Of a stretch of DNA of 52,161 bases, positions 1-52,161 are shown one piece after another. The notes under the pieces are model-generated. The model had not been told where the DNA came from and searched no databases. It was given only the letters and a program-made list of their open reading frames with translations. A program made the translations under genes and the position numbers. Within the stretch, counting starts at the first letter, position 1; every line of letters begins with the position of its first letter. This stretch comes from Chthoniobacterales bacterium (lineage in GTDB: Bacteria > Verrucomicrobiota > Verrucomicrobiia > Chthoniobacterales > UBA6821): positions 1 to 52,161 of the forward strand of contig JAPJNA010000025.1 in assembly GCA_026461395.1 (NCBI GenBank), written 5' to 3'.

Positions 1-419
1 GGTTTAGGCGTAGCTCTTGGAGTGGTGGTAGGTGTCGCCGTAGGAGCAGGAGTCGCAATGGGCGTTGGAGTGGGAGTAGGGGTCGGTGTGGCCAAAGAGA
101 TCTCAGAAGGCGGCTCGGGTATCTGGGGGGCCTGTTTCTCGTTCTCTAGGAGAGGAATAGGCGTAGGGTGCGGGTGCGATTTGATCTCGCGAGGCTGTTC
201 CATCTCTTCCTTTTGCTTTTCCTCTTGGTGCGATTGGATGACAGGCGTAGCGGTAGTTTCCTGAGGAGCAGAAAATGAGCCTGTCTCCATCCAGGTGAGC
301 TGACCGGAGGGTTTCTTGATCGGCCTGTTGAAGAACCAAAGGAGTCCGCCGATCAGGATGATATGGATCAGGCCGACGACGATAAGCGCCCTGCGGAAGC
401 GGGGTTCTTGCACACTCAT
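1..419 (-). CDS. TonB-like energy transducer, N-terminal part (runs off the left edge)
   Basis: Read on the minus strand: MSVQEPRFRRALIVVGLIHIILIGGLLWFFNRPIKKPSGQ..., one N-terminal TM segment then a Pro/Thr-rich stretch (TPTPTPTPTPIATPAPTATPTTTP); directly downstream of exbD. Open to the edge, so absent from the ORF track. Confidence 0.7.
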   Translation of the reverse strand, partial: MSVQEPRFRRALIVVGLIHIILIGGLLWFFNRPIKKPSGQLTWMETGSFSAPQETTATPVIQSHQEEKQKEEMEQPREIKSHPHPTPIPLLENEKQAPQIPEPPSEISLATPTPTPTPTPIATPAPTATPTTTPRATPK

Positions 420-425
420 CGGAGG

Positions 426-854
426 CTATTGCGTGGATCCCTGAGCCTCGGGCCGAGTCATCACGCCGACTTTCGAAATGCCGGCCTTATGAAGCAGGTC
501 CATCACACGGACGAAATTCTGAACAGGGAGGTCTTTGTCGGGCCGCACGACGACAGCAAGGTTCGGCTGTTCCTGCTTGAGCGAAGCCAGACGGCTCTCG
601 AGATCCACCGGTGAGATCACCTGCTCGTTTAGCTTGATGACATCATTCCGATCTACCGAAATGGTCTGAACCTGCGCAGGGTTCACTTCGGACTTCGCCG
701 TGGAGCTGCTGGGCACGATCAGATCCATGCTGTTCTCCATAAGCGGTGTAGTGATCATAAAGATGATCAGCAGCACGAACGCCAGGTCGAGCAGCGGCGT
801 CACATTCAGTTCACTGAGTGTGTGCAGTGCGTTGCGGTCCGAGAATCTGCGCAT
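426..854 (-). CDS. exbD: Biopolymer transport protein ExbD/TolR family
   Basis: LNVTPLLDLAFVLLIIFMITTPLM N-terminal TM motif, typical length, adjacent to ExbB-like gene. Confidence 0.9.
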   Translation of the reverse strand: MRRFSDRNALHTLSELNVTPLLDLAFVLLIIFMITTPLMENSMDLIVPSSSTAKSEVNPAQVQTISVDRNDVIKLNEQVISPVDLESRLASLKQEQPNLAVVVRPDKDLPVQNFVRVMDLLHKAGISKVGVMTRPEAQGSTQ

Positions 855-874
855 GGAATTTCTTCAGCGGTTTC

Positions 875-1624
875 CTAACCGTTGCGACTGCCGTGGGTGA
901 CGTAGCGATGCTCGATCTCGCTGGAAAGTTCTGCGGCAAAGTTATCGCAAGAGACGATCATCCCGCGGACGCTGGTTACTAAAAAGTTGTATCCGAACAT
1001 CGCTGGAATCGCGACAAGCAGGCCGGTCACCGTGGTAATGAGGGCTCCTGAGACGCCGGGCGCCATAGCCGCAAGGCTGGCACTTCCCGATGCGGCAATC
1101 CCACCGAAAGCATCCATGACCCCCCAGACAGTTCCGAGCAGACCGACAAAGGGGGCACCGCTAACCGCAGTGGAGAGAATGATCATCTGGGATTCCAGCT
1201 TGAGCGACGACTCCCCGACGGCTCGCTCCATGGCAGCCTGAACAGAACGCATCTGGGCAGGAGTGATGCGTTCTGCGTATTTCAACCGCGATTGGAACGT
1301 CTCGTCCACCTCGGTCGAGCCGAGCACCTGGAAGCAGAGTTCCTCGCAACCAGCCTGATAGATCTCAAAGAGGGGAGATCCCTCGAACTCCAGACCGGTC
1401 TCGAAAATATTCAGCGGCTCCCGATCCCGATGGAACAGGGCCATAAAACGCTCGGATTGCTTCTTAGCAAAGCCAAGGACTCGTATCTTGGTGATCATCA
1501 CCGACCAGCTAAAAATCGAACCGACAAAGAGCACAAGCAGGACCGCCTTTCCCTCGGGCGTCGACTCGAGAAAGGCATAGACGATTCCGCTACCAAGCAA
1601 TAAGGGCATAGTTCCAAGAATCAC
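875..1624 (-). CDS. exbB: MotA/TolQ/ExbB proton channel family protein
   Basis: Motifs APFVGLLGTVWGVMDAF and GVSGALITTVTGLLVAIPAMFGYN. Confidence 0.9.
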   Translation of the reverse strand: MILGTMPLLLGSGIVYAFLESTPEGKAVLLVLFVGSIFSWSVMITKIRVLGFAKKQSERFMALFHRDREPLNIFETGLEFEGSPLFEIYQAGCEELCFQVLGSTEVDETFQSRLKYAERITPAQMRSVQAAMERAVGESSLKLESQMIILSTAVSGAPFVGLLGTVWGVMDAFGGIAASGSASLAAMAPGVSGALITTVTGLLVAIPAMFGYNFLVTSVRGMIVSCDNFAAELSSEIEHRYVTHGSRNG

Positions 1625-1630
1625 GGTTTC

Positions 1631-2125
1631 CTAGGGATAGGTAAACTCCAGAATCACCGCCGCATGGGTTGGAAATAGCGCCAGCAGAACCGAACGGGAG
1701 GGCATCTCGAAATCCACGAAGTCAAATCCAGGAGCCACCGTGCATCCCGCCAGCGCGGAGCCACCGTCCAGAGGCTTTGTCGCCTGCCACCATCCCGACG
1801 GCACGACATACTGAGGGCGCTGTCCAGCCTTGAGATCAAGGCCAATAATAACCCTCTCCAGGGAGCCTTGGGGGGATATCATCACTAACTCGAGCGGGGC
1901 TCCTCCATAGTGGTGCCAGCACTCGTCAGCGGCCACGCGGTGAAGGGCTGAAAAAGAACCCTCCGGAAGCAGAAAATAGATGGCCGTACTGGCAGAGCGC
2001 TGCCTTCCATCGGAGAGCATAACGCTCTCCAAGGAACGGAAAGTCTCGGCATAATACCCACCCTCCGGATGAGGTTTCAACCCGAGTCGTTGGATGACTT
2101 CCTGGATATTCAGCTTGCTGGCCAC
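1631..2125 (-). CDS. Cupin superfamily protein (DUF985/cupin_5-like)
   Basis: LGLKPHPEGGYYAETFRS...STAIYFLLPEGSFSALHRVAADECWHHYGGAPLELVMI...VPSGWWQA pattern. Confidence 0.85.
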   Translation of the reverse strand: MASKLNIQEVIQRLGLKPHPEGGYYAETFRSLESVMLSDGRQRSASTAIYFLLPEGSFSALHRVAADECWHHYGGAPLELVMISPQGSLERVIIGLDLKAGQRPQYVVPSGWWQATKPLDGGSALAGCTVAPGFDFVDFEMPSRSVLLALFPTHAAVILEFTYP

Positions 2126-2205
2126 CTTCCTATCATCCTCGTACTCCTGGGCAGAACAAGGGTGAAGTCAGCGTTTGGCCTGCTATTCTCGAATGTAGCT
2201 TTGCC

Positions 2206-3183
2206 ATGAGGTGGGGAGCCGGTTATCAACAGGGGGTGCTCCATCCTGTCTTTCAATCCACTTTTTTAGCTCAGCTACTAGCCGTTGCCTGTCTCTCAGT
2301 TTCCCTTCGCGCCGCAGATCTACAAACAGATCCACTATCAGCTCCCGGCAATGCGGCAATGCTGCCTTCGACCAATACAATAGCAACGTCGTCATCGTCG
2401 TCTTCACTACCTTCATCGTCAGCACCAGCTCCCTCGGAGAACCGCTACGACATTCTCTCCAAGATGATCACCCCCATGGCGGCCGTTCTGCTGGGAGGAA
2501 ACGAGTCAGTCGATCGCGCTCTGACGCTGAGAGCTACTGTTGATCAGGTGGCCGGCCGTCTTCCGCAAGTGATTAAGGGGGCGACCTTCACTGCTAAGAT
2601 CCAGTATCCGGGCCGGATCCGTGTCGAGGCCCCGGTGATGGGGGAGACATTGACGGTCTGTCGTGACGGCAACCAGGTCTGGGCTGTGCCTGGAGCTAAA
2701 ATTCAGTTCCTGCTGAGTCAATTTAAGCAGAAGCCCCATCTCCAGCAGAAGAACAGCGCCCCTCTTCAGCTTCCCTTCACAGCCCAGCAGGCGGTTTTGC
2801 TTCCCGCGCTCTTTCAACTCGACCAATCCCAGGAGATCGCCGATGTCGGCGGCAGTTCCTGCCGTATCATCTCGGGTGGCTTGATCCCCGAAGTGGCGAA
2901 GGGTGCCAACGTAGAGGATTTCTCAGCAAAGCTCTGGATCTGCTCCGAGTACACCCCGAAGCGAATCGACATCCGGCGAAGCGATTTCGCCATGTCTTTT
3001 CTTATCGGAGAGCTTTCCTATGCTCCTGGATTCCCAGCTTCCACCTGGCAACCACCCGCAGGAGCGAAAGACGTCTACCGCGGAGATGCGGCACAGTTGG
3101 AACAGCTCCTCTATGTCCTGATGAACTCGCTGCAAATGGGTGCTCAGGACAAGCCCTGGCTAAACGAGCCCTTGAACCGTTAA
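2206..3183 (+). CDS. Secreted LolA-like outer-membrane lipoprotein carrier family protein
   Basis: Signal-peptide-like N terminus (FLAQLLAVACLSVSLRA-ADL), then TFTAKIQYPGRIRVEAPVMGETLTVCRDGNQVWAVPG as in LolA-like folds. Start codon uncertain. Confidence 0.55.
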   Translation: MRWGAGYQQGVLHPVFQSTFLAQLLAVACLSVSLRAADLQTDPLSAPGNAAMLPSTNTIATSSSSSSLPSSSAPAPSENRYDILSKMITPMAAVLLGGNESVDRALTLRATVDQVAGRLPQVIKGATFTAKIQYPGRIRVEAPVMGETLTVCRDGNQVWAVPGAKIQFLLSQFKQKPHLQQKNSAPLQLPFTAQQAVLLPALFQLDQSQEIADVGGSSCRIISGGLIPEVAKGANVEDFSAKLWICSEYTPKRIDIRRSDFAMSFLIGELSYAPGFPASTWQPPAGAKDVYRGDAAQLEQLLYVLMNSLQMGAQDKPWLNEPLNR

Positions 3184-3204
3184 TCCAAGGCTATAAGCGC
3201 TTCG

Positions 3205-3478
3205 GGAAGCACTGAATAAATCGCATAGAGGCCGTTGCGGGAGAAATGGGCCGCAGGCAAGACGGCTTCGCGCGCGCATCCCCATGCGGGCTGTAAGCGC
3301 GAAGCCAACACAGCCTCCGGCTCTATTATCTCCGCAACCCCTTGGGCTGAGACCATTTGGCCGTTTTCCTGCGTTGCTTGCTTGGGCAAGACCGCAAGGG
3401 TATTGCCTCTGCGCTGCACGCCTTGGAAAACAATCAAATCCTCTTCAGCGGCCATCATGGGATTTATTCAGTGCTTCC
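3205..3478. mobile_element. MITE-like non-autonomous element with 18-bp perfect terminal inverted repeats
   Basis: GGAAGCACTGAATAAATC (3205-3222) and its exact reverse complement GATTTATTCAGTGCTTCC (3461-3478); no transposase domain recognised inside. Confidence 0.65.
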
Positions 3479-3657
3479 TAAGGTTAAAGGCTGTTAGGTT
3501 CCTGCACCCAAGACAAAAAGCCCCCAGCAATTTTTGTCTGCTGATCTTCGGAGTTCTCGGCTTACGCCTGGAATGACATCGCCTTGGCGAAACAAGCAAA
3601 GCCTCTTCGGAGGCGCCTTTTCATTCTTCATAATTCATCCTTCATCCTTTCTGCCCA

Positions 3658-5487
3658 ATGCCCCTTCTCCAACTTCAGCAGGTCACGCTACGCTACACAG
3701 ACCTTCCGCTTCTCGACAAAGTCGATCTGCAGATCGATCCCGGCGAGCGCGTCTGCCTGGTGGGACGCAACGGCACAGGCAAGACCAGCATCATGCGGGT
3801 CATCTCCGGTGAGGAAAAACCGCAGTCGGGAGACATCACCAAGCCCAACGGAGTCGTCCTGACCAGGCTCCCTCAGGAAGTGCCGGATGGCATCCTTGGG
3901 ACAGTCTACGAAGTTATCCACAGTGGCCTCCGGATCGGTGGAACGGAGGAGGATTGGGAAGCAGACGTGCGCGTCGAGGATTTGATGGATGAGATGAAAC
4001 TTCCTGCCGAAAAAGAGTTCCAGAGTCTCTCCGGAGGCATGAAGCGTCGAGTGCTACTCGCCCGCGCCCTTGTGGGACAGCCCGATGTCCTGCTACTCGA
4101 CGAGCCGACCAACCATCTCGACCTCGAGTCAATTCTGTGGCTAGAGAACTTCCTGTTGAAGGTGCGGCCGACCCTCTTCTTCGTGACCCACGACCGCGCA
4201 TTCCTCCGAAAGCTCTCCACCCGTATCGTCGAACTCGATCGGGGGAGTCTTACCAGCTGGGCCTGCGACTACGACACCTACCTTGTGCGCAAGGGGGCCT
4301 TCCTCGATGCCGAGGAAAAACAATGGGCCGCCTTCGACAAGAAACTTGCCCAAGAAGAAGCATGGATACGTCAAGGTGTGAAGGCTCGGCGAACCCGGAA
4401 CGAAGGCCGCGTGCATGCCTTGAAATCTCTGCGCGCAGAACGTGGCAAACGCCGCGAGCGAGTCGGTTCAGCCAAGATCGAGATTCAGGAAGCCGGCTCC
4501 TCGGGCCAGAAGGTCATCGAGGCAAAGAACATCACCTTCCGCTACGACGATCCAGCGGGTGACGGAGATCACCCCATTGTCAGCGACTTCACCGCGACCC
4601 TCTGGAAAGGCGATAAGATCGGGATCATCGGCCCCAATGGAGCAGGCAAGACAACACTCCTGAAAATGCTGCTCGGCAAACTGGAGCCTACGGAGGGATC
4701 CGTGAAGCTGGGCACCAAGCTCCAGGTCGTCTATCTCGATCAGCTCCGCGACCAGATCGACGGCGAGAAAAGCTTGGGCCAGAACGTGGCGGGTGATGCC
4801 GAGACCGTGACCTTCCAGGGAAGGCCTGTCCATATCCATACTTACCTGAAGGATTTCCTGTTCCCTTCCGATCGTATTCGGATGCCCGCAAAGATGCTCT
4901 CTGGCGGTGAGAGAAACCGTCTTCTACTGGCGCGTCTCTTTCTCCAACCGGCAAATGTCCTCGTGCTCGATGAGCCGACTAACGACCTCGATGCCGAGAC
5001 TCTCGAGTTGCTCGAGGAGCTCCTGGTCGGCTACGAGGGAACGCTCATGGTCGTCTCCCATGACCGCGCCTTCTTGGATAATGTGGTGACCAGCACCTAT
5101 GTCTTCGAGGGAGAGGGTCGCATCACCGAATACACCGGCGGCTACGAAGACTGGGTCAATCAGCGCCGCGAATTGGATCGCGTTGTATCGCTGCCCATCG
5201 TTTCGACACCGGTCAACAATGCACTGAAGCCTGGAAAGACGGAAAAAGGACGCAAATTTCTGAATCGCGAACAGAAAGAGCTCGATGATCTTCCAGCAAA
5301 GCTTGAGGAATTGGAGGCCAAGCAGTCAGAACTTTCCGAACGATTGGCTGATCCAGCTCTCTACCAGAGCAAAGGCGGCGAATTCCAAAAGGTCGAAGGG
5401 GAACTCCATCAGCTTCACCAGACCATCGAGAAAACGATGGCCCGCTGGGAGGAACTTGAGGCGCTCAGGGCGGAGCTGGCTGGCTAG
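3658..5487 (+). CDS. uup: ABC-F family ATP-binding cassette protein (Uup-like)
   Basis: Two ABC domains (GRNGTGKTS / GPNGAGKTT; LSGGMKRRVLLARAL / LSGGERNRLLLARLF), ABC-F linker, C-terminal coiled coil. Confidence 0.9.
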   Translation: MPLLQLQQVTLRYTDLPLLDKVDLQIDPGERVCLVGRNGTGKTSIMRVISGEEKPQSGDITKPNGVVLTRLPQEVPDGILGTVYEVIHSGLRIGGTEEDWEADVRVEDLMDEMKLPAEKEFQSLSGGMKRRVLLARALVGQPDVLLLDEPTNHLDLESILWLENFLLKVRPTLFFVTHDRAFLRKLSTRIVELDRGSLTSWACDYDTYLVRKGAFLDAEEKQWAAFDKKLAQEEAWIRQGVKARRTRNEGRVHALKSLRAERGKRRERVGSAKIEIQEAGSSGQKVIEAKNITFRYDDPAGDGDHPIVSDFTATLWKGDKIGIIGPNGAGKTTLLKMLLGKLEPTEGSVKLGTKLQVVYLDQLRDQIDGEKSLGQNVAGDAETVTFQGRPVHIHTYLKDFLFPSDRIRMPAKMLSGGERNRLLLARLFLQPANVLVLDEPTNDLDAETLELLEELLVGYEGTLMVVSHDRAFLDNVVTSTYVFEGEGRITEYTGGYEDWVNQRRELDRVVSLPIVSTPVNNALKPGKTEKGRKFLNREQKELDDLPAKLEELEAKQSELSERLADPALYQSKGGEFQKVEGELHQLHQTIEKTMARWEELEALRAELAG

Positions 5488-5775
5488 ACTGAAAGCTAAA
5501 GACTTTTGGGAACTACAAAATCTCCTGCTGAAACGAGCCTTTGGGAAAAGCGAGTTGTAGCCACCGAAGGTGGACCCGTAGGGCAAGCCTTGCGGGAGCA
5601 AGCGAGTACAAACGTAGAGACGCAGAGGTTTTTAATCTGGAATTGCTTGCCTGCTAAAGCATCAGGAACTCAGGAAAAAGATCGTTATGGAATGGAACAA
5701 GGCATGAGAGCATTGCTGTGGTTACTGCTTCTATCCACTTATATTCCGAGCTCCTGTCCCTCAGGACAAGGGATG

Positions 5776-7188
5776 CTAGATCTTGCGCAGCTGAATCGAA
5801 TCAAACTTCTCGTCGCCCTCGATAATGTCGCTCATCACGATGAGCTGATCACCTTTATCGAGGAGGCCTCGGGAAAGAAGCAGCTCTTCGGCCTTTTTGA
5901 CGGACTCCTCGGGAGTCGCACCGAATGGCATCACGATTGGCATCACGCCCCAGTTGAGCGTGAGATGACGAGCCGTCACTTCCGAAGGGGTGATGGCATA
6001 GATGGTGGCGTGCTCGGGACGAATGTGACTGGTGTAGTCGGCCATATCACCGTGGCGGGTCAGGACGGCGATGCTGGCATTGGGAAACGAGTTAGCCAGC
6101 ACGACACCGGAGTAAGCGGTCTTCTGGCGGGGCGTAAGCAGTGAGGTCTGTTCGGCGAAGTGGGCGCTGCCACTGCGCTCGATACGGCGGGCGATCCGGT
6201 CGAGCACCTTGACGCATTCGACAGGATATTTGCCAACCGTGGTCTCTCCGCTGAGCATGATCGCATCGGCCTGTTCGAAGACTGCGTTGGCTACATCGGT
6301 AACCTCAGCGCGGGTCGGGACGGGATTCTCGATCATCGACTCCAGCATGTGCGTGGCGACGATGACTTGCTTGCCGATCTTCAGGGCTATTTTGAGAATC
6401 TTGCGCTGGATGATCGGCAATTCCTCCATCGGGCATTCGATACCAAGATCTCCACGGGCAATCATGACGGCATCCGTCTCCTTGATGATCTCGGCGATCA
6501 GCTTGACGGCGCTCTGATCCTCGATCTTTGCAATAACCCGGGCCTTGCTGTTATGGAGGGCCAGAACACGACGCATTTCGACTATGTCAGAAGGTTCGCG
6601 GCAGAAGCTCAGGGCAACAAAGTCGACACCGACTTCGGTCCCGACAGCAATATCAGCCAGATCTTTTTCCGTGAGGGGGGGCAGATTGACCTTCACACCA
6701 GGCAGATTGATATGACGGCGAGAGCCAAGCTCTCCGGGTGTGAGTACCTCGCAGCGGATGCGGTTGTTAATCCTGGAAAGAACCTTGAGATGGATGACTC
6801 CGTTATCCACGAGGACAACGTCTCCCTCATTGATGTCGTCGATCAGGCCGTCGTAGTTGACGTTGACGGAATAGATTTCCTCGCTGCGGGCACCGCGGAC
6901 GGTGAACTCCATGATATCGCCCACCTTGAGATCGAGTTTTGTGGGGAGATCACCGGTGCGGACAGCAGGCCCCTGTGTGTCGAGCAGGATGCCGACCGGC
7001 ATATCAAGCTCGGCGGCGATCCCGCGGATGGTCGGGACGATCTGACGCACCCAATCGTGCTGGGCGTGGCTCATGTTGAGCCGGAAGATATTGGCTCCAG
7101 CAAGGATCATCTCGCGGAGGCGCTCCGGCGATTCGGTCGCAGGGCCCAAGGTGCAGATGATTTTGGTTTTACGGAGAGTGGCGGTCAT
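5776..7188 (-). CDS. pyk: Pyruvate kinase
   Basis: TKIICTLGPATESPERLREMILAGANIFRLNMSHA, VMIARGDLGIECPMEELPIIQRKI, ATHMLESMIENPVPTRAEVTDVANAVFEQADAIMLSGETTVGKYPVE. ORF extends to 7236; start placed at MTATLRKTK. Confidence 0.95.
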   Translation of the reverse strand: MTATLRKTKIICTLGPATESPERLREMILAGANIFRLNMSHAQHDWVRQIVPTIRGIAAELDMPVGILLDTQGPAVRTGDLPTKLDLKVGDIMEFTVRGARSEEIYSVNVNYDGLIDDINEGDVVLVDNGVIHLKVLSRINNRIRCEVLTPGELGSRRHINLPGVKVNLPPLTEKDLADIAVGTEVGVDFVALSFCREPSDIVEMRRVLALHNSKARVIAKIEDQSAVKLIAEIIKETDAVMIARGDLGIECPMEELPIIQRKILKIALKIGKQVIVATHMLESMIENPVPTRAEVTDVANAVFEQADAIMLSGETTVGKYPVECVKVLDRIARRIERSGSAHFAEQTSLLTPRQKTAYSGVVLANSFPNASIAVLTRHGDMADYTSHIRPEHATIYAITPSEVTARHLTLNWGVMPIVMPFGATPEESVKKAEELLLSRGLLDKGDQLIVMSDIIEGDEKFDSIQLRKI

Positions 7189-7314
7189 AAAAAAATGGGT
7201 TGGTTTGGAAGTGAAGGCGCGGCGTGGCCCGAACAACCCAAGGAGACAATCAGAGAGCCATGGTCTTGAAAAGGATCACTTCAAAAAGAGGCTGAAGCCT
7301 TGTGCGCTGTTTGC

Positions 7315-8190
7315 CTACAGTCCGCTTCTCGGGACGACAAAATCAGGGCGCTGCACAGCGGGTAATTCGCCGAGTCTTTTCGGACGGCGCATCTTCCGTT
7401 CTGGAATCAAGCCGTGTTGAAAACAATACTCGGAAATCGTGGCAGCGATTTCGCGTGCCGTCCTTTTTCGATCAATCGAAAGTCCTCCGAGCGAGGCGCC
7501 GCCTGCATTTGCCACCGCTCCCGGAACGGAGAAGACTCCTGCCGGAGTAAAGGCTGCCCACGCTCCCGGAGCTATGCCAGAACCACCTGAGGTGAGAAGA
7601 GAGAGGAATTGTGAGGGCTTCTTCCCGGAAACTGAGAAAACCTGAACGCGCGTCTCAAGCTTGGTTCCCCCAGCTCCGAAACCAACAATCGTTCTCAAGG
7701 CGCGACTCCCCTGATTCACACGGTCATAGATCCCGGTCACGAGCCAGAAGTTCCCTCGAGGAGGCTCCTTCCCCTCCCCAAGGAATTCGGCTGGAGCGAC
7801 ATACTTGTTTAGCTGCTCGACGATCGCTTGAGCTAGGGCAAGCCTCTCGGCAGCAATGAAGGCCATCAGGTCATTACCTCCTCGGTCAACGCGGAAGCTG
7901 TCCTCCGGCGTTTTGAATTCCTGAACATAAATCCTGGCGGGAAGTTTTTTTGGAGCTTCTCCCTTGGAAAAAACATTACCAACTCCGACCGAGGCGCATC
8001 CCGAAAGGAACAACAATGAGACGGCAAACAAAAATCGACAAGAGAGGAAAACGGAATGGAATAAATTCAAGGGAGATGAATTTGCTCGCGAAACCCGCGA
8101 TGTCCATGAAAAAGACTGGGTGCCATGACAGCTGCCGAAGTCCCTCATCATCTCCCCGGGCCTCTGCTCCTGCTCCCCTTTCTTCTTCAA
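7315..8190 (-). CDS. Putative DUF4410-like lipoprotein
   Basis: Lipobox FAVSLLFLSGC; body ...PARIYVQEFKTPEDSFRVDRGG...GTKLETRVQVFSVSGKK. True start may be a TTG near 8070, since the ORF 5' end overlaps the divergent antiporter. Confidence 0.55.
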   Translation of the reverse strand: MKKKGEQEQRPGEMMRDFGSCHGTQSFSWTSRVSRANSSPLNLFHSVFLSCRFLFAVSLLFLSGCASVGVGNVFSKGEAPKKLPARIYVQEFKTPEDSFRVDRGGNDLMAFIAAERLALAQAIVEQLNKYVAPAEFLGEGKEPPRGNFWLVTGIYDRVNQGSRALRTIVGFGAGGTKLETRVQVFSVSGKKPSQFLSLLTSGGSGIAPGAWAAFTPAGVFSVPGAVANAGGASLGGLSIDRKRTAREIAATISEYCFQHGLIPERKMRRPKRLGELPAVQRPDFVVPRSGL

Positions 8191-9411
8191 TTACTAGCCA
8201 TCGCCATGATGCCTTTCCTAGCTCATGACTGGTGGGAGCGGCATTACCCAAAGGTTTCGGTAATCCTCGGGGGAAGCACGGCGCTTTATTACCTGCTGAT
8301 TCTTGGACGAGGCGAGCACCTGCTCGAGCCTCTGCATGAGTACATCAGCTTTGTTGTCATCATGGCTGCCCTTTTTATCGTAGCGGGGGGTATCCATATC
8401 AGGGTCTATGGTGAGGCCACACCATGGAAGAACGTCCTCTTTCTCTTGATTGGTTCGGTTTTGGCCAGTGTTATCGGCACCACGGGAGCCTCTATGCTGC
8501 TTATCCGTCCGTGGGTGCGGATGAATCGATACCGCATCACCGGGTTCCATACGGCCTTCTTCATCTTCCTGATCGCCAATGTCGGCGGCGGCCTCACGCC
8601 TATCGGCGATCCTCCGCTCTTCCTGGGCTTTCTTAAGGGAGTCCCCTTCTGGTGGACGCTGGAGCATCTCTGGCGGCCGTGGTTGTTGGTCGTCAGCCTG
8701 CTGATCGGGATTTTTTATTTTATCGACCGAGAGAATTTCCTGCGTGCTCCCCGCGCTGTCCGAGAGGAGGAGACTGCTGAAGAGCGCTGGGCCTTCGAGG
8801 GATTTGGGAACCTGCTCCCCATGGCAGCCATCATTGGTGCGGTGTTTCTTCCCAGCCCTTGGAGAGAGATCATGATGGCGGCCGCCGCCTTCCTGTCGTG
8901 GTATCTCACTCCGCGACTCACTCACGAGAAGAATGACTTTAGCTTCGCTCCGATCAAGGAGGTGGGGTGGCTCTTTCTGGGTATTTTTGCCACGATGGTT
9001 CCTGCCCTTGATTATCTGGAGTATCACGCCCAGCAGTTGGCAGGGTCGATGGGAATGGGTTCGATGCACTTCTACTACCTGACCGGCATCCTATCCTCGT
9101 TCCTCGACAATGCGCCCACCTACTTGGCCTTCCTCTCGGTGGAGCTAGGTCTGCAGGGCGGGACGCTGGGCGATCCTCAAGATGTCCTTCGCATTGCCAC
9201 CCAAGATCCCAAACACCTGATCGCCATTTCCATGGGGGCCGTCTTTTTCGGCGCTATGACCTATATCGGCAACGGCCCCAATTTTATGGTTAAGAGCGTC
9301 GTTGCACAGTTCGGGGCGCGCCCGCCCAGCTTTTTCGGCTACATCCTCCGCTACGCACTCCCGATTCTGCTCCCGGTGCTAGCGCTGGCCGGTTGGTTGT
9401 TCCTCAGGTAG
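8125..9411 (+). CDS. Sodium:proton antiporter (NhaD/citrate-transporter-like)
   Basis: Multi-TM protein; ANVGGGLTPIGDPPLFLGFLKGVPFWWTL and SSFLDNAPTYLAFLSVELG motifs typical of ion-transporter superfamily antiporters. Confidence 0.8.
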   Translation: MTAAEVPHHLPGPLLLLPFLLQLLAIAMMPFLAHDWWERHYPKVSVILGGSTALYYLLILGRGEHLLEPLHEYISFVVIMAALFIVAGGIHIRVYGEATPWKNVLFLLIGSVLASVIGTTGASMLLIRPWVRMNRYRITGFHTAFFIFLIANVGGGLTPIGDPPLFLGFLKGVPFWWTLEHLWRPWLLVVSLLIGIFYFIDRENFLRAPRAVREEETAEERWAFEGFGNLLPMAAIIGAVFLPSPWREIMMAAAAFLSWYLTPRLTHEKNDFSFAPIKEVGWLFLGIFATMVPALDYLEYHAQQLAGSMGMGSMHFYYLTGILSSFLDNAPTYLAFLSVELGLQGGTLGDPQDVLRIATQDPKHLIAISMGAVFFGAMTYIGNGPNFMVKSVVAQFGARPPSFFGYILRYALPILLPVLALAGWLFLR

Positions 9412-9420
9412 CATATCGCT

Positions 9421-10032
9421 ATGTTCACGGGACTTATTGAATCACTAGGGACTGTTAGCTCGCTTGAGACGCGCGGTGATGCTGCCCGCCTGTTGTTGAA
9501 GACCCCACTTGCCCGGGAACTTTCCCTTGGAGAAAGCCTTGCCGTGAACGGATGCTGCCTGACTGTTACCTCCAAGGAGGAGGGTGTGGTGAGCTTTGAT
9601 CTGCTGGGGGAGACGCTGGCCCGCACAAACCTAGGAGCGCTTACTGCCGGCTCTCGGGTCAATCTGGAGCGGGCCCTTCGTGCCGATGGGCGCTTCGGAG
9701 GCCACTTCGTACAGGGCCATATCGATACCAAAGCCGAGGTGATCTCAGCGGAGTACCAAGGTTCCGATCTCAACCTTCAGATCGAGCTTCCCCCGGCTGG
9801 ATCCCGTTACTTCATTGAAAAAGGATCGATAGCCGTGAATGGGGTTTCCCTCACCGTCTCCTCCCTAACAAGCGATCACTTCGGTCTCTGGATCATCCCT
9901 CACACCCTTCAAGAAACAAATCTGGGCGATCTAAAGAATGGTGATCTCGTGAACCTCGAGTATGACATGCTCGCCAAGTATGCCGAGCGACAAATTGGTA
10001 ATAGGTTCTCGGGCATGGGTGATAGGGACTGA
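9421..10032 (+). CDS. ribE: Riboflavin synthase, alpha subunit
   Basis: MFTGLIESLGTV..., duplicated lumazine-binding domains (LAVNGCCLTV / IAVNGVSLTV). Confidence 0.95.
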   Translation: MFTGLIESLGTVSSLETRGDAARLLLKTPLARELSLGESLAVNGCCLTVTSKEEGVVSFDLLGETLARTNLGALTAGSRVNLERALRADGRFGGHFVQGHIDTKAEVISAEYQGSDLNLQIELPPAGSRYFIEKGSIAVNGVSLTVSSLTSDHFGLWIIPHTLQETNLGDLKNGDLVNLEYDMLAKYAERQIGNRFSGMGDRD

Positions 10033-10093
10033 AGATCTTGGCTGTTGTTCTATCCCCTATAGCCCATCCCCGATTCCCCATCACCCAACCCCC

Positions 10094-11227
10094 ATGCTCC
10101 GCATCGCTCTTCTCATGCTCTTTCGGGATCGAGCTAAGTATGTCATGCTCATTGTCGGACTAACCTTCTGCTCTCTTCTCATGACCCAGCAGTCCTCGGT
10201 CTTTTGCGGACTCATGCTCTGGACCTCGGCGACAGTCCGAAACATCGGGGCCAAGGTGTGGGTCTTCGACGCCAAGGTGGAGCAGGTCAACGAGGTGATC
10301 CCGCTTCGAGAGATCGAGGTCACACGGGTCCGCGGTATACCAGGAGTCGAATGGGCCGTTCCCCTCTATGTCGGCATTGAGCAGGCCCGACTCAGCGACG
10401 GATCCTTCCAGAATGTTCAGTTAGTGGGACTCGACACGGCGACTTTTGTCGGACGCCCCATGCAGATCACCAAGGGAAGGATCGAGGACCTGCGCATGCC
10501 GGACGCCGTCATCATCGACCAAGTCGGCGTTGATAAATTCCGAAAAAAGGGAATCACGATCGATATTGGAACCACCTTTGAGATCAACGACAAGACGGCA
10601 CGTGTCGTGGCGCTCTGCCATGCCAACCGGAGCTTCCTAGGGCAACCTTACATCTACACGACCTATGACCGGGCACTTCAGTTTGCGAAGCCCCAGCGAA
10701 AGATGATGAGCTGCGTCCTGGTAGAGCCCAAGCCGGGGGTTTCCTCTAAAGAGCTTGCAGAGAGCATCAGTGCTATTCCAGGCCTGCGAGCCTTCGAACG
10801 CGACGATCTCTTCTGGAGTACCGTGTGGTGGTACATCAAGAACACCGGCATCCCAATCTCCTTCGGCACGGTTGTTCTAATGGGGGTGATCGTTGGCATC
10901 GCAATCGCTGGACAGACCTTCTACCTCTTCATTCTCGATAATCTCCGCTACCTGGCAGCGCTGAAGGCTATGGGCGCGCGCATGCCGATCTTGGCCGCTA
11001 TGGTCTTTCTCCAATCCTTCTCAGTAGGCTTTGTCGGCTTCGGTCTCGGAGTGGGGTTGACATCGATCTTCGGATACAAGGTTCTCAAAATCGAACAGCC
11101 ACCGTTTTTCATGCCATGGCAGGTGCCGGCCTTTGTGGCAGTGATCATTATCCTCATCTGCTGTTTTTCGGCAGCAATTGGCCTCCGCCAGATCGCAAAG
11201 CTGGAGCCAGCCGTCGTCTTCAAATGA
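10094..11227 (+). CDS. ABC transporter permease (DevC/FtsX-like)
   Basis: Start MLRIALLMLFRDRAKYVMLIVGLTF; periplasmic region plus C-terminal three-TM FtsX-like block. ORF opens at 9962, but the upstream part overlaps ribE. Confidence 0.85.
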   Translation: MLRIALLMLFRDRAKYVMLIVGLTFCSLLMTQQSSVFCGLMLWTSATVRNIGAKVWVFDAKVEQVNEVIPLREIEVTRVRGIPGVEWAVPLYVGIEQARLSDGSFQNVQLVGLDTATFVGRPMQITKGRIEDLRMPDAVIIDQVGVDKFRKKGITIDIGTTFEINDKTARVVALCHANRSFLGQPYIYTTYDRALQFAKPQRKMMSCVLVEPKPGVSSKELAESISAIPGLRAFERDDLFWSTVWWYIKNTGIPISFGTVVLMGVIVGIAIAGQTFYLFILDNLRYLAALKAMGARMPILAAMVFLQSFSVGFVGFGLGVGLTSIFGYKVLKIEQPPFFMPWQVPAFVAVIIILICCFSAAIGLRQIAKLEPAVVFK

Positions 11228-11961
11228 TCCCTCACGAAGCATCGCAAGCAGGGTCGGGTTCCATAGCTGTGGCAGTCCGCAACGTGACGAAGATTTTTCC
11301 AAACGGTGACACCCCAACCTATGCCCTGCGTGATGTTTCCTTCGAGGCCCGATGTGGCGAACTCACCATGATCGTCGGCCCCTCGGGTTGCGGAAAGACA
11401 ACCTTACTGAGCGTGATCTGCGGAACGTTGGCGATAGACTCCGGCAGCATCGAGGTCTTTGGAAAAAACCTGGGCTCCATGAGTCCCTCGGAGGTGACCG
11501 GGTTCCGTAGCAAGAACGTGGGATTCATCTTTCAGCAATTCAACCTGATCCCAACCCTCACCGTGGTGGAGAATGTTTCCATCCCGCTCATCCTACAGGG
11601 TTGGAACTACCGCAAGGCCGAGGAAAAAGCTGCAGCGATCCTAAAAGATGTGGGTCTGGGCGAGCGTATTCGATCGTTCCCAAAACAGCTCTCCGGGGGG
11701 CAGCAGCAACGGGTCGCAATCTCCCGTGCCCTAGTCCATGACCCCAAACTCATCATCTGTGACGAACCGACCGCCTCACTGGATGCCAAGACCGGTCATC
11801 ATGCTCTGGAACTTCTCAAGAGGAGCGCCTGTGCCCCCGATCGCTGCGTGATTGTCGTCACCCACGACAGTAGGATTTTTTCCTTCGCAGATTGGATTGC
11901 GGAGATGGAAGATGGCAGAGTCGTGAAGAGTTGTCGCGCCGCCGAATATCATCATGCTTAA
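11224..11961 (+). CDS. ABC transporter ATP-binding protein (DevA/LolD-like)
   Basis: GPSGCGKTTLLSVICG, LSGGQQQRVAISRALVHDPKLIICDEPTASLD; ATGA overlap with the permease stop. Confidence 0.92.
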   Translation: MIPHEASQAGSGSIAVAVRNVTKIFPNGDTPTYALRDVSFEARCGELTMIVGPSGCGKTTLLSVICGTLAIDSGSIEVFGKNLGSMSPSEVTGFRSKNVGFIFQQFNLIPTLTVVENVSIPLILQGWNYRKAEEKAAAILKDVGLGERIRSFPKQLSGGQQQRVAISRALVHDPKLIICDEPTASLDAKTGHHALELLKRSACAPDRCVIVVTHDSRIFSFADWIAEMEDGRVVKSCRAAEYHHA

Positions 11962-12946
11962 ACGTCTCAGCATCTTCCTGGCCCTTACGGGGATCCTCGC
12001 AGTCACCCTGCTCGTGTTCCGACTGAAGAAAGCCCCGCCAACACCAATCCCCTTGGTTGAACCGTCACGGGCACCCTATACCGACTCCATCGGGGCTCGC
12101 GGGATCGTTGAGGCGGTCAACGAGAACGTCATCGTTGCACCGATTCTGCCAGGAATGATCACGGATATCTACGTGAACGTCGGGGACTTGGTGAAAAAGG
12201 GAGCCCCCCTCTTCCGACAGGATACCCGTGACGCTGGGGCTAAGGTCAGCGCCCAGCAGGCCCAGGTCGTACTCTTGGAAGCGCGCGTCAAGGAATCGGA
12301 GGTGAAGGTAGCCGACAAGCAGGATGATCTGGTGCGAGCTGACCGACTGCTCTCGCAGAGGGTGATTAGCGACGATGTGCAGAGGAGGAAGTATTTTGAA
12401 CTTAAGTCGGCAGAGTCCGCCCTTGACTCCGCGCGCGCAGAACTACTCCTGGCTCGCGCCCAGTTGACTCAGGCGGAAGTGACTCTCGATCTGCTCACCG
12501 TCCGCGCACCGCGGGATGGTGAGATACTCCGGCAGAACATGCACGAGGGGGAATACGCGGGGGTCGCTTCTTCCGATCCGAACGCTCCTTCACTACTGCT
12601 TGGGGAAACAACCCACCTGCAACTCCGTGCCGACGTGGATGAGGATAGCGCTTCGCGTGTTCAAACAGGCGCTGTTGCCGTCGCCTACATCAAGGGGATG
12701 CACTCTGACCCAATCCCTCTTCGCTTCGTCCGGATCGAACCCTACATCACCGTGAAAAAGTCGCTCACCGGCGATAGCAGCGAGCGCGTCGATACCCGCG
12801 TTCTGCAGGTGATCTACCAGTTCGACAAGACCAAGGTGCCCGTCTATGTCGGCCAGCAGATGGATGTCTTCATCGAGGGTAAAGCCCCTCGTCTTCCGCA
12901 ACCCGAGAACGACAAAAAGATTCTTCTCACGCCCAAATCACCCTGA
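11954..12946 (+). CDS. HlyD-family periplasmic adaptor (DevB-like)
   Basis: N-terminal TM, ARGIVEAVNENVIVAPILPGMITDIYVNVGDLVKKGAPLFRQD, coiled coil, and TVRAPRDGEILRQNMHEGEYA. Confidence 0.88.
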   Translation: MLKRLSIFLALTGILAVTLLVFRLKKAPPTPIPLVEPSRAPYTDSIGARGIVEAVNENVIVAPILPGMITDIYVNVGDLVKKGAPLFRQDTRDAGAKVSAQQAQVVLLEARVKESEVKVADKQDDLVRADRLLSQRVISDDVQRRKYFELKSAESALDSARAELLLARAQLTQAEVTLDLLTVRAPRDGEILRQNMHEGEYAGVASSDPNAPSLLLGETTHLQLRADVDEDSASRVQTGAVAVAYIKGMHSDPIPLRFVRIEPYITVKKSLTGDSSERVDTRVLQVIYQFDKTKVPVYVGQQMDVFIEGKAPRLPQPENDKKILLTPKSP

Positions 12947-12985
12947 GCCTGACGGTTGTGATAGGGACGAAAGGCGATACCAGAT

Positions 12986-14560
12986 TCAAGAAAAACTCTC
13001 TTGATGATGGCTCAAGGAGTCTAAAAAGCTCTCCGCCTCGGCGACGATTTTAAGACGCTCCTTGGCATCACGTTTTTGCCATGACCGGACAGGCATTGCG
13101 GTTCTCGGATTTCGGATTAAGAGATCCTGATTCGTATGGAAAAAATTCCAATAGAGTAAATTCAGTGGGCAGGCCCCTTTACCGCTCTTGATGCTGGGAC
13201 TGAATGAACAAGAGCTGCAATAGTTGCTCATTTTGCTGATGTAGGCGCCACTGGCCGCATACGGCTTGGTAGCCATGAATCCACCATCCGCGTGGAGGGC
13301 CATGCCGAGCACATTTGCAGCCATCACCCAATCATGGGCATCGACATACATTTCGTTAAACCATCGGAGAGCTTCCTGAGGGTTAATCCCAGCCATCAGT
13401 AAAAAGTTCCCCAGAACCATGAGCCGCTGGATGTGGTGATTGAAACCCTTATCTAGCGTTCCCCGCAGGGCTGTGGACAAGCAGTTCATCGAGGTCTCAC
13501 CGGAGTAGAAGAACTCGGGTAGCGACCGTGTTGCGCTAAGACCATTGACCGAGGCGTACTCAGGCATTTTTAGCCAGTAGACACCGTTCACAAACTCCCG
13601 CCAGCCGATCACTTGCCTGATAAATCCCTCCACGGCATGGAGAGGTGCCTTCCCTTCTTTAAAGGCCTTCTCTGCCGCCAGCGCGCACTCCATCGGGTCG
13701 AGCAATCCAATGTTGAGCATTGGTGAGAGGATGGAATGAAAGAGATCGCTATCTTCCGACACCATCAAGTCCTGCCAGGTGCCGAATTCCGGCAAGCGAG
13801 ATTCGATGAATTCACGAAGACATTCCAGGGAGACCTCCCTCGTAACCGGCAAGGCAAAGTCAGCGGCTTTACCCAGTGCATCCGGGTAGATCGTTGCCAA
13901 CTCACGAGCGACTTCCTGTGTGATTTCATCCTGTGGCAGCTGACGCGAGTGTTTCGGTCGAGGCATGCCCGCTTTCTTCCAGTCGGCAAAGGTAGCGCGA
14001 TTCTCCTGATCGTAGTTCCACTGCCCTCCGAGTGGCTTGGAGGAATCATCAGCCTCCATAAGCAGTCCCGTGCGACGACGCATCTCGCGATAAAAGGTCT
14101 CCATGAGAAGACGCTTCTTAACACCTGCCATCTCCAGAAAATCCTCCCGGGAGCACAAAAACTGAGTCGTTGGGATGATCGTTAGCGGGACAGGTAATTT
14201 AATTCCCAACATCTTCAGCGCCAACTGCTCGTCATAATTATTCGGCTGGGTAACAAGAACGGATGAAGGCTTTTGATCCCTGCAATGCGCTTCCAAAACG
14301 GATCGCATATCAGCTGCATTCTCCAACCGATGGTACTCCACGTCCCACCCATCAGCTTTCCGTTCCTCTGCGTAGTGTCGCATGGCAGAGAGCAGAAGCA
14401 TGAGACGATGCCTATGGTAGGGCAACTTGCCGAATGTCTGTCTCGACTCAACAAAGAGGAGGCGATCCCTCCCCTTTCTGGCCGATACGAGGGCCGCATT
14501 ACGCTCCGAGAGCTGATCCGGGAGGATCAAAATGGAGTGCTTTTCAGAAGAAATAGGCAT
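12986..14560 (-). CDS. Cryptochrome/photolyase-related protein (PhrB-like, FeS-BCP type)
   Basis: ILILPDQLSERNAAL N terminus, GWREFVNGVYWLKMPEYASVNGL, HHIQRLMVLGNFLLMAGINPQEALRWFNEMYVDAHDWVMAANVLGMALHADGG, Cys-rich C terminus (NYCSSCSFSPSIKSGKGACPLN). Confidence 0.92.
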   Translation of the reverse strand: MPISSEKHSILILPDQLSERNAALVSARKGRDRLLFVESRQTFGKLPYHRHRLMLLLSAMRHYAEERKADGWDVEYHRLENAADMRSVLEAHCRDQKPSSVLVTQPNNYDEQLALKMLGIKLPVPLTIIPTTQFLCSREDFLEMAGVKKRLLMETFYREMRRRTGLLMEADDSSKPLGGQWNYDQENRATFADWKKAGMPRPKHSRQLPQDEITQEVARELATIYPDALGKAADFALPVTREVSLECLREFIESRLPEFGTWQDLMVSEDSDLFHSILSPMLNIGLLDPMECALAAEKAFKEGKAPLHAVEGFIRQVIGWREFVNGVYWLKMPEYASVNGLSATRSLPEFFYSGETSMNCLSTALRGTLDKGFNHHIQRLMVLGNFLLMAGINPQEALRWFNEMYVDAHDWVMAANVLGMALHADGGFMATKPYAASGAYISKMSNYCSSCSFSPSIKSGKGACPLNLLYWNFFHTNQDLLIRNPRTAMPVRSWQKRDAKERLKIVAEAESFLDSLSHHQESFS

Positions 14561-14707
14561 AGGTGATTAGGGAAATAATAATCAGTCCCAGAGGCATTGC
14601 AGGCGCAAATATCAGACTGTCTGATAGGTTTTTTACGATTTTAGAACCAGAACTTAGGCAAAGTGTCAGGAAGGGTGCCAAATTGACGTCCCTGCTAAGA
14701 TTCATCT

Positions 14708-15499
14708 ATGAGCAATAATCTTTCGACCACAGAGAAACATCTTGCAGAAACGCTTAGGCCTGACCTGCAGGCTATTGAGTCACATCCGGTTTTTGGTTCA
14801 GTTCAATCGGAAGCCCAGCTCCGCACGTTCATGGAGTATCATGTCTTTCCCGTCTGGGATTTCATGTCTCTACTGAAGTTTCTGCAGGCCGAGCTTGCTC
14901 CCGCCACTTGGCCTTGGATGCCCCGGCCCCATGGCGATCTTGTGCGGTTGGTCAACGACATCGTGACCGGTGAGGAGTCTGACAAGCTTCCGAAATCACA
15001 CCGGTTGGAGAGCACCCATGCAAGTCACTTCGACCTCTACCTCATGGCGATGCGCGAGGTCGGGGCCGACACCGCCCCGATCACCGAGTTCCTCAAGGTC
15101 GTCCGATCACGGGGGCTTGATGCCGCTCTTGAGGCACCGATGGTGTCAGAACCCTCGCGGGCCTTCATGAAGGATACCTTTGCTCTACTGCGCGAGGGGA
15201 AAGCTCATAACGTCGCGGCCTCGTTCTCCTTCGGCCGCGAGAACGTCATCCCCGGCATGTTCAACTCGCTACTGGACAAGCTCGGCATCGGCGAGGATCG
15301 GGCCCCGATCTTCCATTATTATCTCAAGAGGCATGCCGAACTCGACGGCGACGAGCACGGGCCAGCCGCGCTCCGTCTGGTAGCCACGCTCTGCGGCGAT
15401 GATCCGGCAAAGCTCACGGAAGCCATCGAGGCCGCAAAGGCCGCCCTTGCGAGCCGTGCCCGTCTCTGGGACCGCGTGCAGGGAACGCTGAACGCCTGA
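14708..15499 (+). CDS. DUF3050 domain protein (heme-oxygenase-like fold)
   Basis: LRTFMEYHVFPVWDFMSLLKFLQ...HFDLYLMAMREVGADT...FHYYLKRHAELDGDEHGPAALRLV. Confidence 0.85.
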   Translation: MSNNLSTTEKHLAETLRPDLQAIESHPVFGSVQSEAQLRTFMEYHVFPVWDFMSLLKFLQAELAPATWPWMPRPHGDLVRLVNDIVTGEESDKLPKSHRLESTHASHFDLYLMAMREVGADTAPITEFLKVVRSRGLDAALEAPMVSEPSRAFMKDTFALLREGKAHNVAASFSFGRENVIPGMFNSLLDKLGIGEDRAPIFHYYLKRHAELDGDEHGPAALRLVATLCGDDPAKLTEAIEAAKAALASRARLWDRVQGTLNA

Positions 15500-15509
15500 T
15501 ACCCTCGTC

Positions 15510-15677
15510 ATGCGCCGCGAGGGAAAAGCGGTCCGCAAGTCCGATCTTCCGGAGAAGATCTGCCTGCACTGCAACCGCCCGTTCGCATGGCGCAAGAAAT
15601 GGGAGCGCGACTGGGAGTCCATCACCTGCTGCAGCGAAGCCTGCAAGGGAGAGTTAAAACGAAGCCGTCGCAAGTAA
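15510..15677 (+). CDS. DUF2256 small Cys-rich zinc-ribbon-like protein
   Basis: 55 aa, MRREGKAVRKSDLPEKICLHCNRPFAWRKKWERDWESITCCSEACKGELKRSRRK; below the ORF-track length cut-off. Sits in the DUF3050-photolyase gap, ending 2 nt before the photolyase ATG. Confidence 0.85.
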   Translation: MRREGKAVRKSDLPEKICLHCNRPFAWRKKWERDWESITCCSEACKGELKRSRRK

Positions 15678-15679
15678 TC

Positions 15680-17119
15680 ATGAACACTCGGGAGCGGGTT
15701 CATCTGGTCTGGCTGAAGAGGGATCTGCGCCTCCACGATCATGCCCCACTGGCTGAGGCTTCGCGGCGGTGTGCCGCAGGAGAAAAAGCCCTCGCCCTCT
15801 ATGTCCACGAGACAGACTACTGGGCTACCGACAAGGCCTCGCCGGATCAATGGGGGTTTGTGGCGGAATGTCTGCGGGACCTTGCGACGAAGCTTGAAAA
15901 AATCAACTGCCCATTGCTGATCGCGGAAGCTCCCTCCGCAGAGATCGTGTTGGAATCCTTCTTTGATCACTACGAGGTAGCGGAACTCCTCTGCCATCAG
16001 GAAACGGGCAACGGCTGGACCTTTGATCGGGATAAGCGCGCGCTTTGGCTTTGCAGGGAACGAAGCATCCCTGTGCGAGAATTTCTCCAGAACGCCGTGG
16101 TTCGTGGCCGGAACAGACCACCCGAGAAGCCAGAGCATCAGTCTTTATGGAGAGAGTGGATTTTGGAAGTGCAAGCCCCGACCCCTCGGTTCTGGAGCGC
16201 CCCTTCCACCCTGCCGCCGCAGTTCGCCTCCCCCGATCTCTCGACACCGGCAACCATCACGCGTCAACGTGGCGGCGAGGCTCGGGCTCTCGGGTTGCTG
16301 GAGAGTTTCCTGAACGAGCGTTGTCTCCTGCACGACGGATACCGTGTGGAAATGGGAAGCCCCCTGCATGCCCACGAGGCCTGCTCACGCCTCTCCCCGC
16401 ATCTTACCTGGGGGAGTCTCTCGACAAAGCGGGCGTCTCAGGACGCCATGGCACGAGAGCCGCGCCCACCTCACGGGAGCATGATGCACCGCAACAGCTT
16501 CCACCGCCGGCTTCGCTGGCGGGATCATTTCCTGCAGAAATTCGAGTCGCTGCCATGGATGGAATTCCGCTGCATTAATCCCTCGAGGGAAACTCTCCAC
16601 GGATGGGATCAAGTTGCTTATGAGCGCTGGGTCTCGGGCATGACGGGATATCCTTTCGTCGACGCCTGCATGCGCTCGCTCAATGCCACGAAATGGATCA
16701 ACTTCCGCGCCCGGGCCATGCTTGTCTCGTTTGCCTCCTATGCGCTCAATCTCGATTGGCGGCGATTTGCTCCCCATCTCGCGCGCACATTCCTCGACTA
16801 CGAACCAGGTATCCATTACAGCCAGCTCCAGATGCAGGCGGGCACCACCTATGGCTCCCCTCCGAGGATATACAATCCGATAAAGCAGTCTCTGGAGAAG
16901 GATCCCGATGGGGAATTTATCCGCCATTGGGTTCCGGAGCTTCGCGATATTTCAAGCAACTCAATTCATCTTCCCCAAGACGTCAACCGACCGGGCTATC
17001 CAGCCGCAATCGTCTCACCAGGATCGCTCTGGCGCGTCATGCGATCAAACGGCCCAAAGACTCAGAATTCTAAGACAAAGAAACCTGAGCTTCAGCCGGA
17101 GCTGTTCCTTCCCGATTGA
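15680..17119 (+). CDS. FAD-binding deoxyribodipyrimidine photolyase/cryptochrome family protein (non-canonical FAD-domain motif)
   Basis: LVWLKRDLRLHDHAPLAEA antenna domain; RRLRWRDHFLQKFE...MTGYPFVDACMRSLNATKWINFRARAMLVSFASYALNLDW...PPRIYNPIKQSLEKDPDGEFIRHWVPEL. Confidence 0.9.
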   Translation: MNTRERVHLVWLKRDLRLHDHAPLAEASRRCAAGEKALALYVHETDYWATDKASPDQWGFVAECLRDLATKLEKINCPLLIAEAPSAEIVLESFFDHYEVAELLCHQETGNGWTFDRDKRALWLCRERSIPVREFLQNAVVRGRNRPPEKPEHQSLWREWILEVQAPTPRFWSAPSTLPPQFASPDLSTPATITRQRGGEARALGLLESFLNERCLLHDGYRVEMGSPLHAHEACSRLSPHLTWGSLSTKRASQDAMAREPRPPHGSMMHRNSFHRRLRWRDHFLQKFESLPWMEFRCINPSRETLHGWDQVAYERWVSGMTGYPFVDACMRSLNATKWINFRARAMLVSFASYALNLDWRRFAPHLARTFLDYEPGIHYSQLQMQAGTTYGSPPRIYNPIKQSLEKDPDGEFIRHWVPELRDISSNSIHLPQDVNRPGYPAAIVSPGSLWRVMRSNGPKTQNSKTKKPELQPELFLPD

Positions 17120-17152
17120 TGATTTTTGCAGGCGGGATACTCTTTTAACGAG

Positions 17153-18157
17153 ATGAGCTCGGCTTCCCACTGGATCAATGCATGGCGCGGATCCCTAGCT
17201 GCCGATGCCTTAGCGATGCCTGTCCATTGGTACTACGACACGGCGGCACTCCATCGGGACTATGGGACTGTGGATCGCTTCATGGAGCCCAAGAATCCGC
17301 ATTCCGGGAGCATCCTCTGGCGTTCGCAATATCAAGCACTCAATGAGAAGGGAGACATCCTGCGGGAGCAGGCACAGTATTGGGGGCAGCGTGGGATTCA
17401 CTACCATCAGTTTCTCAAAGCAGGTGAGAACACGCTGAATTTGCGCCTCTCCCGGGAGCTCTTCGATTTTGTAAAGGAGCGAGGTGGCTATGATCCCGAC
17501 GCTTGGCTGGAGCGCTACATTGCTCGGATGCTGGAGCCTGGCTGGCATCACGACACCTACGTGGAAGAGTACCACCGTTCGTTCTTCACGCGCTATGCCC
17601 AGGGAAAGAAGCCACGGAAGTGCGGCATTAGCGATGAGCATATCGGGGGGCTCGCGACCGTCCCTGCGCTCTGTGCTGCCTTGGAGGGAATGGGGCTGCC
17701 TGAGTTGCGATCTATCGTGAAGGAGCATGTCGGTCTGACCCATGCCCATGCCAATGTCCTTCGAGCCGCAGATACGCTGGTGCGCGTGCTCTGGGGAGTT
17801 TCGCTCGGTGAGTCCGTGCATGATGTCCTCCGCCGCGAGGCTGGGGATTGGATCTCTGGCAAAAAAGCCGACTCATGGCTTCACCAAGCTGACGAGCATG
17901 TCGTCGGATCCCGCTTCAGTCCGGCCTGCTACATCGCCGACGCGATGCCGGCTTCCCTCTATCTTGTCTGGAAGTATCAGTCCGATTTCACAGCAGGTAT
18001 TGTCGCCAACGCCATGGTTGGCGGAGACAACTGCCATCGTGGAGCCGTCGTTGGTAGTATCCTCGGGGCAGCTAACGGAGTGCCGGAACGATTTCTCCTA
18101 GGAAATTCTCCTGGAAATTCTCTTGAGAAGCATGCTTCCCGAACGCCCTCGCAATGA
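17153..18157 (+). CDS. ADP-ribosylglycohydrolase family protein
   Basis: WRGSLAADALAMPVHWYYDT N terminus, LTHAHANVLRAADTLVRVLWG, and NAMVGGDNCHRGAVVGSILGAANG C-terminal motif. Confidence 0.85.
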   Translation: MSSASHWINAWRGSLAADALAMPVHWYYDTAALHRDYGTVDRFMEPKNPHSGSILWRSQYQALNEKGDILREQAQYWGQRGIHYHQFLKAGENTLNLRLSRELFDFVKERGGYDPDAWLERYIARMLEPGWHHDTYVEEYHRSFFTRYAQGKKPRKCGISDEHIGGLATVPALCAALEGMGLPELRSIVKEHVGLTHAHANVLRAADTLVRVLWGVSLGESVHDVLRREAGDWISGKKADSWLHQADEHVVGSRFSPACYIADAMPASLYLVWKYQSDFTAGIVANAMVGGDNCHRGAVVGSILGAANGVPERFLLGNSPGNSLEKHASRTPSQ

Positions 18158-19383
18158 CGAGACCCCTGCTGACGCGAGAGGAGGGCCTAAGACGTCTGGG
18201 TGGGTTTGTACCCTTTGCGGGAAGAGACTATGCCGAGCGCCGTAACTACGTACCCGGCACGGTTTCTTCGCTCTCTCCCTATGTCCGCCATCGACTCCTC
18301 ACCGAGGAGGAGATCGCTGGCGCGGTCCTGCAGCGGCACTCCTACGAGGCGGCGGAAAAGTTCCTGCAGGAGGTCTGCTGGCGCACCTATTGGAAGGGAT
18401 GGCTGGAGATGAGACCAGGAATCTGGCTCCACTACCTCGAGGATCTCCACGCCCTGCGTGAGCGCATGGATGCTGAAACAGATTTCCTTGGCCGAGTCCG
18501 AGCTGCCGAGTCTGGAGAAACAGGCATCGAATGTCTGGACGACTGGGTCAAGGAGCTGTGTGAGACGGGATACCTCCACAACCATGTCCGAATGTGGTTT
18601 GCGAGCATCTGGATTCATACGCTACGTCTGCCGTGGCAACTTGGTGCTGACTTCTTCCTACGGCATCTTCTCGATGGAGATGCAGCCTCCAATACCCTCT
18701 CGTGGCGCTGGGTGTGTGGTCTGCAGACACCAGGGAAGGTCTATGTGGCGAGCGCAGAGAATATTGAACGATACACGGAGGGGCGTTACGCCCCCTTTGG
18801 ACTCCTGGCAACAGAGACTCCGCCGATTCCTACGGATCATTCCATTCCGAAACCGCAGCTGCTTCCTGCGCGAGAGACTCATGTGCCCGGGCAGAAAACG
18901 GTTCTGCTAGTCACCGAGGAGGATCTCTCTCCGGAGAGTTGGTGTGTCCCGACGGCCGATGTGTCGGGAGTGATTCTGATTGATACAGCTGACGCCACTG
19001 CCGGGACCTCACGGAATGTAACGACCTTCAAACGGGAGGCTCTTGAGTCAACCAAGGAACGACTGGTGGCATCGGGCTACTCCTCGGTAACGCTCCTAAG
19101 TGCGTCGATGGGGACGATGGAGACGATGGGGACGCATTGGGAAAACTTGAGCCGACTCCTGCAGGCCCATTATGTTGATGGAACTTCTACCGTCAGCATG
19201 ATGGGGGCCCCGGTAGGGCCGACCCAGCAGTTCATGGATCCCTTACTCTCGCTCCTGAAGCAGGAGGGAGTGGCCGTGCGGAGATTACGAAGAGACTGGG
19301 ATGATGCCCTCTGGCCTCATGCCACGCATGGATTCTTCAGATTCAAGGAGCAGATTCCCATCGTCCTTCGGCGGTTTGCCTAG
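18154..19383 (+). CDS. Cryptochrome/photolyase FAD-binding domain protein without an N-terminal antenna domain, with a C-terminal alpha/beta extension
   Basis: Starts directly in the FAD domain (TREEGLRRLGGFVPFAGRDYAERRNYVPGTVSSLSPYVRHRLLTEEE; ETGYLHNHVRMWFASIWIHTLRLPWQLGADFFLRHLLDGDAASNTLSWRWVCGLQT); ~170 aa C-terminal extension from QKTVLLVTEEDL onward. ATGA overlap with the upstream gene. Confidence 0.85.
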   Translation: MTRPLLTREEGLRRLGGFVPFAGRDYAERRNYVPGTVSSLSPYVRHRLLTEEEIAGAVLQRHSYEAAEKFLQEVCWRTYWKGWLEMRPGIWLHYLEDLHALRERMDAETDFLGRVRAAESGETGIECLDDWVKELCETGYLHNHVRMWFASIWIHTLRLPWQLGADFFLRHLLDGDAASNTLSWRWVCGLQTPGKVYVASAENIERYTEGRYAPFGLLATETPPIPTDHSIPKPQLLPARETHVPGQKTVLLVTEEDLSPESWCVPTADVSGVILIDTADATAGTSRNVTTFKREALESTKERLVASGYSSVTLLSASMGTMETMGTHWENLSRLLQAHYVDGTSTVSMMGAPVGPTQQFMDPLLSLLKQEGVAVRRLRRDWDDALWPHATHGFFRFKEQIPIVLRRFA

Positions 19384-19404
19384 GAGTAGACGTCCTAGGC
19401 CGAT

Positions 19405-19704
19405 TCAACTCGGATCGTTTGAATTGGGTTCATCAGCATCGACGTCATCTTCATCCGATTCGTTCATAGTTCGGCCTGGGGACTTAAGACGCCTCTCAAG
19501 AAGTTTACGGTGCTTTGTGACCCGTCCTGCAACTCGCTTGCGCCACATGGCAAAACTGGAAGGCTTGAGTTCGCGACGCATGATGTCGATCACCTCATGC
19601 TCTGCAAGACCGGTGCGTGTTTTGATTTCTTCAAATGTGGTCCGATCTTCCCATGCGAGTCGGATCACCAGAGAAATCTGATCACTTTGAATTTTCCCTT
19701 TCAT
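19405..19704 (-). CDS. DUF2805/TIGR03643 family protein
   Basis: LVIRLAWEDRTTFEEIKTRTGLAEHEVIDIMRRELKPSSFAMWRKRVAGRVTKHRKL. Confidence 0.88.
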   Translation of the reverse strand: MKGKIQSDQISLVIRLAWEDRTTFEEIKTRTGLAEHEVIDIMRRELKPSSFAMWRKRVAGRVTKHRKLLERRLKSPGRTMNESDEDDVDADEPNSNDPS

Positions 19705-19713
19705 GGTGTGTGA

Positions 19714-20421
19714 TCAGTGGATTCCAATGAATTTCCGGAAGGTGAGGTTGATCCTGGGTATCGTGATCTTCTTCGTCTTGGGCATGGTGTGCACCCAGTG
19801 ATGCTGGGTAGCTCCTTTCATCACCAGCAGACTGCCATCCTCTAGGAGCACAGAGACGACCTCCCCGGACTTGCGGTGCTTCAGCTTGAAGATCCTTTCC
19901 GCCCCAAAGCTCACGGAGGCAATGAGAGGATTCTCTCCCAGGGTCTTTTCGTCATCGCTGTGCCATCCCATTCCCTCGGAGCCGTCATGGTAAAGATTCA
20001 GCAGGCAAGAGTTGAACTGGTGGCCGCACTCGCTCTCGACGCGCTCCTTGATCGTGAGAAGAGCAGGGGTCCATGGTGCCGCGACCTTGCTTGTGCCGGA
20101 ATAGGAGTAGGTGAACTCTCCATCCCCCATCCAGGCCACTTTCCGTGAGAGGATCCTTTTCTGCCCAAAGAGGATCACCTCGTCCTGCTGCCAAGGAATC
20201 CCTGCCAGGAGATCTTCAAAAAGTCGGGATGACTCCCCTTCTCCAAAGAGCGAAGGGACATATTCGACGATTCCATCATAGGGAAGATAATGAAGAAGCT
20301 GCCTTTTATTCACAGGCACAGAGGCCCCTGCTGGTGTCACGACCAGTTGGGAGGGTGATTCCAGAAACGAGGCTTGCCCACATGGCAGTGCAGCGACGTC
20401 CCAATGACGTTTCCAAACCAT
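19714..20421 (-). CDS. alkB: AlkB-like 2OG-Fe(II) dioxygenase, alkylated-DNA repair
   Basis: CLLNLYHDGSEGMGWHSDDEKTLGENPLIASVSFGAERIFKLKHRKSGE...LLVMKGATQHHWVHTMPK...PRINLTFR. ORF opens at 20622; start placed at MVWKRHWD. Confidence 0.9.
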   Translation of the reverse strand: MVWKRHWDVAALPCGQASFLESPSQLVVTPAGASVPVNKRQLLHYLPYDGIVEYVPSLFGEGESSRLFEDLLAGIPWQQDEVILFGQKRILSRKVAWMGDGEFTYSYSGTSKVAAPWTPALLTIKERVESECGHQFNSCLLNLYHDGSEGMGWHSDDEKTLGENPLIASVSFGAERIFKLKHRKSGEVVSVLLEDGSLLVMKGATQHHWVHTMPKTKKITIPRINLTFRKFIGIH

Positions 20422-20455
20422 CGGGTGACGTAGAAAAGGAGGCGCGGAATCTGGT

Positions 20456-21469
20456 TCATGAGTGTTGGTCGAGTTTAGAGAGTCGCTCCTGTAGCGGCGG
20501 GATGGGGTGAAACACTGCCGTCTTGACGGCAGAGAGGGAAATGTCCGTGGCATTGAGCCGCTCGATCTTGGAGAGGAGTTCACTGACTTCCATAGGTGAG
20601 GCGAGCGAGGCGAGAAAGGCATCGCCCCGGTTCATCCAGAACCTGTTGAGCGTTGGCCAGACAAAGAGCGCCAGAAAGCACCAGGAACTCATGACAGACG
20701 CGCCGATGAGGCCTGCTTGCACGGCATTCGCACTTGGAATGAGAGTAGCCAGCAAAATCCCAAGCAGTGTCCAGGACGCCACAATTAGGAGCGTGAGGAG
20801 CCAAGTGCCGGATTTTCTATAGCATTCCTCACGGGAGGCCATCAGCGCCGCTTCGCGAGGAGTCAGCCATTGGGCGACCGTTGCCGATAGGGAAAGAAGT
20901 CCGCGTGGGGTGATGCAGCCATTTACCGTTTCTTCGTCACCTAGATCAAACCACCGGACTGGTCTGGGCGTCACCCCCAAGGATTGCAGTTCCGCATTCA
21001 TGCTCTTTTCAAACACCTCTTTAGAAGATCCTGCTGGCGCAGAATCACCGGCAGGAACGAGCAGAAACAAAAGGATGACCACGGCGCTCGCGGCAATGAT
21101 CAGAATCGTCGTTCCGGAGCGAGAGGCTAGATGGAGTGCCGAAAAATAGATCATTCCGATCCAGAGTCCGATCAGCGTGACGAAGCGACCTCGGATCCAA
21201 TCCGACAACCAATGGCTTGCCGATTGCCCCGTGCGGCCCACGGCCTGCTCCACGGTATGTCCCGAGAGCATGTCGAAAGGGAGGTTGGCCAGTGTGACCA
21301 GGATCGCCACAGCAAGAAGGACCACCGCAATCCCCAGTAGACCGAATCCGGAAAATCCCATCGCCCACCACGATGCACTCAGAGCGAGTCCCCAGATCAG
21401 CGCAAGATTGGCTCCGATGGAGGTGATGCCTGACCAGAGGCGGATGCGTTGGTAATGGGTGGAATCCAC
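20456..21469 (-). CDS. M48/Ste24-like membrane protein, apparently catalytically inactive (no HEXXH)
   Basis: NLPFDMLSGHTVEQAVGRTGQS resembles the Ste24 'P.s.Y.tFviEe.fGfN' segment; ITPRGLLSLSATVAQWLTPREAALMASREECYRKSGTW sits where M48 enzymes carry LLeeLspeEl.AVLAHElGH; C-terminal HPIPPLQERLSKL. Confidence 0.6.
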   Translation of the reverse strand: MDSTHYQRIRLWSGITSIGANLALIWGLALSASWWAMGFSGFGLLGIAVVLLAVAILVTLANLPFDMLSGHTVEQAVGRTGQSASHWLSDWIRGRFVTLIGLWIGMIYFSALHLASRSGTTILIIAASAVVILLFLLVPAGDSAPAGSSKEVFEKSMNAELQSLGVTPRPVRWFDLGDEETVNGCITPRGLLSLSATVAQWLTPREAALMASREECYRKSGTWLLTLLIVASWTLLGILLATLIPSANAVQAGLIGASVMSSWCFLALFVWPTLNRFWMNRGDAFLASLASPMEVSELLSKIERLNATDISLSAVKTAVFHPIPPLQERLSKLDQHS

Positions 21470-21510
21470 AACGTAGTTTGTAAAAAAGAGAAGGCCGGGT
21501 CAATGACCCG
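21384..21510. repeat. Left copy of the direct repeat bounding the sulfatase cassette
   Basis: 68-bp perfect match 21384-21451 = 26018-26085, plus a second matching block (TAGTTTGTAAAAAAGAGAAGGCCGGGTCA[A/T]TGACCCGG) at about 21474-21511 and 26109-26146. Confidence 0.9.
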
Positions 21511-21681
21511 GTCGCCATCGGTTCGCTGCTTTGGAAAGACCCTCTCAACCCTGGAGAGTCAGTCGTTCCTTACTATGACAGCTCATGCGTTGAAGGTTGT
21601 TGGATCTTTCGAATCTTGGCTCTTCGCTATTTTGAATGGGTTCTTCAGGGAGTAGAGGAGGCAGGGAAGAGGGACAATAAT

Positions 21682-21817
21682 GAATCTGGAACTCAGGAAC
21701 TCACGAACGGATGAAAACCGGAAAAACTCTAACAGGTATAAGGATGGAGTCATCTTTGTCTTTCGGGTTCTCCACTCCAGTTCACCTTTTTTTCCTGAGT
21801 TTCTGAGTTCCAGATTC
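21682..21817. repeat. Long-armed inverted repeat
   Basis: GAATCTGGAACTCAGGAACTCA (21682-21703) and TGAGTTTCTGAGTTCCAGATTC (21796-21817), 21/22 complementary. Spurious ORFs on both strands begin with the same peptide MNLELRNS. Confidence 0.75.
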
Positions 21818-22076
21818 AACCTTCATTCTTCAGTACTGCTGATTGTTTTGAGTCTCTACCCACTTCAAACAGCGAGGAGTCCGAATCTTTATCAGCCCGA
21901 GTATTCCAACCCTCCTTCACATGAACAACCTCGGGAAACTTCACACCTAACCCTCTGGTAGAAACGTTACCATTACACTGTCTTAAACATTAGTGACTCC
22001 AAAAGTTCTCCTTTGTAAGATATGCCTGTCTAAATAGGACTTCTTCAGATAAGAAATCCCCTGCCTGCCAACCTTT

Positions 22077-23621
22077 ATGAAGATCACATTATTCCCTACG
22101 CGACTCCTTTTCGCCATTCTTGGACTGCTCATCACCGCGCTCTCATCGCATGCGGCCGATAAACAGAAAAAGCCCAACATTCTCATCATCTGGGGTGATG
22201 ACATCGGTCAGTTCAATCTCAGTGCAATTAACCGCGGCATGATGGGCTACCGCACACCGAATATCGACCGTATCGCCAGCGAGGGTGCTTATTTTACCGA
22301 TTGGTACGGCCAGCAGTCCTGCACGGCAGGACGCGCAGCGTTTATCACAGGCCAGTCACCGATCCGCACTGGCCTTACTAAAGTGGGTCTTCCAGGTGCA
22401 CCTGAAGGGATGAAAAAAGAGGATCCCACTATCGCAACCCTTCTTAGAGCACAGGGCTATGTCACGGGCCAGTTCGGCAAGAATCACCTCGGGGATCGGG
22501 ACGACATGCTGCCCACCAGTAATGGATTTGATGAGTTTTTTGGGAATCTCTATCACCTGAATGCCGAGGAGGAGCCTGAAAACCCCGACTACCCGAAGAG
22601 TCCCGAGTTCAAAAAGAAGTTCGCCCCACGTGGTGTGATTCATAGTTATGCAGACGGCCGCATCAAGGACACAGGCCCACTGAACAAAAAACGCATGGAG
22701 ACGATTGACGACGAGGTCAACGAAAAGACCTTCGCCTTCATGGAGCGTGCGGCAAAGGAGGGTAAGCCTTTCTTTCTTTGGTGGAACTCCACACGCATGC
22801 ACATCTTCACCCACTTGAAGAAGGAGTCCGACGGCAAGACGGGCTTGGGCATTTATGCGGATGGTATGGTTGAGCACGATGCTCATGTCGGTCAGTTGCT
22901 TGCGAAACTCAAGGAGCTTGGTCTTGAGGAGAACACCATCGTGATGTATTCCAGCGACAATGGTGCCGAGGCCTTCACCTGGCCGGATGGCGGTACCACT
23001 ATGTTCCGTGGTGAGAAAAACACCCAGTGGGAGGGAGGATATCGCGTGCCGACCTTCATCCGCTGGCCTGGCGTTATCAAGCCCGGCACCGTGATCAACG
23101 ATATCGGCTCCCATGAAGACATGTTACCCACCCTGCTTGCCGCTGCGGGAGACCCAACCGTAAAAGAAGATTTACTGAAGGGATTGAAGGTCGAGGAGAC
23201 CACTTACAAAGTACACTTGGATGGCAATAACCTCCTGCCCTCACTGAAAGGAGAGGCTCCCTGGCCTCGCAAGGAATTCATCTATTGGACCGATGACGGT
23301 AGCGTTGCCGCCCTTCGGTATGAAAACTGGAAGATTACTTTCCTTAAACAAAATGCCCACGGCATGAATGTCTGGCTTCATCCGTTTGAGGCGCTGAGGG
23401 CTCCGATGGTCACCAACCTTCGCATGGACCCCTTCGAACTCGCTCCGGACATTGGCATGGGTTACCAACGCTGGTACCTGGAGCACATGTTTGTCATCGC
23501 ACCTGCCGCAAATTATGTGGGGGGATGGTTGCAGAGCTTCCGTGAGTTCCCTCCACGTCAAAAGCCCGGCAGCTTCAATCTTGATCGCGTGATGGAGTCG
23601 GTGACCTCGGCGAATGAGTAA
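22077..23621 (+). CDS. Secreted type I sulfatase (arylsulfatase)
   Basis: Signal peptide, KPNILIIWGDDIG, FGly motif CTAGRAAFITGQ, MYSSDNGAEAFTWPDGG, GGYRVPTFIRWPG. Confidence 0.93.
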   Translation: MKITLFPTRLLFAILGLLITALSSHAADKQKKPNILIIWGDDIGQFNLSAINRGMMGYRTPNIDRIASEGAYFTDWYGQQSCTAGRAAFITGQSPIRTGLTKVGLPGAPEGMKKEDPTIATLLRAQGYVTGQFGKNHLGDRDDMLPTSNGFDEFFGNLYHLNAEEEPENPDYPKSPEFKKKFAPRGVIHSYADGRIKDTGPLNKKRMETIDDEVNEKTFAFMERAAKEGKPFFLWWNSTRMHIFTHLKKESDGKTGLGIYADGMVEHDAHVGQLLAKLKELGLEENTIVMYSSDNGAEAFTWPDGGTTMFRGEKNTQWEGGYRVPTFIRWPGVIKPGTVINDIGSHEDMLPTLLAAAGDPTVKEDLLKGLKVEETTYKVHLDGNNLLPSLKGEAPWPRKEFIYWTDDGSVAALRYENWKITFLKQNAHGMNVWLHPFEALRAPMVTNLRMDPFELAPDIGMGYQRWYLEHMFVIAPAANYVGGWLQSFREFPPRQKPGSFNLDRVMESVTSANE

Positions 23622-23744
23622 GGGAGAAGAGTCACGGTGATCCGCCGAGGCCCCCCAGCGGGGCTGGGTTGTGACTGATATGAAAAAGGACTGGCGGTCT
23701 ATCTTTTCAGAGTAATACGTTCCCTTTCTCCCATTGCTAAAGTC

Positions 23745-24974
23745 ATGAAATCCATCTCGTTTTTACTATTACTAGGTTTTCCTATCCTATCTCCTCAAGT
23801 TGCCCTTCAAGCAAATTACGAGGTTCTAGAGCCAGTTCCTGCAGCAAGCTTCATCCCTGCTGCCCTGATGACGAACACTCTCTTCACCATCTCACCAATG
23901 GCGCAGAGTGATGATCTCCATCTTACCTACACCCTTCAGAGTCCTGCTGGTACAGAATCAATCATCGGCACGCAGAGCCTCATCACACGCGTCAACGAGA
24001 TGAAAGCACTCGTAGCGCTCGATGAAATTGACAATTCGGAGGAGTTTGGAAAGTCCCTACTCAAGGCGGGTGCCGAAAAAGTCGGGAGCGTGAGGGATGT
24101 CGTGAAAGATCCACTTGGCACCGTGCAACGCCTTCCCCTCGGAGCCTCCCGACTCTTGGGACGCGTCTCCACCTCTGTTAAAAATGCTGCCGAGGGGAAT
24201 GCCGATCCGCGCGCTGGAGCTCAAGCTGTTCTAGGAATCAGGAGAATGAAAAACGAATTGGCCGCTCGTTTCGGAGTCAGTCCCTACACACGAGATGCCT
24301 CGCTTCAGAATAAGCTGGATGCCACTGCTCGGGCGATGGCGGGTGGCGCTCTCGTGGTGAACCTCTCAGGTCTCATGTTCACCGGAGGAGTCGGCACTGC
24401 CATTTCCGTAGTTGGCGTGAATCAGACACTTCAGCGCACACTCATTGAGTCGACACCCGAGGAAATGGCAGTCAAGAACCGCGCTACACTTCTGGCACTC
24501 AAGGCCGCTCCCGATGCGGTGGAAGGCTTTCTCTCGAATCCCGCCCTCTCACCTTGGCAGAAGACGATTCTCACCGCCGAACTGAAGGATATTGGTCTGA
24601 ATCCAGATCCCTTTCTTCAGCTTGCATCAAAGCCCGCAACCCAAGAGGAGGTTCTTGATGAGATGCAAATCGTGCAAATTTTACTCAAACACCACAAAGA
24701 AATCGCCCCCATTATTTCCTTGGGTGAGGTTGATGGCGTGCTGACAACACTAGATGCAAACGGCGCCTTAGTCACACCAGTTGGCGCAGATCTCATTCTC
24801 TGGAGTGCAGCAACTGAGTCCCGCACCGATGCCCTCCTGAAAAGAGCGAAGGAAGATCCGAGGGTAAAACATGTGACCCTTGCCACAGATGGTCTCATCT
24901 CGGCACGTGCTCTGGAGGAATTCAACAAGCGGGGAATCCTCGCGACCCCTCAAGCTCTCGGCCCCCTACGCTAA
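23745..24974 (+). CDS. Secreted protein of unknown function in the sulfatase/FGE operon
   Basis: N-terminal signal peptide MKSISFLLLLGFPILSPQVALQA; 409 aa with no family I recognise; lies between sulfatase and FGE on the same strand. Confidence 0.75.
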   Translation: MKSISFLLLLGFPILSPQVALQANYEVLEPVPAASFIPAALMTNTLFTISPMAQSDDLHLTYTLQSPAGTESIIGTQSLITRVNEMKALVALDEIDNSEEFGKSLLKAGAEKVGSVRDVVKDPLGTVQRLPLGASRLLGRVSTSVKNAAEGNADPRAGAQAVLGIRRMKNELAARFGVSPYTRDASLQNKLDATARAMAGGALVVNLSGLMFTGGVGTAISVVGVNQTLQRTLIESTPEEMAVKNRATLLALKAAPDAVEGFLSNPALSPWQKTILTAELKDIGLNPDPFLQLASKPATQEEVLDEMQIVQILLKHHKEIAPIISLGEVDGVLTTLDANGALVTPVGADLILWSAATESRTDALLKRAKEDPRVKHVTLATDGLISARALEEFNKRGILATPQALGPLR

Positions 24975-24985
24975 CTAGCTTCAGA

Positions 24986-26086
24986 ATGATTCGCTCCTTG
25001 CGGTTCTTAATGCTGGGGGTGCTTTTATTGCTGGGATGTCATCCCCCTGCACCATCCGGCGGTATGGTTTTGATCCCCGGTGGTGACTTCTTGATGGGCT
25101 CAGACGCTCCGTATGCTCTACCCAACGAGAGACCGGCTCATCAGGTGAAGGTAAAGCCCTTCTTCATGGACATCCATGCGGTCACCAATGCCGAATTTGC
25201 AAAATTCGCGAAGGCCACCGGCTATGTCACCGTTGGCGAGCGACCCGTCGATTGGGAGGAATTAAAAAAACAAGTTCCACCTGGAACACCGAAGCCACCC
25301 GCCGAGACCCTTGCGCCCGGGTCGTTGGTTTTTCATCCAACCACGGGGCCTGTGGATTTACGTGATATGTCTGCGTGGTGGCAATGGGTCAATGGCGCCT
25401 CGTGGTCTCATCCAGAGGGACCCGACAGTAACCTCATCGGCAGGGAGAACCACCCAGTGGTGCACATTGCCTGGGAGGATGCAAAAGCCTATGCGGCTTG
25501 GGCTGGGAAACGCCTCCCCACCGAGGCTGAATGGGAATTCGCAGCCAGGGGCGGAGTCAACGGTGAGCGCTACGCATGGGGTAACCAAGAGAGTCCTGAC
25601 GGGCGTTTCATGCTGAATCGGTGGACCGGACAATTTCCCTACCATGATGATGCCTCGGATGGTTTTGCCGGCACCTCGCCAGTCGGCACTTTCCCATCAA
25701 ATGGCTTCGGGCTTTATGACATGGGAGGCAATGTGTGGAACTGGTGTAGCGATATCTATCGCGCCGATGCCTTTGCTGAGGAGGCCAAGGCCGGCCATGT
25801 TTGTTGTGATCCCACCGGGCCCAAAACCTCACAGGGTGAGAAAGCCATTCTAGGTGACCCTTCCCCGCCCATGGTTCCAGGGGCAGAACGACGAGTGACC
25901 AAAGGAGGGTCTTTTCTCTGCCATCCCGACTACTGCGAAAGCTATCGCCCCTCCGCAAGACGTGGCACTCCACCTGACACGGGGAGTAGCCATGTTGGCT
26001 TTCGCTGCGCCAAGGATGCGAGTCCCCAGATCAGCGCAAGATTGGCTCCGATGGAGGTGATGCCTGACCAGAGGCGGATGCGTTGA
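24986..26086 (+). CDS. Formylglycine-generating enzyme (FGE/SUMF1) family lipoprotein
   Basis: Lipobox VLLLLGC; MVLIPGGDFLMGSD, VHIAWEDAKAYAAWAGKRLPTEAEWEFAARGG, GLYDMGGNVWNWCSD, GGSFLCHPDYCESYRPSAR, SSHVGFRCAKD. Confidence 0.93.
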   Translation: MIRSLRFLMLGVLLLLGCHPPAPSGGMVLIPGGDFLMGSDAPYALPNERPAHQVKVKPFFMDIHAVTNAEFAKFAKATGYVTVGERPVDWEELKKQVPPGTPKPPAETLAPGSLVFHPTTGPVDLRDMSAWWQWVNGASWSHPEGPDSNLIGRENHPVVHIAWEDAKAYAAWAGKRLPTEAEWEFAARGGVNGERYAWGNQESPDGRFMLNRWTGQFPYHDDASDGFAGTSPVGTFPSNGFGLYDMGGNVWNWCSDIYRADAFAEEAKAGHVCCDPTGPKTSQGEKAILGDPSPPMVPGAERRVTKGGSFLCHPDYCESYRPSARRGTPPDTGSSHVGFRCAKDASPQISARLAPMEVMPDQRRMR

Positions 26087-26146
26087 GAGTTGATTGGATC
26101 CACCGGGATAGTTTGTAAAAAAGAGAAGGCCGGGTCATTGACCCGG
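26018..26146. repeat. Right copy of the direct repeat bounding the sulfatase cassette
   Basis: See left copy at 21384; the repeat encodes the last ~22 residues of the FGE gene. Confidence 0.9.
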
Positions 26147-26151
26147 CCTTC
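26125..26151 (-). terminator. Rho-independent terminator for the minus-strand small membrane gene
   Basis: GAAGGCCGGGTCA-T-TGACCCGGCCTTC palindrome; on the minus strand it is followed by CTCTTTTTTAC. Confidence 0.7.
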
Positions 26152-26183
26152 TTCGTGAATTTGCGCTCTGGGAGAGCTGAAGA

Positions 26184-26399
26184 CTATTTTCCCTCGGCGT
26201 ACCGCGCAAGACGGTTGGAGAGAATCAGGAAGGTCGGGGCCCAGAGGCCGACGAAGATCCCGAAGAGTTCGCCGTGGGTACGAACCTCAAAGCTCACATC
26301 CTTGCCGCCGGCATAATACCAGATGGCGATGGAGGCGAGGACTGAGGCGAGTCCTAGGACGAAACAGAGGTGACTGAGTTGTTTCATAGACTCTTTCAA
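26184..26399 (-). CDS. Small membrane protein of unknown function
   Basis: 71 aa, two predicted TM segments (LCFVLGLASVLASIAIWYYAG; LFGIFVGLWAPTFLILSNRLA). Confidence 0.6.
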   Translation of the reverse strand: MKESMKQLSHLCFVLGLASVLASIAIWYYAGGKDVSFEVRTHGELFGIFVGLWAPTFLILSNRLARYAEGK

Positions 26400-26475
26400 T
26401 GATCCTCCCCCGTTGAAATGACAAGGTAATTCGCAGTCACAATTTGGGCATCACAAACGGCATGTATTGTTAACT

Positions 26476-26540
26476 GATAAAATCCCTTTTATCGGCCGGC
26501 AATTCGGATAGTTTACTCAAATAGTTAAATCCCTTAACTA
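26476..26540. promoter_or_regulatory. Tandem short palindromes upstream of the aminopeptidase-like gene
   Basis: GATAAAA-TCCC-TTTTATC (26476-26493) and TAGTTAA-ATCCC-TTAACTA (26522-26540); both contain AAATCCCTT. Confidence 0.5.
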
Positions 26541-26558
26541 AAAAACCCCGCACAACCA

Positions 26559-27722
26559 ATGACACTCCCGATTGCCGAGCAGATTGCCGCCCGCACCTTT
26601 CCTGCCTTCAGCCTGGAACGTCTTCTTAAAACGACTTTCGCTCCGAAAGAGGGTCAACGACTCTGCATCTTGATCGATCTGGAAAATCCAGCCGACATCA
26701 AGGATTTCGCCTTCCTGAACAACGCCTCGCTCACCATTCAGAAGCATGCCGTGGAGTCGTTCCACAAACCGCTCAATGGTGAGATCCTGGCCAAGATGGG
26801 ACTCAAGGGCGGAGAGATCTTCGCCTACAAGCTCACCGGCGGAAGTAATCTTGATCTACCGGATGAGGCTTTCGACCCCTCAGGCAAGCAGGTCAGTCTC
26901 TCCAAGGATGTTTATCCCAACTATGACATCATCCTTTGCATCTCGACCTATTCAGCAACTGCCCCTCTGACCGCCTTTGCCAAGCAGTACGGCTTCCTAG
27001 GAGCGACCCTGCACTGAGTAAACGAGATCATCCTCGCGAGCGGACTCGCTGTTGATTACGACGAAGTCAGTGTCGAGGCCGAGAAGCTTCGTCTTGGAGT
27101 GACCAACGCCGACTGGGTAGAGATCGAGTTCGGCTGCGAAGATAAGGACTACACTCTCCGCCTCATTCTCAATGGCCAAGAGGCCCAGAAGAGCCATGGC
27201 CTCTGCCGCGGTGACGAGCCTGATGTTGCGAATCTTCCCGCCGGAGAGGTCTACTTCGTTCCCGAGGGTGCGGAGGGATCTTTCCCCCACAAGTACGAGG
27301 ATGGAACACTCGGACTGATGTCCGTAACCGGTGGCCGTATCGTGAAGGCCGAGCTCATCAAGGGAAATGCCTCCACCATCGCCGCTCACAATGCCAAGCT
27401 GATCTCCGATCCAGTCACTGGCGAACTCGGTGAACTCGGTCTCGGCACCCAGCTTCTTCCTGTCAGCGGACGCGACATTCAGGACGAGAAGGTGCGCGGA
27501 ACCATCCATGTCGCAACTGGCCGCAGTGATCATCTTGGAGGCCATCTGCTCCCTTCGATGTTTGCCGAGAAGAGCCATGCGACCCATGACGACATCCTCT
27601 TTGCCCCGCACAAGACTCCTGAGATCCTAGTCAAACAGGTCCGGATGAAGCGCGGTGAGCAGAACGAGGTGCTGATCGAGAACTACGAACCCTCCGATTA
27701 CACGAACAGTCTCGTGGCATAG
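26559..27722 (+). pseudogene. Aminopeptidase-like (M29-like) gene split by one in-frame TGA at 27015-27017
   Basis: ORFs 26559..27017 and 27099..27722 share a frame; reading through TGA gives ...KQYGFLGATLH*VNEIILASGLAVDYDEVSVEAEKLRLGVTNADWVEIEFG...CRGDEPDVANLPAGEVYFVPEGAEGSFPHKYEDGTLG.... Confidence 0.8.
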
Positions 27723-27729
27723 CGCATCC

Positions 27730-27768
27730 TTGATCCTTTCAGGGGTTAGTGGCAGGGTTAAGGATCAA
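27730..27768. terminator. Hairpin in the gap after the aminopeptidase-like gene
   Basis: TTGATCCTT (27730-27738) and AAGGATCAA (27760-27768), perfect 9-bp arms. Confidence 0.4.
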
Positions 27769-27780
27769 TGATCTGTTCCC

Positions 27781-28725
27781 GTGACCCGGATTTCTTCATT
27801 TTTGCGCCTCTTTAGCGGATTTTCGCCAAGATTTTTAATTTGGGGGATGGTTGTTGTTTGTTTGGAAAGCACCTCTGTGAATGCGGTGGAAATCGTTCCT
27901 TATCCATCTGGGTCCGCTTATTATAACACTTCTGATAACATCGGCACTTCATATTCCGCATGGGACAGCGGCTGGGGTACGGGAAATACGAATAACGGTT
28001 GGGACTACGTCGGACAGGTTGGGGGGGCGAATGACGCAAGCGGCGTTTATCTCGGGAACGGCTGGGTTATCACGGCGGGGCATGTCGGAGCGCTGGATTT
28101 TACCTTGGGAACCAATACCTACGCAACGAATGGCACTTCTTTTACGAGTTTTTCCTTCACGAATGCAGGGACGGTTTACGCAGCGGATCTGAACTTGTTT
28201 AAAATATCAACCACCTCGATACAGGGGAATTCGTTGCTCCCGACAAATAACTTGATTATCCCATCATGGTATACAGGAACAAGGAATACGCTTGTCATGA
28301 TCGGCTATGGTTATACCAGCGGCGGAAGACAGAAGTCGTGGGGAACAAACACCGTAACAATAAATAACCTTCTAGTTCCTCTGGATGGCTCTCCCTACAC
28401 TACAGTTGATTTTGGAACGGCCTACGGGCAGACCTCTTATGGCACAAATTCCGCTAAACTTGTCGTTGGAGATTCGGGTGGTGGAGCCTTTATTAAAGGT
28501 GGCTCCACATGGTTTCTCGCCGGAATCAATCAAGCCAACGATAGAAATGGGAATTCCTACTTTGTGAACCTAGCCTATTACAGTTCTGAAATCACAAGCG
28601 TGATGAATGCTGTACCTGAACCGCAGAGCTGGACTCTTATCGCACTCGGCATTGCCTTTTTGATGAGTCTTTCTCTCTGGCGGAGGCGGCCGAAAGCTTC
28701 CGTGATCACCAGGTCATCGCCTTGA
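27781..28725 (+). CDS. Secreted trypsin-like serine protease with PEP-CTERM sorting signal
   Basis: [10 protein letters not shown] (His), ADLNLFKI (Asp), [10 protein letters not shown] (Ser); C terminus [29 protein letters not shown] start. Confidence 0.85.
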
Positions 28726-29944
28726 TGCGGGAGGCAGCCTCCAAGGCTTTCTCGCGGCTGTTGAAAGCGGAGATGCGGAAGTAACCCTCACCGGCACGGC
28801 CGAAGCCGCTTCCGGGTGTGACAACGATGTTCGCCTCATCCAGCATCCGGTCAAAGATCTGCCAGCTGGTCTGGCCCGCAGGAGCATGGACCCAGATGTA
28901 GGGGGCATTAACACCGCCGTAGACCTTGAGACCGCACGACTGCACAGCCTCGCGCAGGATCTTAGCATTGCCCATGTAATGCTCCACCAGAGCGGCAACC
29001 TCGGCTCGACCCTGCTCACTGTAGAGAGCGGCAGCCCCGCGCTGGGTGATATAGCTAACTCCATTGAACTTTGTCGTGAAGCGGCGGTGCCAGAGAGGAT
29101 GGATCGGGCGGCGCTCGCCATCTGAGCAAAGTGCCGTCAATCCCTTCGGCACCACGGTGAAGGCGCAGCGGGTACCGGTGAATCCGCCGTTCTTGGAGAA
29201 GCTGCGGAACTCGATAGCGCACTCGCGTGCACCGGGGATCTCGTAGATGGAGCGGGGAACGGAGGGATCACTCACGAAGGCATCGTAGGCGGCATCGTAG
29301 AGTAGGATGGATCCATGCTTGCGAGCATAGGCGACCCAGGCCTCCAGCTGTTCAATACTGGCCACGGCTCCGGTTGGATTGTTGGGGAAGCAGAGGTAGA
29401 TGACATCGACTTTTTCGGTGGGAATCTGGGGAACGAAGCCGTTCTCAGCCGTGCACTCCAGGTAGGTGATGCCTTCGTAGGAGCCATCTTCCCTACCCTC
29501 GCCCGTATGTCCTGCCATCACATTGGTGTCGACATAGACCGGGTAGACAGGGTCCATCACGGCGATTTTATTATCGTGACCGAGGATATCGAGAATCGCA
29601 CCACCGTCGCACTTGGAACCGTCTGAGACAAAGATCTCATCATCCGCCACGTCGAGCCCGCGATCGCGATAGTCGTGCTGCGCAATTGCAGTCCGTAGAA
29701 ACTCGTAGCCCTGTTCGGGGCCGTAGCCATGGAATCCCTCACGGGTTCCCATCTCGTCGATCGCGGCATGCATCGCTTCACGAACGGCTAGGGGGAGTGG
29801 TTCAGTGACATCGCCAATGCCGCAGCGGATCATCCGGGAGGCGGCGTCGGGATTGGCCTCGGTGAAGGCCTTCACTCGCCGTGCGATTTCAGGGAAGAGG
29901 TAGCCTGCTTTGAGCTTGAGATAATTGGAATTGAGCGTCGCCAT
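28706..29944 (-). CDS. dapL: LL-diaminopimelate aminotransferase
   Basis: [70 protein letters not shown]. Confidence 0.95.
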
Positions 29945-30089
29945 AAGGGTTCCAAGTGAACAAAAAACTTCGCGTTGTTGCCAGCGCAGGGTTGGTTTTT
30001 TTGTCGAGGCCGGGGAGGAAGAAGCTCAACTCCTTATCTCCTTGCCGAGTGGCCCGTGGAGATTTCTAATCATCACCCCCTCTAGTAAT

Positions 30090-30164
30090 GCGCGATTAGC
30101 TCAGTGGTAGAGCGCTTGCTTCACACGCAAGAAGTCGCAGGTTCGAACCCTGCATCGCGCACCA
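30090..30164 (+). tRNA. tRNA-Val (anticodon CAC), encoded CCA
   Basis: Folded by eye: GCGCGAT-TA-GCTC-AGTGGTA-GAGC-G-CTTGC-TTCACAC-GCAAG-AAGTC-GCAGG-TTCGAAC-CCTGC-ATCGCGC-A-CCA. Confidence 0.95.
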
Positions 30165-30537
30165 TTTCAAAATCAGCCCAAATTACTCTTTCAGGCTGAT
30201 AGATAAAGGCCCCGCGGGCGATCGGCTCGTTTGCCTAATGAGTGCCAGAAAGCGCCTTGCCGGCCAAAACTTTGTTACCTTTTGTTACCTTTCCAGAGGG
30301 CTCTAGTGGCCAACCTTGCCTCATCACCGGCGGACAGAGATCTTAAATTTGCTCCTCGGCAACGGCCCCGGCCTCGCCCCTTCATTTTTTACCGGAGGAG
30401 GGTTTTTTACCGCCCAGTGAAAATTCCCATTCCCATTGAAAACCACTTTATGCCTGAGGCGCGTCGGACGGTTCCAACACATCAATGTGGATTTTTTGCC
30501 CTTATTCAGCAAGACCATGCTGGAAAACTTGCATTTT

Positions 30538-30555
30538 TGTAGTTTTCGCACTACA
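30538..30555. promoter_or_regulatory. Candidate HipB operator O1
   Basis: TGTAG-N8-CTACA inverted pentamers upstream of hipB. Confidence 0.55.
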
Positions 30556-30568
30556 TATATAGGACTTC

Positions 30569-30586
30569 TGTAGCGCGAAGACAACA
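30569..30586. promoter_or_regulatory. Candidate HipB operator O2
   Basis: TGTAG-N8-CAACA, one mismatch from O1 half-sites, exactly 31 bp downstream of O1 and abutting the hipB start. Confidence 0.45.
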
Positions 30587-30587
30587 A

Positions 30588-30923
30588 ATGCCAACACCTC
30601 ATCCATCATCATCCGCCGTACAACGCGCCCTGAGTAAGCTAGGCGCAGATCTGCGCGATGCTCGCCGTCGTCGCCATCTTCCCATGGCGATTGTGGCGGA
30701 GCGGGCTTTCACCTCCCGCTCTACCCTGCAAAAGATCGAAGAAGGAGATCCCGGCGTCGGCATCGGTATCTACTGCGCTGTTCTTCAGGCACTCGGCCTG
30801 CTGGACGGACTGAGCGAAGTAGCCGATATCAGCAAGGACAGTGTTGGCTTGGCCCAGTCCACGGCCCAGTTGCCCAAGCATATCCACCTCAAGCGATCCC
30901 CCAAATCGTCCGCTCATGTCTGA
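30588..30923 (+). CDS. hipB: HipB-like XRE-family antitoxin
   Basis: LGADLRDARRRRHLPMAIVAERAFTSRSTLQKIEEGDPGVGIGIYCAVLQALGLLDGL HTH; immediately upstream of hipA. Confidence 0.88.
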   Translation: MPTPHPSSSAVQRALSKLGADLRDARRRRHLPMAIVAERAFTSRSTLQKIEEGDPGVGIGIYCAVLQALGLLDGLSEVADISKDSVGLAQSTAQLPKHIHLKRSPKSSAHV

Positions 30924-32163
30924 TTTTGAAGTCCATATCGCCCTGAACGGACGGACGAGACAAGTCGGCCTGGCAAGAAGCAACAGGGTTCGCGGTAAGG
31001 AGACCATCCTCTTTGAATACGACGACGCATGGCTAAAGGATCCTGAGCATTTTTCTTTGGAGCCTGCTCTCACGATGACAAGAGGCGCGTTTGCTCCCCC
31101 CAGTGGATTGACCGTTTTCGGCTCCCTTGGCGACTCGGCACCCGATACCTGGGGACGGCGTCTTATGCAAAGAGCTGAGCGCAGGGCGGCAGAGCGGGAA
31201 GGTCGCGCTATTCGTACACTGGCTGAGAGCGATTATCTGCTTGGTGTCTCAGATGAGACGCGCCTGGGTGCACTGCGGTTCCGTCGTGTCGGCGAAGAAT
31301 CCTTTCAAGCGCCCGATCGAGCCGGTGTTCCGGCATTGATCAAGCTCGGACAGCTCCTTCAGATTACCGAACGCATTCTGCGGGATGAAGAAACTGACGA
31401 GGATCTACAGCTAATTTTTGCGCCAGGTTCATCGATAGGCGGCGCTCGCCCGAAGGCATCGGTTATTGATCAGTACGGATATCTCTCCATCGCCAAGTTT
31501 CCGAAGGAGACTGATGACTACAGCGTGGAGACTTGGGAGGAAATTGCTCTGCGACTAGCCGAACAAGCTGGTATAGCCACGCCGAAGCATCAACTGATCG
31601 AGGCGGCAGGCAAGGCGGTGCTCTTATCCCGGCGTTTTGACCGCCAGGATCGGACTCGCATTCCTTTTCTCTCAGCGATGGCCATGATGTCTGCCAAGGA
31701 CGGCGAGCATGGAAGTTACCCGGAAATCGTAGATTCTCTTGTTCAATATGGTGCCCAAGCCAAGACTGACGCTCGGGCCCTCTATCGCCGGGTTGTTTTC
31801 AATGTTCTGATTTCCAATGTTGACGATCACCTGCGCAATCATGGGTTTCTTTGGCTGGGCAAGAATGGATGGTCGCTTTCGCCTGCCTATGACCTGAACC
31901 CTGTGCCCGCCGATATCAAAGCACGTGTTCTCACGACTAATATCAGCCTGGACGAAGGCACCTGTTCCCTGGATCTGCTCGAAGCTGCTGCTGAGTATTT
32001 CAGCCTCTCGCTAACTCAAGCACGAATGATCATCAAAGAGGTGGCTCTGGTGACTTCCAGATGGCGCGACATCGCCAAGGAGGTTGGGGCACGCTCTGCC
32101 GAAATCCAACGCATGGCCAGCGCCTTTGAGCATGATGAACTCAAGCGGGCGATGGTGTTGTAG
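30916..32163 (+). CDS. hipA: HipA-like Ser/Thr kinase toxin
   Basis: APGSSIGGARPKASV, LSRRFDRQDRTRIPFLSAMAMMS, NVLISNVDDHLRNHGFLW, LSPAYDLNPVP. Start MSDFEVHIA overlaps the hipB stop. Confidence 0.93.
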   Translation: MSDFEVHIALNGRTRQVGLARSNRVRGKETILFEYDDAWLKDPEHFSLEPALTMTRGAFAPPSGLTVFGSLGDSAPDTWGRRLMQRAERRAAEREGRAIRTLAESDYLLGVSDETRLGALRFRRVGEESFQAPDRAGVPALIKLGQLLQITERILRDEETDEDLQLIFAPGSSIGGARPKASVIDQYGYLSIAKFPKETDDYSVETWEEIALRLAEQAGIATPKHQLIEAAGKAVLLSRRFDRQDRTRIPFLSAMAMMSAKDGEHGSYPEIVDSLVQYGAQAKTDARALYRRVVFNVLISNVDDHLRNHGFLWLGKNGWSLSPAYDLNPVPADIKARVLTTNISLDEGTCSLDLLEAAAEYFSLSLTQARMIIKEVALVTSRWRDIAKEVGARSAEIQRMASAFEHDELKRAMVL

Positions 32164-32294
32164 CGGGTGTCCGACTGCCTACCCCCAGAAGCAGTTGTTC
32201 TCGTCACTGTTGATGAGGTGTAGCCACTCCTCTAGTGATGAGGTCTCAGAACAAGGTTCGTAGGGATGCCATTTGCCATCGCCTCTCCAGTAAT

Positions 32295-32369
32295 GCGCGA
32301 TTAACTCAGTGGTAGAGCGCTTGCTTCTCACGCAAGAAGTCGCATGTTCGAATCCTGCATCGCGCACCA
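32295..32369 (+). tRNA. Diverged copy of the tRNA-Val gene with Glu-type anticodon CTC (possible pseudo-tRNA)
   Basis: GCGCGAT-TA-ACTC-AGTGGTA-GAGC-G-CTTGC-TTCTCAC-GCAAG-AAGTC-GCATG-TTCGAAT-CCTGC-ATCGCGC-A-CCA; four differences from 30090-30164, including anticodon CAC to CTC and loss of one D-stem and one T-stem pair. Confidence 0.7.
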
Positions 32370-32473
32370 TCTTCTACCGAATAAATCGGCAGAATGCGGT
32401 TATCCCCTGATTCATGACGAAAAAGCCCATCCTGGCGCAGGGATTTTAGATGCGGGGTTAGGCGCGTGAGCGA

Positions 32474-32494
32474 CGCTGTAGTTTTCCTACAGCG
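32474..32494. terminator. Perfect 8-bp-stem hairpin in the hipA/glmS convergent region
   Basis: CGCTGTAG-TTTTC-CTACAGCG; shares TGTAGTTTTC with candidate HipB operator O1. Confidence 0.45.
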
Positions 32495-32535
32495 AGAGAG
32501 TAGCAACAACACTCTGCGCTAGAAGCGCATGCCGC

Positions 32536-34386
32536 CTATTCGACCGTCACGCTTTTGGCCAGATTCCTTGGCTTATCCACATCACAACCCAGCTCCACCG
32601 CGATGTGGTAAGCAAAGAACTGGAGGACGATCGAAGTCAGGATCGGGGTCAAGATCTCAGGAGCATCTGGGATCAAGATGACGTCGTCGCAGAGGAGCGA
32701 GAGTTGATCTCCCTTACCCTCGGTTCCGATGGCGATCACGGGACCGCCACGCGCCTTGACCTCCTCAATGTTGCTCAGGTTCTTCTGAAAAACGGCATCA
32801 TGTGGGGCTATTACCACGGACGGGGTCTCGGGATTCACCAAGGCGATGACTCCGTGCTTCAGCTCCGCGCTGGGATAACCCATGGCGGCAATGTAGCTGA
32901 TTTCCTTGAGCTTCAGAGCGCCCTCCATGGCCACAGGATAGTTAAACTGGCGACCCATGAAGAGCATGACCTTCGACTGGGCATAGCGTTTAGCGATCTT
33001 GGCGATCTCAGGCTCGAGCTTAAGGACTTTCTCGATCTGGCCGGGAAGGGCCTCGAGTTCGGTGATGATGCGGGTGCCGGCGGAGCTGGAGAGATTGCGA
33101 ATACGACCAAGCAGCAGGGCGATAAGAGTAAGAATCGTGACCTGTGAGGTGAAGGATTTGGTAGCAGCCACGCCAATCTCGGGACCGGCATGCATGTAGA
33201 CGCCCCCATCGCTTTCGCGGGCGATGGTACTCGCCACATTATTGCAAATGCCAAGAGTTCTGTGTCCCTTCCGCTTGCTCTCACGGAGCGCCGCAAGGGT
33301 GTCAGCCGTTTCACCACTCTGACTGAGAACAAAGACAAGGGTGTCCTTGGTCATCGGGAGGTTCCGATAGCGGAATTCGCTGGCGTACTCACACTCGGTC
33401 GGTATCTGGGCCAAGCACTCGATCAGGTACTCGCCGACCATGGCAGCATGGAAGGCGGTGCCACAGCCGCTGAGCACGATCCGCTCGACCGTGCGCAACT
33501 CGGCGTTGCTCATGTTCAAGCCACCCAGTTTGGCGGTGGCCTCTTCATGCGAAAGACGCCCGCGCATGGCGTCGGTGACGCTGCGGACCTGCTCGTGGAT
33601 TTCCTTGAGCATGTAGTGGGGGTAGTCCCCCTTGCCTACATCTTCTTCCGTCATCTCGACCTTGGTGACATTGTAGTCGGCTCCATTCCCCTGAACCGTG
33701 GAGAGGGTGAATCCATCTCCATTAAGGACGGCGATCTCGTAGTCGTTCAGATAGACAACATCGCGGGTGTGACCGACGATGGCACTGACATCGCTGGCCA
33801 GGAAATTCTCCCCCTTCCCGATCCCAAGAACCAGAGGACTCCCCCTGCGCGCCCCGATAAGGACTCCGGGAAGATCTGCATGCACGATGGCGATCCCATA
33901 AGTACCGGCAACCTGACCTAGGGCTTCGCGAAGAGCGGAAACAAGGGCTCCCTGGGTACGCTCGGCGGAGCGGTCAAAGGCACGACCGACAAGATGAGCC
34001 AGAACCTCTGTGTCGGTCTGGGACTGAAACTGGTGCCCTTCCTGCTCAAGTTGTGTGCGCAGAGCGGCATAGTTTTCGATGACGCCGTTGTGAACCAGAA
34101 CTAGCTTGCCGGAACGATCGAAGTGCGGGTGGGCATTCTCACGGGTGACCTTACCGTGGGTGGCCCAACGGGTGTGGCTGATGCCTGTAGAGCCACCGAT
34201 CGGGTTCAGGGCAATGGCCTTGCGGAGATCATCGATGCGTCCCACCTCCTTGCGGACGGAGACAATCCCCTCCTCAAGGGTAGCCACACCGGCAGAGTCG
34301 TAGCCCCGGTACTCCAAGCGACGAAGGCCCTCCAGAAGGATGGGGACAGCCTCAGCACGACCAACATAGCCTACGATTCCGCACAT
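32536..34386 (-). CDS. glmS: Glutamine-fructose-6-phosphate aminotransferase (isomerizing)
   Basis: MCGIVGYVGRAEAVPILLEGLRRLEYRGYDSAGVA, two SIS domains, C terminus DVDKPRNLAKSVTVE. ORF extends to 34497; start placed at MCGIVGYV. Confidence 0.97.
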   Translation of the reverse strand: MCGIVGYVGRAEAVPILLEGLRRLEYRGYDSAGVATLEEGIVSVRKEVGRIDDLRKAIALNPIGGSTGISHTRWATHGKVTRENAHPHFDRSGKLVLVHNGVIENYAALRTQLEQEGHQFQSQTDTEVLAHLVGRAFDRSAERTQGALVSALREALGQVAGTYGIAIVHADLPGVLIGARRGSPLVLGIGKGENFLASDVSAIVGHTRDVVYLNDYEIAVLNGDGFTLSTVQGNGADYNVTKVEMTEEDVGKGDYPHYMLKEIHEQVRSVTDAMRGRLSHEEATAKLGGLNMSNAELRTVERIVLSGCGTAFHAAMVGEYLIECLAQIPTECEYASEFRYRNLPMTKDTLVFVLSQSGETADTLAALRESKRKGHRTLGICNNVASTIARESDGGVYMHAGPEIGVAATKSFTSQVTILTLIALLLGRIRNLSSSAGTRIITELEALPGQIEKVLKLEPEIAKIAKRYAQSKVMLFMGRQFNYPVAMEGALKLKEISYIAAMGYPSAELKHGVIALVNPETPSVVIAPHDAVFQKNLSNIEEVKARGGPVIAIGTEGKGDQLSLLCDDVILIPDAPEILTPILTSIVLQFFAYHIAVELGCDVDKPRNLAKSVTVE

Positions 34387-34511
34387 AAGATTTTTGATTT
34401 GATGCCCGTTACCTTCGTTTAGAGGGATTTCGGTTGATTTAAGAGGATGACAAACAGAGAGAGTCTTCGCAAGATGCTTCCGTCTTCCCCAATCCAACTA
34501 TCCTGAAAAAT

Positions 34512-35807
34512 ATGCAAACCAAGCATGTCGTTGCCCCAGCGACCCGCACTCTGGCCATCATCATGGGTGGAGGAGCAGGAAAGCGTCTCTTTCCTCTCAC
34601 CAAGGATCGGGCTAAACCGGCTGTCCCGATCGGCGGAAAATACCGTCTTGTCGATGTGCCGATCAGCAACTGCCTGAACTCAGGCATCAGGGGGATCTAT
34701 GTCTTAACCCAGTTCAACAGCACGTCCCTCCATCGCCACATCAACGCGAGCTACAAGTTCGACAATTTCTCTCCAAGCTTTGTCGAGATCCTCGCAGCAC
34801 AGCAGACCCCCGAGGGATCGACCTGGTACCAAGGAACGGCCGACGCAGTCCGTCAGAATCTCCGCACTTTCATAGAAGGGAATTATGACTATTTCATCAT
34901 CCTTTCCGGAGATCAGCTCTACCGCATGGATTACCGTGATGTCCTTCAGCAGCACATCGAAGGCGGAGCGGATCTTACGATCGCCTGCATTCCGGTGAAT
35001 CGTGAGGCGGCTATGGGATTTGGCATCATGGAGACCGATTCAGCCCAGCGGATCACCCGCTTTGTGGAGAAGCCAACGGATCCGGCGATCCTTGAAGAGC
35101 TCAGGATGAAGCCGCAGGTCTTCTGGGAACTCCATGAACCCGAGAATCAGGATCTTTATCTGGCCAACATGGGGATCTATGTCTTCAACCGTCAGGTGCT
35201 GGCTGAGTGCCTCGACAACACAATGGATGATTTCGGGAAGAACATCATCCCGGGAACAATCGGCTCACGAAATGTCCAGGCCTATGTCTTCCGCGGCTAC
35301 TGGGAGGATATCGGAACGATCCGCTCGTTCTTCGACGCCAACCTCAACCTCTGTGATCCCTCTCCTGCATACAATTTTTACGCACCCGGCGCGCCAATCT
35401 ACACGCAGTCACGATTCCTGCCAGCCAGCGTGATCGAGGAAACAGTTATCAACCGTGCCATGATCTCGGATGGATGCCAGATCCGCTCAGCGCTTCTGGA
35501 GCGTTGTATTCTCGGAATCCGCAGCCTGATCAGCCCTGGATCACGGCTGAAGAACACCATCGTGATGGGCGCCGATTTCTACGAATCCGACAAGGGAGGT
35601 ACGCCGGAGGGTGAGATTCCAATCGGCATCGGCAGAGATTGCATTATCGAGGATGCGATCATCGATAAGAACGCACGGATCGGCGATGGGGTGGTGATTA
35701 CGACACACGACAAAGACGCGAACTCCGACGGCGTGGGATATTACATCCGAGACGGCATTGTCGTAATCCCGAAGAATGCAGTCATTCCTGCCGGAACACG
35801 CATCTGA
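34512..35807 (+). CDS. glgC: Glucose-1-phosphate adenylyltransferase
   Basis: LAIIMGGGAGKRLFPLTKDRAKPAVPIGGKYRLVDVPISNCLNSGI; YQGTADAVRQNL; ILSGDQLYRMDY. Confidence 0.96.
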   Translation: MQTKHVVAPATRTLAIIMGGGAGKRLFPLTKDRAKPAVPIGGKYRLVDVPISNCLNSGIRGIYVLTQFNSTSLHRHINASYKFDNFSPSFVEILAAQQTPEGSTWYQGTADAVRQNLRTFIEGNYDYFIILSGDQLYRMDYRDVLQQHIEGGADLTIACIPVNREAAMGFGIMETDSAQRITRFVEKPTDPAILEELRMKPQVFWELHEPENQDLYLANMGIYVFNRQVLAECLDNTMDDFGKNIIPGTIGSRNVQAYVFRGYWEDIGTIRSFFDANLNLCDPSPAYNFYAPGAPIYTQSRFLPASVIEETVINRAMISDGCQIRSALLERCILGIRSLISPGSRLKNTIVMGADFYESDKGGTPEGEIPIGIGRDCIIEDAIIDKNARIGDGVVITTHDKDANSDGVGYYIRDGIVVIPKNAVIPAGTRI

Positions 35808-35830
35808 GGATTTCTTGTTCCATTTTTTCC

Positions 35831-36454
35831 ATGAAGAGTACCCGTAGAGCCCTTAAAATCCTTCCACTGCTTGGTATTCTTCTGCTGCTGGCAGGATGCC
35901 TCTACGACAACCCTCCCACAGGCCCTTCCCGAAGCATCGACACCTGGCTTGTCGGCCAGTGGCAGACCAAGGCAAAAGCAGGGCATCCGTATTCCGCAGT
36001 CGTAGCTCCGACAACTGCCTCGGATCATTACCGTGTGACCTTCTCAAGGCCCGGTAGCAACACTCAGGAATTCGACGGGTGGATCAGCCGGGTGGATGGT
36101 TTCTCGATTCTGGTTCTCAAGTCACTCGACGGCAGTGGCACAAGGGGGACTGGAGTTGATGGAGGGACTGGAAAATATCTCCTTTGCCATTACGAGCTAC
36201 TAGCTCCCGGCACTCCACCTCCAGGCGGCATCGGCGCGGAACGTATCCGTCTGAGCGAACTCCAGCTCGACGAGTCGACCCGCACGCTGGATTCCTTCAA
36301 ACTTCGAGCCGCCATCCGCACTGCCCTGAAAGAAGGAACTCTCCTCGCCCCCTTTGATACGGTGGCTGAGCGCAAGGGAAAGCTGGAATCAATCCCCGGC
36401 AGCCTCATCTGGACCAAGACCGGAAGCGTGACCCTGGAAGGGGAGACGTTCTGA
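35831..36454 (+). CDS. Putative lipoprotein
   Basis: MKSTRRALKILPLLGILLLLAGC lipobox. Confidence 0.7.
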   Translation: MKSTRRALKILPLLGILLLLAGCLYDNPPTGPSRSIDTWLVGQWQTKAKAGHPYSAVVAPTTASDHYRVTFSRPGSNTQEFDGWISRVDGFSILVLKSLDGSGTRGTGVDGGTGKYLLCHYELLAPGTPPPGGIGAERIRLSELQLDESTRTLDSFKLRAAIRTALKEGTLLAPFDTVAERKGKLESIPGSLIWTKTGSVTLEGETF

Positions 36455-36484
36455 AGCCGAGCAAAAGCTCGGCAGGTCGATAGA

Positions 36485-36590
36485 CTGAAGACTGTTAGAC
36501 TGTTAGTCTCCAAATCCATTTCTATCGTTTCGACTATTTCGACTATTCCGATCCAAATCGTTTCCGCCCTAATAGTCTAAAAGACTTCAG
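36485..36590. repeat. Imperfect inverted repeat upstream of glyS
   Basis: CTGAAGACTGTTAGACTGTTAG (36485-36506) and CTAATAGTCTAAAAGACTTCAG (36569-36590), 19/22 complementary; TTTCGACTATTTCGACTATTCCG tandem words between arms. Confidence 0.65.
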
Positions 36591-36608
36591 CCTAAATACC
36601 TCTTCCAA

Positions 36609-38384
36609 ATGTCCAAACCAGCCACCACAGAAACCCGCATGGAGAAGATCGTCAGTCTCTGCAAGAGGCGCGGCTTCATCTACCAATCCTCCGAGATCTA
36701 CGGAGGCATCGGAGGATTCTGGGACTACGGCCCACTGGGAGCGGAACTGAAGCGCAATCTCCGCGATACCTGGTGGCGTGCGATGACCCGGGAGCGCGAG
36801 GATGTCGTCGGTCTCGACGCCACGATCATCATGCACCCGGCTATCTGGAGGGCCAGCGGCCATGTCGACACCTTCGCTGACATGATGCGCGAGTGCACCA
36901 TCTCCAACAAGCGGGTCCGAGCCGACCATGTGGAGCCCCAGTCCGGTTCAGTGATCCGCTTCACCGGGGCCAAGGTGCCCACTCCGGGAAATTGGCATCT
37001 CGACAGAACCATCGCTGTCTTGATGAAGCAGGGCGAGCACATCGAGAGCTTCCGCAAGCGGGTCCGCCTGCTTATTGCCCAGAACGCAGGCGCCGCTGCA
37101 GGTAAGCCGGAAGAGATCGAACTCCTCGGCGAGGAAAAGATCGATACGATCGACGGCTCGGTGGATTTTCATCCCGAGACCGGTGGAATGCTCAACGAGG
37201 CACGGCCCTTCAACCTCATGCTCCGCACCTATGTCGGACCGACGGCCACCGAGAACGATATCGCCTATCTGAGGCCAGAAACAGCCCAGGCGATCTTTGC
37301 CCAGTTCAAGAATGTCTGCGACTCCTCACGCGTGAAGGTCCCCTTCGGCATCGGCCAGATTGGGAAGGCCTTCCGCAACGAAGTGACGCCGAAAAACTTT
37401 ACTTTCCGTTCCCGCGAGTTCGAGCAGATGGAACTCGAGTTCTTCATCAAACCCGATGAGGCAGTCCGTCTCATCCATGGCTCTGTAGCGGCATGGCATG
37501 AAGGAGCCGACCTGAGCGAACCAAAGCCCGATTGGGGCTGGGAAATGTGGCACCGCTACTGGGTTGCGCAACGCACGGCCTACTATGCCTCGATCGGCCT
37601 TGGCCTAGATGTCCTTGAATACCACTGGCAGACCAAAGCCGACCTTGCCCACTACGCCCGCGCCTGTGTCGATATCCTCTACAAATTCCCCTTCGGCACA
37701 GACGAACTGGAAGGAATCGCGGCGCGTGGATCCTTTGATCTTACCCAGCATCAGACCCACTCCGGCAAACAGCTCGAGTATTTTGACGAGGAGTTGAAGG
37801 CCGCTTGCGACGCAATGAACCAGGAGCAGAAGACAGCCTTTATCGAGGAGACCCATGCGGCCCGTACAAATTTGGAAACATCCCGCGAGGAGATCACGTC
37901 GACCTGTGAAAAGCTCTTCAAGGGTCTCTACATACCCCATGTGATCGAGCCCTCTGCGGGGCTAGACCGTCTGGCCCTGGCCATTCTTGCCGATGCCTTC
38001 GACGAGGAGGAGGTAACTGACGACAAGGGAAAGACCGAGACCCGCACGGTGCTTCATTTCCATCCTAGGATCGCCCCGATCAAGGTCGGCGTCTTCCCTC
38101 TGCTCAAGAACAAGCCTGAACTCGTCTCCAAGGCCCGGGAGATCGTCGCCCTACTGCGCCCCCACATGAGCGTCTTCTACGACGAGACCGCCGCCATCGG
38201 TCGCCGCTACCGCCGACAAGATGAGGTGGGCACTCCGTTCGGAGTCACTATCGATTTCGAGACGCTCGGCGAGGAGAAACCCGAGTTCAAGGACACCGTG
38301 ACGCTGCGCGAGCGGGATTCGATGGAACAGCGCCGCATCCCGATCGCGGAGTTGCTGCCCTTCCTGCTCAGCAAGATTTTGTGA
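36609..38384 (+). CDS. glyS: Glycyl-tRNA synthetase (single-chain type)
   Basis: KRRGFIYQSSEIYGGIGGFWDYGPLGAELKRN, FRNEVTPKNFTFRSREFEQMELEFF, C-terminal anticodon-binding domain (APIKVGVFPLLKNK). Confidence 0.96.
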   Translation: MSKPATTETRMEKIVSLCKRRGFIYQSSEIYGGIGGFWDYGPLGAELKRNLRDTWWRAMTREREDVVGLDATIIMHPAIWRASGHVDTFADMMRECTISNKRVRADHVEPQSGSVIRFTGAKVPTPGNWHLDRTIAVLMKQGEHIESFRKRVRLLIAQNAGAAAGKPEEIELLGEEKIDTIDGSVDFHPETGGMLNEARPFNLMLRTYVGPTATENDIAYLRPETAQAIFAQFKNVCDSSRVKVPFGIGQIGKAFRNEVTPKNFTFRSREFEQMELEFFIKPDEAVRLIHGSVAAWHEGADLSEPKPDWGWEMWHRYWVAQRTAYYASIGLGLDVLEYHWQTKADLAHYARACVDILYKFPFGTDELEGIAARGSFDLTQHQTHSGKQLEYFDEELKAACDAMNQEQKTAFIEETHAARTNLETSREEITSTCEKLFKGLYIPHVIEPSAGLDRLALAILADAFDEEEVTDDKGKTETRTVLHFHPRIAPIKVGVFPLLKNKPELVSKAREIVALLRPHMSVFYDETAAIGRRYRRQDEVGTPFGVTIDFETLGEEKPEFKDTVTLRERDSMEQRRIPIAELLPFLLSKIL

Positions 38385-38500
38385 GCTTGAGCCCTACGGG
38401 CTGCCGAAACCTGATAGCTGAAACTTGCCGTAACGGATGCGAAGCACCGGCCGGGCCAGCAAACTTGAAGTAACAGCCTGCTGACCCATCGGTTTTTTTC

Positions 38501-38533
38501 GTCTCAGGTCTCAGGTCTCAGGTCTCAGGTCTC
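38501..38533. repeat. (GTCTCAG)4 + GTCTC heptamer tandem repeat overlapping the xseA stop
   Basis: Read directly: gtctcag gtctcag gtctcag gtctcag gtctc. Confidence 0.9.
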
Positions 38534-40061
38534 CACCTTCAACCTCCGATCCGATCTCTCCGTCGGCGAATTGGGTTAGCATCCTCTCTCCCGGCTTGAT
38601 CTGGGCTGCTGAGACAATGACCTTTCCGTCTTTCGCCCGTGTGATGCTGAAACCCCGCTGCAGGGTTGCCTGGGGGCTCAGCGCTGCGAGGGCCGAACCA
38701 ACCCGACTCATCCTGCCTTTCTCCCGCTCAAACCGGTGACGAAGGATCACACCTAGCTGATCTCCCAGCGAGGAGAGCCTCTGCTCAGCATTTGCCAGAC
38801 GATAACCCGGATGAGCCGATGCAATCTGCACAGCCATTCTGGCTAGCCTGGCATCCAACTGCTCCAACCGGCGATCCAAGAGCCCGGAAAGGGACTCTTC
38901 GAGACGATCCGCCGTCTGCCGAGCCTCCTCCGTCCGACGGTAGGGTTCCCGGAATAATGCCGAAGAAGCCAGTCGGTGCTCAGCTGCACGTTGAAGCCCG
39001 ATAAGCGCCTCGGCCTCTCGCGCAATCCTAGCCACCAGAGCACGGCAGCGCTCCAAAAGTTCGGAGCCCTCTGCGGCAAGCAGTTCCGCTGCGGCACTCG
39101 GAGTGGGAGCCCGAAGATCGGCGACGAAATCTGCAATTGAGAAATCGATCTCATGACCCACGGCACTCACGACAGGAATTCGGGATTCGGCGATGGCGCG
39201 AGCGACGACCTCTTCGTTGAATTCCCAGAGATCCTCCAAACTCCCGCCACCGCGTGTGACGACAATGACATCCACAGGACCGATAGAGGGATTTTCCTCG
39301 GAGAGTTCTGAAATGGCGGCAGCAATTTCGGCGGCCGCTCCCTTGCCCTGGACCCGCACGGGGTAGATGACCACCCGGAGCCCCGGATGGCGACGGTGAA
39401 GCACCTTCAAGAAATCCTGGATCGCAGCTCCCGTGGGAGAAGTGACCACGGCGATCCGGCGTGGAAAACGAGGGATCGGACTCTTCCTCTCGAGATCGAA
39501 AAGCCCCTCGGCTGCAAGTCGTCGCTTGAGCTCCTCAAACCGCGCCTGAAGCATTCCCTCTCCCTTGGCCTGCACCAGACGCACCATCAGCTGGTACTGC
39601 CCGCGTGCCTGGTAAACGCTCACCGGCCCGTAAATCTGTACTTGGAGGCCGTCGCGCAACTCGACCTTCTGACCCGAGGCAGAGCGGGCAAAGAGGACAC
39701 AGGAGAGCTGTGATTCCTCATCCTTGAGCGTGAAGTAGCAATGACCGGAGCCTTGGCGACGGAGGTTGGAAATCTCCCCCTCGACCCAGACCATGCCGAT
39801 ACCCTCTTCAAGAAGCCCGGTGATCCGTCGGGTTAACTGGGCTACGGTGAACACTTCTGGCTCCTTGGAATCTTTGGAGTCGGAAGTCGAGAGATGGGAG
39901 ATAGGCGATTGAGTCCGGGGAGGAGTACTTCCCATGGGGAGATCCTTCTTTCTAGGAATGCTTGTTTCCGGCGCTTTTTCCTTCTGGCGCGGGAGCACTG
40001 GGGCCATGTCAAAGCCGAGCTGCAACTCGCCCTCCGCTTCCTTGACTGGACGACGGGACAT
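38511..40061 (-). CDS. xseA: Exodeoxyribonuclease VII large subunit
   Basis: FTVAQLTRRITGLLEEGIGMVWVEGEISNLRRQGSGHCYFTLKDEESQLSCVLF; RIAVVTSPTGAAIQDFL; VIVVTRGGGSLEDLWEFNEE. Confidence 0.95.
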   Translation of the reverse strand: MSRRPVKEAEGELQLGFDMAPVLPRQKEKAPETSIPRKKDLPMGSTPPRTQSPISHLSTSDSKDSKEPEVFTVAQLTRRITGLLEEGIGMVWVEGEISNLRRQGSGHCYFTLKDEESQLSCVLFARSASGQKVELRDGLQVQIYGPVSVYQARGQYQLMVRLVQAKGEGMLQARFEELKRRLAAEGLFDLERKSPIPRFPRRIAVVTSPTGAAIQDFLKVLHRRHPGLRVVIYPVRVQGKGAAAEIAAAISELSEENPSIGPVDVIVVTRGGGSLEDLWEFNEEVVARAIAESRIPVVSAVGHEIDFSIADFVADLRAPTPSAAAELLAAEGSELLERCRALVARIAREAEALIGLQRAAEHRLASSALFREPYRRTEEARQTADRLEESLSGLLDRRLEQLDARLARMAVQIASAHPGYRLANAEQRLSSLGDQLGVILRHRFEREKGRMSRVGSALAALSPQATLQRGFSITRAKDGKVIVSAAQIKPGERMLTQFADGEIGSEVEGGDLRPET

Positions 40062-40063
40062 GG

Positions 40064-40672
40064 TCAGGAGAGCTGGGCACGCAGTACCGCTAGCAACTTC
40101 TCTAGGCGCTTCGGAATCTCAATCTCCTCCAGCAGCATCTGGCGCATTCGAGGATCGGCCACCAGGGTCGAGGCCACCAGATCTGTGATAACACCAATAC
40201 TGGTGATCTGGTTCAAGTAGGCTTCGAACTGTGACGGCAGTTCGATTCCCTGCTCTTTGAAACGCGCACACAGGGCGTGAAGCTGGATGACCTTCGACTC
40301 GAGATCATCGTGTTCCCCTTCATCACTGCGAAGCTCCTCAACCCGTGCAATGCGATAGGGACTAGACTGATCCCAACCCGTGAACCGCACGCGGCAGACC
40401 CCCTGGAGGATCAGGTTGGATGTTCCATCATCGTTCCGGATACAGGCCCGGACTAATCCTGCTCCGGCGATCATCTCGACTTCGCTCTCATCCTGATTGC
40501 AAGGCATCGCCATCGCGACCATGCGACCCGCAGCAAGTGCCTCCTCCAGCATCTCACGGTAACGCGGCTCAAAAATATAGAGGGGCAGTAGCGCGTTGGG
40601 GAAGAGCGTTACCCCCGGGAGAACCATGACCGGAAGGGATGGCGGGAGTGGTTCGATTTGTTCCCCATTCAT
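40064..40672 (-). CDS. LON substrate-binding-domain protein
   Basis: LPVMVLPGVTLFPNALLPLYIFEPRYREMLEEAL; GAGLVRACIRNDDGTSNLILQGVCRVRF. Confidence 0.88.
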   Translation of the reverse strand: MNGEQIEPLPPSLPVMVLPGVTLFPNALLPLYIFEPRYREMLEEALAAGRMVAMAMPCNQDESEVEMIAGAGLVRACIRNDDGTSNLILQGVCRVRFTGWDQSSPYRIARVEELRSDEGEHDDLESKVIQLHALCARFKEQGIELPSQFEAYLNQITSIGVITDLVASTLVADPRMRQMLLEEIEIPKRLEKLLAVLRAQLS

Positions 40673-40815
40673 GGCATGAGGCTACGCATTCCTGCAGCTC
40701 TCCATAAACCAGAAAAAAAGACTTTAGTGTCCGCTCAGGTCTTGCAGTGAATTAGGGCGAAATTGTTCCTTTTTAAACCTTCACCCAGGCCTTTCCAGCA
40801 GCTAGTTAAAAGCCT

Positions 40816-41997
40816 GTGATTGTCTCATGTTCTCCCATATTTTCTAGATCGGGCAGCGTGTTCTTGATGATCTGCCTGTTTCTTGGCGCCATCCCCCCTA
40901 TCAGGGCGGGAACATTCGATCCCCTGACCGTGCCCCTTCAGCCCAAGCCTACCATAGGATCGATTCCCTTTTGGGAAACTGGAACCACCAACGTTCCTTC
41001 CATTCATACCGAGTCTGATTCCGTTGACATTCCCGTCCCATCCCTCTCCTCCCAAGAGGAGATCGGCTGCTTCGCGCTAACCGTGGTCTTCCAAGACAAC
41101 GGGGATGGAGGACCCGTCGTGGAGTGGAGATCGAACCAGGGGGATCTCACCCTCCTAAGCGCAGGCTTGGGGGAGAACGGTGTAGCGCTTGGATTGAATG
41201 CTCGCACCCTCCTGCTTCCCCAGTCACTGACCTTGGACGGCGGCACTGTCAGGGTCTCCTTTGCCGGAAGGTTTTCTCGCCTGATCTCGATTTCCCTGCG
41301 ACCGGCAAGGGAACTGGGCGTGGCGGCGCTTGGCGAGGACTTCAAGCCCGCTCTTATCGAGGACGATCATCAAGTCCTTGCCGAGGAGGAAGTCTCCGGA
41401 GCCGATCATCCTTCACAGTCAGGAGACAAGACCGATGGTTATGTCATCCATGCGGATCTGGCAGCCTCGCCCCTGCGTCTCGATCTCCCGGGATCTGGAA
41501 ACACGACGGAATTAGTGGTTCCTCTCTCAGACAAGCCGGTGGGAAGCCTGCTCCAGGCCGAGATGGGAGGACTGGATCCAGAGTCTTGGATTGAGGTCAG
41601 CATTAACGGCGAGTTGCGTGGCATTCTAGCCCCAGCCCCCTTTTCTCTCAAGTCACCCGCAGTCATCATCTCCCCAGAAGGCCACCTTCAAGTTGCGGGA
41701 TGGCGGAACGCCTCGATTTTCATTCCCTCCCGACTCTGGACTTTGGGTGACAACTCGATTGTCCTCTACCTGCACCGGGCTCCGGGCGATTCCGGCGCCC
41801 CTGTTTACCTGAGGAATGTCAGAGCCGATCTTCTTTTCCCCAGCACCAATGCCAGTACCGCCGCCAGTACCGCCTGGTCATCAACGGCATCGGGATCTTC
41901 TGAACCCCTCTCCACTGGGTCACTATACGGAAATCCTTCACCCTCGCTGTTTCATGCATCCTCACCGGCTCCCCTCCCCACAGGCGGCCTTCCTTAA
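40816..41997 (+). CDS. Secreted protein of unknown function upstream of the T2SS operon
   Basis: GTG start, signal-peptide-like SVFLMICLFLGAIPPIRAG; co-directional with gspG. Confidence 0.6.
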   Translation: MIVSCSPIFSRSGSVFLMICLFLGAIPPIRAGTFDPLTVPLQPKPTIGSIPFWETGTTNVPSIHTESDSVDIPVPSLSSQEEIGCFALTVVFQDNGDGGPVVEWRSNQGDLTLLSAGLGENGVALGLNARTLLLPQSLTLDGGTVRVSFAGRFSRLISISLRPARELGVAALGEDFKPALIEDDHQVLAEEEVSGADHPSQSGDKTDGYVIHADLAASPLRLDLPGSGNTTELVVPLSDKPVGSLLQAEMGGLDPESWIEVSINGELRGILAPAPFSLKSPAVIISPEGHLQVAGWRNASIFIPSRLWTLGDNSIVLYLHRAPGDSGAPVYLRNVRADLLFPSTNASTAASTAWSSTASGSSEPLSTGSLYGNPSPSLFHASSPAPLPTGGLP

Positions 41998-42086
41998 ACT
42001 CATCGACCGATCTTGACGCCAGACGCTTCCTAGAAGAGATCTAGGAAACCACTGCATTTCACCTTTCTTCAACCATCCGAGCGACC

Positions 42087-42533
42087 ATGACATCTACGAA
42101 CAATCCCTCTCGCCTTAACCGTCTTGCCTCCCTCCGCGGAGATTCAGGCTATACTCTCTTCGAGATCATGCTCGTGCTCGGCATCATCGCCGTCCTTGTC
42201 GGCTCTGCTATCTACATGCTCTCGGGCAACATTGATGTGGCCAAGGAACAGCGCGTGCAGAGCGATATCCAGGCGATCTCGATGCAGCTCCGCACCTACG
42301 AGATGCTCAATTACCGCAAGCCTTCCACCGAGCAAGGCCTGAAGGCTCTGGTCCAAATGCCCTCTTCGGATCCGAAGCCCCAGCATTGGAAGAAGCTGAT
42401 GGAGAGCGTCCCTCTTGACCCATGGGGTAATCAGTATGTCTACATCAATCCGGGAAAGTTCAAGACCGACGGCTTCGATCTCTACTCATTCGGGCCGAAG
42501 GGAGTCGAGGGTGACGGCAATATCGGAAAATAA
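42087..42533 (+). CDS. gspG: Type II secretion major pseudopilin GspG
   Basis: GYTLFEIMLVLGIIAVLVGSAIYMLSG pilin helix; SDIQAISMQLRTYEMLNYRKPSTEQGLKALV...PLDPWGNQYVYINPG...GFDLYSFGPKGVEGDG. Confidence 0.95.
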   Translation: MTSTNNPSRLNRLASLRGDSGYTLFEIMLVLGIIAVLVGSAIYMLSGNIDVAKEQRVQSDIQAISMQLRTYEMLNYRKPSTEQGLKALVQMPSSDPKPQHWKKLMESVPLDPWGNQYVYINPGKFKTDGFDLYSFGPKGVEGDGNIGK

Positions 42534-42972
42534 TCGGCGGGTGCGGGGAAGGGGCGTCCGCGCTTTTACGCTTCTGGAGATCATCATTGCCCTCTCACTG
42601 GTGGCGATTCTCGTCTCGGCCTCACTTCCCTATCTCTTCGACTCCTTTGCGGCTGCAGCGGGAGACCGCGCGGCGGACGCTATCACAAAAAGAGCGCAGG
42701 AGATCCGCTCCAAGGCCATGGAATCCGGAGAACGTCAGAAGATCATCCTGACCTCCAACGGCATCAAAGACTTGCCCCTTCCGGTCGGATGGACTCTCCA
42801 AGTCAAGGGGCTCAACGACTCGAAATTCCATGCACCGGCACGCAACCAAACCTGGGAATTCAATGCCGTCGGCATCTGCGAACCGATCTCGATCCGCCTG
42901 ATAAAAAAAGATAGGGAGATCCTCCTCTCCTTTGATGCGCTGACAGCACAGCCGGCCCATGACGATGAGTGA
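42511..42972 (+). CDS. gspH: Type II secretion minor pseudopilin GspH-like
   Basis: RAFTLLEIIIALSLVAILVSASLPYLF prepilin motif; likely GTG start overlapping the gspG end. Confidence 0.75.
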   Translation: MTAISENNRRVRGRGVRAFTLLEIIIALSLVAILVSASLPYLFDSFAAAAGDRAADAITKRAQEIRSKAMESGERQKIILTSNGIKDLPLPVGWTLQVKGLNDSKFHAPARNQTWEFNAVGICEPISIRLIKKDREILLSFDALTAQPAHDDE

Positions 42973-43366
42973 CCGGGATCTTAAGAAAAGAACCGGAAGC
43001 TTCACCCAGGGGTTCACCTTGTTTGAAGTGCTTATTGCCTTGGCTGTCTTCATGCTTGCAGTGACCGGTCTGGCCATAGCCTTGAATACGGCGCTCCAGG
43101 CGGCCTTAGAGGTTAGGCAGCGCTCGTTTTGCCGGGCAGAACTAGAATCACGACTCGCCTTCTGCCAGGCAGTCCCTCCTCCCATCGGAAGCACCAGGGT
43201 CCTGGAGGCCTCGAAAAACCACGGGGTGAAGGTCGAGGAGTCCCTTATCCCTTGGCCGCTAAAAAACGGGCAAGGCCTCGAGGTAACAGGCCTGAAGAAG
43301 CTGACGATCAAGACATCATCTGGCAACCAGAAGGATCAGGCGGAGATTCTGCTCAACCTCCCATGA
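42959..43366 (+). CDS. gspI: Type II secretion minor pseudopilin GspI-like
   Basis: GFTLFEVLIALAVFMLAVTGLAIALN. Confidence 0.8.
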   Translation: MTMSDRDLKKRTGSFTQGFTLFEVLIALAVFMLAVTGLAIALNTALQAALEVRQRSFCRAELESRLAFCQAVPPPIGSTRVLEASKNHGVKVEESLIPWPLKNGQGLEVTGLKKLTIKTSSGNQKDQAEILLNLP

Positions 43367-44058
43367 TCACCCGGACCTCCAAACGATCTGTCGATAGCAC
43401 CTTGAAAGCCTTCACGCTACTGGAGGTGATCCTTTCGATGGCAATCATGGCCCTGCTCGCAGCCTCGGTCTATGCGATCACGAGTTCATCGATCACGGCA
43501 GCACGGACGGCGATGGATCAACAACTTGTCCTGCGCCGCCTGGATGCCTTCCTCCGAATCACCCGCAACGCCTTCCTTAATCTTCCAGGACAGGGAACAG
43601 TCGCCCTCGAAATAGGCAAGGGTAAGGGAGGTGCCGCTGAGCCCCGCTTAATCTTGGGAAAGGTTCAGGGACTTTTTGGAATACCAAGCCTTGGTGGAGC
43701 ATCCCTAATGCTAGCCGCAAAAGCGCGGTCGGATGGTACGAGGACGATCTGCATGGTAAGGATTCCCGCTCGACTGAGCGACCGCGAACTAGAAGCGGCA
43801 ATGAATGCCCCTGGCGTTCCTCTTCTGCCTAAAGTCAGAAAACCGCGTTGGTCCTTCATGGCGGGAGTCAATGGGGATGGGACACCTGCCTGGAAAGAAG
43901 AGTGGCCAGCAGGAGGTGGAAGTCCCCGCCCCCTACTGGTACGTCTGCAGCTAGAAATCGACGAGATTCCGGATCCCGTGGAAGCGATTTTTTATGTACC
44001 GCCGTTACCAGCACCCCAAGCTGTCACGACAACGCAAACAAATGCAGTGCAGCCATGA
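43363..44058 (+). CDS. gspJ: Type II secretion minor pseudopilin GspJ-like
   Basis: AFTLLEVILSMAIMALLAASVYAITSSS; ATGA overlap with gspI. ORF opens at 43129. Confidence 0.75.
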   Translation: MITRTSKRSVDSTLKAFTLLEVILSMAIMALLAASVYAITSSSITAARTAMDQQLVLRRLDAFLRITRNAFLNLPGQGTVALEIGKGKGGAAEPRLILGKVQGLFGIPSLGGASLMLAAKARSDGTRTICMVRIPARLSDRELEAAMNAPGVPLLPKVRKPRWSFMAGVNGDGTPAWKEEWPAGGGSPRPLLVRLQLEIDEIPDPVEAIFYVPPLPAPQAVTTTQTNAVQP

Positions 44059-44999
44059 AGAGCCTCCCTCTGCAACGAACCTCCGCAATGGCCTTGCCAA
44101 TGGTGCTCTGGAGTATCGCCTTGCTCACGGGTATCGTCCTGCTTTTAGCCGGAATCATCGAGGGATGGATCACCGAGGAGACGCATTCCGAAAAACTCTT
44201 TCAGGCCCGCGAGCAGGCCTTGTCCGGTGTAGCTGTCGCCATGAACCCCGGGGTGTTTCCCGGAGATCCCCTTTTAAATCAGTTCTCCAAGGACAAGAGC
44301 GAAGGCTATCAGGTTGTGATCAAGGATGAGTCGGGACTCATTAATCCGAACTACTACCTCGTGCAGACACCCGATCAGCGCTCCGTACTCGGCCAGCTCT
44401 TCACCTCGTGGAAAATCGATAAGAATACCTCTGACACTGCGACCGACGGTCTCTACGACTGGCAAAGCCAAAGCCCCTTCCGATCGCTTCATGGGGCGAA
44501 AAAAGAAGAGTATGCAGCCGCCGGAATGTCGGGTCTCCCTCCGGGAGCTCCCTTTGCCTCTCCCGAGGAGATGGAGCTAGTGATTGGGTTTGATCCGGTC
44601 GTGCAGGCAAAGCCGGACTGGATCAGCTACTTCACCACCTACTACAACGGTCCTGTGAATATTCTCCGGGCACCGAAAAACATCCTTATAGAACTGCTCG
44701 GCCTGCTTCCCTCCCAAGCGAATGCCTGGATAGCCCTGAGAGCAGGCAAGGATGGGATCGAAAACACCGCAGATGATCTTCAGCCGACCGACCTCACCAA
44801 CGCCATCAGCTTGATGGGGGTCAATGGAGCGCAGGGAGCCGTCATTGCAAGAATCTGTACGAGTAGTGGTTCCGTGCGCCGGATCGAGAGCACCGGCTTC
44901 TGCAACGGGGTGAAGCAACGAATCACGGTGATTGCACCCGTGGCCTCAACACAAAGTCCCCAAGGCGCAAGCTCTGTGCTAGGGTGGACGGAGCAATAA
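44055..44999 (+). CDS. gspK: Type II secretion pseudopilin GspK-like
   Basis: AMALPMVLWSIALLTGIVLLLAG N-terminal helix; DESGLINPNYYLVQTP; helix-hairpin-helix-like GLLPSQANAWIALRAGKDGIENTADDLQPTDL. Confidence 0.8.
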   Translation: MKSLPLQRTSAMALPMVLWSIALLTGIVLLLAGIIEGWITEETHSEKLFQAREQALSGVAVAMNPGVFPGDPLLNQFSKDKSEGYQVVIKDESGLINPNYYLVQTPDQRSVLGQLFTSWKIDKNTSDTATDGLYDWQSQSPFRSLHGAKKEEYAAAGMSGLPPGAPFASPEEMELVIGFDPVVQAKPDWISYFTTYYNGPVNILRAPKNILIELLGLLPSQANAWIALRAGKDGIENTADDLQPTDLTNAISLMGVNGAQGAVIARICTSSGSVRRIESTGFCNGVKQRITVIAPVASTQSPQGASSVLGWTEQ

Positions 45000-45006
45000 T
45001 TCTTCC

Positions 45007-46326
45007 ATGGATCCATCCTCCGCAATCCTGATGCCGGAGACTGCTTTGACCGACAAGGCCAAGGGTAGGAAACCTACTGCCTCTAACGGGAAAGAACGCT
45101 CAGGAGGCACTGTGATCGAACGTCCAGGAGCCGAACCCGGCATCTGGGAACGCTGGTATTTTCCATCGCAGGGAAGCCCGGAAATTCTCAACGATGAAGA
45201 GGCCCTGCCCAAAAAATCCTTGAGGGTGACGGCACTTCCCTCCGCATCTCTTTTTTCCTGGCCACTCTGGATCGCGGCGGAGGGGGAAAGCCGTGATCTC
45301 GTCAAGATGGAGCTGGCCGGCAGGCATCTCCTCAAACGAGGAATGGAGGAGGGATTGACCGCCATTCCGATTCTACAACTCGGGGAGCGCCGACTGGTCC
45401 TGGCCGTGGCTACAGAGGAACCATTTCCCGAAGAGATAATGCCCGATCATTGGAAAAATGCCGACCGCTTCGAGATTTCAGCACGTCTCCGGGGTCCTCA
45501 GGAAAAGCCCGATATGATTCTGTGGCAGGAGCAGGGCGTCGTTCAGGCCGCTTATTACCGTGATGGACAAACAGTCTGGTTCTGCGCCATCCGTCCCGGA
45601 CACTGCGGATCAACATTGCGACGCGCCTCGGTGCGACTTCTTTCAGAGGGTATCCTGAGTCATCTTCCGAATACGATTCTCCTTCAGGGGATATCGTTGG
45701 AAGCACGACTCTTGTTGACCAAGGAACTCGACGCCAACTTTCCCCAAGCCAGCATCTCCGCGCCTCAGGAAGTCGCTCCTCCCTCACTTCCACCAACACC
45801 GATCGCCCTTACTCCAACAGGGGCACGACAGGAGAGGCTTCTCAAACAACGCAGTGAACGACTCCTCTCCATCGGTTCCGTGGCGGCCATCCTTTACCTG
45901 TTGCTCTTGGCTTGGGGCTCGGGAGATCTTCTGATCAGGCAGGCGGCTTTGAAGCGTATCCGGAGGGAAGTTGCAGACATCGCGGCTCCGGCCCTCCAAG
46001 CAAAACAGGAATCGGAGCGCTGGAATGCCTTGCGTCCTGCAATCGACCCGACCACGTATCCCCTGGATCTCCTGGCCGCCGCGTCAGCCCCGACCGAAGG
46101 AGGTAAGGTGCGCCTCATCAGCTTTAACCTCGAGCAGGGTCACCTCTTGATCTCGGGTGAGGCAACCGATGTCACCCAAGCTTACGCCTTTATCGAGCAA
46201 CTCAAAAAAAACCCGCTACTCCAGGAGTATGACTGGACGTCAGGCCAGCCCCAACTAGCGGGGAAAAACAGTGTAAAATTCGATCTGGAAGGGACACGCC
46301 TCAGTCCACGCCAAGACGTCCCATGA
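45007..46326 (+). CDS. GspL/PilN-like T2SS inner-membrane assembly protein
   Basis: Large N-terminal cytoplasmic domain, one TM (IGSVAAILYLLLLAWGSGDLL), C-terminal ferredoxin-like region; operon position. Confidence 0.65.
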   Translation: MDPSSAILMPETALTDKAKGRKPTASNGKERSGGTVIERPGAEPGIWERWYFPSQGSPEILNDEEALPKKSLRVTALPSASLFSWPLWIAAEGESRDLVKMELAGRHLLKRGMEEGLTAIPILQLGERRLVLAVATEEPFPEEIMPDHWKNADRFEISARLRGPQEKPDMILWQEQGVVQAAYYRDGQTVWFCAIRPGHCGSTLRRASVRLLSEGILSHLPNTILLQGISLEARLLLTKELDANFPQASISAPQEVAPPSLPPTPIALTPTGARQERLLKQRSERLLSIGSVAAILYLLLLAWGSGDLLIRQAALKRIRREVADIAAPALQAKQESERWNALRPAIDPTTYPLDLLAAASAPTEGGKVRLISFNLEQGHLLISGEATDVTQAYAFIEQLKKNPLLQEYDWTSGQPQLAGKNSVKFDLEGTRLSPRQDVP

Positions 46327-46883
46327 GAACTCTGGCTCCCAACGAAAAAACCCTTCTTCTGCTGTTGTGCGGCGCGCTCTTTGTGGCCGTCAACATGGCG
46401 GGAATCCGCTCGTTTTTGAAAGCAAGGGAGGGGCTACGGAAGGCCATTGTAACAGGGACTTCGGAATTGAGCCTGGACAAGAATTGGCTCGAGATCGGAC
46501 GCTCGCTGGCTCCTGCCGATGACTGGATCAACTCCCACCCGATGCCGCGCTTTCTACCTGATGAAGCAAGCTCACAGCTTCTGAAATCGGAGCGGGAAGA
46601 AGCTGAAAAAGCAGGTCTCAAGATAACCGAGGAAAATCTCCTTCCCTCTCAGGAAACCCCTTATGGACCGACTGTCGCAGTTTCAGTAAAACTGACGGGC
46701 CCCTTTGAGGGAGTGGTTCGGATGCTCTTTGCCCTGCAATCCCCCACAGCATGGCGCACCGTTGAGAAATTGGCATTGAAGAGCGACTCCCAGCCCCCCA
46801 ATGTCGTCGCCGACCTTGAGTTGCATCAATACTTTCAGCTCTCCTCAAGCCCCGAATCTCCACCGAAACAGACCCATCCATGA
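46323..46883 (+). CDS. GspM/PilO-like T2SS protein
   Basis: N-terminal TM (LLLLLCGALFVAVNMAGI) and coiled-coil/ferredoxin-like body; ATGA overlap with the upstream gene. Confidence 0.6.
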   Translation: MRTLAPNEKTLLLLLCGALFVAVNMAGIRSFLKAREGLRKAIVTGTSELSLDKNWLEIGRSLAPADDWINSHPMPRFLPDEASSQLLKSEREEAEKAGLKITEENLLPSQETPYGPTVAVSVKLTGPFEGVVRMLFALQSPTAWRTVEKLALKSDSQPPNVVADLELHQYFQLSSSPESPPKQTHP

Positions 46884-47530
46884 TCCTCAGAAGGAATATC
46901 GGAGTTTGCACAAAGTCCCTCGGAATAAAGGGACTTCTGTTGTTTTCTAGCCTTTCCCTACCACTCATGGCCGCCTCTGAAACCGTGGGAAGTGCCTCGG
47001 ATCTCGCAAGGAATCCTTGGGAGAAGCCGCGGGATCTCTCCTCCTTCCAACAGTTACTCAAACACTCCCCCTTTTCACTTCCCACATCGGAAGAAAGTTC
47101 GCCCTTGGCAGATCGCTACGCCATGACAGGCATCGTTAATATCAATGGAGAGAAGCAGATCTTTGTCTTCGACCGAACCGACCAGAGCCGTGAACTCATC
47201 GGTAGAAAGCCAAACGCAAAAAACATGTCCCTTGTCTCGCTGATCCAGAACGGCAATACGGCACCTCAGAAGGCAAGTATCTTGGTGGGGAGCGAAACGG
47301 GTACTATCGGCTTTCTGGAATCAACTCAGCAGAAAGGAGACCCCCCAGCCCAAGCAGCTCCGGGATCCGTGGCGGCAGGTATTCCAGGGGTCCAAGGGAC
47401 TCAACCCGGAGTGAACCTGCCTCCGTTGCCACCCCTCCCCCAACTCCCAGGGACCCAGCCTGCACGGGGCCGTCGCATCATCCGCCGGCCCGTCATTACG
47501 ACACCACAGCCCCAAAACGCCACTCCATGA
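46880..47530 (+). CDS. Putative GspC/PilP-like periplasmic protein
   Basis: Signal peptide; ADRYAMTGIVNINGEKQIFVFDRTDQSRELIGRK resembles HR/PilP-type domains; Pro-rich C terminus; between gspM-like and gspD. Confidence 0.5.
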   Translation: MILRRNIGVCTKSLGIKGLLLFSSLSLPLMAASETVGSASDLARNPWEKPRDLSSFQQLLKHSPFSLPTSEESSPLADRYAMTGIVNINGEKQIFVFDRTDQSRELIGRKPNAKNMSLVSLIQNGNTAPQKASILVGSETGTIGFLESTQQKGDPPAQAAPGSVAAGIPGVQGTQPGVNLPPLPPLPQLPGTQPARGRRIIRRPVITTPQPQNATP

Positions 47531-49815
47531 TCTCCTCGCTCCGCAGCATCAAGCCAACCCTTCTACTGCCTCTCCTTCTCTGGGGCCTAGGCCTCATGGG
47601 CGCCACGAGCAGAATCATTGCTCAACAACCAATGGAGAATCTCCCGGCTACGCCTTCAGCAGCAACAGGCGACCTGGCGACACCATCTGCGGAAGAGGGT
47701 GTTTCAATCCAATTTCCACATACCTCGGTGGCCGAAGTGCTGATGACCTATGAGAAGCTCACCGGCAAGCGCTTGGTCCGGGATTCCAATCTCGCGGGCC
47801 CGGAACTCTCGATCATGGTTGCGGATCTCATCCCCCGTAAAGAGGCGATCTCACTCATCGAAAGCTCACTTCTGCTCAACGGCTACACCATCGTTCCCGT
47901 CGATGATAAAACCGTGAAAATCCTGGGCCCCAGCCGCCCCCCCCGAAGCGAGGGACTTCCCCTCTATTTGGAAGAATCCCAGTTACCTCAAGATGGTGAC
48001 AAGATCGTCAGCTTCTACAAGCAACTGAACTTCCTCTCCCCTGCCGAGGCGACCGCCATCGTCGATGGCGTCGTCCAAAGAAACGCTTATGGCGCGATTG
48101 TTCAGATTCCCAACGCAAGCGCGATTGTCATTACCGACAAGACACCCATTATCCGCAAGGCAATTGCCATTCTGTCAGTCGTGGATCATGAACCTAGCCA
48201 GATCATCACGGAGTTCGTCCCCCTTCAGCGAGCCAGTGCCGAGAAGATCGTCGAGACACTCAACCAGATGTTCGGCGGCAGTCCTGGTGGAGGAGGAACC
48301 GCAGCTCCTCCTCAGGGAGGCCAGGGGGCTGTTGCCTCAGCGAGCGGGGATGCCCACCTTCTGAGCGGCAAGGCCCAGTTCATTGCGGATAAAAGGACGA
48401 ACAGGGTGCTGATGATCGTGAAGGCCGAGAATTACAAATACCTGAGGGAACTCATCTCCAAATTGGATCAAGCCGTTGAGTCAGCCGAGCCTCTTGTCCG
48501 CCCCCTGAACTATCTCTCCGTGAATGACCTCTTCCCCGTACTGGTCGATATGCTCAAAGGAAAAGACGACTCTGATTCCAAGGGAAGTAGTGCGACCGGA
48601 AGCAACTCACAAGCCAACTCCAAGCAAAATCAAACTCAGAACTCCTCCACAGGGGCAAGTGGAGCAGGTGGAGGTGGAGCAGGAGGAACGACAGGTGCAA
48701 GCGGAGGAGTTTCCAATTCGCCTGATAAACTGGGTGAAGCGGTCGCCCAAAATCCACCCCAGTCCGCCACGATTGGCTCCACGAGTGTCATTGCCGACGC
48801 ATCAGGCAACAGCATCATTGTCTACGGCCCGCCCGAGAGCAAAGCGAAGGCCGCCCAGATCATCGATCTTCTCGACCGCAGGCCAAAGCAGGTTTATCTG
48901 GCAGCCGTCATTGGACAGCTCCGGCTTACGGAGGGTCAGGAATACGGGGCTTCATGGTTCGCCAAGATCAATAATGGCACTAGCAACCCTCTGATTGCAG
49001 GAGCCGTAGGTAGCTTCACCAATCTTGCCGTAACCTCGATCACCAATGCCATCAGTTCCTTCCCCGCCAGCCTCACCGGACTCACGGTCTATGGAACTAT
49101 TGCCGAAGGTATCGCCACCTATGCCCGTGCTCTGGAAAACACCGGCAAATTCAGAACCATCTCGCGGCCGGTCGTCTACACAGTGAACAACAAGAAAGCC
49201 ACGATCTTCTCCGGACAGAACGTGCCGATTCCTGGGCAGACAACCTATAATAGCAATCTATCTGGAGGTGCAGTTAGTCCCATCGCATCGCAGACCTCAA
49301 CGATTCAGTATCAGCCTGTGGTGCTCAAGTTGGAGGTCATCCCCTTGATCAACTCTGACAAGGAAGTGAACCTGACGATTGCCCAGCATAATGACAAGCT
49401 GGGCACTTACAGTAATATCGGTGGTAACTCCGTTCCCACCATCGAGACCCAGGAACTGACCACGACGGTCCGCGTTCCCAATGGCTCCACGATTATTTTG
49501 GGAGGCCTCATCACCGACGACAAGACCACCGACCTCTCCGGCCTTCCCGGACTTTTCAAAATCCCGGTCATCGGCCCCCTTCTTGGTGGCAGTAGTAGGA
49601 AGAGCCGCTCTCGCAGCGAGCTCGTGATCATGATTCAGCCGATCGTTATCGATTCCAATGAGGCCATGGAGAAGGCCAGCGTCGAGGAAGGCGCGGATAG
49701 CGAACTCGGAAAACGCGCTAAAAATATCAAACAAAAGCTGGATCCAACCCCCAGCCCAACGCCAAAGAAAAAAGGATTCCATCTCTTTAGCCTGCCGAAG
49801 ATCGACAATTACTAG
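47527..49815 (+). CDS. gspD: Type II secretion secretin GspD
   Basis: N-domains, Gly/Ser/Asn-rich loop, secretin signature VPNGSTIILGGLITDDKTTDLSGLPGLFKIPVIGPLLGGSSRKSRSRSELVIMIQPIVI. Confidence 0.94.
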   Translation: MISSLRSIKPTLLLPLLLWGLGLMGATSRIIAQQPMENLPATPSAATGDLATPSAEEGVSIQFPHTSVAEVLMTYEKLTGKRLVRDSNLAGPELSIMVADLIPRKEAISLIESSLLLNGYTIVPVDDKTVKILGPSRPPRSEGLPLYLEESQLPQDGDKIVSFYKQLNFLSPAEATAIVDGVVQRNAYGAIVQIPNASAIVITDKTPIIRKAIAILSVVDHEPSQIITEFVPLQRASAEKIVETLNQMFGGSPGGGGTAAPPQGGQGAVASASGDAHLLSGKAQFIADKRTNRVLMIVKAENYKYLRELISKLDQAVESAEPLVRPLNYLSVNDLFPVLVDMLKGKDDSDSKGSSATGSNSQANSKQNQTQNSSTGASGAGGGGAGGTTGASGGVSNSPDKLGEAVAQNPPQSATIGSTSVIADASGNSIIVYGPPESKAKAAQIIDLLDRRPKQVYLAAVIGQLRLTEGQEYGASWFAKINNGTSNPLIAGAVGSFTNLAVTSITNAISSFPASLTGLTVYGTIAEGIATYARALENTGKFRTISRPVVYTVNNKKATIFSGQNVPIPGQTTYNSNLSGGAVSPIASQTSTIQYQPVVLKLEVIPLINSDKEVNLTIAQHNDKLGTYSNIGGNSVPTIETQELTTTVRVPNGSTIILGGLITDDKTTDLSGLPGLFKIPVIGPLLGGSSRKSRSRSELVIMIQPIVIDSNEAMEKASVEEGADSELGKRAKNIKQKLDPTPSPTPKKKGFHLFSLPKIDNY

Positions 49816-49899
49816 GGAGACAGCATCACTTTCTGGTGGACGATAAGGGAGAGAGATTGCATCCTTTCCAACTCTTCATCTTCGGATGGAGAAGGAAAC

Positions 49900-49981
49900 G
49901 GGTAGGTACCGAAGTGGCCAAACGGGGCGGACTGTAAATCCGCTGGCTCTGCCTTCAGTGGTTCGAATCCACTCCTGCCCA
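49900..49981 (+). tRNA. tRNA-Tyr (anticodon GTA)
   Basis: Acceptor GGGTAGG/CCTGCCC, anticodon arm GCGGA-CTGTAAA-TCCGC, long variable arm, T arm GTGGTTCGAATCCAC; no encoded CCA. Confidence 0.93.
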
Positions 49982-50444
49982 GTTTCCCTTTCAGTAAGTC
50001 AGAAAGAGGCTGCGTGGGTGATTTACCCTCTTTTTACAACTCTGCCAAAATTGTCAGGAGATGCCAATATGTGCCACCTTATGCCCCCCGTACTGGCACA
50101 CGACTGGCACAGGTAACTTGGAGGATTTGAATCTGAAATCCCTGCCCTCTGCCGCACCGGTACTCTTAGGTAGGTTTTCCTTCCGCTGTAACACCCAACC
50201 CATAAACTTTTTTTCTCAGATTCCTTCCCCATCAAACCCTCCCCTGAGGTATAGCTCCACCGAGCCAATTGGCTCCCCTACTACTTCTTCAGTTGGTAGA
50301 GACCCTTGCCTACCTTCTTGATCCCCTTGTTCTTCTTGCCGGTGGCGGCAAACCAGATGTGGAGAAAAAAATGCGAACACCGGGTTTTTGAGTCGCAGAG
50401 GGATGGCGGTCTGATATACCAATACAAGTTAACACCCTCCATAT

Positions 50445-51086
50445 ATGATGAAACGCAATTCCTCTCTCCTTGCCTTGAGTTTGATCCCGCTTCTGATGAC
50501 GGGATGTGCCATTGGAAATCACTACGATTACCAGAGCGTACGAGCTACCCTTCCTCAAGCATCGAAGAAATGCACTGTCTCTGTGGTCACAGTTGATCAA
50601 CGGGCTGATGTCCTGAAGGCCTCAGTTCAAGACAACTATGTTGGTATGACTCGTGGGGGATACGGGAATCCTTTCCGAGTTTATACAAAGAGCGGAGCCC
50701 CTCTTTCTGAGGACCTGTCTAGGGCAATTGTATCGAGTCTCAATAGCTCTGGGTATCAAGCCACTGCCGTGACTGTTAATCCGGTTACGAATGAGGCATC
50801 AGCAAAAGCCCAACTACTCGCGACATCATCAGATCGTCACATCCTTGTCACAATCAATAAATGGGAGAGCGATACCTTGATTAATACGGACCTTAATACA
50901 GACATAAATGTTCAGGTTTATGATCATTCAGGAAAACAATTGGCTAATGAAAGTTTTACAGCCTCGAAAGGCCTAGGAGGCAACTTCCTCGACCCTATCA
51001 TTCACGCGCGTGAAAGCGTTCTATCTGAGACTTCGAGCATTCTCACGCAGGTCTTTTCTTCGCCAAAGATCCATACCTCATTGTAA
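50445..51086 (+). CDS. Putative lipoprotein
   Basis: MMKRNSSLLALSLIPLLMTGC lipobox. Confidence 0.7.
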   Translation: MMKRNSSLLALSLIPLLMTGCAIGNHYDYQSVRATLPQASKKCTVSVVTVDQRADVLKASVQDNYVGMTRGGYGNPFRVYTKSGAPLSEDLSRAIVSSLNSSGYQATAVTVNPVTNEASAKAQLLATSSDRHILVTINKWESDTLINTDLNTDINVQVYDHSGKQLANESFTASKGLGGNFLDPIIHARESVLSETSSILTQVFSSPKIHTSL

Positions 51087-51115
51087 ACGATAGCAGATTA
51101 TTAGAGATCTAAGAC

Positions 51116-51466
51116 ATGAAGATCAGACAAATTCCGTTACTCCTCATCAGTCTTGCGCTGGGAGCTTGCGCTTCCTCTACGCCCGTACAGAGATATTCGG
51201 AAAGCCAGTCAAAATTCAGTCCTCCAACGCAAGTAATGAGCACCACTATCTCTCAAAAGGATTGGTATCGTTTGCATGTTCGGGCTGCTACAGGCTTTGT
51301 CCCTATTTCTGCCTGCCGTGAAGATGCAGTCGATAGAGCAAAGCAGTTCTGCGAACTCCAAGGGAAAGGAATGGTTATGCTTGGAGAAAAAACCTCCTCG
51401 CCGATTTTGTATCCAGGCAACTTTCCAAGGATCGAGATCATCTTTGCTACTGTAGATAAAAAGTAG
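51116..51466 (+). CDS. Small putative lipoprotein
   Basis: MKIRQIPLLLISLALGAC lipobox. Confidence 0.65.
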   Translation: MKIRQIPLLLISLALGACASSTPVQRYSESQSKFSPPTQVMSTTISQKDWYRLHVRAATGFVPISACREDAVDRAKQFCELQGKGMVMLGEKTSSPILYPGNFPRIEIIFATVDKK

Positions 51467-51493
51467 CAGCGGTAGTCTCCAGTCTTTTAGCGC

Positions 51494-51793
51494 ATGTCAG
51501 TTCATCCTAATGATGAGAGCTTGAAGCTCTTTTTGATCGAAATCCTCTCTTCGGAAATCCTTGAGACGCCTCCTGGTTTTGACGAACACTCCAATCTTTT
51601 TGATGCAGGATTAGACTCACTTGGAACCATGCAATTGCTTGTTCGGATCGAACAGAGATTTGGAATTCAGATACCTGCCGGTAAGCTGACAAAAGAAAAT
51701 AGCTCAACAATCCAACAACTAACCCTATTGATAGCTGACTCGGCGGGTAAGGAAGTTCCTCTCAACAGCATCCGAGAAAAAGTCTCTCTCTGA
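51494..51793 (+). CDS. Acyl carrier protein
   Basis: LFDAGLDSLGTMQLLVRIEQRFGIQIPAGKL phosphopantetheine-attachment motif. Confidence 0.85.
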   Translation: MSVHPNDESLKLFLIEILSSEILETPPGFDEHSNLFDAGLDSLGTMQLLVRIEQRFGIQIPAGKLTKENSSTIQQLTLLIADSAGKEVPLNSIREKVSL

Positions 51794-51809
51794 GGGGGGC
51801 GTTGCTAAA

Positions 51810-52085
51810 ATGCACGCCGACGTTGTTGTAATTGGGGGAGGAAGCGCAGGAATTGCCGCAGCAATCAGTTCTGCTAGAAAAGGCGCTATTGTAGTGCTTG
51901 TGGAAAAGCATGGAATGCTCGGAGGAATGGCTTCAACCGCTATGGTGCATTCCATTTGTGGTCTCTACTTACTTCGAGACAATGAGACAGAACCGTTGGT
52001 TTTCGCTAATGAAGGGTTCGCTAGGGAGTTTTCAGAGAATCTAATCAAAAAAGGGGGAGCACGTGACGTGACCTCGCAGATTTGA
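51810..52085 (+). pseudogene. FAD-dependent oxidoreductase, N-terminal fragment truncated by an IS element
   Basis: ADVVVIGGGSAGIAAAISSARKGAIVVLVEKHGMLGGMAST dinucleotide-binding motif; stop at 52083-52085 lies at the apparent IS boundary. Confidence 0.7.
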
Positions 52086-52161
52086 GCCAGTTGGTGTGTT
52101 AGTCTTTGGGTTCAACCAACCCCAAAGACCATGAAAGGAAAGAGACACAGTACAGAGGACA
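52083..52161 (+). mobile_element. Left end of an IS3-family-like insertion sequence (runs off the window)
   Basis: TGAGCCAGTTGG... end followed at 52131 by ATG AAA GGA AAG AGA CAC AGT ACA GAG GAC = MKGKRHSTED, like IS3-family OrfA N termini (MKRKRHTTEE...). Confidence 0.6.

Follow-up and report, generated by a model that had tools for sequence, protein, structure and literature searches.

Inverted photolyases and ADP-ribosylglycohydrolases

Short photolyases with an inverted domain topology were named NewPHL in 2020 (Emmerich et al., NAR 48:12845, as described in PMC13274461 and PMC9426592). Members of this class (NewPHL/SPL), among them those of D. shibae and M. mesophilicum, repair cyclobutane pyrimidine dimers (CPDs) in single-stranded DNA (PMC13274461, PMC9426592). 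The same order of FAD and alpha/beta domains is found in the picocyanobacterial Phr4+Phr5 and Phr6 (PMC9426592), of which Phr4 and Phr6 carry four Fe-S cysteines in the FAD domain. In the class I CPD photolyases (E. coli PhrB, 1dnp), the antenna domain is N-terminal. The canonical ADP-ribosylglycohydrolases (ARHs; DraG, ARH1, ARH3; PF03747) possess the motifs TDD and DxDT. A binuclear metal centre activates all characterised ARHs, and in hARH3 both metals are bridged by Asp316 (PMC7050489).

The locus described here differs from known NewPHL/SPL systems in that the photolyase gene overlaps, and is translationally coupled to, a non-canonical ARH-like gene. The linkage of photolyases with one non-canonical ARH subfamily is the new element, and the inverted architecture belongs to the known class; the permutation surmised in the sequence-only reading of this DNA is not a novelty, having been described in 2020. 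No published report of a link between photolyases and this ARH subfamily was found in the literature searched, which omits most subscription papers.

Gene organization of the locus

The window, that is, the whole stretch of 52,161 nucleotides that was analysed, contains the following features of interest:

12986..14560, minus strand: FeS-BCP / DPRP-type photolyase (PF04244, E 2e-60; Cys-rich C-terminus in the sequence)
14708..15499, plus strand: DUF3050 protein with a weak haem-oxygenase-like match
15587..17119, plus strand: conventional two-domain photolyase/cryptochrome-family protein, 510 aa (PF00875 + PF03441)
17153..18157, plus strand: P0002, non-canonical (putatively crystallin-J1-type) ADP-ribosylglycohydrolase-fold protein, 334 aa (PF03747, E 8e-41)
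17420..17434, plus strand: AGENT motif, P0002 residues 90-94
18020..18043, plus strand: GGDNCHRG motif, P0002 residues 290-297, aligned to GGDxDT of DraG-type enzymes, with Cys at the bridging Asp position
18154..18157, plus strand: ATGA start/stop overlap (translational coupling)
18154..19383, plus strand: P0001, NewPHL-class photolyase, 409 aa
18154..18870, plus strand: P0001 N-terminal helical FAD/lesion-binding domain, residues ~1-239 (PF03441; invariant pocket; all-helical in AF2)
18871..19380, plus strand: P0001 C-terminal alpha/beta domain, residues 240-409, a relocated homologue of the photolyase antenna-domain fold (AF2, Foldseek, hhalign)
19405..19704, minus strand: small DUF2805 / TIGR03643 protein, its gene convergent with that of NewPHL
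19714..20622, minus strand: AlkB-like 2OG-Fe(II) oxygenase (PF13532, E 1e-36)

The ATGA overlap reported earlier between the ARH gene and the next start is present: the genes 17153-18157 and 18154-19383 share 18154..18157, the TGA stop of P0002 (18155-18157) overlapping the ATG of P0001 at 18154. Overlaps of 4 nt are by themselves frequent in operons. Several UV-repair genes are grouped in this island. P0002 is the single PF03747 gene detected in the genome.

Two further repeats were seen elsewhere in the window. tRNA-Val(CAC) at 30090-30164 and tRNA-Glu(CTC) at 32295-32369 are separated by 2.2 kb and lie in repeats 93% identical over 89 nt. By sequence, one gene seems to have arisen from the other by remoulding and a change of anticodon. 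The segment 21384-21520 is duplicated at 26018-26155 (86 nt at 92% and 47 nt at 89%), with copy 1 at the start of the minus-strand gene 20456-21469 and copy 2 at the 3' end of the ORF 24986-26086.

Photolyase class and the FAD domain

In P0001, the FAD_binding_7 domain was matched at residues 70-194 (Pfam, E 4e-22), and the N-terminal antenna domain (DNA_photolyase, PF00875) was not found by Pfam search. Homology of the E. coli and Anacystis photolyases to P0001 begins at their residue ~205-215, which corresponds to the FAD domain. The earlier description of a protein starting directly in the FAD domain and lacking the antenna domain is therefore correct. Class I photolyases were the top PDB sequence matches, and the FAD domain and lesion-pocket residues are common to them and P0001.

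Relatives of P0001 were confirmed at no fewer than 591 places in GTDB genome contigs, and the class occurs in hundreds of bacterial genomes. The best 80 of these at least 591 matches belong to Alpha- and Gammaproteobacteria, Actinomycetota, Eremiobacterota, a cyanobacterial MAG, a Spartobacteria MAG and others. Full-length relatives with 41-51% identity were found in Alphaproteobacteria (many of them Roseobacteraceae), Gammaproteobacteria, Actinomycetota, the cyanobacterial MAG and Eremiobacterota. About 15 of 289 Verrucomicrobiota genomes have strong relatives, mostly full-length, and the NewPHL members of this phylum are diverse, being 37-44% identical to P0001 (alignment A1). A plasmid search with P0001 returned a few near-full-length NewPHL homologues.

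Eleven residues of P0001 (E73, W76, R77, N143, M147, W161, D174, D176, N180, W184 and W186) are invariant in 72/72 sequences of alignment A2. They align, in order, to E274, W277, R278, N341, M345, W359, D372, D374, N378, W382 and W384 of E. coli Phr, which we take to be the residues that contact FAD or the CPD or participate in electron transfer. No Trp of P0001 aligns with W306, the distal member of the Trp triad in E. coli. In the FAD-domain tree, P0001 falls within a 22-row NewPHL clade (UFBoot 99 / SH-aLRT 96) apart from the class I photolyases; the clade comprises proteins of Roseobacteraceae, Sphingomonadaceae, Actinomycetota and Verrucomicrobiota, and a long-branch warning applies to the outlying split and 378-aa groups of this tree.

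By clade, architecture and residues, P0001 groups with, and probably belongs to, the NewPHL/short-photolyase class, which includes the characterised D. shibae (A8LJA9) and M. mesophilicum (M7YZC8) proteins. The common traits are the FAD domain in first position, a small C-terminal domain, a length of ~400 aa, a clade with Roseobacteraceae and the full CPD pocket. P0001 is most likely a repair enzyme rather than a cryptochrome, because every residue of the lesion pocket that was compared with E. coli photolyase is invariant. The cryptochrome identity assigned in the sequence-only reading is not supported, given these retained repair-pocket and FAD residues (72/72), and the class which P0001 joins is one of CPD photolyases (PMC13274461, PMC9426592).

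The relocated C-terminal domain

The C-terminal extension noticed earlier is real and runs from about residue 240 to 409. The AF2 model of P0001 built with alignment A2 (pLDDT 93.4, pTM 0.92) has helices up to residue ~207 and a domain of alternating strands and helices from residue 249. Folded alone, the C-terminal domain shows the same elements, five strands alternating with helices, at pLDDT 90.4, so that the region is predicted to be ordered rather than disordered both alone and in the full protein.

The extension gave no significant Pfam/NCBIfam match of its own, PF00875 included, and a Foldseek search with it returned nothing below E 1e-3. The matches with probabilities of 0.99-1.00 were plant CRY1/CRY2 PHR structures, at a TMq of 0.46-0.53 over 138-152 columns (near ~1.00 and ~0.52 for the CRY PHR domains), the best E among them being weak (4e-3). 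Among viral models, Foldseek found just low-confidence Rossmann-like matches. Glucose isomerase was rejected as a relative at a TMq of about 0.25. With hhalign, the C-terminal profile aligned to the N-terminal domain of class I photolyases at E 7e-4 and 26% probability, compared with E 0.18 for the reversed-sequence control; the same comparison with the other photolyase of the window gave no signal.

Split relatives from the genus g212 (loci L197 and L201-L204) bear on the same relationship. Here one gene encodes the FAD part (262-267 aa) and another a small domain of 136 aa, and the two genes overlap by 4 nt in L197 and L201. The 136-aa domain matches PF00875 at E 2e-4, under the curated cut-off. 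With hhalign, it can be aligned across 129 columns with the N-terminal domains of class I enzymes (probability 94%, E 1e-7), and also with the NewPHL C-terminal domain (E 4e-4). On these sequence comparisons and models, the order FAD domain first, relocated photolyase alpha/beta domain second, is well supported for P0001, as the earlier reading had surmised; this order is not new. Unlike the antenna domain of class I enzymes, the related domain of P0001 is C-terminal and shorter. It is also more diverged than its counterpart in Phr4+Phr5 and Phr6, and the Fe-S cysteine pattern of Phr4 and Phr6 is absent from P0001, which has Cys only at 75, 127, 136, 188 and 264.

Other arrangements were seen among the compared loci. 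In g212 (L197:9392-10587 and L201-L204), the two-gene inverted photolyase is followed by the ARH-like gene and resembles cyanobacterial Phr4/Phr5, outside the cyanobacteria; the split FAD-domain protein of L197 has, by eye, a C-terminal CxxC...C pattern. In L039 (8736-9924), NewPHL is present as ORFs of 267 and 121 aa, divided close to the boundary between the domains, and an ARH-like gene follows with a 4-nt overlap; the division may be natural, or may reflect frameshifting or an error. The 138+257 division in L051/L186 probably reflects a frameshift inside the FAD domain rather than a domain split. FAD-first proteins of 364-378 aa in L048-L050 directly adjoin a conventional photolyase gene and have C-terminal parts unalignable to that of NewPHL; they are possibly another inverted or antenna-less photolyase type.

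Photolyase linkage in Verrucomicrobiota

Among the 289 Verrucomicrobiota genomes, NewPHL was found in 15, the ARH subfamily of P0002 in 21 and both in 10, compared with 1.1 expected (Fisher p 9e-10). A photolyase detectable with P0001 was present in 21/21 ARH genomes against a background of 87/289 (p 2e-12). When only photolyase-bearing genomes were considered, the association of ARH with NewPHL gave p 1e-4; these co-occurrence tests ignore shared ancestry.

At the level of gene neighbourhoods, 82 distinct ARH-like loci were compared, the window being counted and L051/L186 (one record) being counted once. A photolyase (NewPHL, FeS-BCP or class I) was located at most five genes away in 20 of them (p 4e-13 against 3% chance per locus, a value which is our estimate from photolyase density and not a measured null). 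By our count, these 20 loci fall in 9 of 35 Verrucomicrobiota genera. NewPHL is the neighbour in g1 (7/7 ARH-bearing genomes, including the window), g13, g37 and g40, the split inverted photolyase in g212, FeS-BCP in g67 and g75, and class I in g170 and g158. The ARH stop and the NewPHL start form ATGA in the window, L185 and L187, and GTGA in L198 from a different family. The junction is TGA/TAA, 1 nt, ATG (+2) in L043 and L205, and +19 nt in L188, L189 and L191. The tight ARH-to-NewPHL bicistron is thus present in at least two families, and the pairing with an ARH-like gene is conserved in other genomes.

This linkage could also arise if the ARH-like gene were a passenger in a light/UV-response island of photolyases, AlkB-like oxygenase, DUF2805 and FAD-dependent oxidoreductases, being co-expressed for the same stress and having no functional contact with NewPHL. 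The clustering of UV-repair genes in the window agrees with this, as do the varying neighbours of the ARH-like gene: 62/82 loci have no photolyase beside it, and DUF2805 (9 loci, the second largest neighbour family) and FAD oxidoreductase-like genes (6 and 4 loci) recur as well. However, photolyases of three classes are the commonest neighbours (17 loci in the clustering), close junctions to NewPHL (ATGA/GTGA or +2 nt) are seen again in two families, and every ARH genome of those sampled has a detectable photolyase. A passenger role is a possible but less probable explanation.

The DUF2805/TIGR03643 gene itself recurs beside NewPHL (19405-19704 in the window; L046, L075 and L112). In L215-L217 it adjoins the ARH-like gene and no photolyase was detected. 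The association is a three-way one.

Outside Verrucomicrobiota, 0/46 of the NewPHL genomes tested carried the ARH subfamily; NewPHL in general therefore does not need an ARH partner. The subfamily is rare elsewhere, with 1/194 genomes in the phylum of the cyanobacterial MAG and 5/299 in that of Thioalkalivibrio (38-41% identity). Plasmid and phage searches with the ARH-like gene gave no match.

The ADP-ribosylglycohydrolase-fold partner

P0002 shares with canonical ARHs the fold-level homology, the start of the GGD motif and profile matches to MJ1187, 2cwc and DraG. Instead of TDD and DxDT, its subfamily has the consensus motifs [AG]GENT and GGD[NS]CHRG (80 relatives aligned) together with a conserved His/Arg/Cys set. 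In a profile alignment with solved ARHs, GGDNCHRG takes the place of GGDADT/GGDTDS. No TD or DD dipeptide occurs anywhere in the P0002 sequence, and the claim is limited to this absence, the alignment of GENT with the TDD motif being ambiguous. Of the C-terminal metal motif, the first Asp (D292) is conserved; the second, bridging Asp is Cys in P0002 and is never Asp in the 80 relatives. The crystallin-J1-type label is a tentative one, given for a likeness of motifs to jellyfish J1-crystallin.

Residues H25, H83, H85, D134, R142, C157, H197 and R296 are conserved in 30/30 representatives and 80/80 relatives. Since these are conserved throughout, the sequence argues for a site that is re-purposed rather than dead. 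The loss of the metal motif would also fit a protein without catalytic activity that serves photolyase-fold proteins as scaffold or chaperone. In keeping with this, the trypanosome mitoribosome assembly complex (PDB 7pua) contains both a photolyase-like chain and an ARH-like one, mt-SAF23, which reads GGPVCQRS where P0002 reads GGDNCHRG. The very strong conservation of H25, H83, H85, D134, R142, H197 and R296 suggests, however, ligand binding or catalysis, and a scaffold role appears unlikely.

It is less likely that P0002 is an ADP-ribose eraser of the standard, metal-dependent kind. The light-controlled reversal of ADP-ribosylation proposed earlier, with an active ADP-ribose hydrolase that works on protein or DNA under the control of a cryptochrome-like sensor, would fit the gene coupling, the clear ARH fold and a site that has kept D292 and many His/Asp/Arg residues, but is very improbable given the lack of TDD and DxDT in P0002, the Cys in place of the bridging Asp (Asp316 in hARH3, PMC7050489), a genome search that found no DarT (control positive) and DRAT and PARP searches that were empty (without positive control), the 0/46 pairing in NewPHL genomes of other phyla and the retention in P0001 of every repair residue checked.

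Proposed role

Taken whole, the gene structure, domain order, fold, conserved pocket, clade and statistical linkage, as read from sequence or prediction, are best explained by a NewPHL-class photolyase co-translated with a non-canonical ARH-fold accessory of photolyase-based repair (probability about 0.82). In P0001, light-excited reduced FAD in the N-terminal helical domain would donate an electron to the cyclobutane pyrimidine dimer and thereby split it. The substrate would most likely be a CPD in single-stranded DNA, a preference which we infer from the class. The relocated C-terminal alpha/beta domain may pack on the FAD domain and cap the cofactor site in place of the N-terminal antenna domain.

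Judging from linkage and conservation, the co-translated P0002 would be an accessory protein that assists photolyase-based UV/light repair in Verrucomicrobiota. Its rebuilt His/Arg/Asn/Cys site probably serves to bind either a nucleotide/ADP-ribosyl-like ligand or the photolyase. A more far-reaching and tentative proposal is that the ARH-fold subfamily with its rebuilt non-metal site is a dedicated photolyase partner, which might bind photolyases or process a photorepair-related ligand, be it a flavin/antenna cofactor, a lesion product or ADP-ribosylated DNA. Its recruitment beside NewPHL, FeS-BCP and class I enzymes would then have taken place at least twice within Verrucomicrobiota, and the trypanosome mitoribosome assembly complex, in which both folds occur, may echo it.

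The split two-gene relatives provide a sequence bridge from the short C-terminal domain to the photolyase antenna domain, which is useful for the study of photolyase evolution. The link between photolyase and ARH, if functional, would mean an accessory protein for a DNA-repair chemistry thought to need just light and flavin. It would also be the first experimental handle on ARH-fold proteins without the catalytic metal motif.

Follow-up and report, generated by a model that had tools for sequence, protein, structure and literature searches.

A hipBA islet at a tRNA-Val gene and a probably decaying tRNA copy with a glutamate anticodon in a Chthoniobacterales bacterium

The window, that is the whole stretch of 52,161 nucleotides analysed here (contig JAPJNA010000025.1 of assembly GCA_026461395.1), is contig C77 of a fragmented draft genome of 2.03 Mb in 80 contigs which is 95% complete and by its gene content probably belongs to the Verrucomicrobiota. 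Two 75-nt tRNA genes were found on its plus strand with the genes hipB and hipA between them. ARAGORN calls the first (30090..30164, +) tRNA-Val(CAC) and the second (32295..32369, +) 'tRNA-Glu'(CTC), and Rfam scores them at 75.0 and 59.7 bits, respectively. Copy 2 differs from copy 1 by four substitutions (G10A, A34T, G51T and C59T), the second of which changes the middle base of the anticodon. Copy 1 forms a cloverleaf free of mismatches, whereas copy 2 has two (A-C in the D stem, U-C in the T stem), and in its predicted fold the cloverleaf is lost. An earlier note made from the letters of the sequence had described this same pair, with four differences, the change from CAC to CTC and two broken stem pairs, and its description was confirmed. 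The blast alignment of the two copies extends over 89 bp with 93% identity (E ~1e-33), so their likeness is far above chance. Moreover, copy 2 is identical to the valine tRNA in 71 of 75 positions and to the two glutamate tRNAs of its own genome in only 52/76 and 47/76; these are encoded by separate and genuine tRNA-Glu(CTC) and tRNA-Glu(TTC) genes with sequences unlike copy 2.

The gene hipB (30588..30923, +) encodes an antitoxin of 111 aa with a helix-turn-helix domain (Pfam HTH_31, above the cut-off) and overlaps by 8 nt with hipA (30916..32163, +), encoding a Ser/Thr kinase toxin of 415 aa (Pfam HipA_C, above the cut-off, E=1.7e-44). The kinase motifs of the latter are intact (SSIGGARPKA, SNVDDHLRNHGF and LSPAYDL, comprising the Gly-rich, catalytic and Mg-binding motifs), and an HTH antitoxin directly upstream of such a HipA_C kinase is the arrangement of a HipBA type II toxin-antitoxin module. 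In these modules the operon is under repression by HipB, which also neutralises HipA; HipA itself phosphorylates an aminoacyl-tRNA synthetase so that growth stops. The segment from 30537 to ~32155 is homologous to alphaproteobacterial loci; using blastn, the homology to approximately 80 of them begins in most cases at 30537..30587 (+), the promoter/operator region of hipBA. The HipA of the window is 80-85% identical to proteins of many Alphaproteobacteria, whereas none of the copies found in 58 relatives exceeds 73% and those within its own genus reach 39%, which is a sign of transfer between phyla.

The sequence of about 135 bp that follows the left tRNA is not the ancestral flank of this gene but a recurring end (30165..30297, +), which closes with GTTACCTTTTGTTACC and has copies 75-89% identical behind the 3' ends of other tRNAs. 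Eighteen such sites were found in relatives, and each immediately follows a gene for a Val, Asp or Glu tRNA or a tRNA 3' fragment. In fourteen the end lies behind an intact gene for tRNA-Val(CAC), Val(GAC), Asp, Glu(TTC) or Glu(CTC), the Glu(CTC) site being interrupted by the end of its contig, and the other four follow bare 3' fragments. Where the sequence was available all copies close with GTTACC-TTTT-GTTACC, one of them in a one-base variant, and these repeats could be the arm sites of an integrase. A sequence model of the end recovered the same strong sites and a few more, almost only within the genus.

No integrase gene lies between 30165 and 32294 of the window. Integrases of family PF00589 had matches in all of the 16 genus genomes searched, and one protein of 471 aa is encoded to the left of an attachment fragment and an element end on contig C41 of the same genome as the window; nevertheless none of the candidates in the 16 genomes could be tied to the conserved end, and the idea of an integrase specific to it was abandoned. 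On the same contig C41 (locus L115) fragments of the 3' end of tRNA-Glu(TTC) are repeated at positions 1095, 1231 and 1367 with a spacing of 136 bp, and similar fragments occur on the minus strand of locus L119 at 3107 and 2974, approximately 133 bp apart. This regular spacing looks as if attachment sites had been multiplied in tandem beside an island. Elsewhere in the window, at 49976-50086, a stretch weakly similar to the element end directly follows a tRNA-Tyr gene together with GACTGGCACA-like direct repeats, and is possibly another attachment region. In addition, GGACACCAAA repeats near tRNA ends in locus L110 and behind tRNA-Cys in contig C59 of the same genome hint at another family of arm sites, which in C59 lies close to an integrase gene.

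The earlier note had asked for relatives that lack hipBA and carry one tRNA-Val at this position, and such a relative was found. It is G002, which belongs to the same genus; its dapL and glmS (encoding proteins 91.5% and 95.4% identical to those of the window) enclose a single tRNA-Val and there is no hipBA. The sequence before this tRNA matches that upstream of the left copy of the window, including the promoter-like motif TTGCCG-N17-TCTAAT, and the sequence behind it matches the region downstream of the right copy (32370..32535, adjoining glmS) in 151 of 166 bases, indicating the latter as the ancestral downstream flank. Compared with G002 copy 1 is unchanged (0/75 differences), copy 2 differs in 4/75 positions (5.3%) and its downstream flank in 15/166 (9%). 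Three unrelated genes are placed between dapL and tRNA-Val in G002 (L078, 2610-5232); one resembles a gluconate kinase gene and the other two are metabolic as well.

Related elements with other cargo, or with their own hipBA, were found in the genus. Contig C125 of G001 presents, in this order, tRNA-Val(CAC), the element end, hipB, hipA (38% identical), a TOTE primase-helicase, TTGCTCCCAATTGGGAGCAAC and a 24-nt 3' fragment of tRNA-Val, which is followed by the gene directly following tRNA-Val in G006 and G012. The same layout is repeated in contig C4 of G014 at tRNA-Val(GAC), with a second element end in tandem. The HipA proteins of these two elements are 38-39% identical to that of the window, and on the far side both carry TTGCTCCCAATTGGGAGCAAC and only the 24-nt fragment, which does not contain the anticodon. 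Behind other copies of the end are HipT/HipS pairs (in G002 and in the genome of the window), AbiE (in G007 and G006), ArdC (in G010) and, in contig C2 of the same genome, ArdC together with the coupling protein of a T4SS for conjugation; a relaxase match stayed below the Pfam cut-off. A second hip islet in this genome (C41, L115 1367-3640) consists of a tRNA-Glu fragment, the element end, a HipT/HipS pair, an HTH gene and another tRNA-Glu fragment, with hemB after it. The empty site of G002, the conserved end behind the left tRNA and the islets with hipBA that G001 and G014 have at their tRNA-Val genes together support the proposal of the earlier note that a hipBA piece of ~2.2 kb was inserted at tRNA-Val.

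The right side of the insertion is different. Downstream of hipA lies the 3' end, encoding the C-terminal part, of a truncated DUF3024 gene (32178..32288, -), which in its 111 bp shows 95.5% identity with an intact gene of G007. It is joined to the 5' flank of the right tRNA at 32286..32294 (..CTCTCC/AGTAAT), as was seen by comparing CTCTCCTCCAGTAGACC in G007, CTCTCCAGTAATGCG in the window and CTCCCCCAGTAATGCG in G002, which have 2-6 bp in common at the join. The right-end palindrome and the 24-nt fragment present in G001, G014 and G010 are absent from the element of the window. From this comparison and the missing usual end it follows that the right tRNA is still bordered by resident sequence (5' AGTAAT and the 3' flank) but has lost the promoter. 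It had been suggested that the sequences before the two tRNAs are similar; this holds for ~13 bp of homology, but the bases CTCTCCAGTA before copy 2 are not simply a duplicated tRNA leader, since they are the meeting point of the truncated DUF3024 gene and the tRNA. Two copies do stand at the insertion, as expected if the element had left a tRNA copy, but for the right one the best reading is the resident tRNA, separated from its promoter. A reading in which the element carried a complete tRNA in its attachment site was rejected because the sister elements end with the 24-nt fragment and the right copy has resident flanks.

These observations are very probably explained by a right-truncated islet without integrase at tRNA-Val, which carries an alphaproteobacterial-type hipBA module and has left the right tRNA as a drifting remnant of the resident gene. 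The parent family would be integrative elements of this genus that target tRNA genes at their 3' ends for insertion, and the segment of the window would resemble a CIME, a decayed integrative element that retains an attachment end and cargo. The right tRNA would be the body of the resident gene, or an earlier tandem duplicate, severed from its promoter when the element end, which lies inside the DUF3024 gene, fused with it over a few shared bases. On this reading it is now drifting, and by chance one of its four substitutions turned the valine anticodon into that of glutamate. It counts against this explanation that the right repeat is a full-length tRNA, since site-specific insertion normally leaves a short fragment and one more recombination step is therefore needed. 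The element might have entered by a one-sided homologous insertion with an illegitimate join on the right; alternatively, a duplicated tRNA might have received it by site-specific insertion before a deletion occurred, and both routes fit equally well. To judge from known HipBA biology, addiction to the module is most likely what maintains the islet in the chromosome: in a cell losing it, growth would be arrested by HipA through phosphorylation of an aminoacyl-tRNA synthetase. On the same grounds the module may also protect the cell.

An unrelated tandem duplication of the tRNA, between whose copies hipBA happened to be inserted or retained, would account for both copies being full length, which is not expected from ordinary site-specific insertion, and an earlier duplication is indeed one route to the final structure. 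As an explanation of its own it is nevertheless unlikely. A second tRNA-Val(CAC) copy was found in none of the genus relatives whose locus was examined, and the conserved end which marks insertion at this tRNA in many genomes stands exactly behind the left copy.

The left tRNA-Val, with its promoter, is probably the working gene. The promoter-like motif TTGCCG-N17-TCTAAT (with its surroundings 30037..30070, +) is found 15-21 bp upstream of tRNA-Val in seven of the 11 genus relatives examined, and by this consensus test it is absent before copy 2. However, copy 2 has the same orientation as hipA and begins 131 nt downstream of it, and no terminator was found in the interval, so that read-through from hipBA is possible. 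Its anticodon reads glutamate and HipA of E. coli phosphorylates the glutamyl-tRNA synthetase GltX (PMC8262856). It could thus be imagined, as in the earlier note, that an expressed copy 2 is a decoy, a mischarging tRNA or a regulator tied to HipA and glutamyl-tRNA synthetase, but this is very improbable. The variant anticodon stem occurs in one of 213 genomes of the order (none was found in the 212 others), intact stems and a Glu-type body are lacking along with the conserved promoter, and the sister hipBA elements carry only a tRNA fragment. Among 60 close hipA relatives (80-85% identical, Alphaproteobacteria) none has a tRNA within ~5 kb of hipBA, and the genome already has real tRNA-Glu genes. 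In addition, the targets of HipA-family kinases vary (TrpS for Caulobacter HipA2 and for HipT), which leaves the link to GltX itself unproven, and no case of a decoy tRNA was found among the papers listed by a literature search on toxin-antitoxin systems. The claim of a decoy, mischarging or immunity RNA is therefore not supported, given the uniqueness of the copy, its lost promoter, its broken stems and the occurrence of hipBA elsewhere with no adjoining tRNA. Equally small is the chance that a read-through transcript with a valine body and a glutamate anticodon interferes with, or reports on, the target of HipA, in which case a toxin-antitoxin locus would have gained a tRNA as a new component. 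That copy 2 is still identified as a tRNA gene by ARAGORN counts against the preferred reading of a drifting resident gene, as does the possible read-through; but in a copy that is accumulating mutations and lacks a promoter of the conserved type the glutamate anticodon is most likely decay and not a decoy for the toxin, and the copy is presumably without function.

An assembly artefact joining two loci at a repeated tRNA, conceivable in a draft genome when several related contigs of other genomes end at such elements, is scarcely credible, as dapL and glmS flank the tRNA pair as in G002, the DUF3024-tRNA junction shares only 2-6 bp and offers no repeat to mislead an assembler, and copy 2 has substitutions of its own.

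Insertion at a tRNA gene can thus leave a full-length relic with a switched isotype, which gene callers report as a real tRNA-Glu. Moreover, the locus indicates that an uncultured bacterial genus has tRNA-targeted elements which form a family, sharing a conserved end and carrying toxin-antitoxin or defence genes (hipBA, HipT/HipS, AbiE, TOTE), and the islet of the window adds an alphaproteobacterial-type hipBA module to this cargo.

Among known systems the closest are the cis-mobilizable elements (CIMEs), which together with their tandem accretion were first described for Streptococcus elements related to ICESt1 (reviewed in PMC5704250). Like these the islet is a cargo with an attachment end common to larger mobilizable elements (contig C2 of the same genome and the ArdC-bearing element of G010) and with no integration or transfer genes, only hipB, hipA and the DUF3024 fragment being present between the tRNAs. 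Related members also stand in tandem behind one tRNA in G014 and G010. The left attachment site consists of the tRNA 3' end and the conserved end (30090-30297); unlike a CIME, the copy of the window has lost the right attachment site, in place of which is the full-length tRNA copy. It also shares with the genomic islands of tRNA genes collected by Islander (PMC4383910) an insertion at the tRNA 3' end that leaves the tRNA intact and, in G002, an empty site in a relative; it differs from them in having no integrase and in its distal repeat, a decayed full-length tRNA instead of a fragment. A HipAB module on another tRNA-targeted island, the composite CGI48 in the tRNA-Trp gene of Shewanella putrefaciens, has been demonstrated to stabilise it (PMC8978831). 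The module of the window may act in the same way, although CGI48 is 48 kb long with an integrase and the islet of the window 2.1 kb without one. Finally, there are known cases in which tRNA gene fragments left after the insertion of elements were wrongly annotated as tRNA genes (PMC9897764). In both cases a tRNA caller reports a non-working copy made by insertion, but the copy described here is full length and carries a substitution that changes its isotype.
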